From positions 1-48,266 of the IMG/VR virus record IMGVR_UViG_3300050138_000304: a stretch of DNA of 48,266 bases. The stretch is one strand, 5' to 3'. The stretch comes from a virus. The position numbers and the translations under genes were made by a program. Below are positions 1-48,266 of this stretch, piece by piece. The number at the start of each line of letters is the position of its first letter. Position 1 is the stretch's first letter. The notes beneath the pieces are model-generated. The model searched no databases. It saw nothing but the letters and a program-made list of their open reading frames with translations, and was not told where the DNA came from.

Positions 1-127
1 GGTGGAGGGATCGCTACTCGGAGCGGCAGCACTTCCACCCGCGCCGCTACTGAAGAAGTCCAGCAGTTGCGAATCCAGCGCGTCCTGTTCGGCACCGGAT
101 TTGGCTCCGGCGTACGTCTTTAACCAG
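1..127. repeat. Terminal direct repeat, left copy (circle closure)
   Basis: Bases 1-127 are identical to 48140-48266. The repeat cuts through the middle of a protein-coding gene whose frame joins perfectly when one copy is removed, so this is assembly overlap at the join of a circular or circularly permuted molecule. It is not a gene-free physical terminus. The length of 127 equals a common largest k-mer size in short-read assembly, which favours the artefact reading. Confidence 0.97.
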
Positions 128-1017
128 TTTCCGGCGGTGTCAAGCACGCCACGAAGGGCATCAGGCGTGGTGGCATTATTCACGAGAGTACGCCAATTTG
201 CCATGATTGCGGGACTCGCCGCCGCACGCGAACCGCCATGCACACGCGCCAAGTTGGTCAGAGTCAATTCCTTCTGCGCTTGAAAGCGGCTGATTTCACG
301 TGCCGAATTCTGCGGGGTGATGTGCAGGAGGTCCGTGAGGGGGTTCATACCCCACTTCGTTGCGGCGCCTGTGACCATGCCACGGACCCCGCCGACTGCG
401 CCTTCTTGCTCTAGCGATGCCAATTCAGCGCGAGACGTACCCAGCTGTTGCAGTCCCATGAGTGCGTCGTGTTGCTGCGCCTGCACTAACTGCGGGTCTT
501 TCCCGGGCTGCACTGTCTTGAAGATGGGTTCACCTTGGGCATTGACCTCAGACATCTGGAGGGAGCCCGGCGCACCCGCCGCGCCGCTCGGCTGCGTCAT
601 CCCCATCATGTCTTTGATGCGTTGGGTCTTGGCCTGCTCCAATGCCACATCGCCCGCCGCTTTCGCTTGATTGGGTGCCATCAATTCCGCCAACTTTTCC
701 TTGACGCCCTGCGCATGCACCTGCGTCTGGGGAGAATTCGGGTTGAGCGCCTGATTCGCGGCTTCGGTATCTGCGACTTGTTTCTGTGCGGGCACACCGA
801 CGAACGGGTCATTCGACTTGGTAATGTCCGCAGCGCCTTCCGGTGTGGCCCCCGTTGCATACGTTGCAGGAAACTGCGCTTGCACGCCAAGCATGCGCCG
901 CTGTTCCTTTTGCTGCGCAATCAGATTGGCGAACGCTTCAGGGTCTACAAGCGGGTCCATTTTCGTCAAATTCTTGAGCGCCGCTAGTGACGCTTGGGGG
1001 TCAGAGGGTAGGGCCAT
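1..1017 (-). CDS. Probable internal virion protein, Gln/Ala-rich; gene spans the circle junction
   Basis: No family is recognised. The frame opens with ATG at 1017 and is still open at base 1. After removing the duplicated 127 bases it continues at 48139 and ends at TAA 48124-48122, giving 344 aa. The protein is hydrophilic, rich in Gln, Ala and Lys, with long helix-prone stretches and no signal peptide or membrane segment. It follows an 85-aa gene by a two-base gap and its stop overlaps the next start in a TAATG junction. Its place after the tail genes and before the lysis genes on the same strand is where podoviruses often carry ejected internal proteins; that role is inference from order and composition only. 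Confidence 0.75.
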   Translation of the reverse strand, partial: MALPSDPQASLAALKNLTKMDPLVDPEAFANLIAQQKEQRRMLGVQAQFPATYATGATPEGAADITKSNDPFVGVPAQKQVADTEAANQALNPNSPQTQVHAQGVKEKLAELMAPNQAKAAGDVALEQAKTQRIKDMMGMTQPSGAAGAPGSLQMSEVNAQGEPIFKTVQPGKDPQLVQAQQHDALMGLQQLGTSRAELASLEQEGAVGGVRGMVTGAATKWGMNPLTDLLHITPQNSAREISRFQAQKELTLTNLARVHGGSRAAASPAIMANWRTLVNNATTPDALRGVLDTAGNWLKTYAGAKSGAEQDALDSQLLDFFSSGAGGSAAAPSSDPST

Positions 1018-1019
1018 TG

Positions 1020-1277
1020 TTAGCTCCCGCTCGCTTTACGGAGTCCCTGCAAACTCATGGGAAACAGACTGGAGGAGGTGGGGTCCGTATTCCCAGACAT
1101 TTTGATGCCCCCCGGTTTCTTGGCACCCATCGCATCCAGGAGTCCGCCCCAGCCCGTACCAAGAAACGGATCGTAGTTAGTATCCCCTTCCGGCACTCCG
1201 ACCATCGTGGGGTCCGTCGGGACCGCCGTCTTGGGCTGATACGCCGCGTTTAGTTGGGCATTGCGTGGGTCAATCAT
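1020..1277 (-). CDS. Hypothetical small virion-region protein (85 aa)
   Basis: No recognised family. The chosen start is ATG 1277 (MIDPRNAQL), directly after the TAA of the upstream 306-aa gene (TAACATG). An upstream GTG/ATG extension would overlap that gene for no visible reason. The protein is proline- and glycine-rich with few strongly hydrophobic residues, consistent with a structural linker or ejected protein. It is co-transcribed with its neighbours on both sides. Confidence 0.6.
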   Translation of the reverse strand: MIDPRNAQLNAAYQPKTAVPTDPTMVGVPEGDTNYDPFLGTGWGGLLDAMGAKKPGGIKMSGNTDPTSSSLFPMSLQGLRKASGS

Positions 1278-1278
1278 G

Positions 1279-2199
1279 TTAGTACGTCGCCCCACTCGGA
1301 CTGAGCGCCGACATCAACCCCGACAAAGCCGAATTGCGCTGGCCTGCCACCAGTTGCGCCTGTTCCATCGCCAAGCGGTCGCGCTCCGACTGCGCCGTGA
1401 TATCTTGCCCACGCTGGGCAATCTGGCCCTCATAACCACTCACCGCTTGCTGCTCTGCAAGGGAATTGGCCGCGGTATTTGAGGCCATCGTTTGTCCGCG
1501 CTGCGTGACGCCCGCGTTCAGGTTCGTCGTGGCGTTGGCATTGGCGAGGTCCGCCGCGGTGGTGGCCTGTGTCCGACTGGCATCCCCCAGTTGCGCCTGT
1601 CCTTGCTGAGCAACACCCGCGGTGCCACGCGCTTCCAGCCCCGACCCCAGCATCCCACGTCCACCCAAGGCCGATCGCAATCCTGTCAGGGCGCCCGCAG
1701 TTTCTTGCCCGGTAGCATCTTTCGCTGCACCAAAGGCGGCACTTTGCGCTGCGGAGGTATCGACAGGTGCAAGGGTCTGCACACCGCTGAAACCGCCCGT
1801 AGATCCATTACCACCACCAGTGCTGGCCTGTATGGAACTAACGCCGCCCCCACTCGTGGATGGCACTCCCGCCGCACTCGACAGCCCAATCAGGGCCGGT
1901 GATGAGATGCCTGGGGATGGCACGGTGGCTGCATTGCCCGTTGTGGGGGGTGCTGCGGTGCCCAGGGGTGACCCAGCAGCGGCACCAAAGGCACTCACCC
2001 CCTGACCGAGCGCGGTCCCTGTGGCGGCAGCGTTCTTACGGGTTTGCGCTGCGATCGCCTGGTTGTAGGCGTCCGTACCCTTGACATACATCACCCCGTC
2101 GATGGTGTCGTAATTAGAACTCGGTGGTTGGACGGGTTTGACGCTATTGTTCTGGTACGGATCTCCGTTAGGACCCGCCGCGATAACCGTATTTCCCAT
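1279..2199 (-). CDS. Probable internal virion protein, Ala/Gly/Gln-rich (306 aa)
   Basis: No catalytic motif or known family is visible. The N-terminal 60 residues contain a 'YDTIDGVMYVKGTDAYNQAI' block. The middle is Gly/Ser/Ala/Thr-rich and the C-terminal 150 residues are Ala/Gln-rich and helix-prone, ending in a Met/Gln segment. It is the first gene after a conserved late promoter-like element (2213-2247), suggesting that it leads its own late transcript together with the two smaller genes downstream. The composition resembles ejection proteins of short-tailed phages; this is an inference. Confidence 0.7.
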   Translation of the reverse strand: MGNTVIAAGPNGDPYQNNSVKPVQPPSSNYDTIDGVMYVKGTDAYNQAIAAQTRKNAAATGTALGQGVSAFGAAAGSPLGTAAPPTTGNAATVPSPGISSPALIGLSSAAGVPSTSGGGVSSIQASTGGGNGSTGGFSGVQTLAPVDTSAAQSAAFGAAKDATGQETAGALTGLRSALGGRGMLGSGLEARGTAGVAQQGQAQLGDASRTQATTAADLANANATTNLNAGVTQRGQTMASNTAANSLAEQQAVSGYEGQIAQRGQDITAQSERDRLAMEQAQLVAGQRNSALSGLMSALSPSGATY

Positions 2200-2212
2200 A
2201 TTCAGGACTCTC

Positions 2213-2247
2213 TTCTCAGTGTACCATCATTGGCACGGATCTTGCTT
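2213..2247 (-). promoter_or_regulatory. Late promoter-like element A
   Basis: On the minus strand this reads GCAAGATCCGTGCCAATG then ATGGTACACTGAGAAG. Nearly the same roughly 36 bases occur ahead of the scaffold gene (17182-17216), and the GTACACT-GAGAAG part recurs at 44225-44240. TGGTACACT looks like an extended -10 (TGnTAnnnT). The upstream half contains the genome-wide TGGCA-N7-TGC element, here TGGCACGGATCTTGC read on the plus strand. The element sits in the 46-base gap ahead of the 306-aa gene. Promoter function is inferred from repetition and position. Confidence 0.55.
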
Positions 2248-2623
2248 AAACGAAGCCGATTTCGCCTTCCCCTTGAATCGTCAATGCTGTGGCGGTGTTG
2301 GAGCCCCCCACAAGGAAGTCGGCGACGTCCATCCGGAGGAGGCCGAGCCACTCAAAGTACGACCCAACGGGCACGGCGACACCCGTCCCAATCACCTCGG
2401 TGCCCGCGACGTTTCCCGCCGTTCCCCCTTTCCACAAACTGAAGGTGGCCGCGATCGAGGCATGTTTATTGACGATCCGCACATGCCGCAGGATGACGTA
2501 CGGCTGCGTCATGGTGTAGCCCGTCGGCCCCGTCACGGCGGTGATGTTGAAGTTCCAGATGTTCGTGGTCAACGTGGCGGTGAGGGCCACAGGACCAAGC
2601 GAGATGAGTTTGTTAGCAGCCAT
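2246..2623 (-). CDS. Small virion surface/decoration-like protein (125 aa)
   Basis: The family is not recognised. It is a beta-rich sequence with alternating Thr/Val/Ile and Gly, and a pattern (VILRHVRIVNKHASIAATF, then GTGVAVPVGSYFEWLG) typical of jelly-roll-like decoration or receptor-interface proteins. There is no signal peptide. It starts at ATG 2623, two bases after the stop of the previous frame, and its stop overlaps the regulatory element downstream. It lies after the collagen-like fibre gene, so a role at the tail tip or capsid surface is plausible but unproven. Confidence 0.65.
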   Translation of the reverse strand: MAANKLISLGPVALTATLTTNIWNFNITAVTGPTGYTMTQPYVILRHVRIVNKHASIAATFSLWKGGTAGNVAGTEVIGTGVAVPVGSYFEWLGLLRMDVADFLVGGSNTATALTIQGEGEIGFV

Positions 2624-2625
2624 AC

Positions 2626-2852
2626 TTAGACTCCTGCGAGCATGTTCCAGAATGAGGCGATTTGTGAACTGATGGCGGCATCGCTGGCGTCGGTTTTGAT
2701 GTAACCATCGGAGAAGTCGAACGTGATATTGCTGGCGACAAGATTGACACCACTCGCGATGGTCGCAGGAAGGGTACCTGTCTGCCCATTGAGTGTGTTC
2801 TTCGCCAGCCCAACGCGATTGGCACGGCGAGGCGTTTCAAGGTGTTCGCCAT
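2626..2852 (-). pseudogene. Small tail-region gene that appears frameshifted
   Basis: A strong ribosome site (TAGGAGAACAGCT) precedes ATG 2852, and translation begins MANTLKRLAVP. That frame soon becomes low-quality Arg/Ser/Pro sequence. The -1 frame over the same DNA reads convincingly as virion protein (NRVGLAKNTLNGQTGTLPA, then ASGVNLVASNITFDFSDG, ending NMLAGV with TAA at 2626-2628), yet it has no ATG, GTG or TTG start between the upstream stop (2863) and this block. A one-base loss near 2800-2830, an assembly error, or a programmed -1 shift could each explain this. No canonical slippery heptamer is obvious. Confidence 0.5.
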
Positions 2853-2862
2853 AGCTGTTCTC

Positions 2863-3243
2863 CTAGAGTGTCGCGGCCTTCGCGTGAATGGCCGCGAGCG
2901 CCGCGGCGGGCGTGATCGGGGGTAACGGCGCCGGCAGCGCCGCCCGCAGGACGTTGAGTTGATCGATGAGCGCGAGCACGAGCGCCCGCGTGGCGATCGG
3001 GAAGCTGTCGACATCGGCCTGCGCGGCGAATTGCGGTGTCGCCGCGGGGCTCGTCTCGAGGACGTTCCGCGCCGCCGTCACATGAGCGGGTAGCCAGGCG
3101 GTCGCTTTCTTGAGCGAATAGGTCGCGGAGCCGGGCATGTGCTGATAGCCCGCCGTGGCATCGAGCGCGCGCAAGTTCGCGAGGAGCGTCGCCGGGTCGG
3201 GCTCGGTCGTGCGGGTCACGCTGAACGCTTGGTAGGCACTCAC
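2863..3243 (-). CDS. Hypothetical tail-region protein, Ala/Pro-rich (126 aa)
   Basis: The start is set at GTG 3243 because it overlaps the TGA of the collagen-like fibre gene in a GTGA junction; an ATG six codons upstream would lie inside that gene. The sequence is Ala/Leu/Pro-rich, with a helical C-terminal half ('[19 protein letters not shown]') and no recognised domain. Similar small helical proteins often sit beside phage fibre genes as chaperones or tip subunits; here that is only a positional guess. Confidence 0.65.
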
Positions 3244-4442
3244 AGGACTTCGCCTACACACGTGCCAAACGCATACGTCGCGTTCACGCTGGCCGAAAAC
3301 GTCGCGGCGCTGTTGCCGTTCTGGATGAGGATTTGCGAGAGACCCGCGATCGTGATGAAGCGACCCCCGAGCTGCGTGACGAGATTATCTAAAATGATGG
3401 CAAAGCTGGAGGCGTTGCCGCCCGTAAATATAAAGCCGCCAAACTGGCCGCCGGCGATCTGCAGGAGAGCCGTGGGCGTCCCGGCGATCGACGTCGTTAG
3501 CACTTCAACCGCGACGCTCAGGCGCCGCCCATCAAGGAGATACTTCATGATCGAGCGGTCGCCGACGTCGACGGTCCACGTCATCGCGCCGCTGCCGGTA
3601 AAGTCGCCGGCAACATAGGCGGGCGTAATCCATGCACCTTGCGCGTGCTGGACGAGACGCCAGCGCGGCGTCCCCGCGACGAGGCTCGCGTCGTAGACGT
3701 AGCGCGCGGCCCCGCCCGGCGCGATGGAGGTCGGGCCAGAGGTCGCGTTATTCGTCACGCGCCACGCGGCCGCCGGGGTCGCATGTTCGTGGATGAGATC
3801 GGTTTGCTGCGTGCCGAGATTACGGAACGTGAGTGATTGTCCGTCTTGGCCGGGCGCGATCCCCTGCACGGTCAAGAGCGCGGCGTTGAGCAGAAAGATC
3901 GTGAGCGGCCCGTTGCCGGGCGGAATCGGGAGCGCGTTCTGCACGCCCGTCGTCGTGATCGTGAGCGTGCCGGGGCCCCAGGTCGGCATCGTCGCTGGCC
4001 ACGGCCACACGAGATCATCGCCGTCCTGGCCGTCGAACCCCATCGGGCCGGGCGCACCTACCGCGCCCGCGGCCCCTTGCGCGCCCGGAGCGCCAGGGCC
4101 GCCCGGTGCGCCCGGCACACCGTCCGCGCCGTCGATGCCGTCAATGCCGTCGAGCCCCATCCCGACCGGTCCCTGCACTCCTTGAGCGCCGCGCGCGCCA
4201 ACAATTCCCGAAGGACCCGGTTCGCCCTCGGCGCCGTCGTCACCGGGAAATCCGCGAGGTCCAGCCGTAACGGTATTGCTGGCGGCGCTATTCTTCGTCG
4301 CAAGCAGCGCCGACACGTCCACACCCAATCCTCGCAGCGCCCCAAAGAGCACTTCGAACATCTGGTTGACGCCCTCGACTTGCGTTTCGGTGAGGGGCCA
4401 TGCGAGTTCGTAGAGTGGACGACCGGGGACTGTCAGCGCCAT
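3240..4442 (-). CDS. Tail fibre/appendage protein with collagen-like repeats (400 aa)
   Basis: Residues 1-55 form a helical N-terminal module. Residues about 60-145 are a run of Gly-X-Y triplets ([37 protein letters not shown]), the hallmark of phage collagen-like triple helices. The remaining 250 residues are beta-rich and end in a Cys-containing tip (GTCVGEVL). This predicts a trimeric fibre or spike: N-terminal anchor, collagen shaft, and C-terminal head that may bind the host. The start overlaps the stop of the 538-aa tail gene (TAATG). Whether it is a tail or capsid fibre cannot be told from sequence. Confidence 0.8.
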
Positions 4443-6058
4443 TAGCGACGCCCAATCAGATTGACGGGGTTAATTTCGTACCCGAATAGGTTGACGTCCA
4501 CGCCGACTTCCGCATTCACCAATTCCAGTTGCGCGTGTTTGCCAGTGCCGAGACGCCCCAACCGTTGACGGGATTTAGTGAGGTCGGCGTATTGCGTCTT
4601 GGTAATTGAGGCGTTGCTACTACCGACCCGAGACACCACAGACAGATGCCCAGTGGGTTGCGCCACACCCAGAATGCTTACTTCGCCAAAGAACTTTTCT
4701 TGATCAGGCGTCTCTACTGCGTGCCGCTTTCCAATGGCGTCGAATGTGATGGCCGTGGCGGTATCCGCAAGACCATCCTGCCGCGCATCCTGATCCTGAA
4801 ACACCGATGCCGCACTCCCAACCATCGGGAGGCTACGATTGGCGCTGTTGGTCCGCAGGAACGCCGACGTCGGCGTAAACAACGTCGTCAGATGGGGTCC
4901 CCACCATGTGCCATCGGCAATGTTGTATTCAATCCACGTATTAACGACTGAACTGCCTGCCGCAGCAAGATACAGTCGATAGCAGGGACGTGCCACATCA
5001 ATCGTGGCAAACGCAATCGGAAACAGGTCTTGGTTGAAGTAGCTGGTCGTTGTGAACCACGATCGCACATTCCCCTTCGTATCGGTGCCGTTTGAAATGC
5101 ACGTGATCCCCGCCGAGTTCCATGTATACACACCATCCTTCCAGAGGAAGTAGGCCGTATCGCGAAATACCTTCATCGTCTCTTGCGACTCCAGTCCGAG
5201 TTCTCTCGAAAGGATAATGACGTTAAGGTCAGTGTCGGTAAACCCGAGCGCGTTGAGCGTCTCAGCGCCGCTGCCCGTGATCTGTGCGAGGAGGTTGCGC
5301 CGTCCCACGCCAAGCGCATCCCGGCGTGGCAAGAGACCCACCACGCCGAAGAGGTCAGAGCCTTTACCCGGGATCGGTAGCGAGTTATCAGATGGCCACG
5401 CATATTGAATCCCGGCTTCAGTGTAGCGAACATCATCAATGTCGGTGTCGCCCACACCAAACAAGCGTCCACGGAATTCCGCAATGCACGTCAGACGGGG
5501 TGGGGTGCCGAGAACGGGTGCCCCGAAGATGGAAAGTCCCGCATCAGGGAGATTGTCCTGAATAGTCGTGATAACGTTGCCATTCAGATCCACCCACTGA
5601 AAATACACGGCACCGTTATCCGTGGTGCGGTAGAGACGTCGCAGTGTAATCTGGTCCGGCGAGACATCCACACTGGCCGCTTGCAGAAATTGACTGGTGA
5701 TGGTGACACCTAAACTCGGTGGGCTGTAGTCACTCTCGCTGATGATGTTGCCGAAGGCATCCAAGGTGACGAAGGTCGCTTTGACCATGAAGTGTCCGGT
5801 GAGTGTGCTGCTGCCCTGCCCCGTCAGGACGGGCTGAAGGCGGGGTGGCTTCGGCGTGAGCAACCGCACGATGCCCAGTGCGTCAATGATGAGGGGCTGG
5901 CTGGGCGTGTTCACTAGCACGGCGTAGTTGCCGTAGATCACCCAGCGAGGCGGCACATCGGTACGCAGCGTAATCCCCGTAGGGAGGGTCAGCGTGGACA
6001 GCACTCCGGCATCACTGAGCCGTTGAAGGGAGGTGCCTGCTTGAATGATGGACGGCAT
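4442..6058 (-). CDS. Tail hub/nozzle-like beta-propeller protein (538 aa)
   Basis: The middle of the protein (about residues 185-260) carries the pattern '[20 protein letters not shown]' followed by '[15 protein letters not shown]'. This is typical of short-tailed phage nozzle and DNA-stabilisation proteins, in which a propeller blade is followed by a Tyr/Trp-Pro turn. The rest is beta-rich with regular blade-like spacing. Length and position (after a 913-aa tail protein and before the fibre) fit a tail-tube or nozzle component. The start and stop overlap both neighbours in TAATG form, so its expression is coupled. Family assignment is by motif only. Confidence 0.65.
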
Positions 6059-8799
6059 TAGAGCGGCTCAATCCCATAGATCGGTAACAGGGCATGCGTG
6101 GTGTCGGGCAACGTTGTCGTCAAATTCGTCCAGGTGATGCCATCGGGGGTGCTTACGATCACGCCAGACAGGGACTTGCCGCCCCCAATAGCGTAGAGAA
6201 ATCCGCTGTCCTCAAATAAGAGGTTGATGGGACGCAACGTGCCGCCTGCCCCGGAATACGCTGTCGTCCATGAGGTGCCGTCGAACTTTCGGATGGTCAC
6301 GACGGCGGGGGTATCGTTGTTCCAATAGGCCGCATACAGGTTGCCCTGAAACACCCGCATCGCTGCAAATCCGTTGTTGACAATCGCTGTGCCGCCCGCG
6401 CCGGTATCGGAGGTGGTGTAGGCACCGGCCGTATCGCGCACAATGACGAGTCCGCGTACCGTGCCGACGCGATCCGTGCCGACATACAGCTTCCCAAGGT
6501 ACGACACCATCGCATCGACGGCGCCCTGTGACGACCCCGCGACATCGGCATCCTGCGTCCATGCCGTGTCAATACCCGGACGAAAGTAGTAGATTTTGCC
6601 CGCGGTGCCGACGCCATTATTCGTCCCACACCACAGCCGCCCCATATGCCACGCCAACGCATATGGCATTTCGCCCGCGGCAAACTTCGTCCCCAACACC
6701 GTCAGTAGTCCCGTTGCCGGGTCCAACTCAAACACCCGCCCACGCCAATCAGCGGAGGAGGTGCCCGAGTCAAATGTGGAGAGATAGCACACGCCATTCG
6801 CCGCCAGCATCGACAGCACCGCTTGTGGTACCGTGCCGCTATCCGTCGCCGGAAGCGTACACAACAGGCGATCCGCATGTCCATCAAAAATGCGAATTGG
6901 TGGATACGTCGTATTGACGGTATACCCCTTGGACGGATAGATCGTGAAGTTGTCCACGATGCAGGACGCGGCGGGCGATCCACCAAAATGCGCCGTGCCT
7001 GCGGTGGCCCATACACCAATATTGGTCCACAATCGCGGGTCCGCCGGGGTCCCACCCGACACCACCATCGTGTTGCCGCCGAATTCGATGGGCGATTCAA
7101 ACCAGCCATCATCTGTTGCCGGACCACTACAGGCCACAAATCCGGCGCCCGGCGAATCCACCTGATAGATGGACTCCCCCAGCGACGCTTTACACCACCA
7201 CTGCGGCACCCCCGCAGGAAAGAGCGGGATGATGGCGTTCGACGCGGGAATGGCCCCCGATGTTGGCGTCTCAATGACGAGGGTCGTACCATCCGTATTC
7301 GGAACCGGCGTGGCCGTTGCGGTGCCCGTGGGCAGCACCGTCACCGGCACCGTCGTGGTGCCACCTCCAAATGCAAACCCGTAGACATCTGTGCCGTTAC
7401 CTGCGACGTCTGACCCGATGGCGATGTCGCCCAGTGCAAAGGCATTGATACCGCCCGCAGCGATTTGCCCATTGGCGATGGAGCAGTAGGTGGAGACGGT
7501 GCCCGTCTGGATCGGACCACGCCATGCGGCTTCCGGCGCACCCGCCACGTATGGCCGCGTCACTGCAAAGGCGGGCGTGTAGCCCAGTCCCGTGACATGT
7601 ACGCCAATGCCCCCACCCCCCGTCACTTTGAAGGTGGAGAACGTCTGCCAGATTGGGTCCGTCGCCACAATATCAAACACGACGTAATAGTAGCGCACGA
7701 TGGTGCCGGTGTCGTTGACGTTGTTATCAGTACCCAGAGTAAACGTTCCCGCATGACCCAGGTCAGAAGGCGGAACAACCGTGACGATTTGATTCGTCAG
7801 GGATTTGGCTTCCGCTTCAAGAGACACGGAACCCCCGATGGGCATATCGGTATTCTGGATAACGGCAACACCTACACGCCCAAAGACCCAGAGCATCGTC
7901 GGCGTGACCCCCGAGGGCAATGTCACTGTCGGATTCGGGGAGGTGTGCGCTTGATAGTGCCCCGTCCGCATCTTCAGCCCACTGGTATCGGAAAGAATGA
8001 CAGCGGTGTACGTCGCCCCATTGGTGTTGACGTGAACACCCTGTCCCGCGTCATCTTTGACCGTGAACCCGCCTGCAACCATCGACATGATGCCGCCCGT
8101 CGTCGTCTGATTGGTGCCCACGGACATCAAGGCCGTCTTACCTTGGGTAAGCATATCATCTGTACAGACGGTGGCATCGTATGTTAGTGACGGCCAGATC
8201 CAGACGACCCGAGAGCCTGCCGACAGATCAACAGCCGTGGCAATTAGACGATTCGATGTGCCGTCTCCGGTATAGGTAAGAATCTGTTGCGACCACTTGC
8301 CCCCGCCACCCACGGCATAGGTGCCGCTATTCGCCAAGCCCACCCACTGCCAGTTCGCGGTCGTTTGCGCCACGCCATTCGCATCGGTATAACTGACGCC
8401 AGTGATGGTCCCATTCAGCGTAGACGCCGACACAGTATGTGTAGACCCATCTGGCAGCGTCAACTGATTGGTGGTGTCGTACATCACCAACGGACCCGTT
8501 TGAAAATCCACGCCGCTGGGATTAGCTTTTGAGGTGCCGCTATTGAAGGCGATCGCAGCCGTCAGAGGCGTATATCCGTACACCGCACTCACGGTGCCTG
8601 CGGAGGTACGGAACGGGGTGGTCGCGGCTTTCGACGGGTCAAAGGGCGTTTCGTAACCCGGAATACGAATCAAGCCGTCTGGACCCGGAAACCCCTGGGG
8701 TACCGCCAGAAATGCCGCCACATTCGCGACGACCGTCGGGTCGGTCGCATTTATTGGGTACTGGTAGCGATAATACACCGGAATGTACGGCAACGCCAT
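6058..8799 (-). CDS. Large tail protein with C-terminal beta-propeller/Kelch-like repeats (913 aa)
   Basis: The N-terminus (MALPYIPVYYRYQYPI) has no signal sequence. Roughly residues 40-560 are beta-rich and Thr/Gly/Val-dominated. Residues 620-913 contain repeated blade-like units (GKIYYFRPGID, GKLYVGTDRVGTVRGLVIV, GNLYAAYWNNDTPAVVTIR, GFLYAIGGGKSL), suggesting a propeller. It is the largest structural gene, with TAATG overlaps on both sides. In a short-tailed phage a protein of this size and fold would be a tail hub, tailspike or nozzle-associated protein. I see no clear lyase or hydrolase catalytic signature. Confidence 0.65.
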   Translation of the reverse strand: MALPYIPVYYRYQYPINATDPTVVANVAAFLAVPQGFPGPDGLIRIPGYETPFDPSKAATTPFRTSAGTVSAVYGYTPLTAAIAFNSGTSKANPSGVDFQTGPLVMYDTTNQLTLPDGSTHTVSASTLNGTITGVSYTDANGVAQTTANWQWVGLANSGTYAVGGGGKWSQQILTYTGDGTSNRLIATAVDLSAGSRVVWIWPSLTYDATVCTDDMLTQGKTALMSVGTNQTTTGGIMSMVAGGFTVKDDAGQGVHVNTNGATYTAVILSDTSGLKMRTGHYQAHTSPNPTVTLPSGVTPTMLWVFGRVGVAVIQNTDMPIGGSVSLEAEAKSLTNQIVTVVPPSDLGHAGTFTLGTDNNVNDTGTIVRYYYVVFDIVATDPIWQTFSTFKVTGGGGIGVHVTGLGYTPAFAVTRPYVAGAPEAAWRGPIQTGTVSTYCSIANGQIAAGGINAFALGDIAIGSDVAGNGTDVYGFAFGGGTTTVPVTVLPTGTATATPVPNTDGTTLVIETPTSGAIPASNAIIPLFPAGVPQWWCKASLGESIYQVDSPGAGFVACSGPATDDGWFESPIEFGGNTMVVSGGTPADPRLWTNIGVWATAGTAHFGGSPAASCIVDNFTIYPSKGYTVNTTYPPIRIFDGHADRLLCTLPATDSGTVPQAVLSMLAANGVCYLSTFDSGTSSADWRGRVFELDPATGLLTVLGTKFAAGEMPYALAWHMGRLWCGTNNGVGTAGKIYYFRPGIDTAWTQDADVAGSSQGAVDAMVSYLGKLYVGTDRVGTVRGLVIVRDTAGAYTTSDTGAGGTAIVNNGFAAMRVFQGNLYAAYWNNDTPAVVTIRKFDGTSWTTAYSGAGGTLRPINLLFEDSGFLYAIGGGKSLSGVIVSTPDGITWTNLTTTLPDTTHALLPIYGIEPL

Positions 8800-9077
8800 T
8801 AGGATGTGGCTCCTCGACCGATGTAGACCGCATGCAACCCCGCGGGCGTGGTGGTGGGCACTGGCAAATCAATCCCTCCCAGCACGATCCCCGCGGTGGC
8901 CGTCGTGGTAAACCGCACGAGTCCGGCCCGTTTCCGCAAACTCGAGGACCCCGACGACACCTCCGACACAGCATTCTGCGCCTGCATCAATTCATTGTCC
9001 GCGAGTTCCAGGGGGTTCTTATCGACGTTCACACCGTTGAGCCCCATGCTCTCAACGATGAGCGGAATCTGCGCCAT
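8799..9077 (-). CDS. Small tail/portal-vertex protein with LRKR motif (92 aa)
   Basis: It contains 'GVNVDKNPLELADNELMQAQ' followed by 'SSLRKRAGLVRF'. In many short-tailed phages this segment forms the N-terminus of the large nozzle/stabilisation protein (GV-D-NP-EL--NEL-QA-N...LRKRPG). Here it is a separate 92-aa gene immediately ahead of the 913-aa tail protein, with a TAATG overlap. The split suggests either a natural two-gene arrangement or separation of an ancestral fused protein. Assignment to the tail is therefore supported by motif and by neighbour. Confidence 0.65.
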   Translation of the reverse strand: MAQIPLIVESMGLNGVNVDKNPLELADNELMQAQNAVSEVSSGSSSLRKRAGLVRFTTTATAGIVLGGIDLPVPTTTPAGLHAVYIGRGATS

Positions 9078-9078
9078 G

Positions 9079-9258
9079 TTACTTCTGAGCGGCGCGTTTC
9101 AGTCCTTTGAGCGCCGCGCCCTTGGACGGTCCCTGCGCGGTATTTGAATTGTACCAAACCTTCCCTGCGATGGCGGGTTTGTCGGCGTTCTTCCCGCCCT
9201 GAAAGGGATCGGGTTTCCCTTGGGGTTCCAGTGCAGCCGGTCGTTTCGTGAATGCCAT
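9079..9258 (-). CDS. Small basic hypothetical protein (59 aa)
   Basis: The gene starts at ATG 9258, directly after the TAA of the connector gene (TAACATG), and ends with TAA one base before the next start. It fills the gap exactly, which supports it being real. The protein is Lys/Ala/Pro-rich (MAFTKRPAALEPQGKPD at the N-terminus, ALKGLKRAAQK at the end), hydrophilic and without cysteines. The LKxLKxAxxK-type C-terminus resembles the endings of two other small late proteins (21692-22033 and 22034-22279). Confidence 0.6.
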   Translation of the reverse strand: MAFTKRPAALEPQGKPDPFQGGKNADKPAIAGKVWYNSNTAQGPSKGAALKGLKRAAQK

Positions 9259-9259
9259 G

Positions 9260-10351
9260 TTACATGTCCTCGTATAAGCCGTCGAACAGCCCTTCGACTA
9301 CTTCTTCTTCTTGCTCTTGCCGGGGCGTGAGGGCGGTCAAGAGGGATTGCTTGTCGGTGCTGTAGATGGCAAGCCATGCCGGGTCGGGCATGCGATCCTC
9401 ACGCTGTTTGGCGAAGGCCCACGCCACACACCACGCAATCAGGGCGTTGTCGCTTTCGCCCGGGATGGGGTTAAGACTCGTTTCGACCAGCGTTGCGAGG
9501 GTATGCACATAGACCAGACGAATCGGGATGCTTGCAGAGACGGGTGGAGCACCTACGATGGATGGTGCGCCTACGGGCGACCCCGCATTCAACAGGTCAT
9601 AGTAGACGGTAAGTGCCTGCTGCGAGTTCAACAAACTTTGCGACCGCGCCATCTGGAACGCCTGCGAATGAAACTGCTTCGGTTTGAAGTAGGTCCATGA
9701 CGAAGATGCTACTGCTGTGGGGTCACCCAGCGCATGCGGCTCAATCATCAGGATGCGGAAACAGTCGGTCGGCACGCCCGTGAACGATGTCGTCGTGCCG
9801 GAGACGCCTACCGGATAGACGCATGACTGGTCATCCAGAATGGTGGTGAAGTGCCCCTGATGCAAGTCGATGATCGATCGCCACAGGTCCTTGGCGCCCA
9901 GGATCAGGATGTCGAGCAATTCCTGCTCCGTCCAAAATGGGCTCAGCAATCCAGACGTATTAATAGCTGGCGCAGTCGCACTATTGCCCGCCAGACCCGT
10001 ATCATCAAATGTCGTCGCTGCCGTTGTCGAACCAATTTTGCCAAGAGATGTGGGCGCGGTTCCATTGGTAGCCACCCGGTAGATGTCGTAGCCCGTTGCC
10101 GCGGGCACGGCGGTCCATGTGAGGCGGTTGAAGTTGACGCCGGTCAAGGTGGCGGCGCCCGTGGCGATGGTCGTGGTCTGACTCACATCAGACGAGCCCG
10201 CTGTATTGGTCGCGACGATCGCATACCCGATGACGGAGGTGCCAGGCGTCCCCTGCGGCGACACCAGTGGCGATCCCGGTGTCGTCAGCGCGTACGGTTC
10301 CAGTAAACGTGTACGCGCCAATTGCCGCAGTGTGAGGAGTTGCGTCGCCAT
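9260..10351 (-). CDS. Head-tail connector/adaptor-like protein with fibronectin III-like insertion (363 aa)
   Basis: The first 20 residues (MATQLLTLRQLARTRLLEPY) form a helix. Residues about 28-125 have the pattern of a fibronectin type III domain (YAIVATNTAGSSDVSQ, LTWTAVPAATGYDIYRV). The helical part then resumes (FWTEQELLDILILGAKDLW) and ends in the helix 'ALIAWCVAWAFAKQREDRM' and an acidic tail. A helical connector interrupted by an Ig-like domain fits a P22 gp4- or T7 gp11-like adaptor carrying a surface-exposed insertion. Position between head and tail genes agrees. The adaptor assignment is inference; the Fn3-like domain is fairly clear. Confidence 0.65.
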   Translation of the reverse strand: MATQLLTLRQLARTRLLEPYALTTPGSPLVSPQGTPGTSVIGYAIVATNTAGSSDVSQTTTIATGAATLTGVNFNRLTWTAVPAATGYDIYRVATNGTAPTSLGKIGSTTAATTFDDTGLAGNSATAPAINTSGLLSPFWTEQELLDILILGAKDLWRSIIDLHQGHFTTILDDQSCVYPVGVSGTTTSFTGVPTDCFRILMIEPHALGDPTAVASSSWTYFKPKQFHSQAFQMARSQSLLNSQQALTVYYDLLNAGSPVGAPSIVGAPPVSASIPIRLVYVHTLATLVETSLNPIPGESDNALIAWCVAWAFAKQREDRMPDPAWLAIYSTDKQSLLTALTPRQEQEEEVVEGLFDGLYEDM

Positions 10352-10355
10352 CTAC

Positions 10356-10571
10356 CTAGTTACCTCGGGCAGCGAGGAGCGCGGTGTGAACGCCCATCGT
10401 TTCCACAATGCGACGGGCATCTGTTTCAGGAATGACCAGCGCCGTGGGCCCAAAGAAGACCCTGGATTGGCCGTCCCCCGGCGCTAACGGTGATGGGATC
10501 ATTACCAAAGTAATCTGGTCCGTGTTGACGAAGACGGTATTGTGCGCCGCGTCATGAATCTCGATGAGCAT
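10356..10571 (-). CDS. Hypothetical small protein (71 aa)
   Basis: Starts at ATG 10571 with an AGACTGGAGGGTCT ribosome site upstream. The sequence begins MLIEIHDAAHNTVFVNTDQI and looks like a small beta-strand module followed by a C-terminal helix (ARRIVETMGVHTALLAARG). No family is recognised. It lies four bases upstream of the connector gene, in the minor head/tail protein block. Confidence 0.65.
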   Translation of the reverse strand: MLIEIHDAAHNTVFVNTDQITLVMIPSPLAPGDGQSRVFFGPTALVIPETDARRIVETMGVHTALLAARGN

Positions 10572-10594
10572 AGACCCTCCAGTCTAGAGTGTGG

Positions 10595-10999
10595 TTACGG
10601 AATGAAGTTCTGCACAACCGTCGGATCAAGACGCTGGTAGGCATCCCACGTGATATCGCCCACGGCACCCAGTCCACTCGGGACGAACACCAAACTCGCG
10701 CCTTTGGTCAAATTGAACCCAACCGGCCCAAAGTCATACTCCGCGCCCGCGGGGTCCGGTGTTGGCGCCACAGACGCTGGAATCAAGCCCGTGACGAGTA
10801 CGCCCGCTGAGTCCTGAATACTCCACGTAACCCCCGCCGATGCGGAGGACACGTGAATGTGGAGACGCTGGACGTACACGGTATTCTGACCCTTGAACTT
10901 CGCCGTCGCCAGAGTCGTCTGACCCGTAAACGCGGTTACGGCCAAACTGCCGCTGTCACTGCCGTACTGCTGCCGGTATTTGTAGTAGCCGTCAGACAT
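10595..10999 (-). CDS. Virion structural protein, beta-rich (134 aa)
   Basis: Begins MSDGYYKYRQQYGSDSGSLA and continues as alternating hydrophobic/polar strands (TVYVQRLHIHVSSASAGVTW) with a Gly/Pro-rich loop and an aromatic C-terminal segment. It resembles small phage decoration or fibre-base proteins in composition, but no named family can be assigned. It is separated by three bases from the upstream paralogous pair and lies in the same operon. Confidence 0.65.
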   Translation of the reverse strand: MSDGYYKYRQQYGSDSGSLAVTAFTGQTTLATAKFKGQNTVYVQRLHIHVSSASAGVTWSIQDSAGVLVTGLIPASVAPTPDPAGAEYDFGPVGFNLTKGASLVFVPSGLGAVGDITWDAYQRLDPTVVQNFIP

Positions 11000-11002
11000 G
11001 AC

Positions 11003-11662
11003 TCACTTCTCCACATAGCCGAATTCGTATTCGTAGGTGGCACCCGTGGAGAACGTCGCACCCCACGCATGAATGGACAGCATCGTGTTGGGCGGCAGAG
11101 CGATCGGCGCCATTGCATAGTAGACGTGGGCGCGCAACGTACCATCTGTGGGCAGACTGGACGGGTCACAGAGTTCGCCTGATCCAAATGACCACTGATA
11201 GACATCCCCGACCACACCAATCACGGTGGGTCGGAACGGCCGATGACCAACGATGCGACGATTCGATGTCGCCGCCGTCAGCGTCACTGCCCCCGCACTG
11301 ACCTGTGCCAGTGAGGTATTCGAACTGGCCTGATTGACGTTCACCGGCGTAAGGGCATTACCCGCAACGAACGCGGAAAACCGATTGCCCTGGTCAATCG
11401 CCAACGTAAATTGCTGCATGGCATTGCCAACCGGCAGCACCGTCATCGTCATCCGCAAATACTGCGGGTAGATCGTCGCAGACCCGCCGCCGTTGTAGAT
11501 GGAGAAACAGGCTTTGGTCTCCACCAGTGTCGTGGAAACGGCATGCCCAATGAGTCCGGTGCCCGGCACTGTGGACGCCGTGTAATACGCCCCCTGATCC
11601 GCCGCGATCGTATCGCGAGCGGTCAGGACGGTAACGGGGAAATTCGCGCTTGTTAGACTCAT
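11003..11662 (-). CDS. Virion structural protein, paralogue 2 of a tandem pair (219 aa)
   Basis: Homologous along its length to the next gene upstream (226 aa). Both begin MSL, share an RDT-(I/A)-A-D segment near residue 16, a TPGTG/VPGTGLI turn, IYPxYLR, an (I/M)DQGN segment, SN(R/K)RI(V/T)G, GDVYQ(W/F)(S/N)FGS, and end identically in EFGYVEK. The beta-rich pattern suggests a capsid decoration or fibre protein. Divergence is considerable, so the duplication is old or the copies are specialised. There is a two-base gap between the paralogues. Confidence 0.75.
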   Translation of the reverse strand: MSLTSANFPVTVLTARDTIAADQGAYYTASTVPGTGLIGHAVSTTLVETKACFSIYNGGGSATIYPQYLRMTMTVLPVGNAMQQFTLAIDQGNRFSAFVAGNALTPVNVNQASSNTSLAQVSAGAVTLTAATSNRRIVGHRPFRPTVIGVVGDVYQWSFGSGELCDPSSLPTDGTLRAHVYYAMAPIALPPNTMLSIHAWGATFSTGATYEYEFGYVEK

Positions 11663-11664
11663 GA

Positions 11665-12345
11665 TTACTTCTCCACGTAACCGAATTCAACTTCGAACGC
11701 GGGAGCCGTCGTCTGACCCGTCGCCCACTGCATCACCCGCCACGACTGATTCGGGCCAATGATGACCGGCGCAAAGTTGTAGGTGACGTTGCAAATGGCC
11801 GTGCCGGTCTCGACCAGTGACATCGGGTCCATCTGTTCCGTGGACCCAAAGTTGAACTGGTAGACGTCGCCCACGACGTTGATCACGCCGCCATTGCGAA
11901 ACGACTGGTTGCCGGTAATGCGCTTGTTGCTCGTGGACGCCGAGCACACAATCGCCGTGCCCAGATTGATCTGCGCCTGGGAGTTGTTCGGACTCCCCAT
12001 ATTGACGTTGACGCCCGACAACTGCTTCGTTGCAGGCGTCGTGACGGGATTACCCTGGTCCATCTCCATCGTGAAACGCATCACCGTCGCCACCGCCTGT
12101 GCCGCAGTGCAGGTGAGTCGTAGATAGAGCGGATAGATGTTGACCGGGTTCAGCACCGTGCTGCCGTTGTACACCACCATGTACGGAGCGACTTCGGCCT
12201 GCGCGAGCGTTGTTTCGTTCGTGACCGTGTTGGCGATGCCTGTGCCGGGCGTGGTCAGGGCGACAAAGTAGTTGCCCGAATCAGCCAGCGCCGTATCGCG
12301 ATTGAGGACCGGCGCGACGACCGGATTGGTTCCTGCAAGTGACAT
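11665..12345 (-). CDS. Virion structural protein, paralogue 1 of a tandem pair (226 aa)
   Basis: Aligns with the 219-aa neighbour over the full length, including the shared C-terminus EFGYVEK and the central GDVYQFNFGS. The fold is predicted all-beta from the Thr/Val/Asn alternation. It is preceded by an AAAGGATACGATC ribosome site ahead of ATG 12345. The position behind the capsid and small head genes suggests a head decoration or head-fibre protein. No catalytic motif is seen. Confidence 0.75.
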   Translation of the reverse strand: MSLAGTNPVVAPVLNRDTALADSGNYFVALTTPGTGIANTVTNETTLAQAEVAPYMVVYNGSTVLNPVNIYPLYLRLTCTAAQAVATVMRFTMEMDQGNPVTTPATKQLSGVNVNMGSPNNSQAQINLGTAIVCSASTSNKRITGNQSFRNGGVINVVGDVYQFNFGSTEQMDPMSLVETGTAICNVTYNFAPVIIGPNQSWRVMQWATGQTTAPAFEVEFGYVEK

Positions 12346-12375
12346 GATCGTATCCTTTGAAAAAGTGCCTGTGCC

Positions 12376-12969
12376 TTACAGGATGATAACGGCGCCGATG
12401 AGCGGAAAGACGGTGAAGGACAACTGGAGTGTCGTGGGCGTCATGTTCGATGTCGGCGTGACGTTGAACGTGGCGAGTCCGCCTGAGCTATCCGTTGCCG
12501 TGGCCGACCACGTGAGGGTGCCCGTGCTCACTGCTTTCGCCTCTTCTGCGGAGACGTACGTATGCGTCAGCGTCAGGGAGCCCCCTTTGTTGACCACGGA
12601 ATACGTGGTGTGGAAGGTATCAACCTGGATATCCGACGCGTTGATGAAGATCGCGGACCAGAAGACGATGCCCGCACAGCCACTGAGCGCCGGGACCTGC
12701 GTGGTGAAGGCGGCATACGCCGCGCCGCTCACCAGTGTCTTGGTGCCCGTAACAGGCTGCACTTTGACGATGCCATCAGCACCCGCAATCGTTTTTCCGG
12801 AAAGGGCCTGCGCCGTATTGGTGTCAACGAGGGTGGTTTCCGTGGAACCGGAACCGGCACCATTGATGATCGCCAGTCCCGACGTTGCGTCAATGCGAAT
12901 CGGGGCCGACGTTGCCGTGGCAAAGCCGCGCTGGGCGGCGCCGCGGTAGAGCGAACGAATACCTGACAT
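12376..12969 (-). CDS. Virion structural protein (197 aa)
   Basis: The start is placed at ATG 12969 (MSGIRSLYRGAAQRGFATA) because an AAGGAGCATAGT ribosome site lies directly before it; an upstream in-frame ATG lacks one. The N-terminal 35 residues are basic and flexible. The rest is beta-rich with a hydrophobic C-terminus (FTVFPLIGAVIIL). No family is recognised. It is probably a minor capsid or decoration protein judged by location. Confidence 0.65.
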   Translation of the reverse strand: MSGIRSLYRGAAQRGFATATSAPIRIDATSGLAIINGAGSGSTETTLVDTNTAQALSGKTIAGADGIVKVQPVTGTKTLVSGAAYAAFTTQVPALSGCAGIVFWSAIFINASDIQVDTFHTTYSVVNKGGSLTLTHTYVSAEEAKAVSTGTLTWSATATDSSGGLATFNVTPTSNMTPTTLQLSFTVFPLIGAVIIL

Positions 12970-13065
12970 ACTATGCTCCTTGGCTGGACTGGGGGAGATG
13001 CGTCCCCCACCCATGTGGCCTATAGAGTCGAACCTATCCGCGCATCCAGAACAACAGCCCCGAGG

Positions 13066-13200
13066 CTATCGAGCGAGTCGAAGAATCAGCAATACGACGA
13101 CGACGATCAGCAGCAGGTGAATCGTGGCACCGCCCACCGGCACCACAACCGCCCCCAGCAACCACAACACGAGCAACACCACGATGAGTGTTTCAAGCAT
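13066..13200 (-). CDS. Small membrane protein, lmo0937/DUF5670-like (44 aa)
   Basis: The protein has two hydrophobic segments, MLETLIVVLLVLWLLGAVV and IHLLLIVVVVLLILRL, separated by a short Gly turn. Spacing and residues (LLVLWLLG, then a Gly-Gly turn, IH-LL) match the lmo0937/DUF5670 family of roughly 45-aa bacterial membrane proteins of unknown function. It starts inside the TAATG stop/start overlap of the 166-aa gene upstream. A membrane protein of host-like family embedded in a capsid operon is unusual; a holin-like or virion-membrane role is only speculative. Confidence 0.7.
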   Translation of the reverse strand: MLETLIVVLLVLWLLGAVVVPVGGATIHLLLIVVVVLLILRLAR

Positions 13201-13700
13201 TAGGCGCCGATGATGATGAAGCCGTAGATGGCGTTGGCGAGCAGGTTCAATGTGGAACCCGTGCGCGTGGTATCCTGCGTCCACGTCAAACCCGAGGACA
13301 GAGCCCGGCCATCCGGGTAAATGACAAACTGATCACCCGCGACCGTCGCAGCGAGTGCGCCATCCTGCGTGCCGTCCGTGGTCGCAGTCGTCGCGTTGTT
13401 CGTCCACTTCAGAATCGTCTCGGTTGCGCCCACCTTCTGCGCGTAGATGGCGTAGAGGGTGCAGGCCGCGTTCGCCGCCACCTGATTGGCTGTGTTGCCG
13501 GAGTCGCTGGCCGTCGCCGTGCCGTCAATCGCAATCAACTGCAAATTAGCGTTACGCTTGTCGGTCGCCAGATACATCTTCAGATCAAGGAAGGCATTCT
13601 GCGTCGCCGGGGACGCGCCCTTACTCGCCGTATTGATCGCGGAGAGCGTGTTCTTAACCTTCTGCCATACGAGATTGCTTGACTGGAGTGAAAGTGCCAT
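13200..13700 (-). CDS. Virion structural protein (166 aa)
   Basis: Begins MALSLQSSNLVWQKVKNTLS. The mostly Ala/Thr/Asn-rich beta sequence has a hydrophobic end (ANAIYGFIIIGA). No recognised domain or cysteines. A start at ATG 13700 fits with an AGGATAGAACA ribosome site. Its stop overlaps the start of the small membrane protein, so the two are probably translationally coupled. Confidence 0.65.
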   Translation of the reverse strand: MALSLQSSNLVWQKVKNTLSAINTASKGASPATQNAFLDLKMYLATDKRNANLQLIAIDGTATASDSGNTANQVAANAACTLYAIYAQKVGATETILKWTNNATTATTDGTQDGALAATVAGDQFVIYPDGRALSSGLTWTQDTTRTGSTLNLLANAIYGFIIIGA

Positions 13701-13737
13701 TGTTCTATCCTCGCCAGCCCGTCGCTCAGATGTCGCG

Positions 13738-14304
13738 CTACGTTAACGTGACAAGCCCGGATCGAGCCGTACTACTAGAGGAGCCTGCTGTGGGCACATG
13801 GCGCTCCGAACCCATGCCAGGACTAGAAACCCGCTGTCCTGTACGTCTGGTGTAACTGGCCCACGCATCCCCCGAGCGTGCCCACATGTCGTTGCGAACC
13901 GCTTGCTTGTTCGCCTGTTTTTCTGATGCTTCTTCAGCGTCTCTGGCATCGGCCATCTTCTCGCCGCCGCCATGCGCCCAGATATCCCGTCGCTGCAAGG
14001 AGGCGATGATGTTGTCAATCGACCAACTCGCCATTGAGTAGCGATAGATCATCGTGACAGGTACCAATCCATGCGCAAGGCAAAAGCGTGTATCCGGCTG
14101 CGTAATCGTCTCGGATAGCGCCTGATCCATCGCGCTTGCGACGCGTCGCTTCCGCGCCAGCACATACGCATACGGCACATGCCGGGACGGAAACACCACC
14201 AGTTCGGCATCAAAGTCATACAGCCGTTGGAGCCAGAAGGCGGGCGGGCACGCCATCTTTGCGTCGTGGTCGAGATAGTTCTTTCCGACCCACGGATTCG
14301 CCAC
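13738..14304 (-). CDS. Hypothetical head-region protein (188 aa)
   Basis: Starts with GTG 14304, overlapping the TAG of the previous gene by one base. The N-terminal half has aromatic and charged residues (PPAFWLQRLYDFDAELVVFP). The C-terminal half is a charged helix (DARDAEEASEKQANKQAVRN) followed by a Ser/Thr tail. No family is recognised. Similar arrangements are seen in minor capsid or portal-vertex proteins, but that is not supported by a motif here. Confidence 0.6.
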   Translation of the reverse strand: MANPWVGKNYLDHDAKMACPPAFWLQRLYDFDAELVVFPSRHVPYAYVLARKRRVASAMDQALSETITQPDTRFCLAHGLVPVTMIYRYSMASWSIDNIIASLQRRDIWAHGGGEKMADARDAEEASEKQANKQAVRNDMWARSGDAWASYTRRTGQRVSSPGMGSERHVPTAGSSSSTARSGLVTLT

Positions 14305-14723
14305 TACTGGGTGTCCGCTTCCATGTTCATGTTGGCAGTGCCGCGGCCCCGGACGCCGCCATCGAAGGCAGACTTGGCCTGCACGCCACCCTTCTTGCCC
14401 TTGACGACGATGTGCTCGCCCGGCTTGACCGTATCCTCGGTGAGCGTCTTCCAGTCCATGCGGCAGGCCGCATCACAGTGTGCGTCCCACTCGTCCTTCG
14501 TCAATGCCTTGCAGTCATCCGGGGTGCCCTTGACGCCCAACAGATACCGCGCACCCGAGAGACTCGGGTTGTTCGGGTCCGCACTGCCCATGATCGGGTT
14601 CTGGTTCTTGGCGTACCCCACCGCGACCTTGGGTAGCGCCGACTCGCCCGGCGGCAACACCGTATCCTGTCCGTCGAAGCGTACGTTCAGCGGAATCGGG
14701 GTACGATTGACGACGGTCACCAT
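14304..14723 (-). CDS. Hypothetical head-region protein (139 aa)
   Basis: Begins MVTVVNRTPIPLNVRFDGQD, an N-terminal beta module, then a Cys-containing helical stretch (DEWDAHCDAACRMDWKTL) and a glycine-rich basic tail. It is the first full-size gene after the capsid gene. N-terminal 'VVNRTxxPLNVxFDGQ' patterns occur in small phage head proteins placed after the major capsid gene, but I cannot name the family with confidence. Confidence 0.65.
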   Translation of the reverse strand: MVTVVNRTPIPLNVRFDGQDTVLPPGESALPKVAVGYAKNQNPIMGSADPNNPSLSGARYLLGVKGTPDDCKALTKDEWDAHCDAACRMDWKTLTEDTVKPGEHIVVKGKKGGVQAKSAFDGGVRGRGTANMNMEADTQ

Positions 14724-14772
14724 TTCCTGAAAAATACCGATATAGCTACCCTCTCCCTCTTCTAACGTCTAG

Positions 14773-14838
14773 TTAACGAGTGACGACTTTCCTCAGCGCA
14801 CTGATAATCCCGTTCTTGTCTTCAACGTAATCAGTCAT
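14773..14838 (-). CDS. Tiny leader-type ORF (21 aa)
   Basis: ATG 14838 is preceded by a near-perfect AGGAGGGG ribosome site and encodes MTDYVEDKNGIISALRKVVTR, ending TAA at 14773. The start codon and ribosome site lie inside a 30-base dyad. It could be a genuine micro-protein, or a leader peptide whose translation controls the downstream head genes. The strong ribosome site is the main evidence. Confidence 0.4.
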   Translation of the reverse strand: MTDYVEDKNGIISALRKVVTR

Positions 14839-14867
14839 GCTATACCCCTCCTAAGAGAGGTATAGCA
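14838..14867 (-). promoter_or_regulatory. 30-base dyad that would sequester a ribosome-binding site
   Basis: TGCTATACC and GGTATAGCA form a perfect 9-bp inverted repeat. The inner bases extend the pairing to about 13 bp with only a small loop. As minus-strand RNA, the AGGAGGGG ribosome site of the 21-aa ORF is buried in the stem and the AUG abuts it. No U-tract follows, so it is not a terminator. It may be an RNA switch, an RNA processing site or a DNA operator. Confidence 0.5.
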
Positions 14868-14917
14868 CAACTGATATTCGCTAAATCACAAGAAAACCTC
14901 GTAAACCACTGTAAACA

Positions 14918-14934
14918 AAGGACTAAAGGTCCTT
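14918..14934 (-). terminator. Possible weak terminator/attenuator after the capsid gene
   Basis: The AAGGAC/GTCCTT stem with a five-base loop overlaps the capsid stop codon and is followed on the minus strand by TTTGTTTAC. The stem is short, so at most partial termination is expected. That would help capsid mRNA accumulate above the downstream genes. Confidence 0.35.
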
Positions 14935-16266
14935 GACCACTACGAGCGTTTGCCCCGTCACGCCATCCCAACGAGCGTTGAGCCCGGGGTTCTTGCAGAA
15001 GTACTGCTTTCTTACAAAGTAGGTCGCCTCATACGCATGACGCGCACCCGAGCCCGAGCCGTCACGAATCCACACGAGGCCATCCCGATCCATGAACTTG
15101 CCCGGCTCACTGATGTACCGCTTGAAGCCGGACTTCTTCGTATCGAGGAAGTAGACCTGCGCGAGGCCCAGCGTGCGAATGGCCTTGATCGCCACTTCAC
15201 CGATGGTGAGGTCGCCCTGGGTAAACGCCTTGGTGCCGCCGTCCGGCGACTTCAGGTCGTTGCCCATGTAGCGACGGTCGGCGTCGAGCAGCTTGATGTA
15301 TTCGCGACGCACCGACTGGTGCATCAGGATGACATTGATGATGCCGCCCAATTTCTCATACACGACGTCCGCGGTGCGCTGCGCCACATCAAGCGACAGA
15401 GCGCCCACGCTGGACACGACGTACGACTGGAGCGACGGGACGAGGCTTCGGCTGATGCCGAAGTAGTTGTCGCGGTTGGTGCCGTCATCGACCAGCGCCG
15501 GGAGGCCCCAGAACGCCTTTTCGAAGGCCGTATCCTGGATGTCCGTCACGCTGGTGGACGCTGCCTGGACCACGTAATCGTTCGCCACCCACGACGGGTC
15601 CGCGGTGAACGTCACGCTCGTGCCATCGCTGGCCGTCGAAAGGGCCGTGGACGCCGTGGCGCGAATCGCGCCCGAGGCGGGGTTGATCGCGGCGAGCGCC
15701 ATGCCGACGTCGATGAACCGATTACCGAACGAGGAGCCGGAGATGTTGCCCGGGCTCTTGAGGGTGCAGACCGCGGCATCGGCGTTCACGACCGCCAGCA
15801 CGCCACGTCCGTCCATGCCCAGGGCATGCTCTTCCCGGCGCGCAATGTCATCCACGAGACGCGTCTTTTCGTCCGTCATCCCATTACGAAAGGATGCTTC
15901 CGAACTGACCAGATCGGCCATCGCCTCTTCCGTCATACGGATACGGGCGATGAGTTTCTTCATGTCCACGCGCCCCTGCGCATGGGTCTGGTTGCCCGCG
16001 ACGGGATACGCCGAATCCTCACCCGCGAAGAACGGGGAGGTGTTGCGCCCGAAGTGATGGGTGAACTTGGTGCCGAGTCCGCCCTTCCAGTCCACCTGCT
16101 CGACCGGGAACTCTTCCTTGAGCTGGAACATGTTGTTCACGCCTTCGGAGACGCCCTGTTCGAAGGTGTCCTTGGAGAGGCCGGAGAGGGCCGTGGTATC
16201 GGCACCGACGAGGAGATAGCCCTCGCTGCCGTTCAGAATAGCGTCACGAAATGCATTGCGAATCAT
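14923..16266 (-). CDS. Major capsid protein (447 aa)
   Basis: The length and order (after the scaffold) match a HK97-fold major capsid protein. The N-terminal helix contains 'DTTALSGLSKDTFEQGVSEG'. The spine/P-domain region includes 'GGIINVILMHQSVRREYIKL'. The C-terminal beta strands contain 'LGLAQVYFLDTKKSGFKRYI' and 'HAYEATYFVRKQYFCKNPGL', typical of phage capsids. It starts at ATG 16266, 14 bases after the scaffold stop. A separate scaffold gene means no long N-terminal delta domain is needed. The assignment rests on order and motifs rather than a profile search. Confidence 0.88.
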   Translation of the reverse strand: MIRNAFRDAILNGSEGYLLVGADTTALSGLSKDTFEQGVSEGVNNMFQLKEEFPVEQVDWKGGLGTKFTHHFGRNTSPFFAGEDSAYPVAGNQTHAQGRVDMKKLIARIRMTEEAMADLVSSEASFRNGMTDEKTRLVDDIARREEHALGMDGRGVLAVVNADAAVCTLKSPGNISGSSFGNRFIDVGMALAAINPASGAIRATASTALSTASDGTSVTFTADPSWVANDYVVQAASTSVTDIQDTAFEKAFWGLPALVDDGTNRDNYFGISRSLVPSLQSYVVSSVGALSLDVAQRTADVVYEKLGGIINVILMHQSVRREYIKLLDADRRYMGNDLKSPDGGTKAFTQGDLTIGEVAIKAIRTLGLAQVYFLDTKKSGFKRYISEPGKFMDRDGLVWIRDGSGSGARHAYEATYFVRKQYFCKNPGLNARWDGVTGQTLVVVKDL

Positions 16267-16280
16267 CGCTGGTGTCCTTG

Positions 16281-17108
16281 TTATTCTCCGAAGGCGCCGC
16301 CGTGTTTGTGAAACGAATCGACGAGGGCGTCTCCGAATGATTTGTCGTTGGAGAAGTCCACCTTCTTACCGCCCGAGGTCACGACACTGCGGTCGCGGGA
16401 ACCCGGCACGTTTCGAAGACGGTCATTCTCAGTTCTCATTGTTAAGCGTCGCGCCGGTTCGAAAAAGTCCTCCATGAAGTCCTTGACGAATTCCCCCACC
16501 AACTTGGGGTCGCCCGCTTCATGCCGTACCAGGAATTCCGGGTTCGATTCCGCTTCCTGCACATACGCCCGCTTGATCCGGTTCTGCTGGCGTTCGGTGA
16601 GCGTGCCGCCCATTTCTTTGGCGACCGCATCCACCGTCGAGTCCAACATCCGGGTGCCGTGCGATTCCCAGCGCCGAGCGTTCTCGGCTTTGAGTTCCGC
16701 CGCCTGCGTCTTCAGTTCGCGGAGTTCCGCCAGTTCATCCTTGGAGAGACTGCCGAAGTCCGGCCCCATGACTGCCTGGAGACGGGCACGAATCGCTTCG
16801 TTGTCCGTTTCTTCGGCCGACCGGGGGTTGACGCCCGTGAGCGCCTGAATCCGCCGACGCTCTAGCGCGAGTTCGGCGTTGCGTTCGGTGACTTGTGTTT
16901 CGAATGCCTGACGTGACTTGCGTTCTTTTTGCAGATCCGCGAGCATGCCTGCGATACGGGGGTCCTCAGCCGGTCGAGCGCCCGCGGCTGGCGGGGTGGT
17001 ACGTTGGACCGTCGAATCCGACTGCTGCCGTGGTTCGGGGGCGACTTTCGTGTCCGCCGTAGAGGACACATCCCCGATCTGCTGATCTACGACCTGTTCG
17101 TCTGCCAT
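16281..17108 (-). CDS. Capsid scaffolding protein (275 aa)
   Basis: Acidic, low-complexity N-terminus, then a long charged coiled coil (about residues 50-160, e.g. LQKERKSRQAFETQ and LAELRELKTQAAELKAEN) and a helical C-terminal region ending HKHGGAFGE. It has no cysteines. This composition and its place between portal and capsid genes are characteristic of scaffolding proteins. The protein would direct procapsid assembly and then leave. The start follows CTAGGAGTAAGCC. A probable late promoter region with two dyads lies directly upstream. Confidence 0.85.
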   Translation of the reverse strand: MADEQVVDQQIGDVSSTADTKVAPEPRQQSDSTVQRTTPPAAGARPAEDPRIAGMLADLQKERKSRQAFETQVTERNAELALERRRIQALTGVNPRSAEETDNEAIRARLQAVMGPDFGSLSKDELAELRELKTQAAELKAENARRWESHGTRMLDSTVDAVAKEMGGTLTERQQNRIKRAYVQEAESNPEFLVRHEAGDPKLVGEFVKDFMEDFFEPARRLTMRTENDRLRNVPGSRDRSVVTSGGKKVDFSNDKSFGDALVDSFHKHGGAFGE

Positions 17109-17151
17109 TGGCTTACTCCTAGTTTTACCAGCGGAGCGCTGGAGCCTTCGG

Positions 17152-17217
17152 CGTATGGCATAGAATATGCCCTACTCCCTTTCTTCAGTGTACCACACTT
17201 GGCATGGGTTATGCCTA
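17152..17217 (-). promoter_or_regulatory. Late promoter region with elements B and E
   Basis: The 106-base gap between portal and scaffold holds two dyads: GGCATGGGTTATGCC (17201-17215) and GGCATAGAATATGCC (17157-17171). The minus strand between them reads CAAGTGTGGTACACTGAAGA, nearly the same as the element ahead of 2199. TGGTACACT is an extended -10 candidate. This suggests a strong late promoter for scaffold and capsid with one or two operator or activator sites. Function is inferred. Confidence 0.6.
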
Positions 17218-19773
17218 CCCGACTTTGCCCGGCGGATGCTCCGGCTGCGCCTTGTTCCCCGCGGGGGCTGAATTCTCGTTGGAATTCTTCATCGCCCGGG
17301 CCGCCCCCGCCGGTTCTGGCGGTTTGGCCGGTGTTCCGGCCGATATTGGGGGCTTCTGTTGCCCCGGTTGCGGCGCCATCTCGCCCACGGCCTCATCAAA
17401 CGCCTGTCGCACCTGCGGGTCCACCAGATCCGGCCCGCCAAACGCAAAGCTGATCCGCGGTTTCTCAATCGGTGCCACCGGCTGTGGCAGGGCCTTCTGA
17501 ATCTCCTGCATATGCAGTTCAAGCAGCTTTTGCGTCATCGGCACCTTCGTCAGGAGGTCCCGGATGTGGTCATCGTTCGCCCACTTCAAGAATTCCTGCA
17601 AATGGAGCGTGGCGTTGTACCACGGTTGCCACTTGAGAGGCGTAGACTCCAAGGGGGATGGCGGGGGCGGGGGTGGCGCAATGGCCGGGGGCATCGGCGC
17701 CGCCGGATTTGTCGCCGCCACCTGCAACTGCTGCTGTTGCTGTTGCTGCGTCTGCTGAATCGCCGCGGTATAGGCGTTCTGCTGTGACTGCACCGTCTGC
17801 ACGAGCATCTGAAGATTCTTCGGATCGACCACCCATGTCTCAAACGCCTGTTGCTTCTGCAAGGCGCTCTGGATCTGGATATCGAGCGTCGGAATCATCC
17901 GGGTCAACCCAAACAACTTCAGCCCTTCATACTGTTGATCCGGCTGTTGCATATCAAGCATGTGGAGGCTGGCGGCGTGTTCCACCGCGGCGCGTAAACC
18001 CAAATTCGTCTTTGGCGTGGTGCTGCCGTCTTCGACCACGACCGACACATCGCCCTGTAATTGTGCCCGCTTGAACGTCTGGAAGGTCCACGTGCGCGCA
18101 GGCGTCATCACGCTCCGCACCCGCTCTTCGGGACCAAATTCCCGCTCCAACTCCAGCGCAAACTTAAACCAATTTTTATAGGCTTCGCCACGCGACGTAA
18201 ACACGGAGGCAAACCGCGCCTGCGACCGCTCAATCAGCGCCTGGATTGCGGAGAACGCTTCCACGCCCGCTGGTTTCTGCCCCTTCATGATGTCGAAGGT
18301 GCCGGAGAGGTCCTCGATGTCCTTTAGGTATTGCTCACGGAGCGCCATGATGCTGGCGTCGATCGGAATACCGGGGATGCGTTCGGGTTTGGCATTGCCG
18401 CCCACGGTCAGTGGATTCCACTTGATGACGAGCCCGGGCATGCCCGTGAGTTTCTGAATCTCGGCGCCCTTCGGCTCCAACCACACCGGATTCGCCATGC
18501 GCTGCAAGCACAACAGTACTTGCGAGTCAAGTTGGTTAAGTTGATCCTGCTTCTGAATGATCACATCCAATGGACCCGACCCAAGAATGCGTCCACCGAC
18601 ATGCTCGTAGTGGGCATGCGCGAATGTGAACAGCGGATTGCCCGCCGCATCCTTGTACGGCAACGGGCCGGGCAACGCTTCATCATCCAGATGAATCACG
18701 ATGGGACTGCCATCTCCGGCGACTCGGAAGACGAGCCCTTCCGGGTAGGCGTCGCACGGCTTCATCCAGACTTCGTACTCCGTGATACCTTCGTCGTTTT
18801 GGCCCCCACGTCCAGACCCTTCCGACCAGTAGATGGGTGTGATGCCCAGGTCATTCGTCTGCACCAAACTGGTGAACAGTGCCATCGAATGATCCATCGG
18901 CGCCTTTTGCCACGTCATCGTGGGTACAAGGTCCTTTAGGATGGGATGACTCTGGTAGTACCGCTTCGTACGCCACCGCGCCCGCACCACATACGGCAAA
19001 TCCTCAAAACGGGTGTAGGCGTTCGGAAAGGCAATCTCCAGGGGCGATAACACCATCGTCGCTGGGATGCCCTTCGCTTTGTTCGTCTGGACGGGCTCTC
19101 CCGTCAACGGGTTCATGGCCTGTTGGAAGTTGCTGCCCTGACATCCCGGGCAAATCGGTTGGGCGCCGGTCAATTCTGTGGAAGGCGTTACCACCCCACA
19201 ATCCTGACATTCCTCCGCGGTAATCGTCAGCGATCCGTGCTTGATGTCGTAGTCCACGTAGGTGTGCAGGAAGGCATTCCCGGTCACGCACAACCAGAAA
19301 TCGAACTCGGACATCGCCACGTTCATCAAATGGGTTTCGTGGAGCAGCGGCGCCATCTCGTCGGCGGTTGCCGCGGCACTGACATTGGCGGGGTCACTCC
19401 CGTTCGGCCGCACATTCACACTCAGCGCGATACTGGTGAACATGGCGCGAATCGCCTGCACCGTTTCCTTGCACTTGTTCGTGACGGGGCGCGGAATCCA
19501 CGCGGCCATACGCTTGTCGCGCCAGCCGCCATACTTCGACGCGTATTCAATCCACTGTCGGCCTAGCACGTACCACAGGTTGCGTTGCCACTGGCGCTCG
19601 AATGTCCAACGGTTATCATAGGACTCGCGCTTCACCACTTCCCACAAGTCGAGCAACTCCTGGTCATCATATGACCCGGTAAGAGGCACATCCTGCGGAT
19701 TCGGCGTATCTTTCGGCGTAACAGATTGCGCCTGCGGTTTTGCTTGATCGAGTGGTGTGGTGAACGTAGCCAT
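17215..19773 (-). CDS. Portal protein with zinc ribbon and polyQ/polyP tail (852 aa)
   Basis: Contains portal-type segments: N-terminal 'YDNRWTFERQWQRNLWYVLG', central 'HYEHVGGRILGSGPLDVIIQ' and 'LPGLVIKWNPL'-like stem residues, and a long C-terminal helical region. Residues 189-211 form a CxxC-x15-CxxC zinc ribbon (CQDCG...CPGCQ) in the clip/wing region, which most portals lack. The C-terminus carries a Gln run (about residue 685), a Pro run and a disordered acidic tail. Twelve copies would form the ring through which DNA enters the head. It lies between terminase and scaffold. The length is on the long side for portals. Confidence 0.85.
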   Translation of the reverse strand: MATFTTPLDQAKPQAQSVTPKDTPNPQDVPLTGSYDDQELLDLWEVVKRESYDNRWTFERQWQRNLWYVLGRQWIEYASKYGGWRDKRMAAWIPRPVTNKCKETVQAIRAMFTSIALSVNVRPNGSDPANVSAAATADEMAPLLHETHLMNVAMSEFDFWLCVTGNAFLHTYVDYDIKHGSLTITAEECQDCGVVTPSTELTGAQPICPGCQGSNFQQAMNPLTGEPVQTNKAKGIPATMVLSPLEIAFPNAYTRFEDLPYVVRARWRTKRYYQSHPILKDLVPTMTWQKAPMDHSMALFTSLVQTNDLGITPIYWSEGSGRGGQNDEGITEYEVWMKPCDAYPEGLVFRVAGDGSPIVIHLDDEALPGPLPYKDAAGNPLFTFAHAHYEHVGGRILGSGPLDVIIQKQDQLNQLDSQVLLCLQRMANPVWLEPKGAEIQKLTGMPGLVIKWNPLTVGGNAKPERIPGIPIDASIMALREQYLKDIEDLSGTFDIMKGQKPAGVEAFSAIQALIERSQARFASVFTSRGEAYKNWFKFALELEREFGPEERVRSVMTPARTWTFQTFKRAQLQGDVSVVVEDGSTTPKTNLGLRAAVEHAASLHMLDMQQPDQQYEGLKLFGLTRMIPTLDIQIQSALQKQQAFETWVVDPKNLQMLVQTVQSQQNAYTAAIQQTQQQQQQQLQVAATNPAAPMPPAIAPPPPPPSPLESTPLKWQPWYNATLHLQEFLKWANDDHIRDLLTKVPMTQKLLELHMQEIQKALPQPVAPIEKPRISFAFGGPDLVDPQVRQAFDEAVGEMAPQPGQQKPPISAGTPAKPPEPAGAARAMKNSNENSAPAGNKAQPEHPPGKVG

Positions 19774-19776
19774 CAG

Positions 19777-20118
19777 TTAAGCCCTTTTTGAATACACAAC
19801 TTCGCCACCTGGGTCCCACGAGATACCTTGTTTCAAGGCTTCTTCATCGCCCACATCGTCAAACGAAACGCCGGAGTTCAGCACATCGGCACTAGACAGC
19901 ACATTCGATGTTTGCTCAATCGACGGCACAGTAATCTTCACGCCCGTGTAGTTGTGAATCAGTTGCGCCCGCTCATGCTCCGATTGTGTGAGCCGCATCG
20001 CCATCCAGTCGAGAGTGCTCTGCTGTGCCTGACACTGAAGTTTGATGGCATGCAGTTGTCCATTCGCATCTGCTGCATCAAGCAGCAACCGTTCAAAAGT
20101 TGTTCTCGAAATCCACAT
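19777..20118 (-). CDS. Hypothetical protein between terminase and portal (113 aa)
   Basis: The start is placed at ATG 20118 (MWISRTTFERLLLDAADANG) because a GGAGGGGACAGATC ribosome site precedes it; the first nine codons overlap the terminase 3' end. The N-terminal 60 residues form an amphipathic helix with Gln-rich segments. The C-terminal half is acidic. No family is recognised. The position suggests a packaging or portal-associated accessory. Confidence 0.65.
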   Translation of the reverse strand: MWISRTTFERLLLDAADANGQLHAIKLQCQAQQSTLDWMAMRLTQSEHERAQLIHNYTGVKITVPSIEQTSNVLSSADVLNSGVSFDDVGDEEALKQGISWDPGGEVVYSKRA

Positions 20119-21691
20119 GATCTGTCCCCTCCCCAAAAAATGATCCGGTGGGATAGCCTTCGTCTCCCTCGTCCAGATCCGCCTTCTCCTGCGCCGAATG
20201 GTATTCGCGCACCCGCTCAATCTCGGCCCGCGTCTTGTCATCGAACGACGCCCATCGTCGTTCCTGCGCTTCCGTCATGATGATGGGGGCCACTTCCGGC
20301 AACTCTGGCCACGCCATCATCGCATAGCGCAAGGCATCCGGGAGTTCGTCCTTGAACTTGAAGACGTTCTCCTTGGGCTTCTTCTCGCCCGTCGGTTTGG
20401 AGTTGTCGGCGTACCGATAGGCTCGCATCTGCTCGATCGTCTTGGGCGCGGTATACGCGAAGAACAACTTCTTGGTGTAGAGCCACGATTGCACGCGCTG
20501 AATGCCCACTTCATGCTTGGCTTCCGCCTGCATGACGCCGACACCCTTCAATGCAAATTCCAACCGCAGATTTGCTTCATTCTTGTTCGCCGCCCACGTG
20601 ACTTCCGGCACGCCCGCCAACCCAAACCGCGTCATGATCGGCGCCAGATGTTGCGAAATAGCTTTCTGCCGTTCCAAGTACTCGCGCACCACCACAAGTC
20701 CTTTCTCCGTCGCCACAATCATCACCGCCCCAAACGGATGGTCCGCACCCGAGTCCAACCCGACAATCACTTTCCGGTCGGGAGAAATACTGGGCCACTC
20801 GGGGATAAACTTTTTGATCTCGTCGTCCTTGAGTAGGCATTGTTTCTCCATGAGTGAGAAGTCGTAGACGAGTCCTTGGGCGTTCCGCCGCTCCGCTTTG
20901 TACTCTTGGTCGAAGAACTCCGGCGCCATGTTCCGCCGGGCGCGATCGATCTGCGCCATCATCTGCGGGTTGGCCTTGAACAGCGGATTCTCTTCCGTCC
21001 AGTATTTACACGCCCAGTAGCCGGGTTCGTTGTAGACGAGGGCACGCTTCTCGATCTTGTCGTAGGTCCAATCGAACCCTAAGACGGTCGTGGTGACGAT
21101 CACAATGCCCGCCGCGGCGATCAGCGTCGGTTCAAACACGTCGTACGCCCGCTCCGGGCACTGCGCCGCCTCATCGAACCAGCCCCACGACACGCCTTGA
21201 GGACCGCGGGCACGTTCAGGATCTTCCAATGACCGAAAGGCAATCACGGCGTCATTGAACAGCGTGATTTCCATGTGCTCGGCGTCCCACCGCTTGACCC
21301 ACCGCGGGTCGATAAGCCGGACGAGCGTCGGAAACGTGGAGTCGTGCAAAATCTTGTAGGTCGGCCCCATAACCCACCCGATCGACCGCGGCACGAGCAT
21401 CTCTTCGCGACAGGCGTGGGCGCCGATGAGCGTTTTGCCACCTTGCCGTCCACTCAACACTGACAGTCGGTCAAATAGGCGGGGTGCGGTCAGGTTATTG
21501 ACGTGCCGTGTTTGACAACCGGGACAGACGAACACGCTGTTCGCATCCATTGACCCCACTGCGCCACACGCAAGGCATTTACGCTGTCGTCGCGCCGTCA
21601 TAAAGAGTTGCTGGTACGGGTTGTAAAGCAGCGGTTTGTCGAGATCGGCGCCACACCCCGGAGGAAGCCGTTGCTGCTTGATGAAGGCCAT
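20093..21691 (-). CDS. terL: Terminase large subunit with N-terminal zinc ribbon (532 aa)
   Basis: This is the ATP-driven DNA-packaging motor and headful/cohesive-end nuclease. Walker A is GRQGGKT at residues 81-87 and Walker B is in SWGWFDEA at 168-175. A Thr-rich coupling segment (VIVTTTVLG) lies near 195-205. The C-terminal RNase H-like nuclease has VIVGLDSGADHP (Asp313) and the late acidic residue in ELPDALRYAMM (Asp452). Before the ATPase lies a CxxC-x13-CxxC zinc ribbon (Cys39, 42, 56, 59), which is not usual in TerL. The start at ATG 21691 abuts the stop of the 113-aa gene upstream. Confidence 0.93.
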   Translation of the reverse strand: MAFIKQQRLPPGCGADLDKPLLYNPYQQLFMTARRQRKCLACGAVGSMDANSVFVCPGCQTRHVNNLTAPRLFDRLSVLSGRQGGKTLIGAHACREEMLVPRSIGWVMGPTYKILHDSTFPTLVRLIDPRWVKRWDAEHMEITLFNDAVIAFRSLEDPERARGPQGVSWGWFDEAAQCPERAYDVFEPTLIAAAGIVIVTTTVLGFDWTYDKIEKRALVYNEPGYWACKYWTEENPLFKANPQMMAQIDRARRNMAPEFFDQEYKAERRNAQGLVYDFSLMEKQCLLKDDEIKKFIPEWPSISPDRKVIVGLDSGADHPFGAVMIVATEKGLVVVREYLERQKAISQHLAPIMTRFGLAGVPEVTWAANKNEANLRLEFALKGVGVMQAEAKHEVGIQRVQSWLYTKKLFFAYTAPKTIEQMRAYRYADNSKPTGEKKPKENVFKFKDELPDALRYAMMAWPELPEVAPIIMTEAQERRWASFDDKTRAEIERVREYHSAQEKADLDEGDEGYPTGSFFGEGTDHVDFENNF

Positions 21692-22033
21692 CTACTTTTT
21701 CACCGCCGACTTCAACCCCGTTAACGCCGACGAATGCCCCACCGCCATTTTTGGTTGTGGAAGAAACGTATCGTTGACCCACCTTCCCCCATCTGACGCA
21801 CCGCTTGAGTACTGTGATTCTTGAGAGAACGTCGGATGCCCATGTTCTTTGAACGTGTCGGGAAAATGAAGGGCACTTCCCGGCGCATGCGGTGCTCCGC
21901 CCGTCTGTTGCCAAAACCCCCGATAGTCATAATGCGAATCAGGATGGTCTACGTCCGTAATCCCATTCGTTTGCGCCCATTGCTGAAATGCCGATTCATC
22001 CGCAGGAGACAGGGCGGTTATTTCAGGGGCCAT
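21692..22033 (-). CDS. Conserved phage protein of unknown function (113 aa)
   Basis: Carries a block typical of a small protein family found beside packaging genes of short-tailed phages: 'SHYDYRGFWQQTGGAP' followed by 'FPDTFKEHGHPTFSQESQYS'. The C-terminus is SALTGLKSAVKK. No enzymatic motif is seen. It lies directly between the 81-aa gene and TerL with no spacer. The family function is unknown to me; a virion or packaging role is suggested by context. Confidence 0.75.
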   Translation of the reverse strand: MAPEITALSPADESAFQQWAQTNGITDVDHPDSHYDYRGFWQQTGGAPHAPGSALHFPDTFKEHGHPTFSQESQYSSGASDGGRWVNDTFLPQPKMAVGHSSALTGLKSAVKK

Positions 22034-22279
22034 CTACTTTGCAGCCTTCTTCAACCCTAGTAGCCCCGCTGGAGACGGGGACGGCTGGTCGTAGGTGTTG
22101 CGAAACCCCGGGGGTAGTTGACCCGTTGGAGACGCCCCATCAAATTTCACCGGACCAAAAATTGAAGTTGGAGCCTTTTTCCCATTGGGTAAACGATCGG
22201 TGTACCACCAATTTGCGTTAGGGGTGCCATCACCCACCCACGCAATAGGCAATCCGGGAACGGGGGTATCTGATGCCAT
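22034..22279 (-). CDS. Hypothetical small protein (81 aa)
   Basis: Proline/glycine-rich and without cysteines. Its C-terminus GLLGLKKAAK resembles that of the next gene (ALTGLKSAVKK). It is packed tightly between the DUF1353 gene and the 113-aa gene. The shared basic tail may be a common docking signal. No known domain. Confidence 0.65.
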   Translation of the reverse strand: MASDTPVPGLPIAWVGDGTPNANWWYTDRLPNGKKAPTSIFGPVKFDGASPTGQLPPGFRNTYDQPSPSPAGLLGLKKAAK

Positions 22280-22743
22280 TACGTTTTAACCGCCTTCCGA
22301 TACTTCTTCCACGTCTGCCACCCACCCAGTCGTACACCACGGTAGATAATCTCTTGCTCGATGCGGGTCCATAGTTGCCCCCGCGGTATTTGCGGCATCC
22401 CAGGCGCCGTAAACCCGTGCTCCAGTATCCACGCCGCCGCCAACACACACATGCCTTCGTTCAACACGTCATCGGCGTACTTCCGGGTGATTACGAGGTC
22501 GCCAATGCGCCCCTCCTGATACAGCTTGTCGTGAATGACCGCGATCTTGCCGTACCAGCCCGATGGGGGCAGAATGTTCCAGAAGAGGCGCGGGATGGAC
22601 GCAAAATCTGTTAGAAATCCCGTTTCGACATGGACGATGGTCGTGCCATTGGGTGCCCCGACCGCGTAACTAAAAGGCTCTGTGACCCTCCAGTAGCGCC
22701 CATCGAGATATTCCAGCTTCAGGGGCGCGAGAAAACTAGCCAT
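22279..22743 (-). CDS. DUF1353 family protein (154 aa)
   Basis: The diagnostic segment 'VETGFLTDFASIPRLFWNIL' followed by 'KIAVIHDKLYQEG' identifies DUF1353, a family common in phage genomes near packaging or tail genes with no established function. The conserved TDFASIP and HDxLY residues suggest a possible catalytic or metal site, but this is not demonstrated. It overlaps the next upstream gene by eight bases, consistent with coupled translation. Confidence 0.85.
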   Translation of the reverse strand: MASFLAPLKLEYLDGRYWRVTEPFSYAVGAPNGTTIVHVETGFLTDFASIPRLFWNILPPSGWYGKIAVIHDKLYQEGRIGDLVITRKYADDVLNEGMCVLAAAWILEHGFTAPGMPQIPRGQLWTRIEQEIIYRGVRLGGWQTWKKYRKAVKT

Positions 22744-23011
22744 TCTCCCACCACCCCATTTCGGTGTTTGTGAAGGTAGAGGCGCCCTTGAATTCCATGC
22801 GCCCCGTTTGCTTCTCCGGGACCGCCCGCAGCACCAGCACGCCCCACCCCTTCACCGGGATCGCCATGCGCAGGTCGCCATTCTCGGTAAAATCCGTCAC
22901 CACGGCATCCGCCGCGGGCCAATCATCCGGGTCGAATTCCTTGACCCGGGTGGCGAGACGATCCTTCGCGGCGATTTCGCTCGGACTCTGGTCATTCGGA
23001 TATAACGGCAT
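22736..23011 (-). CDS. Hypothetical protein after small terminase (91 aa)
   Basis: The start at ATG 23011 (MPLYPNDQSPSEIAAKDRLA) is supported by a CTGGAGGGGGCGG ribosome site, and it overlaps the 3' end of the small terminase gene by 20 bases. The predicted mixed alpha/beta fold includes an Asp/Trp-rich segment (EFDPDDWPAADAVVTDF). The end is aromatic (NTEMGWWENG). No family is recognised. Confidence 0.65.
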   Translation of the reverse strand: MPLYPNDQSPSEIAAKDRLATRVKEFDPDDWPAADAVVTDFTENGDLRMAIPVKGWGVLVLRAVPEKQTGRMEFKGASTFTNTEMGWWENG

Positions 23012-23657
23012 CCACCGCCCCCTCCAGGAAGGCGGGCGTGCCTCCCACGGTGCCCTCCCGCACGACTTGCGGTGCCCCAGCAGGCATCTCAATGTGAATG
23101 GCGACCATCGTGTTCTGTTGGGCGCCTTGGGGCGTCTCATCGTAGCGTTTGAACATGGTGCCTTTGGCAATTTCGAGGGCAATGTGGGTTTTTTCCGCTA
23201 ACCCATTTGCCATCCGGCCCGTGGCATCCAACCCCAGGTCCAGATTCCGCACCACCTTATGCATCACGGCATACTCAAGGCGTAGATTCGGGTTGTCAAT
23301 GTCCAGCCAGCCGTTTTTGCCCGCCCGGTAGATGTAGGGGCTGATCGACCCTTTCGAGATGCCCAGCGACTTGGCAATGACGTCATCTTCCATCCCGGCA
23401 ATCCGCATCGCAATCGCCTGGAGCGCGATGGCACGAACTTTGCTGTCAGGAGGCAGATACCACGAGGGGCGCTCGGGTTCAGGCGCCGTCGGGGTTACGG
23501 TGTCAGAAGAAGGTACCAGTGCGCTCTCCACCGCAGGCGTCGGAGGGAGGGACGACGCCTCAACGGGCACAGGAATGCGGGAGATTGGCCCGTATGATCG
23601 AGCCTGACCCCCCTTGCGTTTACCCGGCCGCAGTTTCAAAGGCACTGGTACCCCCAT
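22992..23657 (-). CDS. terS: Probable terminase small subunit (HTH protein, 221 aa)
   Basis: Residues about 70-120 form a helix-turn-helix (AIALQAIAMRIAGMEDDVIA, then SLGISKGSISPYIYRA) of the type used by small terminases to bind packaging DNA. The first 65 residues are a Pro/Ser-rich basic linker; the C-terminal region is helical. It is the first gene of the whole minus-strand late arm, followed soon by TerL. The HTH could also belong to a regulator, but location and length favour terminase. Confidence 0.7.
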   Translation of the reverse strand: MGVPVPLKLRPGKRKGGQARSYGPISRIPVPVEASSLPPTPAVESALVPSSDTVTPTAPEPERPSWYLPPDSKVRAIALQAIAMRIAGMEDDVIAKSLGISKGSISPYIYRAGKNGWLDIDNPNLRLEYAVMHKVVRNLDLGLDATGRMANGLAEKTHIALEIAKGTMFKRYDETPQGAQQNTMVAIHIEMPAGAPQVVREGTVGGTPAFLEGAVDAVISE

Positions 23658-23662
23658 CTCTT

Positions 23663-23684
23663 AGTATGGCATAGTTCTTGCATT
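23663..23684 (+). promoter_or_regulatory. Element D in the divergent early/late intergenic region
   Basis: Plus strand reads ATGGCATAGTTCTTGCATTT, a TGGCA-N7-TGC element that matches the -24/-12 pattern (GG-N10-GC). It lies in the 37 bases separating the divergent small terminase and first early genes. The GC is 13 bases before ATG 23695, the same spacing as element G before 28987. Either a sigma-54-like promoter giving an almost leaderless mRNA or an operator controlling both arms is possible. Confidence 0.5.
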
Positions 23685-23694
23685 TGAGAAAGAG

Positions 23695-23997
23695 ATGACT
23701 ACGGCCAGAAAAGAGGCGAAGCGTCGATACAAACTCGCTCACCCCGAGCGGCACCGCATGTCCCGCCAACGTGAAGCGGCGCACCGACGAGAGCGGGAAC
23801 GTAACCCGTTCACCTATCGACTTCAAACTCTTGACCTTTCACGTCTACCTAATAACACGGAACTCACGCCCCTTACGCCGGAACGCCATCCGACGTGTGC
23901 CTTGTGTGGCACGCGCGTGGACCGGCTGATATCGGTGCCATCGTTTCGCGTGACGGGATTCAATGCCAAGAACGGGTATAGTTCCTCCAAGAGTTAG
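23695..23997 (+). CDS. Small basic protein with a CxxC motif, first early gene (100 aa)
   Basis: The N-terminal 45 residues are extremely basic and helical (ARKEAKRRYKLAHPERH, REAAHRRERERN), typical of a DNA-binding tail. The C-terminal half has TCALCGTRVDRLISVP, a half zinc-knuckle. It is the first gene of the plus arm, directly under element D. It may be a DNA-binding early protein or the remnant of an HNH/zinc-finger protein. No family is assigned. Confidence 0.6.
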   Translation: MTTARKEAKRRYKLAHPERHRMSRQREAAHRRERERNPFTYRLQTLDLSRLPNNTELTPLTPERHPTCALCGTRVDRLISVPSFRVTGFNAKNGYSSSKS

Positions 23998-24006
23998 AGG
24001 TTTGAT

Positions 24007-24234
24007 ATGATGAAGCGCATTGTCGTCCGCTGCAACTCCGGCATCCACCTGATTCTCGGCGTCACCGACGTCACGGACGCCGACTCTTACCCGCCGCGCA
24101 TCGACCATGTGCAGTTCGGGTCGCACATCGGGTCGGTGCGCCATGCCGCCACCAAACCACGCTATGTGTTGTACCATGAATGCACGGATGCCGAGGTGTC
24201 GCGCTTTGGCGAACTGCCCCTGCACAAGGACTAA
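24007..24234 (+). CDS. Hypothetical early protein (75 aa)
   Basis: Begins MMKRIVVRCNSGIHLILGVT, with alternating strands and a C-terminal helix ending ELPLHKD. ATG 24007 follows AAGAGTTAGAGGTTTG, whose AGAGG is a fair ribosome site. No recognised domain. It is between the basic CxxC protein and the HNH protein in the short early unit. Confidence 0.55.
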   Translation: MMKRIVVRCNSGIHLILGVTDVTDADSYPPRIDHVQFGSHIGSVRHAATKPRYVLYHECTDAEVSRFGELPLHKD

Positions 24235-24282
24235 CGATGATTGGCCGAGCCGCCGCAGGCGGGGAGGCCCAAGAGGACCATC

Positions 24283-24516
24283 ATGGCTGACCCCACCAAA
24301 CCCTCCTATCGCTCCGTTGCCAGTCGCACCGCCGGTCGAAAGCTGTTGCCCGGCGAGGATGTGCATCACAAAGATGACAACCAGTCTAATAACGCGCCAG
24401 GCAATCTGGAAGTGAAAACCCATAGCGACCACTCCACGCATACGGGCAAGACCAAAGGGTTGCGGGCGCTCCGGCATTCGCTGGCGATGCAGGCGAAGAA
24501 GCAAAAGTTGTATTGA
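24283..24516 (+). CDS. Compact HNH nuclease-like protein (77 aa)
   Basis: Contains the HNH core 'LLPGEDVHHKDDNQSNNAPG' followed by NLEVKTHSDHS, with the catalytic HH pair, Asp/Asn and terminal His typical of phage HNH endonucleases. The N-terminal DNA-binding module of longer relatives is almost absent, so it may be a minimal nuclease or a shortened homing enzyme. The chosen ATG 24283 has AGAGGACCATC upstream. It is the last gene before the AT-rich repeat region. Confidence 0.7.
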   Translation: MADPTKPSYRSVASRTAGRKLLPGEDVHHKDDNQSNNAPGNLEVKTHSDHSTHTGKTKGLRALRHSLAMQAKKQKLY

Positions 24517-24648
24517 CCTCGTTGGGCCGCGAAAAATTCTGCGCGGCGAAACAAACACAAAACCGTTTCCGATTTTGAATTTGGTACGCGAGGTCCGCTC
24601 CGCGCCCGACAGCCCGGCTTGTCAAGCGGGGGTCCCGGGGTATGCGCA

Positions 24649-24766
24649 TATAGCTATATAGTAATACGTGCATATAGTAATACGTGTATATAGTAATATT
24701 ATGATATCTGTATATAGTTATATAGTAATACGTGTATATAGTAATATTATGATATCTGTATATAGT
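24649..24766. repeat. AT-rich iteron-like tandem repeats, candidate replication origin
   Basis: TATATAG (or CATATAG) occurs eight times in about 118 bases. A 47-base block (24672-24718) is repeated exactly at 24720-24766 (period 48), and a smaller unit TATATAGTAATACGTG recurs within it. The stretch is about 70-75% A+T in an otherwise GC-rich genome. Iterons plus an AT-rich melting zone are typical of origins; a promoter array or recombination hotspot are alternatives. Confidence 0.6.
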
Positions 24767-24864
24767 GTTATCACACTACTCTACTTACCTAGTAGACTAT
24801 GTAGACTACATGCGCATGTTACAGTACATCCTGTAAGGGCCGCATGCGTAGGTGTACACACGAA

Positions 24865-24890
24865 CGCCCCAGTCGTGGTGACCTGGGGCG
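24865..24890 (-). terminator. Hairpin at the end of the minus-strand cassette
   Basis: CGCCCCAG and CTGGGGCG form a perfect 8-bp GC-rich stem with a ten-base loop, 28 bases past the stop of the last cassette gene. On the minus strand it is followed by TTCGTGTG, so only a weak U-run is present. It would also be read by plus-strand transcripts as a pause. Confidence 0.4.
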
Positions 24891-24917
24891 ACGTGTCAGA
24901 GGGGGCGAGGTGGGGTG

Positions 24918-25094
24918 TTAGTAGCGATCGTCGGGATCGTGGTCGTCGTCGCGTACGTGCTGGCGTGGGCGCAGCTTGACGATCCGCACATCGGATGCGT
25001 GGTCCGCGCCAAACTGCAACGCGTCCGCCTGACGATCCGAAAACGATCCGTCGGCGGTAAGGTACTGATTACCGATCTTGATAATGTACGTCAT
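24918..25094 (-). CDS. Hypothetical small protein (58 aa)
   Basis: The start is at ATG 25094 (MTYIIKIGNQYLTADGSFSD), with GGGAGACTAGACACC upstream. The N-terminal half is a small beta module often seen in tiny phage proteins; the C-terminus is Arg/Asp-rich (RQHVRDDDHDPDDRY). It is the last gene of the minus-strand cassette. Function unknown. Confidence 0.6.
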   Translation of the reverse strand: MTYIIKIGNQYLTADGSFSDRQADALQFGADHASDVRIVKLRPRQHVRDDDHDPDDRY

Positions 25095-25147
25095 GGTGTC
25101 TAGTCTCCCTGCTAAAGCGCGCACGGTATTGTGCGCGTGTCGAGTCG

Positions 25148-25342
25148 TTACGCTTCGATGCGTTCAATAAGTGCGTCGGCTTTATCCGCCCAAATCCGAA
25201 AGTCTTCGATCTTGCGATTAAGTGGCAGGCGTGATTCGGCAAGATCCGCGACGTGGCGCAAGTCCGCGGCGGCAATCCGGCACAATTCGGCCAGGGTGGA
25301 CAGATCATCCTCAGTGAAACGCGGACCGAGTTTCTTGGGCAT
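25148..25342 (-). CDS. Hypothetical helical protein (64 aa)
   Basis: Starts at ATG 25342 (MPKKLGPRFTEDDLSTLAEL). Almost entirely helical with heptad-like Leu/Ala spacing (ELCRIAAADLRHVADLAES). It is probably a small coiled-coil or helical bundle. No known family. Seven bases separate it from the next gene upstream. Confidence 0.6.
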   Translation of the reverse strand: MPKKLGPRFTEDDLSTLAELCRIAAADLRHVADLAESRLPLNRKIEDFRIWADKADALIERIEA

Positions 25343-25349
25343 TGTCAAC

Positions 25350-25586
25350 CTATCGCTTTCCGTTATGGGTCAGAGGTTTACCATCGGTTTCCGGTATGCC
25401 ACAGGCTGTCAGAAACCGCGTCGGCAGAAACCGGGGATTATCGCGGTAGAACATCTGACTACAGCGGTCAATAAAGACGTCCACAGTTTCCAGCGCGAAG
25501 AGATCGCCCGTGTCAAGCGCCGTCAAGCGCATGTCTGAGACGAGCTTCGCAACGGAGGTGTAGTGGCGCCGTTGGAACTTCGCCAT
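25350..25586 (-). CDS. Conserved small phage protein (78 aa)
   Basis: Carries a pattern seen in many phage small proteins of unknown function: 'RRHYTSVAKLVSDMR' at the N-terminus, a helical 'VDVFIDRCSQMFYRDNPRF' and 'RFLTACGIP'. The conserved DNPRF...RFLxACG signature is the basis of the call. ATG 25586 follows TAA directly (TAAATGGCG). Function unknown. Confidence 0.75.
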   Translation of the reverse strand: MAKFQRRHYTSVAKLVSDMRLTALDTGDLFALETVDVFIDRCSQMFYRDNPRFLPTRFLTACGIPETDGKPLTHNGKR

Positions 25587-25670
25587 TTACCACACCCGCC
25601 GCTGCTGCAACAGTCGGAGCAATACATCGCACACGAACACAAGCGTACGACCAAAAGATCGTTTCATCAT
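25587..25670 (-). CDS. Very small basic protein (27 aa)
   Basis: Starts in a TGATG overlap with the peptidase gene stop and ends directly before the next ATG, so it fills the gap exactly. Sequence MMKRSFGRTLVFVCDVLLRL then LQQRRVW: amphipathic, basic at both ends, with a hydrophobic middle that could insert in a membrane. AAAGGTGGAAAG provides a ribosome site. Confidence 0.5.
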   Translation of the reverse strand: MMKRSFGRTLVFVCDVLLRLLQQRRVW

Positions 25671-26707
25671 CACTTTCCACCTTTCGCTAAGCGCCAGCCT
25701 ATCGGTAGTTTGTATCCCCGTTCTGTCAATTCGTACGTCGGACGTCGGAGCAACGTTTGGATGTCCCGGTCCTCCTCGCGCAAGTAACAGGAGGCGCGCG
25801 TCTCCGTTACGCGCGTATCTTCTTGACAACCGAACGGGCAATACCAGTCGGCCAATCCCGCCGAACACACGTCGTCATCTTCGATGATGTCGGCCGCGTC
25901 CAGATACTTGAAACCGGAACCCCAGGAACCCCAGGCCGATTTACGATCCGCAAATGGATCGCGTACGACGGGTAACGATGCCCAGTCGAGCGTCAGCGCG
26001 ACGTCGAGCAACCGTAGGACATGATCCATATGCACGGTTTCTCCACCGCCGTGGGCACCCTGATAGCCTACGCTTAGATTGGTGCATTCAGGAATCAGAT
26101 CCGCGTACGATTCCGTATCGGTATATAGACCGGAGTCGTCGGGCGCGTATGCGAGTCCGTTGTGTGACAGCGCATTAGACAGCATGGCTGCAAACGCCTG
26201 AGACGCGGATCGTTGTCCCATCTGGTGTGTAATGACGCTATCGAGACCTTTGCGATCAAAGGCAATCGCATGATCGTACTGGCGCAACACGTCCGGCGCC
26301 TCTTTCGCGTACGCCTGACTGCCAATACAACCGCGTTCCTCGCCTGAATGAAACACGTACCGCCCCGGCACGCCTGCTAGCACCATTTGACGCATGAGAA
26401 ACACGCCGACGGTATCATCGGCACCTAGACAATTCGAATACCGCGATGCGCGTTTGGATAAGGCGAGCGTTTGATCCGTGTAATTCACGTGGAGGGTTTG
26501 ACGTCCGCCCGACATGTGCACGGTATCCGTATGACACGAGAACAACGTACGCGCGTCTCCAATGATCACATGTAGGTTCCCGCTGGCGTCATCCACGGCA
26601 CCAAGGGGACGCACGTAGACATCTCTAAATAGATGTTCCACAGGCGATTGATACGGGCGCCGATAGGTGTGCATTTCGGCAAGTTCGGCGCGTAACGATT
26701 TAGACAT
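25670..26707 (-). CDS. M20/M42-like zinc metallopeptidase (345 aa)
   Basis: All expected metal and catalytic residues appear in order: SCHTDTVH (His59, Asp61), CLGADDTVG (Asp97/98), HSGEERGCIGS (Glu123/124), IAFDRKG (Asp151) and a C-terminal ETVHMDH (His226). This is the pattern of di-zinc exopeptidases of the M20/M28/M42 group, which cleave amino acids or peptides from N-termini. There is no signal peptide, so it is predicted cytoplasmic. The C-terminal 100 residues are a Cys-containing extension. The start at ATG 26707 overlaps the zinc-knuckle gene by eight bases. Its role in infection is unknown; it could process host peptides or a modified substrate. Confidence 0.85.
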   Translation of the reverse strand: MSKSLRAELAEMHTYRRPYQSPVEHLFRDVYVRPLGAVDDASGNLHVIIGDARTLFSCHTDTVHMSGGRQTLHVNYTDQTLALSKRASRYSNCLGADDTVGVFLMRQMVLAGVPGRYVFHSGEERGCIGSQAYAKEAPDVLRQYDHAIAFDRKGLDSVITHQMGQRSASQAFAAMLSNALSHNGLAYAPDDSGLYTDTESYADLIPECTNLSVGYQGAHGGGETVHMDHVLRLLDVALTLDWASLPVVRDPFADRKSAWGSWGSGFKYLDAADIIEDDDVCSAGLADWYCPFGCQEDTRVTETRASCYLREEDRDIQTLLRRPTYELTERGYKLPIGWRLAKGGK

Positions 26708-28307
26708 GCGTGGATACCTCACGGGTAGATGCAAACGGGGTAGATGCAAACGCCGTAAATGCGATGTTACGTTCTTCGTTCGTCACCACAACGGCGTGCA
26801 TAGAGTCAACGGAAAAGTTAGAGGGGTGCGGCGGTATGTAGGTCATCATCATACGCCCATCATCACCGAGCCAATACAGGTACGACTCGGAAACCTTGAT
26901 TGCCCGATCTTGTACCATGCCCCAGGCGAGTCCGTCACCAATCGCGTAGTTGGCCCATTTGGTTGGATCAAATGGGAGGGGCAGGGTGTCACGGCAGGCG
27001 CGCAATCGTTCGGCGCAATCGGTGTTCTCGCAAAATTCGTTGTCCCGATCCTGGTACGTATCGCAGCTATCGCATACGAGATGATCGTCGGCGCATGAGG
27101 GGCAGTAGTCAGAGACGCTATACAAGTTCCGTTCACGCGTGATTGTGGCGCCCGATACTTGCACGTCGTACCACGTCTCACTACACTCCGGGCATTCATG
27201 CGCCATATTCTCTAAGCACACGCTACAGTAAAAATGCCCGTTGACGGATTCCCCATCGTCCCAAGTATCTTCCTCGCAACCGTTGCAATAGTTGCGATGC
27301 CCCTCGCAACGGTCACAGCAACCGGACTCGTTGTACTCATCATTCGGCCGTTCCCGTTCACAATGGGTACATTCAAACGTTTCCGGTTCGTCCGGTTCCG
27401 CCTCCACGTACCCGCACGCTTCCCGCGTGGAGACGTCCCCGGCACCATCGGATAGCGTCCAATAGGTGTCACTGTGATAGCTGGCGGATTCGGCCGCGTC
27501 GATGTAGGGCATTAACCAACCGTTACGACCTTCGATCCGCCGAATACGGGCGCCCGACAGATCGTCCGTATGTGTCCAGTCATCATGCCGTAAGAGATGT
27601 TCGAGCAACGTATCACCATAGACGCGGGTAAATTGCTTGTTCCCAGGACGAACGACACAACGGGCGCGTACGTCCTGATTTTCCAAATCACCGAGGTAGG
27701 CAACCGCCAGATCGGAATCACCATACACACGGCATGGATGATTGCGCGCTTCGAATTTCGACCCACTCATACATGAGGAGGGACCGTGTTTGTAGACAGC
27801 GACAATATCATCGGCCGTGGTTGCGATCTGGTACTTGGCGCCCGCCTGTTCTTTCACGGCGTCAATATACGCTTGACGATCTTCGATACTTAGATCCTTA
27901 GGCGCAAATCGTTCAAGGTAACGTCCCGGCGTGACGCGGGTATGCCGATCCTGTACGCCTTTTTCGGGCGTCTCAGTGAATGCGATCATGCCCGGTTGTG
28001 TACGGGATATGTGGGCGTAGTGACGTTGACGCAATGAGGGGAGATAGGTTTCGAATGATGTACCATCGTACGAACCGGATCGGTACCAGTCGTCATTATG
28101 CCAGGGCGTTTTCAGATAGCGGCTACCCCGAAACCGCGCGTTTTCGCGTTCAGTCCATGTGTCGGTATCGTCGGCAGATGGGGCAAATGTGATCGACCAG
28201 AATACGCGATCCGTTGACTTGAGCAGTTGGTACGCGTCGGCACGTGTGGCCGTGGTATCGCTCATGGGGTGGGGAAACGTGCCGGGCGCATGAATGTAGT
28301 AGGGCAT
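26700..28307 (-). CDS. Large zinc-knuckle-rich protein with SCMSG motif (535 aa)
   Basis: Residues 150-260 contain 'VAVYKHGPSSCMSGSKFEA' and RVYGDSDLAVAYLGD, a signature seen in uncharacterised phage proteins. Residues about 310-440 hold many Cys pairs (FECTHCERE, GCCDRCEGH, YCNGCEED, FYCSVCLE, HECPECSE, YCPSCADD, VCDSCDTY), implying several zinc ribbons in series. The N- and C-terminal parts are mixed alpha/beta. Multi-ribbon proteins usually bind nucleic acid or other proteins. It is the largest gene of the cassette and is overlapped by the metallopeptidase gene, so the two may work together. No function can be assigned. Confidence 0.75.
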   Translation of the reverse strand: MPYYIHAPGTFPHPMSDTTATRADAYQLLKSTDRVFWSITFAPSADDTDTWTERENARFRGSRYLKTPWHNDDWYRSGSYDGTSFETYLPSLRQRHYAHISRTQPGMIAFTETPEKGVQDRHTRVTPGRYLERFAPKDLSIEDRQAYIDAVKEQAGAKYQIATTADDIVAVYKHGPSSCMSGSKFEARNHPCRVYGDSDLAVAYLGDLENQDVRARCVVRPGNKQFTRVYGDTLLEHLLRHDDWTHTDDLSGARIRRIEGRNGWLMPYIDAAESASYHSDTYWTLSDGAGDVSTREACGYVEAEPDEPETFECTHCERERPNDEYNESGCCDRCEGHRNYCNGCEEDTWDDGESVNGHFYCSVCLENMAHECPECSETWYDVQVSGATITRERNLYSVSDYCPSCADDHLVCDSCDTYQDRDNEFCENTDCAERLRACRDTLPLPFDPTKWANYAIGDGLAWGMVQDRAIKVSESYLYWLGDDGRMMMTYIPPHPSNFSVDSMHAVVVTNEERNIAFTAFASTPFASTREVSTHV

Positions 28308-28309
28308 GG

Positions 28310-28399
28310 CTAACGTCCGTTCCTACCCATATAATAGGCGCTGATAATTAACGCGACGCCTAAGGCATTAATTAGAATCATACCGATAAGGATGTCCAT
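28310..28399 (-). CDS. Single-pass membrane micro-protein (29 aa)
   Basis: MDILIGMILINALGVALIIS followed by AYYMGRNGR: one transmembrane helix with a short basic tail. The ATG at 28399 follows the TAA of the upstream 77-aa gene (TAACATG), and its TAG is three bases before the next ATG, so spacing supports a true gene. It could be a small holin-like or membrane-anchoring peptide. Confidence 0.5.
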   Translation of the reverse strand: MDILIGMILINALGVALIISAYYMGRNGR

Positions 28400-28400
28400 G

Positions 28401-28634
28401 TTACGCGTCCCTTCGGGCGTTGATACGTGCCGCCACGAGCGTATCCCGTGCATGGTCACCCGTGGGCTTCAGCTTGGCTGTGCGGACGTTGTAGTACGGC
28501 AGGTCTGACGGAACCCCACAAACCATCACGTGTCCTGCAATGGCCACCTCGATCATATCGGTCTGACACCGTGGGCACCGATAGAGGGTCACATTCTCGT
28601 CGTCGAAGCGTTCGTGTCGTTGTGTTTTGCTCAT
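28401..28634 (-). CDS. Small zinc-ribbon protein (77 aa)
   Basis: CPRCQ at residues about 20-24 and one further Cys (MVCGVP) suggest a small zinc site. The N-terminus is charged and the C-terminus basic (LKPTGDHARDTLVAARINAR). ATG 28634 is preceded by TGAGAGTATG-like sequence with GGAG a few bases further up. Function unknown. Confidence 0.65.
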   Translation of the reverse strand: MSKTQRHERFDDENVTLYRCPRCQTDMIEVAIAGHVMVCGVPSDLPYYNVRTAKLKPTGDHARDTLVAARINARRDA

Positions 28635-28638
28635 ACTC

Positions 28639-28695
28639 TCAACTCCTGGCGATCGGTCGACCTTCGGGAGACCAGTAAACGATCCAAGTTCTCAT
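28639..28695 (-). CDS. Possible 18-aa peptide
   Basis: ATG 28695 follows a good GAGGAGCTGAAC ribosome site and encodes MRTWIVYWSPEGRPIARS, ending TGA at 28639. It is packed between two other small genes without overlap. The ribosome site is the main support; the short length keeps confidence low. Confidence 0.35.
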   Translation of the reverse strand: MRTWIVYWSPEGRPIARS

Positions 28696-28697
28696 GT

Positions 28698-28784
28698 TCA
28701 GCTCCTCAATTCGATTCGAGCGAGTAGCCAATCGCACGTCCGAACGAGCGATCGGCCGATGAAAGTGCGGAAATGACGTCTCAT
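28698..28784 (-). CDS. Small arginine-rich protein (28 aa)
   Basis: Starts in an ATGA overlap with the stop of the 68-aa gene upstream and ends TGA at 28698. Sequence MRRHFRTFIGRSLVRTCDWL then LARIELRS: a basic amphipathic helix with Trp. The overlap and GAGGATGGT ribosome site support translation. Function unknown. Confidence 0.45.
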   Translation of the reverse strand: MRRHFRTFIGRSLVRTCDWLLARIELRS

Positions 28785-28987
28785 ACCATCCTCTTCATTC
28801 CTGAAGGTTGAAAGGTTGCCTCAAGTGCGGCACGTTCAATGGCCGCCTGTTCGCTGGCGTACCCCGATCCAGACGACGACGATACTTGATACTGCCCGGC
28901 CTTGAAACCGTAGCTACCGTCTTCGTGCTGAATGGCGATTACCCAGTACTTGCCTTTGGCCGACTCCCACCGTGCTAGTGTTCTCAT
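28781..28987 (-). CDS. Hypothetical first gene of the minus-strand cassette (68 aa)
   Basis: MRTLARWESAKGKYWVIAIQ, then HEDGSYGFKAGQYQ, a Ser/Gly linker and a helix (EQAAIERAALEATF). It looks like a small beta-hairpin plus helix. It is transcribed away from element G, whose GC is 13 bases ahead of this ATG. It shares the MRT- start with the 18-aa peptide downstream. No family is recognised. Confidence 0.6.
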   Translation of the reverse strand: MRTLARWESAKGKYWVIAIQHEDGSYGFKAGQYQVSSSSGSGYASEQAAIERAALEATFQPSGMKRMV

Positions 28988-28998
28988 GCTCAGGTATT

Positions 28999-29017
28999 AA
29001 GCAAACGCTATACCATA
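28999..29017 (-). promoter_or_regulatory. Element G ahead of the minus-strand cassette
   Basis: Minus strand reads GTATGGTATAGCGTTTGCTT, a one-mismatch version (TGGTA-N7-TGC) of the recurrent element, with GG-N10-GC spacing and a TTGCTTAAT right half. Distance from GC to ATG is 13 bases, exactly as for element D and its gene. It is the best candidate control site for the cassette. Confidence 0.45.
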
Positions 29018-29070
29018 CACCGATTTGTAAATTCCTTAGCAAAAATCGACCAAATCATACTCCGTGCCAA

Positions 29071-29109
29071 AAAACCGTGTGCCGTTTTGACAAAGTGGAA
29101 CACGGTTTT
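29071..29109. repeat. 10-bp inverted repeat, possible bidirectional terminator
   Basis: AAAACCGTGT (29071-29080) pairs perfectly with ACACGGTTTT (29100-29109) across a 19-base loop. On the minus strand it is followed by a run of six T; on the plus strand by four. A second hairpin TGTGCT-GTTGT-AGCACA lies just downstream (about 29115-29131). Both sit in the 280-base divergent region between the minus-strand cassette and the plus-strand replication genes. Confidence 0.45.
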
Positions 29110-29162
29110 GGAACATGTGCTGTTGTAGCACACTTTGGACACCTTGGAGCTATTTTAGGACA

Positions 29163-29181
29163 CTGGCATGGTTGATGCCGT
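29163..29181 (+). promoter_or_regulatory. Element F, symmetric dyad ahead of the replication genes
   Basis: CTGGCATGGTTGATGCCGT contains a perfect GGCAT-N5-ATGCC dyad and fits TGGCA-N7-TGC. It is about 90 bases ahead of ATG 29268 in the divergent control region. It closely matches element B in the late region (GGCATGGGTTATGCC). Confidence 0.5.
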
Positions 29182-29267
29182 GATCCAAATTTCCGTAGTC
29201 TACTAACTCGATAGACTAGCGGCGAATTGAACGAGCGTTCAAATTGTGGCCCAGTCGTGTCGCCACC

Positions 29268-29654
29268 ATGCCCGGCCCGAGTAAAAATCCCCGGGCTGTC
29301 ATATGTGTTGGACACATCCCGGGCGTGGTTGAAATTGGTGGGCTGTCATATGTGGCACGGGAGATGCAATACGGATGGGGCATGGAGGCACAGATTGACA
29401 ATGACCATCGCATGACCTCAGCGCGACGGATGGCAAAAACACGATCAACGATTCTCAAGGACGTGGCAGACGCGATGACCCGTCCTATCCCGATGACACA
29501 TGCCGAGCGGCGCCTGCTCATCGAGACGCCCTTGCGTATTACCGTGATGGGGCGCTCGAAGTCGCATGCCGGGGCGCACATCAATCAGGATGAACTGGAG
29601 CATGTGCGATTTTGGACACGGCAGGAAACATTGGATATTGAAGGAGAAGACTAA
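29268..29654 (+). CDS. Hypothetical protein (128 aa)
   Basis: The start ATG 29268 (MPGPSKNPRAVICVGHIPGV) is chosen over a GTG eight codons upstream, though no strong ribosome site marks either. The middle reads VEIGGLSYVAREMQYGWGME and the C-terminal half is helical and charged. A 15-base direct repeat (GGGCTGTCATATGTG at 29293 and 29340) lies within the gene. No family is recognised. It is the first gene under element F. Confidence 0.6.
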   Translation: MPGPSKNPRAVICVGHIPGVVEIGGLSYVAREMQYGWGMEAQIDNDHRMTSARRMAKTRSTILKDVADAMTRPIPMTHAERRLLIETPLRITVMGRSKSHAGAHINQDELEHVRFWTRQETLDIEGED

Positions 29655-29804
29655 ATGGGACATGAACAGCACGCAAAGATTCAGCAGCAAGTGCCACAAT
29701 TGTCTAAGGAGCATGCCGTCACACGCGGAGCCGTCGTGGTATGTCTACAGGTGTTGCAGCGCCCGTTGTTGGGGCGTTTGAAGTGGCTGTTGGTAGGTAA
29801 GTGA
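29655..29804 (+). CDS. Small hypothetical protein (49 aa)
   Basis: ATG 29655 immediately follows the TAA of the previous gene (TAAATGGG), with GAAGGAGAAGAC as ribosome site, and its TGA overlaps the next ATG (TGATG). It begins MGHEQHAKIQQQVPQLSKEH and ends LLGRLKWLLVGK. The gap is exactly filled and the ribosome site is strong, so it is probably real. No function is evident. Confidence 0.6.
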   Translation: MGHEQHAKIQQQVPQLSKEHAVTRGAVVVCLQVLQRPLLGRLKWLLVGK

Positions 29805-30082
29805 TGGCCCAAAGCAAATACGCCGTCTCCGACGCCCGCATCCATGGTGTACTTCGTTCCGGTATTCATTCCACCACCGAACTTTCGCAGCGGTTCGGGA
29901 TGAGCAAAAATGGCATGCTGAAGCGACTGCATCAGTGCCCAGGGATTGAGGTCACGGCGAAGGTGGCCGTGGAGGGAGCACGCGGGGCCGCAATTACGTA
30001 TTATTGGGGGTTGATGGATCGCCACGCTCCCACGTTGACAACTGGAAGGCGTGGCGGATACATGGCCGTGGAGGGAGCATGA
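29804..30082 (+). CDS. Winged-helix/HTH-type DNA-binding protein (92 aa)
   Basis: Residues about 10-50 (VSDARIHGVLRSGIHSTTEL, SQRFGMSKNGMLKRLHQC) form a helix-turn-helix, followed by wing-like strands (AAITYYWGLM). It starts in a TGATG overlap. It is adjacent to the replication ATPase and under element F. It may be a transcriptional regulator of the phage or a replication-associated DNA binder, and is a candidate ligand for the recurrent dyad elements; that link is speculation. Confidence 0.65.
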   Translation: MAQSKYAVSDARIHGVLRSGIHSTTELSQRFGMSKNGMLKRLHQCPGIEVTAKVAVEGARGAAITYYWGLMDRHAPTLTTGRRGGYMAVEGA

Positions 30083-30216
30083 CAGACCGAGAGTTTTGGC
30101 AGGCGGTGTACGTGGCGGCGATTCATGCGGGCTATTCCACGACGACCGCAGCGCACGCCGCTCAAAGTGCGGTGCTTGATCTACGGGCACCGCATAACCC
30201 CGTGAATGTAAAATGA
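30079..30216 (+). CDS. Small hypothetical protein (45 aa)
   Basis: Starts in an ATGA overlap with the HTH gene and ends in an ATGA overlap with the ATPase gene. It begins MTDREFWQAVYVAAIHAGYS, continues as one helix with an Ala-rich segment, and ends NPVNVK. The double overlap supports translation. Function unknown. Confidence 0.6.
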   Translation: MTDREFWQAVYVAAIHAGYSTTTAAHAAQSAVLDLRAPHNPVNVK

Positions 30217-31199
30217 GCGACGACCTCACACTCCTGTCCACCCAAGAACTCCTCGCCCTCCCACCCGTTCAATGGTTGATGCAAGACTTGATTCCGCGAG
30301 AGGAATTTGTGGTGTTGTTTGGTCCGCCCGGTGAAGGCAAATCGTTCGTCGCCCTGGATTGGTCCATGTCGATCAGTGAAGGGATGGCGTGGGGGCCACA
30401 TGCCGTGGAGCAGGCCCCGGTTGTCTACATCGCCGCCGAAGGTGGGCGGGGCATCCAACAACGAGTGCGTGCCTGGATGAAGGCACACGACAAACAGGAC
30501 TTGCCTGCCATGTACTTCCTCCTGGAACCCCTGTATGTGCGCGAGGAGGGCATCGTGGAGGCGTTCCTGGAGCATCTGGCAGACATTGATGTGTGGCCCG
30601 GGCTCATCGTGATTGACACCCTCAGCCGCTCATTTGGTGGGGGTGAGGAGAATGCCTCTGCGGACATGGGACACTTTGTAGACCAGACCACCAAGCTCGC
30701 ACGCGGCCGTCGTATGGCGTGCTTGGTCGTGCATCATACGAACGCCACCGGCAACCGGGAACGGGGTTCCACAGCACTGCGGGGCGGGGCCACGACGATG
30801 TTCCGCTGCACCGCGGCCAAGCACAAAGAGACGGGGGTCATTGTCTCGATCGAGTTGAAGAACGACAAACAGAAGGATGGTGCAGAGATGGCCTCCATCT
30901 GGCTCCGGCCCTATCTCGCGCATGGGTCGTTGTTGCTGGAGTATATTGAGGCACCGGAACGAAAGGCAAAAGAGGCGCCTGTCTCTACGCCGATGCGCAC
31001 GGTGGATATGCTAAAGGTGCTGGCCGCGGCCCCCGATGGCCTCACCTGGGGCGAATGGCGCATTGCCTCAGGACTTACCGTCGCCACCTTCAGCCGACGT
31101 TTGAAGAAATTGGAGGAAGCCGTCTATAAAGGTACGAACAATCGGTACGCAATTTACCCTGCAAATAAAGATGTTCCCGATACCGCGGAGGAGGAGTGA
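30213..31199 (+). CDS. RepA-like AAA ATPase/helicase (328 aa)
   Basis: A RecA-fold hexameric ATPase of the RepA/AAA_25 type, expected to unwind DNA at the origin or to load replication proteins. Walker A is GPPGEGKS (37-44); Walker B is LIVIDT (131-136). The sensor is VVHHTN (172-177), and the arginine-finger region RGSTALRGG is at 184-192. The C-terminal 70 residues form a winged helix (APDGLTWGEWRIASGLTVAT). It has no primase domain. It sits about 5.5 kb from the candidate origin repeats. The start is an ATGA overlap. Confidence 0.85.
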   Translation: MSDDLTLLSTQELLALPPVQWLMQDLIPREEFVVLFGPPGEGKSFVALDWSMSISEGMAWGPHAVEQAPVVYIAAEGGRGIQQRVRAWMKAHDKQDLPAMYFLLEPLYVREEGIVEAFLEHLADIDVWPGLIVIDTLSRSFGGGEENASADMGHFVDQTTKLARGRRMACLVVHHTNATGNRERGSTALRGGATTMFRCTAAKHKETGVIVSIELKNDKQKDGAEMASIWLRPYLAHGSLLLEYIEAPERKAKEAPVSTPMRTVDMLKVLAAAPDGLTWGEWRIASGLTVATFSRRLKKLEEAVYKGTNNRYAIYPANKDVPDTAEEE

Positions 31200-31200
31200 A

Positions 31201-31419
31201 GTGCTTCAGCAAAATTCAACCCATATGGATACTCTCACTGAAGGAGATTTTGACCGACACATGCTTCGCATCCTAGACTTTTTCGGTGGGTCTCAAGGCT
31301 TGACGGAAGACGATTGGGAGTATCTGACAACCATGATTCCCCCAACGCTACTGGATCGATTGGTACTCTCACCTCACTCTCATGAGAGTACGAGTGAGAG
31401 TACGTCAAAACAGGCCTAA
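31201..31419 (+). CDS. Small acidic hypothetical protein (72 aa)
   Basis: The start is GTG 31201 because a GGAGGAGGAG ribosome site ends five bases before it; ATG 31225 is an alternative. The middle is acidic and helical (EGDFDRHMLRILDFFGG). The last 15 codons cover an unusual nested palindrome and encode HESTSESTSK repeats. It follows the ATPase by one base. No family is recognised. Confidence 0.55.
   Translation: MLQQNSTHMDTLTEGDFDRHMLRILDFFGGSQGLTEDDWEYLTTMIPPTLLDRLVLSPHSHESTSESTSKQA
31363..31403. repeat. Nested inverted repeats at the 3' end of the 72-aa gene
   Basis: GTACTCTCAC (31363-31372) and GTGAGAGTAC (31394-31403) are perfect inverted copies. Between them lies the palindrome ACTCTCATGAGAGT (31376-31389). 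GAGAGTACG is also directly repeated. The structure is followed 15 bases later by an AT-rich terminator hairpin. It may be an RNA-stability or recombination structure, or an operator. Confidence 0.55.
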
Positions 31420-31442
31420 ATCATTGAATTCCTTAATGATTT
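31418..31442 (+). terminator. Probable terminator after the ATPase operon
   Basis: AAATCATT and AATGATTT form an 8-bp stem with a nine-base loop, ending in TTT and starting at the stop codon of the 72-aa gene. The stem is AT-rich, so efficiency is uncertain. A second hairpin (CCACGC/GCGTGG, 31483-31501) lies in the following 158-base gap, which holds no gene. Confidence 0.4.
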
Positions 31443-31577
31443 TACTAAACGGAGTCACGCAGTAGCGAGTACTACCACAACCCCACGCGCCGTAGGCGTG
31501 GTGGGGTGAGGATAGACGCAGCAGACCGGGTTGTAGCGAACTAGCTGTGACCGGGCAAACCAGAAAGGGCGGAATAG

Positions 31578-31946
31578 ATGGGAGCAGAAAAAGCACCGGA
31601 TCGGTACCTACCACGACATATGTGGTATCTCGCAGATGCACTACTTGTGGTGCGGGCGCTACAGGTGGTGCTGTGGCCTCTGCACTGTCACGTAGCTCTT
31701 GGGGGTGGGGTTTTGAATCACGGGTATTCAGATGCCGACCTAGACCTCTACGTGCTGCCTATCTATGGTCAGTGGGGGCACGACGCAGCGACCATCCAAA
31801 AGACAATTGACGACGTGCTGAGCGCCACGTCGGGAATGATAGGCGACTATGACCCGCGGCACGATGAATGCTTCCAGTCCATGACGAAGTACATGAAGGA
31901 TGGCAAACGCATTGATGTGTTTGTGGTGCGCGCTAAGGTTACATAG
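31578..31946 (+). CDS. Nucleotidyltransferase-fold protein (122 aa)
   Basis: Contains the DNA polymerase beta-type signature: a helix-turn GGG (residues 42-44) followed by G-Y-S-D-A-D-L-D-L (49-57), giving two catalytic acids Asp54 and Asp56. A third candidate acid lies in KRIDVFVV near residue 115. Such small proteins transfer a nucleotide to protein, RNA or small molecule; toxin-antitoxin and tRNA-like roles are known in the superfamily. No partner antitoxin gene is evident beside it. ATG 31578 follows AGAAAGGGCGGAATAG. Confidence 0.7.
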   Translation: MGAEKAPDRYLPRHMWYLADALLVVRALQVVLWPLHCHVALGGGVLNHGYSDADLDLYVLPIYGQWGHDAATIQKTIDDVLSATSGMIGDYDPRHDECFQSMTKYMKDGKRIDVFVVRAKVT

Positions 31947-31947
31947 C

Positions 31948-31964
31948 TGGCACCTCGTTTGCAC
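31948..31964 (+). promoter_or_regulatory. Element J ahead of the 278-aa gene
   Basis: CTGGCACCTCGTTTGCAC is the least symmetric copy and the closest to a sigma-54 -24/-12 promoter (TGGCAC-N5-TTGCA) on the same strand as the gene 75 bases downstream. Because it lacks dyad symmetry, it argues for promoter rather than operator function at this site. Confidence 0.5.
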
Positions 31965-31994
31965 ACTCTACTCTCAGCACCTATCAACACGACC

Positions 31995-32021
31995 GCGATG
32001 TCCCAATATCGGGACAGTCGC
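31995..32021 (+). promoter_or_regulatory. Leader hairpin before the 278-aa gene
   Basis: TGTCCC-AATATC-GGGACA, extended by outer GCGA/TCGC pairs with one bulge, lies between element J and the ribosome site CGGGAGGGATCAC of the gene at 32039. It could be an operator or an mRNA 5' stabiliser. Confidence 0.4.
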
Positions 32022-32038
32022 AACCCGGGAGGGATCAC

Positions 32039-32875
32039 ATGGGATTTGCACTGAAAAAGGGCGGCGGCTACTTGTCGAACGTGGACGCCACCATCGTCGG
32101 CTACTCGTTTCTGGTGGGCGACACGTCCGTCATGAAGAAGGGGGATCGCAAAGGGGAAGACTTTACACCGCTCTCGCTGGTGCCGGAGTTCCAGGTGGAC
32201 GGGGCGACGGACAGCCAGGAGATTCGGCTGCTGATTGGGGATGCCGAACGCTTTGGCAACGTCAGTAAGGACGGCCTGACGTTGGATACGCCGGGTACAC
32301 CCAATGGCGAAGCCATCTACGCCAGTTCGGAAGCCGGGATCTTTCTGGAATCGCTCATCACGCCTGCTGAAGGGGATGGATTCCCGGTGGATCAGTTTGC
32401 CGACCTCGATGATGCCACCAACCTGGAAGCCATGATCGGTACTCGGGTGCGGCTGGTGCGGCCCGTCAATGCCGAGAAGACGGCCAAGCAGGGTAAGCAG
32501 GTGAACGCCAACACCGGCAAGTCGTACGACCGCACCGATCTGAAGGTGCAGCGTATTTATGAGTTGCCCGACGGTAAGGTGGCCAAGAAGGGTGCGGCGA
32601 CGCCCGTTAAGGGGGCCAAGGGTAAGCCACAGGCAGCGTCGATTGATGATACGGCGCAGGCCGCTCTGGTGCGCTATCTGACGGATGCACCCAAGCAGTC
32701 CTTGATCGTCGGCAAGGTCCGCATGAAGGTGCTGACGGATGCGGCCTTCAAGGGCGACAACGACACACGGGATGCCGTCGTTGAGTACTTGCTGGACACG
32801 TACAACGTGGCGGCGATGGTCAAGGCGGATCTGGTGACGTACGACAAGAAGTCAGGGATGATCACGCTGACCTAA
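32039..32875 (+). CDS. Probable replication accessory, ssDNA-binding-like protein (278 aa)
   Basis: N-terminal residues include KKGGGYLSNVDATIVGYSFL, a beta-rich module with DNA-binding character, then a Lys/Ala-rich linker (about residues 155-205) and a small C-terminal helical domain (VEYLLDTYNVAAMVKADLV). The arrangement of an OB-like domain, basic linker and winged-helix-like end is typical of uncharacterised phage proteins encoded near ATPases and polymerase. It probably has a strong individual promoter (element J) and a good ribosome site, as an abundant single-stranded DNA-binding protein would need. The function is inferred. Confidence 0.5.
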   Translation: MGFALKKGGGYLSNVDATIVGYSFLVGDTSVMKKGDRKGEDFTPLSLVPEFQVDGATDSQEIRLLIGDAERFGNVSKDGLTLDTPGTPNGEAIYASSEAGIFLESLITPAEGDGFPVDQFADLDDATNLEAMIGTRVRLVRPVNAEKTAKQGKQVNANTGKSYDRTDLKVQRIYELPDGKVAKKGAATPVKGAKGKPQAASIDDTAQAALVRYLTDAPKQSLIVGKVRMKVLTDAAFKGDNDTRDAVVEYLLDTYNVAAMVKADLVTYDKKSGMITLT

Positions 32876-32979
32876 CGCACTACGCGCACATGGGGGTGCT
32901 GCGCCGCAAGGACAGACGCCAAGCAAGGGTGGGATAGCATGGCCCCACTTACCCCCACCAAAGTTGAGAAGGAGGCAGC

Positions 32980-34134
32980 ATGGCATGGAACTACGACGAG
33001 AACTGGATCAACACACGGGTCGGCCCCACCCTCAAAAGTCGATACGCACAGGCGGGACGTCCGGTGGGCGATGACGCCGGGTATTGTGTCTGGCCGTCTC
33101 GCGTGATGGTGGACATTTTCCAAGGCGGCATGGACCCGGAACTGTCCTTGGCGAAACACGACCGCGAGTTGTGTGAGGCGTTGGGGATTACGCTCCCTTT
33201 CCCCCAAGCCCCTAGTCAGTCGATGTTGCAATTCGGCAACCTCACGGGCCAGGGGCTAACTGTGCACTCAACCAAATACGGCGATTTCCCGTGGTGGCCG
33301 GGCTGCTGGGCGTGGCTTGACGCAACCACACGCGCAGAAGTGGCGCCCCAGTTGATTGCGAATGGCGACGACATCCTGCTGATCACAATTCCGATTGGGG
33401 ATGCGTTGTACGATGAACCGGCGCCCAACTTCTATACGGCGGATAAGTTTGGCCCGCTGGATATGACGAGTGGGTTGACGCAGATTGATCCGGGGTTTGT
33501 GGCGCTGATTGAAGAAGCCATCGGCACCTTCGGTTTTAAGGGGGTGTGGGTCGGGTTCCCCGCGGAAAGTGGAGCACAGGACCCTAATGGGCACTGCCAC
33601 GGCTACAATGTTAGTATGGCGCTGCGTCCCCTGCTGATGCATGCGTTAGCCGCATCGTCCAAGGCGGACCTCAATCAGTATGTGGCGAAGCTGTTATTGT
33701 GGGACTCAGTGTTCTACGGTTGGTCACCAGCGGAACTGGGGGCGTGGTTCAACTCATCCTATGTGGTGGACCCGTGGAGTCTTTACGGCATGGAACATCA
33801 AACGGGGCATATCCCGGATGGGGAAGCGGTGGCGGCGTGGCAACCCTATGGTAACATGTTCCACTGCAAACTCCTTCTGGGCGAATTTGACGACGGGCGG
33901 TTCGATGATAGCGTGTGGCAAATCCTGGGACGCTGCCTACCGCCCGGTCAGTACAAACGACCCGTGGATCAGCCCAGTGGGGATGACCCGAACCCGCCGT
34001 ATCATCTTGTGAATGGGTGTGCGTATCGGGTGTTCGAATACCACATGTATGATGGCGTGCGCGGGTTTCCTGTTGCGCAAATTCTCAACGATCGATCGAA
34101 GTTCGTGGCGATGGGCGCCCCGAATGTGTGTTAG
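32980..34134 (+). CDS. Unrecognised 384-aa protein, aromatic-rich
   Basis: No family is recognised. The protein is rich in Trp, Tyr and Phe, with several blocks that look like a folded enzyme: 'DFPWWPGCWAWLDATTRAEV', IANGDDILLITIPIGDALYD, 'TFGFKGVWVGFPAESG', DPNGHCHGYNVSMALRPLLM and 'GCAYRVFEYHMYDGVRGF'. There is no signal peptide. Its strands and helices alternate in a way compatible with a TIM-barrel hydrolase, but no catalytic pair can be claimed. Its ribosome site (AGAAGGAGGCAGC) is strong, suggesting high expression. It is flanked by replication genes on one side and small membrane or helical proteins on the other, which does not decide its role. Confidence 0.6.
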   Translation: MAWNYDENWINTRVGPTLKSRYAQAGRPVGDDAGYCVWPSRVMVDIFQGGMDPELSLAKHDRELCEALGITLPFPQAPSQSMLQFGNLTGQGLTVHSTKYGDFPWWPGCWAWLDATTRAEVAPQLIANGDDILLITIPIGDALYDEPAPNFYTADKFGPLDMTSGLTQIDPGFVALIEEAIGTFGFKGVWVGFPAESGAQDPNGHCHGYNVSMALRPLLMHALAASSKADLNQYVAKLLLWDSVFYGWSPAELGAWFNSSYVVDPWSLYGMEHQTGHIPDGEAVAAWQPYGNMFHCKLLLGEFDDGRFDDSVWQILGRCLPPGQYKRPVDQPSGDDPNPPYHLVNGCAYRVFEYHMYDGVRGFPVAQILNDRSKFVAMGAPNVC

Positions 34135-34145
34135 GGGGAGTGACT

Positions 34146-34463
34146 ATGTGGGCAAAATTTGAAGCGTTCGTGAAGATGTTTGCGCCGATGATCATTGCGG
34201 CGGTCGTGCCGAATGGGGCGGTGTTGGGTCCTGTGATTGCCGATGCGATTGTAGCGGCGGAAACGCTCCACGGGTCAGGCACGGGCTCGTCCAAGAAAGC
34301 GGCGGTGTTGGCTGCGGTGGGGGATGCGATTACGGTGTTGAACACGGCGAAGGGCACCGTGGTGATTGACCCAGCAACCGCGACAGCACAGGTCAGTACG
34401 GGTATTGACCTGACGATCGGCGTCATCAACGACATCAAGACGGCACAGGGCGCGGCGGCGTAA
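34146..34463 (+). CDS. Small Ala/Val-rich protein with hydrophobic N-terminal segment (105 aa)
   Basis: The start is ATG 34146, directly behind GGGGGAGTGACT. The N-terminal 35 residues are hydrophobic (MFAPMIIAAVVPNGAVLGPV) and could insert in a membrane; the rest is Ala/Thr/Val-rich and helical. It may be a membrane-associated or holin-like protein, but it lies away from the endolysin. No family is recognised. Confidence 0.6.
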   Translation: MWAKFEAFVKMFAPMIIAAVVPNGAVLGPVIADAIVAAETLHGSGTGSSKKAAVLAAVGDAITVLNTAKGTVVIDPATATAQVSTGIDLTIGVINDIKTAQGAAA

Positions 34464-34477
34464 TTCGGTAGATGGGG

Positions 34478-34515
34478 CGGCTCCGGCTTCTGGGAGAGGT
34501 CGGGGCCGTTCATTT
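34478..34515 (+). terminator. Possible terminator after the 384/105-aa unit
   Basis: CGGCTCCG and CGGGGCCG pair over 8 bp (one G-U) around a 15-base loop and are followed by TTCATTT. It lies in the 64-base gap between the 105-aa and 123-aa genes. The U-run is interrupted, so it is likely a partial terminator. Confidence 0.4.
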
Positions 34516-34527
34516 GTGGAGGCGTGA

Positions 34528-34899
34528 ATGAAAGACAAAGTTTTCGTGAGTGTGCTGATGGTTGCCATGTTGAGTGTGTCGGGGGTGGCGCAATCCCGGT
34601 TCTCCGTGGCAAACGTCTCACCCTACGTGGTGGCGATTGGTGGGAGTGTAGCCGATACTTACACCACCCTGCGGTGCGTCGGTGTCCCGGGTGTGTCCGA
34701 AACCAACCCGATTATCGGACACCACCCGAGTACGACTGCGGTGGTGTTGCTCGGCGTGGTGGGTGCGGCGTTGATTGTGGGGGCAATGGTCGGATTGCAG
34801 ACGCATGATCATGTCCGGCTGGCACGGGTTGCGGGGTATGTGCGGGGGAGTGTGGGCGTGGTTGCGGGCGTAAATAATTTCCGGGTGTGCCGTGAGTAG
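34528..34899 (+). CDS. Membrane/secreted small protein (123 aa)
   Basis: The N-terminus MKDKVFVSVLMVAMLSVSGV followed by AQ looks like a Sec signal peptide with cleavage near residue 22. A second hydrophobic segment (AVVLLGVVGAALIVGAMVGL) is a clear transmembrane helix around residues 70-90. It is therefore predicted to be envelope-located. A GGAGGCGTGA ribosome site precedes ATG 34528. Candidate roles include holin, superinfection exclusion or envelope modification; none is supported by a motif. Confidence 0.65.
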   Translation: MKDKVFVSVLMVAMLSVSGVAQSRFSVANVSPYVVAIGGSVADTYTTLRCVGVPGVSETNPIIGHHPSTTAVVLLGVVGAALIVGAMVGLQTHDHVRLARVAGYVRGSVGVVAGVNNFRVCRE

Positions 34900-35272
34900 C
34901 CCGGATGTCTCCCGTCTCGCCCAGCAGTGCGTAGAGGCGCTGCGAAACGTGCAAGGGGAATGGTGGTTCGATGTGCGCGACGGTGAGCCTTCATCGGACT
35001 GTGAAACAGCTTTAGACGCTCTTGCTGGCCCGTTGTCGTCCTTCGTGGCGGAGACGCAGCAGGCCCCGCCAGCCGGATGGCAGCCGATTGAGACGGCTCC
35101 GAAAACCGGCGCATGGATTCTGGTGTGTCACCACGCATGGGAATATCCAGAGATTGCAGGGTGGAACGGAAGGGCGTGGAAATCATATAGCGACGTAATC
35201 GAGTCGCCGAATTTGTGGATGCCGTTACCTCCGATGCCTAAGAAGGAGCCAGTAAATGACGCTCAACGATAA
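34892..35272 (+). CDS. DUF551 domain protein (126 aa)
   Basis: The C-terminal 65 residues carry the DUF551 pattern: 'GWQPIETAPKTGAWILVCHH', GWNGRAWKS and LWMPLPPMPK. DUF551 occurs in many phages and prophages and has no established function. The start is GTG 34892, overlapping the previous gene by eight bases. The N-terminal 55 residues are a separate helical segment. Confidence 0.8.
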   Translation: MSSPDVSRLAQQCVEALRNVQGEWWFDVRDGEPSSDCETALDALAGPLSSFVAETQQAPPAGWQPIETAPKTGAWILVCHHAWEYPEIAGWNGRAWKSYSDVIESPNLWMPLPPMPKKEPVNDAQR

Positions 35273-35513
35273 AGACGTGCGAAAGGCGTTTCGTGTCTGG
35301 TTCGCTGGCCTTACGCAGCAACAGCGCGTGGGCATTATTCGGGGACATCAACAGACTTTCAACGATGTGCTGGATATGCTGCACGGCGACGAGAGCGATG
35401 CCGATGTGCTCGAAGTGGCGCTTAACCGCATGACAGATGGATACGAAGCGGCAGCGCGCGCTGATAACTGTGACCGGATTGAACGGATGCCTACGGGAGG
35501 GAGATGGAAATGA
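35256..35513 (+). CDS. Hypothetical protein (85 aa)
   Basis: MTLNDKDVRKAFRVWFAGLT, then a long helical region with LDMLHGDESDADVLEVALNR. It overlaps the DUF551 gene by 17 bases, and AAGAAGGAGCCAGTAA gives a ribosome site. Mostly helical; no recognised domain. It is the second gene in the densely coupled small-gene operon. Confidence 0.6.
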   Translation: MTLNDKDVRKAFRVWFAGLTQQQRVGIIRGHQQTFNDVLDMLHGDESDADVLEVALNRMTDGYEAAARADNCDRIERMPTGGRWK

Positions 35514-35800
35514 CTGCGCTTGCCCACGAACTTCAACAGCGCATCACCACACTCTCTGCTGCCGGGGAGATTGGCCCACTCACGATTGAGCTACTGGACC
35601 GCGTGGTGTTGGCGCTCGACTCGGATGAAAACACGAAACGCGGCCAGTGTCTCGATGCCGTCTACGACAAGGTGTGCAACCTCATTTGCGACCTCGAAGT
35701 CCACGAGCACGCAGAGGACCGGGACGAGCGGCGTGTGTATGCAGGGATGCCACTTTCCGCCCTACGGAAAATCAGCAAGCGAATTGAGGAAACACGATGA
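35510..35800 (+). CDS. Hypothetical helical protein (96 aa)
   Basis: Starts in an ATGA overlap with the previous stop (ATG 35510 preferred over ATG 35504, which abuts the ribosome site GGGAGGGAG). MTALAHELQQRITTLSAAGE begins a helical protein with a charged C-terminal half. No domain is recognised. Confidence 0.6.
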   Translation: MTALAHELQQRITTLSAAGEIGPLTIELLDRVVLALDSDENTKRGQCLDAVYDKVCNLICDLEVHEHAEDRDERRVYAGMPLSALRKISKRIEETR

Positions 35801-35997
35801 GCCAGACAATCACACTCGTAGGAGCCGAGGATGTGCAAACGGCTGGGCACAACATGGAGCGGGCGGCGATCGAGATGACTCGTGCGGCGAGTCATCTCGC
35901 GGAATCATTAGCAGAACATCACCGCTGGGCCGATGATTGGCTGCTGCGACTGGCTGCCGTGTTAGAAGACGACATCACCGTGCGGAGACAGTCGTGA
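35797..35997 (+). CDS. Hypothetical helical protein (66 aa)
   Basis: ATGA overlap at the start. MSQTITLVGAEDVQTAGHNM, then a helix with HLAESLAEHHRWADDWLLRL. The latter resembles small membrane-peripheral helical proteins. Function unknown. Confidence 0.6.
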   Translation: MSQTITLVGAEDVQTAGHNMERAAIEMTRAASHLAESLAEHHRWADDWLLRLAAVLEDDITVRRQS

Positions 35998-36485
35998 GCG
36001 AAAAGGGCGTTTACTGGTGCAACCGCTGCCACAAGGTCATCTCGGCGTTCAGCGAACACGTCTATGGGGCAAGTGATGAGGTGCAGATTCACTCCAACAC
36101 AAACGGGGTGGCTGATGTCGCGTGTGGCGGCGAGGTCGAATGGCTGCAAGCCGAAAACAATGTCGATTCGCTCGACGGGTTTGGCTTCTGCAACCGACCG
36201 AGCGACCCGAATCGTGCAGGGGATGGCTACAACTGCGACCGCCCTTACAAGCATCTTGGGCCGCACTCGTGGGCCGAGCCTGCCGCCGAAGCCGCCCTCC
36301 TGCGCCTGCGGGAGCAGATGACGCAGTTGGTAACAGCATGGCGAACAGAGCAGGCTCTGTACCCGACTCACGACAGTGGCCTCTATGCTGCCGCCGCTGT
36401 TTCGTGCTGCGCCAATGAACTAGAAGCCGAGTTGCTCGCCCCACCGACTGATCAGGCGGGCGTGGTCCCCGAGGTCAAGCCGTGA
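35994..36485 (+). CDS. Small zinc-knuckle protein (163 aa)
   Basis: GTG start in a GTGA overlap. The N-terminus VYWCNRCHKVISAFSEHVYG has a CxxC and later residues include Cys-containing segments (GFCNRPSD, YNCDRPYKHLG), suggesting one zinc site. The C-terminal half is helical. The short conserved-looking block GPHSWAEPAAEAALLRLREQ is typical of small phage proteins. No function is assigned. Confidence 0.6.
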   Translation: MSEKGVYWCNRCHKVISAFSEHVYGASDEVQIHSNTNGVADVACGGEVEWLQAENNVDSLDGFGFCNRPSDPNRAGDGYNCDRPYKHLGPHSWAEPAAEAALLRLREQMTQLVTAWRTEQALYPTHDSGLYAAAAVSCCANELEAELLAPPTDQAGVVPEVKP

Positions 36486-36736
36486 CGCTGCTGCATCTCA
36501 CGGACTGGCAGGAGGACTGCCTGACCTACCGAGGCGAAGTACTGAGCGGCGTCGTTGCCCACTTCTGTTTTGATTGGGATGGCCTTCCTATAGACGAAAC
36601 GTGCATCGAGTGGCCGTGTGGTTGTCGCTTCTCGCGGTGGAGAATGGCGATTGCCTCCGTGCGCTCGTGGTTTGTGCATCGTCAATTTAATCGAGATTGT
36701 GCGGGCGTGGTCCCCGACAGCAAGGAGAAGCCGTGA
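36482..36736 (+). CDS. Small Cys-rich hypothetical protein (84 aa)
   Basis: GTGA overlap with the zinc-knuckle gene. Starts MTLLHLTDWQEDCLTYRGEV and includes CIEWPCGCRFSRWRMAIASV; the Cys-x4-Cys-x-Cys pattern may bind metal. Ends SKEKP. No known family. Confidence 0.6.
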   Translation: MTLLHLTDWQEDCLTYRGEVLSGVVAHFCFDWDGLPIDETCIEWPCGCRFSRWRMAIASVRSWFVHRQFNRDCAGVVPDSKEKP

Positions 36737-36969
36737 AGCCTAAAATTGACAAGAAAACCCACGCGCTCGCGACACGTATTGCCACGCGCCTATTCACCAA
36801 CGGCTGTGCGGAAATCGCTCAGCGGCTTGTGTTGACGGTAGATTATCCGGCTGGTCCTGGCGGGCGCGATCTTGGAGGTTGGTGCTTCAACGCGGCTGTA
36901 GATCAAATCGCGGAGCAGTTGAGTCTAGCGGCCCCCGCACCGCCCTATCAGAGACCGGAGCAGCCGTGA
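36733..36969 (+). CDS. Hypothetical protein (78 aa)
   Basis: GTGA overlap at its start (GTG 36733), preceded by AAGGAGAAGCC. Begins with VKPKIDKKTHALATRIATRL, a basic helical segment, followed by a second helix and a Pro-rich end. It is adjacent to the nuclease gene and might be its DNA-binding partner, but this is position only. Confidence 0.6.
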   Translation: MKPKIDKKTHALATRIATRLFTNGCAEIAQRLVLTVDYPAGPGGRDLGGWCFNAAVDQIAEQLSLAAPAPPYQRPEQP

Positions 36970-37532
36970 TCGTCACGCCAATCGCACATGGTCTAGACCT
37001 GTCCATATCCGATCTTGTACGTTCCCCCGGCGCCCACGCAAGCGACGTGTACAACGACTACTGGGCAAGGATGGACCCCGACCGCTACAACCACGATGGC
37101 CCGCCTAACACCCTCTTGATGGCGGTAGGGAGTGCATGGGAAAAGCACTTCGAATACCTGTTGCTGAAGAATGGGATTCTGGCGTCGCGGCCGGGAGAAC
37201 TGTTGTCGCCGGAGGGCATTGCCTACTCGCCTGATTTGATTATCTTCAATGGACATCCGCGGGTCGGAGAAATCAAATTTACGAGCATGTCGACGAAGGA
37301 TATGCCCACTGAGCCTACGAAGACGCTGCCACCCAAACTCGATAAGTATCTCGACCAGATGCGTCTGTACGCCTACTGGTTGGAGTTGACGCATGGGTGG
37401 CTCGCCATCGTGTTCAATTATCGCCCGTTCGCCCCCGAGTTGCTCTGCTTCAACCTGGAGTGGACGGAACGGGAATTGCGAGAAACGCATACACGGTTCA
37501 TGAATCATGCACGGCATCTCGGGCTCATTTAG
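36966..37532 (+). CDS. PD-(D/E)XK superfamily nuclease (188 aa)
   Basis: Carries the catalytic core of restriction-like nucleases: an upstream acidic residue in SAWEKHFEYL, then YSPDLIIF (Asp) and RVGEIKFTS (Glu-x-Lys), with a Tyr/Trp-rich helix (DQMRLYAYWLELTHGWLAIV). This is the arrangement of phage recombination and Cas4-like exonucleases. It probably resects or processes DNA ends during replication or recombination with the neighbouring RecA-like ATPase and ERCC4 nuclease. GTG 36966 is in a GTGA overlap. Confidence 0.75.
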   Translation: MIVTPIAHGLDLSISDLVRSPGAHASDVYNDYWARMDPDRYNHDGPPNTLLMAVGSAWEKHFEYLLLKNGILASRPGELLSPEGIAYSPDLIIFNGHPRVGEIKFTSMSTKDMPTEPTKTLPPKLDKYLDQMRLYAYWLELTHGWLAIVFNYRPFAPELLCFNLEWTERELRETHTRFMNHARHLGLI

Positions 37533-37543
37533 TGAGGGGGAGT

Positions 37544-37918
37544 ATGAAGCATCTGAAGTTTTACATCCTGGGTGGCATGTTGGCGGGGAGTCTGTTTGCA
37601 CTGGGGACGTTGTATGCGCGCCATCCGTGGGCCTCCATGAGCTACGGAGGCGGCGCAGTGGGGATGCTGGGCCTCCTAATAGAAATGGCCCTGTCCTCCA
37701 AGTATACGGGGTTTCGTCTCAAAGAAGGGACACTGTTGTTGCACCACTTTCTGAAGACGACGGCCACCTTGGTTGAAAAGACGAACGCCCCGGCGCTGTT
37801 GCCCATCTACATTTCGCACGAAACCCATCCGGTGCCCGCGACCGGCGTGTTCCTTGCAACAATCAATGGCGCACCCGCCTTGGTGGTGGATGCACAGGAG
37901 GCACATGGCCAAGTCTAA
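37544..37918 (+). CDS. Membrane-anchored hypothetical protein (124 aa)
   Basis: The start at ATG 37544 follows GTGAGGGGGAGT. The N-terminal 30 residues contain a transmembrane segment (FYILGGMLAGSLFALGTLYA) and a second hydrophobic stretch (GGAVGMLGLLIEMALSS). The C-terminal part is a mixed domain (FLATINGAPALVVDAQEA). Together with its overlap into the ATPase gene, it may tether replication proteins to the membrane. No family is recognised. Confidence 0.6.
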   Translation: MKHLKFYILGGMLAGSLFALGTLYARHPWASMSYGGGAVGMLGLLIEMALSSKYTGFRLKEGTLLLHHFLKTTATLVEKTNAPALLPIYISHETHPVPATGVFLATINGAPALVVDAQEAHGQV

Positions 37919-38675
37919 GGAGTCGTCGTGGGGGTCCTTCCAATCGGCTGCGGAAGCCGATAAGTTTCGTCTGATCTGGCGCTCGTGGGGCATGCAGAAG
38001 ACCGGCAAGAACCACTTCGGACTCACGGGTCCCGGTCCTGTCGCGGGCCTTTACTTTGACCCGGGTGGCGTGGAGGGCGTGGCCCAACAGTTCATGCGCC
38101 CGCCCCTTGGCCCCAAAGAGGTCATGATCAAGTCCTACCGCTTCAGCAAGGGCAAGATGAAGCAGGGCGATGCGATTGAAGTGCGTGATGAGTTTGAGGA
38201 GGATTTTCAGATCGCCCTTAAGCAGGCGCGCACCATCCAGATTGACGAGTCGGAGTTGTGGGAAGTGTATCGGTGGGCCGAGTTTGACGACGACTCGTCG
38301 GCACCCAAAGATTACAAACGCCTGAACAATGTGTATCGGTCAATGATCGCGGATGCGCTGGAACACGACGTCAACCTTCAGTTGATTCAGAAAGTCAAGG
38401 AAAAGTGGAGCACCATCGAGAAGGTGAACCGGGAGGGGCGCGTCGTGGCATCCCCGTATGGCACGGGGGTCATGGAGCCGTACGGAATGCGCGAGGTTGG
38501 GTTTCTGGTGCAGGCCAATCTGCGACACGGGTGGGACAAAGAGCGCGGGTTCTACGTGGACGTGGTGGATTGTCGGCAGAACATGGCGTTGGCGGGGGAG
38601 ACGTTTACGGATCTGGATGTGCCCACATTGGGCCAGTTGATTTTCCCGGAATCCGATGAATCGGTGTGGCTGTGA
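37905..38675 (+). CDS. RecA-like ATPase (AAA_24 type) with altered Walker A (256 aa)
   Basis: A phage recombination/replication ATPase. Residues 29-36 are GMQKTGKN, where the usual final Ser/Thr is Asn. It is followed by the family block HFGLTGPGPVAGLYFDPGG, and Walker B is IQIDES (111-116). The sequence then continues in the RecA-like core without extra domains. The altered P-loop may lower or regulate ATPase activity. The start is ATG 37905 after CAGGAGGCAC, overlapping the membrane protein gene by 14 bases. It is coupled to the ERCC4 nuclease by GTGA. Confidence 0.75.
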   Translation: MAKSKESSWGSFQSAAEADKFRLIWRSWGMQKTGKNHFGLTGPGPVAGLYFDPGGVEGVAQQFMRPPLGPKEVMIKSYRFSKGKMKQGDAIEVRDEFEEDFQIALKQARTIQIDESELWEVYRWAEFDDDSSAPKDYKRLNNVYRSMIADALEHDVNLQLIQKVKEKWSTIEKVNREGRVVASPYGTGVMEPYGMREVGFLVQANLRHGWDKERGFYVDVVDCRQNMALAGETFTDLDVPTLGQLIFPESDESVWL

Positions 38676-39427
38676 TTCTGATTGACGATCGCTCCGGGTC
38701 CGCTGACCTCCTGCCCGACCTGGAACGTGCCAACTTGCCCGTCTCACTGGTGCGCCTAGAGGCCGCAGATATGGCCTTCGACGGGCTCGGCGCCGGAGGC
38801 ACCTCGGTCGGCATTGGCATTGAACTGAAGCGGCTGGATGCCCGCAGCACCGATCTGGTGCAGAGTGTGGGGAGTGGGCGGCTCACGGGCGACCAGTTAC
38901 CGAAGATGCACGACCTGTACGACTACAAATGGGTGCTGGTTGAGGGCACGTGGCGGCATGACGATCAAGGGCGTATCGTCGTCTACAAGGGACCCCGACT
39001 CGGTTGGAAACCCATCCACGGCCGCATCACCGCCGACGAACTCGAAAAGCGCATGTTGACGTTGGAACTGTGCGCCGGGATGCACGTCCGCTACACCAAT
39101 AGCCGCCGCGATACGGTGCGCTTTGTGCAGAGTCTCTATCGGTTCTGGACGGACAAGGCGCTCGATAAGCATACGTCGCATCTGGCACAGCATGAACCCC
39201 CGGCCTTGACCTTCTATAGTGATACGCGTCAAGCCTTGATGAAGTGGCCGGGTGTCGGGCATAAGTTGTCGGCGGTGGCGGAACGGCGCTTCAAGAGTGT
39301 GCGGGCGGCAGCGATGGCGGGACCTGATGAGTGGGCAAACCTCACGACCGCGGATGATGACGGCAACGAGCGGAAGGTCGGCGCGAAAACCGCGGGGAAG
39401 ATTACCAACTTTTGTAGGGGGCTCTGA
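38672..39427 (+). CDS. ERCC4/XPF-type nuclease with helix-hairpin-helix (251 aa)
   Basis: The N-terminal half matches ERCC4 nucleases: ILIDDRSGS, DMAFDG, VGIGIELKRLD (catalytic E-x-K-x3-D-like) and SGRLTGDQLPKMHDLYDY followed by VLVEG. The C-terminal MKWPGVGHKLSAVAERRFKS is a helix-hairpin-helix DNA-binding motif. Such proteins cut branched DNA or flaps. GTG 38672 starts in a GTGA overlap; GTG 38666 is an alternative. The gene lies between the RecA-like ATPase and polymerase genes, consistent with recombination-dependent replication. Confidence 0.85.
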   Translation: MILIDDRSGSADLLPDLERANLPVSLVRLEAADMAFDGLGAGGTSVGIGIELKRLDARSTDLVQSVGSGRLTGDQLPKMHDLYDYKWVLVEGTWRHDDQGRIVVYKGPRLGWKPIHGRITADELEKRMLTLELCAGMHVRYTNSRRDTVRFVQSLYRFWTDKALDKHTSHLAQHEPPALTFYSDTRQALMKWPGVGHKLSAVAERRFKSVRAAAMAGPDEWANLTTADDDGNERKVGAKTAGKITNFCRGL

Positions 39428-39723
39428 TGACGGATGCGACAGGACACCACGATGTACGCCGGATGCCGAATTCACCATCACTGCCGGACTTGCGGCACTT
39501 TCAAGTGTTGCGGTACAAGATTGAAGGTGAAGGCACAGAGGTACTGGACATCTACGCGCACGGGTTAGAACTGGCGGAATCGGGCGCGATGACGTTCACC
39601 GAGTTCTCGTTGGTGGTCATTCAGGGTGGCGAGGAAAAGTTGGTGGGGCAGTACGTGCGGATCATTCCGCAGGGCGGGTTTTTGGATTGTTGGGAAGTCC
39701 GACCGAGCGCATTGGTCAACTAG
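39427..39723 (+). CDS. Hypothetical protein (98 aa)
   Basis: TGATG overlap with the nuclease gene. Begins MTDATGHHDVRRMPNSPSLP and then reads as small beta-rich domain (HFQVLRYKIEGEGTEVLDIY). No recognised family. Its place between two replication genes suggests a replication accessory. Confidence 0.6.
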   Translation: MTDATGHHDVRRMPNSPSLPDLRHFQVLRYKIEGEGTEVLDIYAHGLELAESGAMTFTEFSLVVIQGGEEKLVGQYVRIIPQGGFLDCWEVRPSALVN

Positions 39724-39736
39724 AAAGAGGCATACA

Positions 39737-39940
39737 ATGAAGGCCGAATGGGTTGAACAGGATGGTGCGCGCATGTGGAGGGGTGGAGGTTTCTCGTCCC
39801 ACGAATATGAAGCGGTAATCCGCGTCTCTTTCTCTTCAGCGGATATTGCAGCCCTACAGTCGCGGAATGTCCGTGACGCAATTCCCGCATTCAGAAACCA
39901 GATCAAGGACGTTCTTCTTGACCTTGTTAGCAAAGGGTAG
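39737..39940 (+). CDS. Hypothetical small protein (67 aa)
   Basis: The start is ATG 39737 after AGAAAGAGGCATACA (MKAEWVEQDGARMWRGGGFS). The rest is charged with a helical end (QIKDVLLDLVSKG). It ends one base before the polymerase start. No family is recognised. Confidence 0.6.
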   Translation: MKAEWVEQDGARMWRGGGFSSHEYEAVIRVSFSSADIAALQSRNVRDAIPAFRNQIKDVLLDLVSKG

Positions 39941-39941
39941 G

Positions 39942-42842
39942 ATGCGCGAGCAGACGGCGGTATGTGACTTCGAAACGCGTAGCGCCTGCTCGCTGAAAAA
40001 CAGCGGCGCGTGGCGCTACTCCAGGGACTCGACCACCGAAGTGTTGTGTCTTGCGTTTCGATTGCCGTACTGGACGGAGGGCCGGGTGTCATTGTGGCAT
40101 CCGGCCTTTCCACAAATCGATCTCCCCGAGGAGGGCGAATGGGATGCGCTGACAGCATTGGTGGAGTGGATTCAACAGGGCGGCTTATTGGAAGCGCACA
40201 ACGCCGCCTTCGAACGCTGCATTTGGACAAATATTCTGACGCCAATCCATTACTTCCCTTTGCCGACGCTGGCACAATGGAGATGCTCCGCTGCGAAATG
40301 CGCGGCCCATGCCCTGCCCCGCAAGTTGGAAGACGCGGGACTGGCGTTGAAGTTACGCGAGCAGAAGGACGCCGAGGGGCACAAGGTCATGCTCAAAGTG
40401 AGCAAGCCGCGCAAATCTCGCAAGGCGGAACGGGCGGCATGGGAGAAGGCGTCTACTCCTATACCGTCCATTTTGTGGCACGAAACGGTACCCCTCTTTC
40501 AACGACTCTTCCGGTATTGCGAACAGGACGTGCGGGCAGAAGCCGCCCTGTCCGACGCACTGCCCGACCTGAGCGCGAACGAAACCGCAATGTATACGCT
40601 GGACCAGACCATCAATCAGCGGGGGTTTCAAGTCGATGCGTTGGCGGTCACCTGCGCGCTGTCGCTGATCGACTCCGAGACGCGGCTGCTGAACGCGGAG
40701 TTGGCGACCCTCACCGGGGGACAGGTGTTGAAGGCGACCCAACGTGCCAAGATGCTGACGTGGTTCGCGACGGAGGGGCTGCACCTGGACGACACGCAGG
40801 GGACGACGCTGGACGAAATTATGTCGGGGAGTAATTCACCAAACTCCAGCGGGATTTCCTCCAAGGCGCGCCGTGGCGTGGAATTGGTGCGAACCTTGGG
40901 CCGCTCCAGCACCGCCAAGTACCAGAAGATGCAGGATTGGATGGACCCTATCGATCATCGGATTAGGGGCGGATTGCTTTTTCATGGGGCGACGACGGGA
41001 CGGTGGAGTGGTTCCGGAGTACAACCGCATAATTTTCCTCGCGGCTCCGTCAAGGAGATGAGCGACCTGTGGGACGCGATTCTGACGGAGGATCGAGCGA
41101 TCATCAGTGATGCACTGGCGCTGTATTCTGATGCAACCGGGGGCGTGATGGAAGCCCTGTCACAAGGGTTGCGCGGCGCAATTGTAGCTGCGCCAGGAAA
41201 GCAACTGTACGTAGCCGATTATGCCAGTATTGAAGCTCGGGTTGTAAATTGGTTAGCGGATGATCAGGACGCCCTTGACACGTTTCGTCAGGGTCGGGAT
41301 ATGTATTGTGATTTTGGAACATCCCTGTACCACCGCCCCATTACCAAGGCAGATAAAGATGAGCGACAACTCAGTAAAATCGCATGCCTTGCCCTTTCCT
41401 ATCAGATGGGCGCTGCGAAATTTCAGGCTACATGTGCGAAATTCAACATTACGATTGACGAAGACCTTGCGCAATTGGTGGTGGACACCTATCGCACCAA
41501 ATTCGCCCGCGTCAAACAACTCTGGTGGGATACAGAAAACGCGGCGATTACCGCCGCTCTTTCACCGGGAACAGCAGTTCAGTCAGGACGGGTTACGTGG
41601 GTTTACACCGCGCCCTTCCTTCAGTGCGTCCTCCCTTCGGGACGCAAACTGTCCTATCCCTACTCGGAAATCCGCCAACGTGAGACGCCTTGGGGGGCGC
41701 TGAAGTCGTCACTGACATTTATGGGGGTGAACCCGTTTAACCGTCAGTGGCAGAGACAAACGAGCTATGGTGGATCGCTGGTGGAGAATTGTCTAAGCGG
41801 AGGAACGCCCGTTTTGACAACTCGCGGCTGGGTTCGACTCGATCAAATATCTTTGGAAGATGAGCTATGGGATGGGGAGTCCTGGGTGTCCCACCAAGGC
41901 TTAGTTGATCACGGATGGCACGCTACGTGCATTCTCGACGGACTGAAGATTACGCCGCATCATCAAATTTTAACGCAGAGAGGGTGGCGAAGTGTCCAAG
42001 AAGCGACCGCACAAGGACTGGAGTGGGCACCGTGTAGGCGACCACCGTATTTCTTCGGTCTCCGTTTGGCGTGGTGGGCACTGGCGTTGGGTCGGAGAAT
42101 GTGTCAAGGGGCATCGTCGAACGTTCCGGTCACAGGATATTCCGACAACGGGTGGGACCTGCTCTCTTTGTCGCGCCGAACGGGTGAGGTTCGAGTTACG
42201 CCCTCGGAGAATTTGGGACGGCATGAAAACACGTTGTCTCAATCCGCGGGCCGTTGCGTACAAAAACTACGGCAAACGGGGTATTCATATCTGCAAACGG
42301 TGGCGTCTATCCTTCGACAATTTCTGGGCAGACATGCGCGAAACATACCAGCCACATTTGACTATCGAACGGATCGACAACAACGGATCGTACGAACCGC
42401 TCAATTGCCGATGGGCGACGTGTTTGGAGCAACAGGCCAACACCCGCAAAATTCGTCTCAAGCATCGTTTTCAGGCATTGGCTCAAGCACAAGGGCTTGG
42501 ACTTCGAGCGATCTACAGCCGGTACTATCGGGGCCAATCGCTCACGTCTACGACATCAAAAATAGCGGCCCGCGAAACTGCTTTGTCGTAGCTGGAGGTC
42601 GCGTGGTACATAACTGCACTCAGGCAATTGCCCGTGACCTGATGGCCGCAGCGATGTTGCGTTGTGAATTGTCCGAAGTATACCGCACCGTTCTGACAAT
42701 TCATGACGAAATTGTCTGTGAGGCGCCGGTTGGCCTGGGGAGTGTAGCAGAGTTCGAACAGTTGGTGGCGACGAACCCGGAATGGGCGAATGGGTGCCCG
42801 GTGGAAGCCGAAGGGTGGAAAGGCTCCAGATATAAAAAATGA
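39942..42842 (+). CDS. polA: Family A DNA polymerase containing an intein (966 aa precursor)
   Basis: The N-terminal 3'-5' exonuclease domain begins CDFETRS (Asp9, Glu11) with later LEAHNAAFER and YCEQDVRAEAAL. Polymerase motifs include TTGRWSGSGVQPHNFPRG, motif A LYVADYASIEARVV, the O-helix region (KDERQLSKIACLALSYQMGA) and motif C TIHDEIVCEAP. An intein of 275 aa interrupts the conserved SYGGSLVEN/CTQAIARDL segment, so the mature enzyme would be about 691 aa. There is no 5'-3' exonuclease domain. The start ATG 39942 follows GGGTAGG. It is likely the replicative polymerase. Confidence 0.9.
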   Translation: MREQTAVCDFETRSACSLKNSGAWRYSRDSTTEVLCLAFRLPYWTEGRVSLWHPAFPQIDLPEEGEWDALTALVEWIQQGGLLEAHNAAFERCIWTNILTPIHYFPLPTLAQWRCSAAKCAAHALPRKLEDAGLALKLREQKDAEGHKVMLKVSKPRKSRKAERAAWEKASTPIPSILWHETVPLFQRLFRYCEQDVRAEAALSDALPDLSANETAMYTLDQTINQRGFQVDALAVTCALSLIDSETRLLNAELATLTGGQVLKATQRAKMLTWFATEGLHLDDTQGTTLDEIMSGSNSPNSSGISSKARRGVELVRTLGRSSTAKYQKMQDWMDPIDHRIRGGLLFHGATTGRWSGSGVQPHNFPRGSVKEMSDLWDAILTEDRAIISDALALYSDATGGVMEALSQGLRGAIVAAPGKQLYVADYASIEARVVNWLADDQDALDTFRQGRDMYCDFGTSLYHRPITKADKDERQLSKIACLALSYQMGAAKFQATCAKFNITIDEDLAQLVVDTYRTKFARVKQLWWDTENAAITAALSPGTAVQSGRVTWVYTAPFLQCVLPSGRKLSYPYSEIRQRETPWGALKSSLTFMGVNPFNRQWQRQTSYGGSLVENCLSGGTPVLTTRGWVRLDQISLEDELWDGESWVSHQGLVDHGWHATCILDGLKITPHHQILTQRGWRSVQEATAQGLEWAPCRRPPYFFGLRLAWWALALGRRMCQGASSNVPVTGYSDNGWDLLSLSRRTGEVRVTPSENLGRHENTLSQSAGRCVQKLRQTGYSYLQTVASILRQFLGRHARNIPATFDYRTDRQQRIVRTAQLPMGDVFGATGQHPQNSSQASFSGIGSSTRAWTSSDLQPVLSGPIAHVYDIKNSGPRNCFVVAGGRVVHNCTQAIARDLMAAAMLRCELSEVYRTVLTIHDEIVCEAPVGLGSVAEFEQLVATNPEWANGCPVEAEGWKGSRYKK
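41790..42614 (+). other. Intein inserted in the DNA polymerase (275 aa)
   Basis: Block A begins with Cys1 (CLSGGTPVLTTRGWVRLDQI). Block B has ITPHHQILTQRGW with the conserved T-x-x-H. The C-terminal blocks are IAHVYDIKNSG and VAGGRVVHN, ending with His-Asn and followed by Cys+1 (CTQAIARD). All splicing residues are present. The region between block B and block F is about 180 aa long in this frame but has no recognisable endonuclease; the endonuclease is in another frame. Insertion at a polymerase active-site motif is typical for inteins. Confidence 0.9.
41992..42591 (+). CDS. HNH homing endonuclease nested out of frame inside the intein (199 aa)
   Basis: Starts with GTG 41992 after a GAGAGGGTGGCGAA ribosome site and runs in the +1 frame relative to the polymerase/intein. 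The N-terminal module (DWSGHRVGDHRISSVSVWRG and GTCSLCRAERV) is followed by the classical phage HNH core: RIWDGMKTRCLNPRAVAYKN, YGKRGIHICKRW, FDNFWADMRETYQPHLTIER and IDNNGSYEPLNCRWAT. The protein appears complete and intact. Its last 20 codons overlap the C-terminal splicing blocks of the intein. It would cut intein-less polymerase alleles to spread the element. Confidence 0.85.
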   Translation: MSKKRPHKDWSGHRVGDHRISSVSVWRGGHWRWVGECVKGHRRTFRSQDIPTTGGTCSLCRAERVRFELRPRRIWDGMKTRCLNPRAVAYKNYGKRGIHICKRWRLSFDNFWADMRETYQPHLTIERIDNNGSYEPLNCRWATCLEQQANTRKIRLKHRFQALAQAQGLGLRAIYSRYYRGQSLTSTTSKIAARETALS

Positions 42843-42861
42843 TTCAGCATATGGTGGAAGT

Positions 42862-42981
42862 GTGTGCGAGAAACCTTTGGAAGTAACTCGCCGTCGAACA
42901 GCCCCGCACCGCATTTGCCCTTCTGAAGAGTGTCGAAGGCTATGGGGAATTGAAACTGCATCATGGAGACGTCGCAAATGA
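42862..42981 (+). CDS. Small Cys/Arg-rich protein (39 aa)
   Basis: Starts with GTG 42862 (VCEKPLEVTRRRTAPHRICP) and ends SEECRRLWGIETASWRRRK, with a TGA that overlaps the Dam-like gene start (ATGA). GGTGGAAGT precedes it. The Cys spacing (ICPSEEC) may form part of a zinc site. The overlap, and the clean frame directly after the polymerase, support it. Confidence 0.5.
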   Translation: MCEKPLEVTRRRTAPHRICPSEECRRLWGIETASWRRRK

Positions 42982-43451
42982 GACAGATGCCCGTGCAGAA
43001 ACCCGGCCGTAGCAAACAGAACTACGCCACGCCCCGGCCCTTTGTGCGTGCCGTCGAATCCCTGTTAGGCATTGACGCCTTTGACCATGACTTCGCTGCG
43101 GAACCGTCTACCGCGGTATGCCCCTCCTACTGGACGAAAGAGCAGAACGCTTTTCATCAGCGATGGGATGTATCGGGGTGGGGCTGGCTGAATCCCCCGT
43201 TTGCGGACATCGCGCCGTGGGCCACACAATGCCGAATTCGTGGGTCTAAGGGCGGACGGATTGCCTTACTGGTTCCGGCCAGCGTGGGGTCGAACTGGTT
43301 CTACAATGATGTCGCCAGCCATGCTTTTGTGCTGTTCCTGAATGGGCGCCTGTCCTTTGACGGCGTTGGCCCCTTCCCCAAGGACTGCATGTTGTGTCTG
43401 TTTGGCCCGGATTATGCTCCGGGGTACGATGTGTGGAACTGGAGGCAGTGA
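42978..43451 (+). CDS. dam: Dam-like DNA N6-adenine methylase, phage type (157 aa)
   Basis: Matches the small phage Dam family: N-terminal 'RSKQNYATPRPFVRAVESLL', 'FDHDFAAEPSTAVCPSYWT', the catalytic WLNPPFAD (NPPF for DPPY) and a C-terminal VLFLNGRLSFDGVGPFPKDC. The enzyme would methylate adenine in phage DNA, protecting it from host restriction or marking replicated DNA. The start is ATG 42978 (overlap with the 39-aa gene, GGAGACGTCGC upstream); ATG 42963 is a weaker alternative. Confidence 0.85.
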   Translation: MRQMPVQKPGRSKQNYATPRPFVRAVESLLGIDAFDHDFAAEPSTAVCPSYWTKEQNAFHQRWDVSGWGWLNPPFADIAPWATQCRIRGSKGGRIALLVPASVGSNWFYNDVASHAFVLFLNGRLSFDGVGPFPKDCMLCLFGPDYAPGYDVWNWRQ

Positions 43452-43828
43452 TGAGTGGACGACTACAACAGACAGTCACCGCGACGACAACCCAAGAAGT
43501 TGTCATTGCGCCCAAACTCAAGACCAAGCTCCAAAAGGAACTGCGTGCCTATGCCCAGTTGCAATTGGAGATGGACACCCTGAAAGCTAAGGTGGATGCC
43601 CGCAAGTCGCTGATTGAAGCCATTCGGGACGAGGTGGGCGAGGAGTCGATTCAGTGCGACGGGTTCACTGTGACGCTCGTGGCAGGTATGCAGAAGACCT
43701 TGAACAAGGACAAACTGGTCGAACTCGGGTGTGCGCTGGCGTGGATCGAAGAGGCCACGGAGCAGAAGCCGAAGAAGGCGTATACGTTGATTACGGCGCC
43801 GGGACGCCGGTCCCATACCGCCGACTAG
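43451..43828 (+). CDS. Coiled-coil hypothetical protein (125 aa)
   Basis: TGATG overlap with the methylase gene. Residues about 15-65 form a strong coiled coil (KLKTKLQKELRAYAQLQLEM, DTLKAKVDARKSLIEAIRDE). The rest is a small mixed domain (GFTVTLVAGMQKTLNKDKLV) ending in a Lys-rich tail. This pattern is seen in uncharacterised phage proteins near replication genes. It is the last plus-strand gene, ending six bases from the converging secreted-protein gene. Confidence 0.65.
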   Translation: MSGRLQQTVTATTTQEVVIAPKLKTKLQKELRAYAQLQLEMDTLKAKVDARKSLIEAIRDEVGEESIQCDGFTVTLVAGMQKTLNKDKLVELGCALAWIEEATEQKPKKAYTLITAPGRRSHTAD

Positions 43829-43834
43829 CCCTAC

Positions 43835-44197
43835 TTAGGCACTCTTCCCGTGCGGTGTGACTGTCACCCGCACGTGATTCGTTTCGATGGGGTCGCCCGC
43901 CTTCGGTAAGACAAATCCCACAAAGACATAATCCCCCTCCGTATGGCTGGTGAGGGAGAACGTCGTGACACTTGCCTGTTCCGCAGGGACGTCGATCGCC
44001 ATGCAAAACGGCCCGGAAAGGGGCTGTTGGTCGGCGTCTGCAATCACAAGACAGGCGTTCCCAACGAAGGGTCCTGGGACTGTCAGGGTGATGGTGGGGG
44101 AGAAAGGGGCAAGGCCACTGAGGGGTGTCACGGTGAGGGTGGCGGGGGCGCTCAGGGAGAGCAGGGCGGTGAGAAGTAGGGTGACGAGTGTGGACAT
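43835..44197 (-). CDS. Secreted protein with signal peptide (120 aa)
   Basis: The start is ATG 44197 (MSTLVTLLLTALLSLSAPAT) with GTAGGAATCACC upstream. The N-terminus is a clear Sec signal peptide, cleaved near Ala18. The mature part is an Ig-like beta sandwich (LTVTPLSGLAPFSPTITLTV, EGDYVFVGFVL) with two Cys that may form a disulfide. It is the last gene of the minus-strand arm and lies under the GTACACT element. It may act in the periplasm or on the cell surface; the target is unknown. Confidence 0.65.
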   Translation of the reverse strand: MSTLVTLLLTALLSLSAPATLTVTPLSGLAPFSPTITLTVPGPFVGNACLVIADADQQPLSGPFCMAIDVPAEQASVTTFSLTSHTEGDYVFVGFVLPKAGDPIETNHVRVTVTPHGKSA

Positions 44198-44224
44198 GGT
44201 GATTCCTACAACCAATCTCCCCAC

Positions 44225-44250
44225 TTCTCTAGTGTACTAGATTTGAGACA
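44225..44250 (-). promoter_or_regulatory. GTACACT element ahead of the secreted-protein gene
   Basis: Minus strand reads CTCAAATCTAGTACACTAGA then GAAGTGG. The GTACACT-(A)GAGAAG core matches the element ahead of 2199 (GTACACTGAGAAG) and the scaffold promoter region. It overlaps the stop of the HAD gene and is 33 bases from ATG 44197. There is no TGGCA-N7-TGC half here, so it may be the basal promoter part alone. Confidence 0.4.
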
Positions 44251-44815
44251 ACATGTCTGTCACCGATTGGATACGGTCGGGCCAGTCGAGATTTTGGTTC
44301 CAAGGACGGTCAAGGAGGAAGGCCCGTGTGCGATGGGTTGCCTGAACATCCAAGACATTATGATCCCGGTCATCTACGTACACGTCGAGGTCCAGCGCCT
44401 TCGCACACAGCCCCTTGTGGCTCGATATCAACACCGTCAGAGGCGGCACCGTATACATCGGCCAGTGCATGCGCAACCAGTTTTCCGTCTGCTTCTTGGC
44501 GTCGATGCCGGGCCGACTAGTGATGAAGTAGAGGTCATCGTTCCGGCGCCAACGGTCATGGATGGCACGCAGGGCATCTCCGGTGGTGGGGTAGGGTTTG
44601 AGGCTTTGCCAGAAGTACGGGCTTGCTTTGATGTGCGTCCACACGTATGAGACTTCCGCAGTCGTATAGCCGTAGTGGGTGGGGTAGTCCCATGTGGGAA
44701 TGTCGAAGGGACGTGGCGGAAATAGGTCACGACCCGTTAACTGGATCATGAGGTCAATGAACGCGCTGTTCCAATCCACAAGTACGCCGTCCAGATCGAA
44801 ACCTATTTTGCTCAT
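44237..44815 (-). CDS. HAD-superfamily 5'-nucleotidase-like phosphatase (192 aa)
   Basis: Contains HAD motif I IGFDLDGVLVDW (Asp7, Asp9), motif II YFITSRPG (Ser/Thr) and motif IV VYVDDRDHNV (two Asp). The fold resembles 5'(3')-deoxyribonucleotidases encoded by phages. The likely substrate is a (deoxy)nucleoside monophosphate, thus the enzyme would shift nucleotide pools, together with the DUF5664 protein encoded immediately upstream (four-base overlap). The start is ATG 44815. Confidence 0.8.
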   Translation of the reverse strand: MSKIGFDLDGVLVDWNSAFIDLMIQLTGRDLFPPRPFDIPTWDYPTHYGYTTAEVSYVWTHIKASPYFWQSLKPYPTTGDALRAIHDRWRRNDDLYFITSRPGIDAKKQTENWLRMHWPMYTVPPLTVLISSHKGLCAKALDLDVYVDDRDHNVLDVQATHRTRAFLLDRPWNQNLDWPDRIQSVTDMLSQI

Positions 44816-45231
44816 TTGTTCCCCGCTTCAAGCTCTTTCTCCAGTAACGCGAGTGCGCGCCACGCGACTTTTGCGCTGTGGGGAGCACCATCGGTGTCAA
44901 GCGTGCCCCGTGCTAAAAAGTGTCGCATCAACGCGTCTGCTTCATCCGTAGACTTGGTGCGGTCCCAGTGGAGTGGTTGCCCCGGATGGTGTTGTTCATT
45001 CCCGAGGTAAGAAACGTGTGCGACAGCCATGATTGCCAAGGGAAAGTAGCTCAAGACCCCCGTTGCAACGGGGTAGGTTTTGCGTGTGAGGTCACGGACA
45101 TCCGCCTTGATCGCACGCTTACCCTCCGTGATAGGGAGCCACGCATTGATGCTCCGGCAGAAACCGCGCTTCGTGCATTCCTCACTATAGTGTTTCGCTT
45201 CAAAGTCGCAACCGCACGGGTGGGTACTCAC
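44812..45231 (-). CDS. dATP/dGTP diphosphohydrolase-like protein, DUF5664 (139 aa)
   Basis: Shows the DUF5664 pattern: YPVATGVLSYFPLAIMAVAH, YLGNEQHHPGQPLHWDRTKS, TDEADALMRHFLARG and HSAKVAWRALALLEKELE. The acidic residues around EADALMRH are expected to bind metal and the nucleotide. Members related to MazZ convert dGTP/dATP to monophosphates in phages that use diaminopurine; no PurZ-like gene is seen here, so a different pool-editing role is more likely. The N-terminus has extra Cys residues. Overlaps the HAD gene in ATGA form. Confidence 0.75.
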   Translation of the reverse strand: MSTHPCGCDFEAKHYSEECTKRGFCRSINAWLPITEGKRAIKADVRDLTRKTYPVATGVLSYFPLAIMAVAHVSYLGNEQHHPGQPLHWDRTKSTDEADALMRHFLARGTLDTDGAPHSAKVAWRALALLEKELEAGNK

Positions 45232-45524
45232 AGTGTCTCCTCCTTCACCTTCAGTGGCTTAATCCGCGTGGCCCGCTTCCGCTTCATCGGCGTCACCGAC
45301 ATGACCATCCCCGTCGGGATGAACGTATACCCGCGGTAGGTATCATCGCCACATCGCTCCGACGCGATCGACACGCCCACGGCATCCGTTTTCAGTAACA
45401 GGCCATAACTCATCACCTCGATGGCTTCGTGTGGGATCTCATGGAGCGAGTAGGCACCCGTGGCACTGCCGTGGGCGTCACGCCACACGACTTTGACGAG
45501 GGAGAATATTGGAATATCTACCAT
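45228..45524 (-). CDS. Hypothetical protein (98 aa)
   Basis: The start is ATG 45524, sharing a TAATG overlap with the exonuclease stop. MVDIPIFSLVKVVWRDAHGS leads a beta-rich small domain, and the C-terminus is basic (TPMKRKRATRIKPLKVK). It overlaps the DUF5664 gene by four bases. No family is recognised; location suggests a nucleotide- or DNA-related accessory. Confidence 0.6.
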   Translation of the reverse strand: MVDIPIFSLVKVVWRDAHGSATGAYSLHEIPHEAIEVMSYGLLLKTDAVGVSIASERCGDDTYRGYTFIPTGMVMSVTPMKRKRATRIKPLKVKEETL

Positions 45525-46294
45525 TAGAGCACCCGATGGGTTACACGCGCTTTGTCTGCGATGCGGTTGCGAAACCATCCCGCGCACGATTGGCATTGAT
45601 AGCGTTGGTAAACCTGGGTGAGTGCTCGGTGCGTCCCTCGTGCCTGCACGTTCGTGCTGCTGCATCGTGGGCACCCGACCTGCCCAAACAGTTGCCGATT
45701 CGTATGGTCTGGCATGTAGGGGCGTAACTTCAGGTAGACGCGCTCCAACAGTCGCACATCCTCCTTGTTGTAGGCGACCATTTCCTTGATGGCCTTGGCC
45801 TCTCCCGCAAGTACTCGCAACCATAGCCCGGTCTTGGTTGGCTTTTTGCCGCCTACACCAAGGACTTTGCCTAGATAATTCAGATTGTTAGCATTGAAGA
45901 GGAAACGATTTCGGGCCGTCTTGAGCGTATCAATTTTGAGGATAGGCGGGAGGGGCGGTAGACCATGAATCATCATGCGCGCTTCGGTGAATTTGATATC
46001 GAACTGGTCACCATTGTGCGCGATGATGACGTCGGCATGCGACAGGATGTCATGGAGCACATCACAGACATGTCGGTCATCGTGGGGGTTCTTCTGGAAC
46101 CGCTTGGCGTCATCCAGCAGCGATACGGCATGTACGCGGGGGTTGCCGAGTTCCTTCCACGCGGCACAAATCAGATGCCGCTCCGAAACGATGTTGTTGG
46201 AGTCGATGTAGTCGTTTTGCTTGAGTTGAAACACCGCGACGGTGTTGAAACTACTCTCAATGTCCCACAGGATGATCCGGGGGGCGACACTCAT
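45524..46294 (-). CDS. DEDD-type exonuclease with C-terminal zinc ribbon (256 aa)
   Basis: RNase H-fold exonuclease. Exo motif I is ILWDIESSF (Asp11, Glu13), motif II IIAHNGDQFDIKF (Asp99) and motif III AYNKEDVRLLERVY (Asp179). The C-terminus adds a zinc ribbon, CPRC (208-211) and CQSC (234-237). The start ATG 46294 is preferred to GTG 46300 because CGAGGTGCAG precedes it. It could proofread, degrade host DNA or trim recombination intermediates. It begins a minus-strand unit under elements I and H. Confidence 0.8.
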   Translation of the reverse strand: MSVAPRIILWDIESSFNTVAVFQLKQNDYIDSNNIVSERHLICAAWKELGNPRVHAVSLLDDAKRFQKNPHDDRHVCDVLHDILSHADVIIAHNGDQFDIKFTEARMMIHGLPPLPPILKIDTLKTARNRFLFNANNLNYLGKVLGVGGKKPTKTGLWLRVLAGEAKAIKEMVAYNKEDVRLLERVYLKLRPYMPDHTNRQLFGQVGCPRCSSTNVQARGTHRALTQVYQRYQCQSCAGWFRNRIADKARVTHRVL

Positions 46295-46327
46295 CTGCAC
46301 CTCGTATATTGGGGTCTAGGCAAAGTA

Positions 46328-46346
46328 CTGCACAAAATGTGCCACA
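46328..46346 (-). promoter_or_regulatory. Element I ahead of the exonuclease gene
   Basis: Minus strand TGTGGCACATTTTGTGCAGT: a TGGCA-N7-TGC copy in which GCACA-AAA-TGTGC is also a perfect dyad. It lies 36 bases before ATG 46294, in the same direction as the gene. A -24/-12-like promoter would start transcription about 20 bases before the start codon. Confidence 0.5.
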
Positions 46347-46399
46347 GAGGGGAGCGAAACCCCCTAGATCGAGGGGTAGCGTCAAGTCAGGCGGGCGGG

Positions 46400-46417
46400 A
46401 TGCAAGAGCTATGCCAC
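46400..46417 (-). promoter_or_regulatory. Element H at the endolysin gene end
   Basis: Minus strand TGTGGCATAGCTCTTGCAT, a TGGCA-N7-TGC copy almost identical to element D (one difference in the 15-base core). It overlaps the last codons and stop of the endolysin gene, about 108 bases ahead of the exonuclease start. A possible hairpin CCCCT/AGGGG (about 46364-46379) lies between H and I. Confidence 0.5.
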
Positions 46418-46804
46418 AGTAGGCAGTTCGGCGTGGTCCAAGTCGATCGGATGGGTCCATCTTCCACCCCAGACCAGCCCCTGTGCCTCCACAGCGGCCC
46501 CGTACGCGGCCCACGGATGGTGGAGGTTGAATGGGTCAGGACCGGTAAAGGCGCAGTCTACAGCCCGGCCTAGCCCGTCTGGGGCGACTTGGTGACGGCT
46601 CTTGACGTGGTAGCCGTCGCAGTTGGTCACGGTGGGACCGGGATGGGCGGGGTCGCGACCCTTCAACCACAAGCTGTGCTGGTAGTCGGCCGTGCGAACC
46701 CCCTGCACCACAATCATGGGTTGGCCCGATTCTTGCATATGGGCCAGCACCGCATTGATCTTGGTGATAAGGGCCGGATTGAGTCCGAGCAGATGGTCGG
46801 TCAT
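46409..46804 (-). CDS. Endolysin, M15-type D-Ala-D-Ala/L-Ala-D-Glu peptidase (131 aa)
   Basis: Shows the M15C pattern: IVVQGVRTADYQHSLWL, a small loop to SRHQ (His71), GRAVDCAF (Asp83), LVWGGRW and DLDHAEL (His124); these three residues bind zinc. The enzyme would cleave peptidoglycan cross-bridge peptides for host lysis. It has no signal peptide and no cell-wall-binding domain, so it needs a holin. It overlaps the membrane/coiled-coil gene upstream in ATGA form. Confidence 0.88.
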   Translation of the reverse strand: MTDHLLGLNPALITKINAVLAHMQESGQPMIVVQGVRTADYQHSLWLKGRDPAHPGPTVTNCDGYHVKSRHQVAPDGLGRAVDCAFTGPDPFNLHHPWAAYGAAVEAQGLVWGGRWTHPIDLDHAELPTVA

Positions 46805-47178
46805 TTTACGTCGTGCGGCACCGTCCGCGCAACGGAGACCGCTTCCGCCAACACTTTGAGAGCCTCTGCTTTCGCGTCTTGAATGACGACCAGCGCCGAT
46901 GCCGCTTCACGCGTCACGCGTGCCGCCGCTTCCGCCGACGCGCGCTCGGCCGTCACGAGATTGTTTTCAATAAGCCGATTCAGGCGCTCCGTTTGATCGC
47001 GTTGTCCTTGTCGGAGATCGCCAAACGACTCGTGAATGTTTTTAAACATGACGACATCGGACGCTGAGTGCGCGATCATCGTGCTGTTCAGGGTGAGCAT
47101 CGTGCGCACGAAGAAGACGCCCGTGCTGGCAATCGTCGTAAAGGCGACCGGCGCGACGTACGGGAGGAGGTCAATCAT
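46801..47178 (-). CDS. Membrane/coiled-coil protein next to endolysin, possible holin or spanin-like (125 aa)
   Basis: N-terminal MIDLLPYVAPVAFTTIASTG is a transmembrane segment (residues about 5-25) and is followed by a long coiled coil (LRQGQRDQTERLNRLIENNL, ERASAEAAARVTREAASALV). A membrane anchor with a long coiled coil beside an endolysin is typical of holin or spanin-type lysis proteins or of the 'lysis accessory' type. The ATGA overlap with the endolysin supports shared function. The exact class is not decided. Confidence 0.6.
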   Translation of the reverse strand: MIDLLPYVAPVAFTTIASTGVFFVRTMLTLNSTMIAHSASDVVMFKNIHESFGDLRQGQRDQTERLNRLIENNLVTAERASAEAAARVTREAASALVVIQDAKAEALKVLAEAVSVARTVPHDVK

Positions 47179-48122
47179 TAGCGTCCTTTTCCGCCGAGAG
47201 TAGCCAGCAATTCATTCATACGTGTGGGAGAGACATTGAGGGACCGCAGCGCCGCGAGCGAATCTGGGACGGCATCTTTTGGTACGGAAACATCTCTGTA
47301 TCGGGCGGCGCCCGGTTTGCCCTGATACGGCACTTCCGACGATTGACCGAGAGGCCACCCGGCCTGCTGGGACGCCTGAGACCGGGAGGCCCCCGCGGTC
47401 ATGTTGTCACGGGCGCCGCGCACTGTCGCAGCTACGGAGTCGGCGGGTGTGGCAGGCGTAAAGGGTTCTTCGGGAGGATTGGCGCCAAACTTGGACGCGA
47501 CCGCACGCAGACCACTCAAAGCGCTACTCGGTAAGGCGTCGCCCGCGGTGGTCATGGCCGGACCCGTAGCTCGCGCAATCCCCGGCGCCGCCAGTGCGGT
47601 GCCTGCTGAAATAGCTTCGGCAGCACCCGTTGGGACGCCCAACATATGCAGGGCGGCATCCGTCATACCCCCACCAATGAGACGTTTCCCTGCGCCCATC
47701 AACGTCTCCGGCGCGTTGCCAAATTTTGTGGCGGCAGCACCCGCAGCTTTCAGCCCTGACCCAAGCCATCCAATGCCTTTGTTCAGGACGGTATTCTTGA
47801 CAACATCTCCGACAATGCCTTCGCCCACATTCGTCGCGGCGTCCGCCATCGCGCCGCCCACGCCTTCGCTACTCATGGGACCGGGGCCAATCTTCATGAG
47901 TTTCGAAAGGGGGTCAATCAGCTTGTCTGCGGCAGACCCGATGACGGTGCCTGCGAGCGCCCCGCCCGGTCCCGCGGCTTCTCCCAGCATGCCACCCACG
48001 GTAGAGAGGCCACTGGGCAGCAACGACGACCCACCCGTATTGGGTATAGACGCACCCGATTTGGGTAAGGTTTCAATATCCACGACTTGCCCCGTCTTGG
48101 GGTTGATGCGGTAGTCAGCCAT
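47178..48122 (-). CDS. Gly/Ala-rich probable internal virion protein (314 aa)
   Basis: Low-complexity, rich in Gly, Ala and Ser with many small-residue motifs (GMLGEAAGPGGALAGTVIG) and a helical hydrophobic middle; such proteins are typical of ejected or membrane-interacting virion proteins of podoviruses. The C-terminus is charged (LRSLNVSPTRMNELLATLGG). It starts in a TAATG overlap with the junction-spanning 344-aa gene. No family is recognised. Confidence 0.6.
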   Translation of the reverse strand: MADYRINPKTGQVVDIETLPKSGASIPNTGGSSLLPSGLSTVGGMLGEAAGPGGALAGTVIGSAADKLIDPLSKLMKIGPGPMSSEGVGGAMADAATNVGEGIVGDVVKNTVLNKGIGWLGSGLKAAGAAATKFGNAPETLMGAGKRLIGGGMTDAALHMLGVPTGAAEAISAGTALAAPGIARATGPAMTTAGDALPSSALSGLRAVASKFGANPPEEPFTPATPADSVAATVRGARDNMTAGASRSQASQQAGWPLGQSSEVPYQGKPGAARYRDVSVPKDAVPDSLAALRSLNVSPTRMNELLATLGGKGR

Positions 48123-48266
48123 TACTGTGCCTTGGCCCAGGTGGAGGGATCGCTACTCGGAGCGGCAGCACTTCCACCCGCGCCGCTACTGAAGAAGTCC
48201 AGCAGTTGCGAATCCAGCGCGTCCTGTTCGGCACCGGATTTGGCTCCGGCGTACGTCTTTAACCAG
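48122..48266 (-). CDS. 3' end of the junction-spanning virion protein gene (second copy of overlap)
   Basis: This is the C-terminal portion of the same 344-aa gene that begins at 1017. Bases 48140-48266 duplicate 1-127; the unique final 18 bases (48139-48122) encode the last residues WAKAQ and TAA. It is not an extra gene; it should be merged when the contig is circularised. Confidence 0.9.
   Translation of the reverse strand, partial: WLKTYAGAKSGAEQDALDSQLLDFFSSGAGGSAAAPSSDPSTWAKAQ
48140..48266. repeat. Terminal direct repeat, right copy
   Basis: Identical over 127 bases to 1-127. Removing one copy gives a 48,139-base circle in which the interrupted gene is restored in frame. Confidence 0.97.

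Follow-up and report, generated by a model that had tools for sequence, protein, structure and literature searches.

How can one stretch of phage DNA encode both an intein within a DNA polymerase and a complete homing endonuclease gene that is read in a different frame? The question arises from an IMG/VR virus record (IMGVR_UViG_3300050138_000304), which was analyzed in its entirety and is called here the window (48 266 nt).

Intein and nested ORF of the window

The features under discussion are all on the plus strand:

39942..42842 (+), family A DNA polymerase precursor, 966 aa with the intein and 691 aa once spliced
41790..42614 (+), intein, 275 aa, inserted as LVEN^C...N^CTQA; supported by conserved blocks, profile, fold and an intein-less homologue
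41790..42002 (+), N-terminal splicing part with blocks A and B, intein residues 1–71; supported by pLDDT and conserved in all homologues
41971..41973 (+), stop codon of the HNH frame just 5′ of the HNH start; the stop-to-stop interval of this frame begins at 41974
41977..41984 (+), Shine-Dalgarno-like AGAGAGGG within block B codons, 8–15 nt 5′ of the GTG; anti-SD duplex −7.0 kcal/mol
41992..42591 (+), HNH-family homing endonuclease ORF, 199 aa, GTG to TAG, at +1 relative to the intein frame; supported by a PHROG match
42066..42521 (+), middle of the intein frame, residues 93–244, largely low-confidence filler overlapping the HNH gene; judged by pLDDT and pN/pS
42525..42614 (+), C-terminal splicing part with blocks F and G, residues 246–275, VYDIKNSGPRNCFVVAGGRVVHN; supported by pLDDT

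The original prediction, that the polymerase frame runs unbroken through a 275-aa intein with intact blocks, was exact in its coordinates. This frame has no stop from 39819 to 42842, with ATG 39942 giving 966 aa, and its ORF matched Pfam DNA_pol_A (E 7.8e-19) and a PHROG DNA polymerase family (E 1.2e-87). The intein extends from Cys1 (41790) to Asn275 (42614) and is followed by Cys+1 (42615), so that the junctions read ...SYGGSLVEN^CLSGGTPVLTTRGW...ITPHHQILTQRGW...VYDIKNSGPRNCFVVAGGRVVHN^CTQAIARD. In an alignment of 33 sequences Cys1 (the block A nucleophile of class 1 inteins), T55 and H58 of the block B motif TxxH (present as TPHH) and Asn275 are invariant; Cys+1, which follows the C-terminal VVHN, is conserved. 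The intein profile matched the PI-MtuI and NEQ068 inteins in PDB. An AlphaFold model made with the 33 sequences has pLDDT >95 for intein residues 1–80 and 96–97 for residues 251–275, and its best Foldseek matches were the NpuDnaE, DnaX and gp41-1 inteins. Residues 93–98, 100–146 and 182–244 have pLDDT <50; this unstructured middle is the stretch that overlaps the HNH gene. Across the insertion site the intein-less polymerase of phage Donnerlittchen reads ...YGGMLVEN|ITQAAARDLM..., thus the +1 Cys stands in place of Ile. By its blocks, its Hint fold and the empty site in a homologue the insert is a class 1 intein; self-splicing is inferred.

The second ORF, predicted as a complete 199-aa HNH protein running in the +1 frame from GTG 41992 to TAG 42591, was confirmed to the nucleotide. 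It matched two families of HNH endonucleases, PHROG 3377 (E 1.4e-38) and PHROG 374 (E 3.7e-36), though a Pfam search with this ORF returned no match and a Foldseek search with its model no useful one. The stop upstream in its frame is separated from the GTG by 18 nt. The third frame is closed across the overlap (open run of 44 codons). When the HNH was aligned with 31 nested homologues, every column invariant across the 32 proteins was kept in the window; two features of most relatives are missing from it, the HGMSxHPAY segment and one Cys of a CxC pair. Among solved structures I-HmuI (1u3e) alone matched the nuclease family in sequence, and only weakly (E 0.012, in an N-containing core). That enzyme is intron-encoded and differs in a further respect: at the position of its catalytic His75 the nested family has an invariant Arg127, Arg being found in free-standing relatives too. 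Catalysis would therefore differ from that of canonical HNH enzymes, and activity is unproved; for the nested nuclease ‘HNH’ is a family label only, with cleavage and homing inferred from sequence.

At 42963–43451 the window has another ORF that by eye, and by eye only, resembles a phage N6-adenine methyltransferase (motif WLNPPF).

Selection and translation signals in the two frames

That a second frame would hardly stay open by chance had been estimated from the sequence, and simulation came close to that estimate: when the HNH codons were replaced by synonyms according to the gene's own codon use, none of 2000 trials left the intein frame open, and stops in it averaged 9.1. Given the HNH protein, some nine stops are thus expected across the overlap and none is observed. 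In the nested loci, T before AA/AG/GA codons occurred in 0 of 1256 cases; this figure is partly built in, as loci were chosen as open ORFs, so we rely on the per-sequence recoding, on the genome scan seeded on inteins (see below) and on a control of free-standing HNH relatives from the fetched loci, where the corresponding frequencies were 37.6% versus 37.7%, i.e. there was no avoidance.

The original prediction had proposed a search of related inteins for the same nested frame with selection tests in both frames. The nesting does recur, and for 23 moderately close pairs, not independent of one another, median pN/pS was 0.31 in the HNH frame versus 1.44 in the intein frame (both for the overlap only), with the exteins at 0.51. 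At 27.0%, the identity of intein-frame amino acids was barely above the 25.6% of synonymous shuffles, a tiny excess confounded by relatedness. Taken together, these values mean that conservation at the protein level is seen for the HNH, while the middle of the intein only stays open. Hence the claim of two overlapping proteins holds in that both coding sequences are real, but not if it is understood as equal constraint: the HNH frame is under purifying selection, and the intein-frame middle behaves as disordered filler merely kept free of stops.

Signals for translation of the nested gene recur across the family. HNH starts are found at intein nt 187 (ATG) or 202 (GTG or ATG), within block B codons, and the codons for DHEVLT or EKGW ahead of the start supply GAGGT or AAGGG. 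Mean anti-SD pairing in the family was −6.18 kcal/mol versus −5.21 kcal/mol for synonymous recoding (P = 0.001), a modest enrichment. Two members (L079, TGA-ATG; L109, TAG-ATG) have the upstream stop abutting the HNH start, so that a frameshift fusion has practically no room there; as far as sequence can tell, these junctions point to independent initiation.

Nesting in related inteins

The same +1 nesting was observed in phages APSE-1, APSE-4, Caulobacter GB2A and Shewanella SFCi1, as well as in ∼35 other IMG/VR viruses and ∼17 bacterial genome contigs. Single-sequence queries (the window intein or HNH) retrieved few relatives in scans of viral contigs; alignment queries worked. Phage and IMG/VR records yielded 40 distinct intein ORFs, 38 of which carried the HNH at +1; the remaining two were an intein with the HNH at +2 (L142) and a 128-aa mini-intein without HNH (L162). 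This sample was found partly via HNH similarity and an open ORF was required, so that the cleaner sample is a genome scan that started from the C-block pattern of the intein alone, not from the HNH (the block A/B alignment gave no usable search pattern). The scan produced 28 loci, including 17 intact +1 HNHs and seven mini-inteins without HNH; the +1 HNH was decayed in L178 and L180 and reduced to a remnant in L192, and +2 HNHs were present in L176 and L178.

We saw no in-frame HNH among the 40 phage and IMG/VR intein ORFs and the 28 genome-scan loci, a statement limited to inteins that were sampled by means of models derived from nested examples. Within this sample the observation that would have refuted the original prediction, homologues with the HNH always in frame, did not materialize. 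The other frame offset was usually closed in homologues. As the layout recurs in dozens of divergent phages, compensating sequencing errors, i.e. the pair of indels that resequencing was meant to rule out, are excluded.

The nested inteins reside in family A polymerases (at several sites), in SNF2/DEAD-type helicases (checked by Pfam) and in one probable large terminase (L055, ∼2400–3400), where the insertion GKGADL^C...HN^CIIDD has a Pfam Intein_splicing match and an HNH at +1 whose lineage sits among free-standing HNHs. Two polymerase genes have two inteins each, one with a +2 and the other with a +1 HNH (L013, ORF 868–4701; L094, ORF 1499–5185); a third (L178, ORF containing 2502–4226) combines a +2 HNH with the decayed +1 HNH. 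In L013 (in its +1 HNH) and L180 a stop falls inside the HNH with the intein frame intact, thus decay of the HNH can be harmless to the host gene.

Frame continuity has an exception in L133, where undetermined bases are present. Furthermore, in the upstream intein of L110 (1–1250) and in L182 (4001–4953) the N and C blocks are in different frames and there is no continuous precursor; these could be pseudogenes, sequencing errors or something else. In both, the third frame holds an intact HNH ORF between the two blocks, with the same order of +1 steps from N to HNH to C.

Some loci showed other arrangements. A 1601-aa polymerase ORF (L191, 338–5140) contains an in-frame LAGLIDADG domain (Pfam E 7.5e-12), an in-frame case for contrast, and separately a 178-aa intein without HNH. 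The inteins of a Pasteurella (L192) and an Aggregatibacter (L193) locus are inserted at DSSNIE^C, a site that looks like polymerase motif A.

In the HNH tree most nested +1 proteins form one group (SH-aLRT 99), which includes one free-standing relative encoded directly 5′ of a polymerase gene (L043, 3761–4402), a candidate donor or escapee. The +2 HNHs make a clade of their own (99), and a separate group of +1 HNHs comes from bacterial contigs (e.g. L179, L186, L187). The window HNH, on a long branch, pairs with that of L008, to which it is 44% identical and which is also intact; an AU test with a reduced set did not reject a tree uniting the window, L008 and the main nested group in a single clade (P = 0.92). 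Nesting is a widespread and apparently convergent arrangement. With regard to mobility, intein DNA of APSE-1 (L004) and L013 is 97.6% identical and the adjacent exteins ∼84–88%, as expected from recent transfer of the whole unit; as evidence on homing this is only indirect. A seemingly huge divergence of the L013 and APSE exteins was rejected, being inflated by the second intein of L013.

One could go further and propose that in a broad range of phage and prophage inteins, of polymerases, helicases and terminases, the endonuclease is always overprinted and independently translated, never fused; that this state had more than one origin (several HNH clades at +1, another at +2); that block B codons double as the ribosome-binding site; and that nesting may be a standard route of HNH acquisition. 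We lean towards this generalization, with considerable reservation.

Alternative readings and known systems

The best explanation for the window, to which we assign a probability of ∼0.88, is a mini-intein hosting an independently translated, out-of-frame HNH homing endonuclease gene; splicing, expression, cleavage and homing are all inferred. It would be a composite mobile element, a mini-intein of ∼120 functional residues with the whole HNH gene in the endonuclease slot at +1. Ribosomes in the polymerase frame would cross the element without meeting a stop, yielding a precursor from which the Hint domain is predicted, by motifs and fold, to excise itself. Helped by SD-like codons of block B, other ribosomes would initiate at the GTG in that block and produce the endonuclease as a separate protein, internal initiation being inferred from the conserved start, SD and stop. 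Polymerase alleles without the intein could then be cut by the endonuclease and would gain the entire unit during repair. For a complete gene to lie inside an essential one with start and stop codons of its own, it must be in another frame; out-of-frame nesting would let the endonuclease gene keep these codons without truncating the polymerase. The cost would be stop avoidance in the intein frame, and the extra peptide may be no more than a disordered loop discarded with the intein.

It is unlikely, though it cannot be dismissed, that the HNH of the window phage no longer works and that the element is a relic, a mini-intein with bulky filler whose ORF survives by recency. The long branch, the lost segment and the Cys change would fit such a history, as would the decayed HNHs of relatives (L013, L180, L178 and L192); however, the window ORF is complete, its start, SD and stop are present, it has kept all the invariant columns, and its relative L008 is intact too. 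We give still less credence to a Hint-HNH fusion made by programmed +1 frameshifting near block B instead of internal initiation: the +1 offset is indeed constant in most members, but in L079 and L109 an in-frame stop immediately precedes the start and in the window the distance is 18 nt, start codons recur at the same two intein positions, and a second clade is at +2.

Two further possibilities have next to no support left. With the window stemming from one metagenome-derived virus record, a chance open frame, a sequencing error or an assembly artefact might be suspected; this is refuted by the homologues, the layout being conserved in dozens of independent records, isolate phages included, and none of the 2000 recodings was open. 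Group I introns commonly carry HNH genes, and an RNA intron with an HNH ORF would be removed from the mRNA; yet an Rfam search of 41000–43500 gave no match even at E up to 1, and the host frame is stop-free with intact intein blocks and a Hint fold.

The nested-gene reading departs from the usual in-frame fusion, as the original prediction had it, with the HNH at +1; uniqueness could not be upheld, the layout being widespread with isolated precedents already known. The APSE-1 record (NC_000935) annotates P46, an HNH endonuclease, within P45, a DNA polymerase, in another frame. As in the window, the intein is of the same family, the host is a family A polymerase and the HNH lies at +1 at the homologous position; the APSE-1 intein is inserted three codons upstream (YGGK[SL]^C...^CEN versus LVEN^C...^CTQ) and is ∼34% identical. 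The P45/P46 overlap is not discussed in the APSE papers searched. A 2015 paper mentions in passing a putative intein-encoded HNH, out of frame, in the large terminase of brucellaphages, where a SNP changes the HNH and is silent in the terminase (PMC4422536); the likeness lies in an out-of-frame HNH within an intein-bearing gene, although the gene is a terminase and not a polymerase.

More recently (2025), out-of-frame HNHs were described in phage methylases without splicing domains, the ShiLan domain (PMC11855218). ShiLan also has a complete GTG-start HNH ORF in another frame with the host frame open across the insert, but its insert has no intein splicing domain and its HNH is at +2 and of a different family; HNH models built from nested HNHs gave no match to it. 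The window thus meets the ShiLan features of an out-of-frame HNH and an open host frame and fails that of an absent splicing domain. Bifunctional inteins share with the window the Hint splicing blocks and a homing endonuclease between blocks B and F; in them the endonuclease belongs to the same polypeptide and the frame of the splicing blocks, while here it is a separate overlapping gene at +1. We found no systematic account of nested out-of-frame intein HNHs in the literature searched, subscription journals and preprints being outside the search.

How inteins and homing endonucleases come to cohabit is an open question in the field, and the layout is a way of combining the two without fusion. 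Nested endonucleases are missed by gene finders that suppress overlaps, e.g. in the Caulobacter GB2A and Shewanella SFCi1 records, where the polymerase alone is annotated. The arrangement predicts a two-frame translation system that is directly measurable, and it offers a natural system of overlapping genes in which one frame is selected and the other only kept stop-free.
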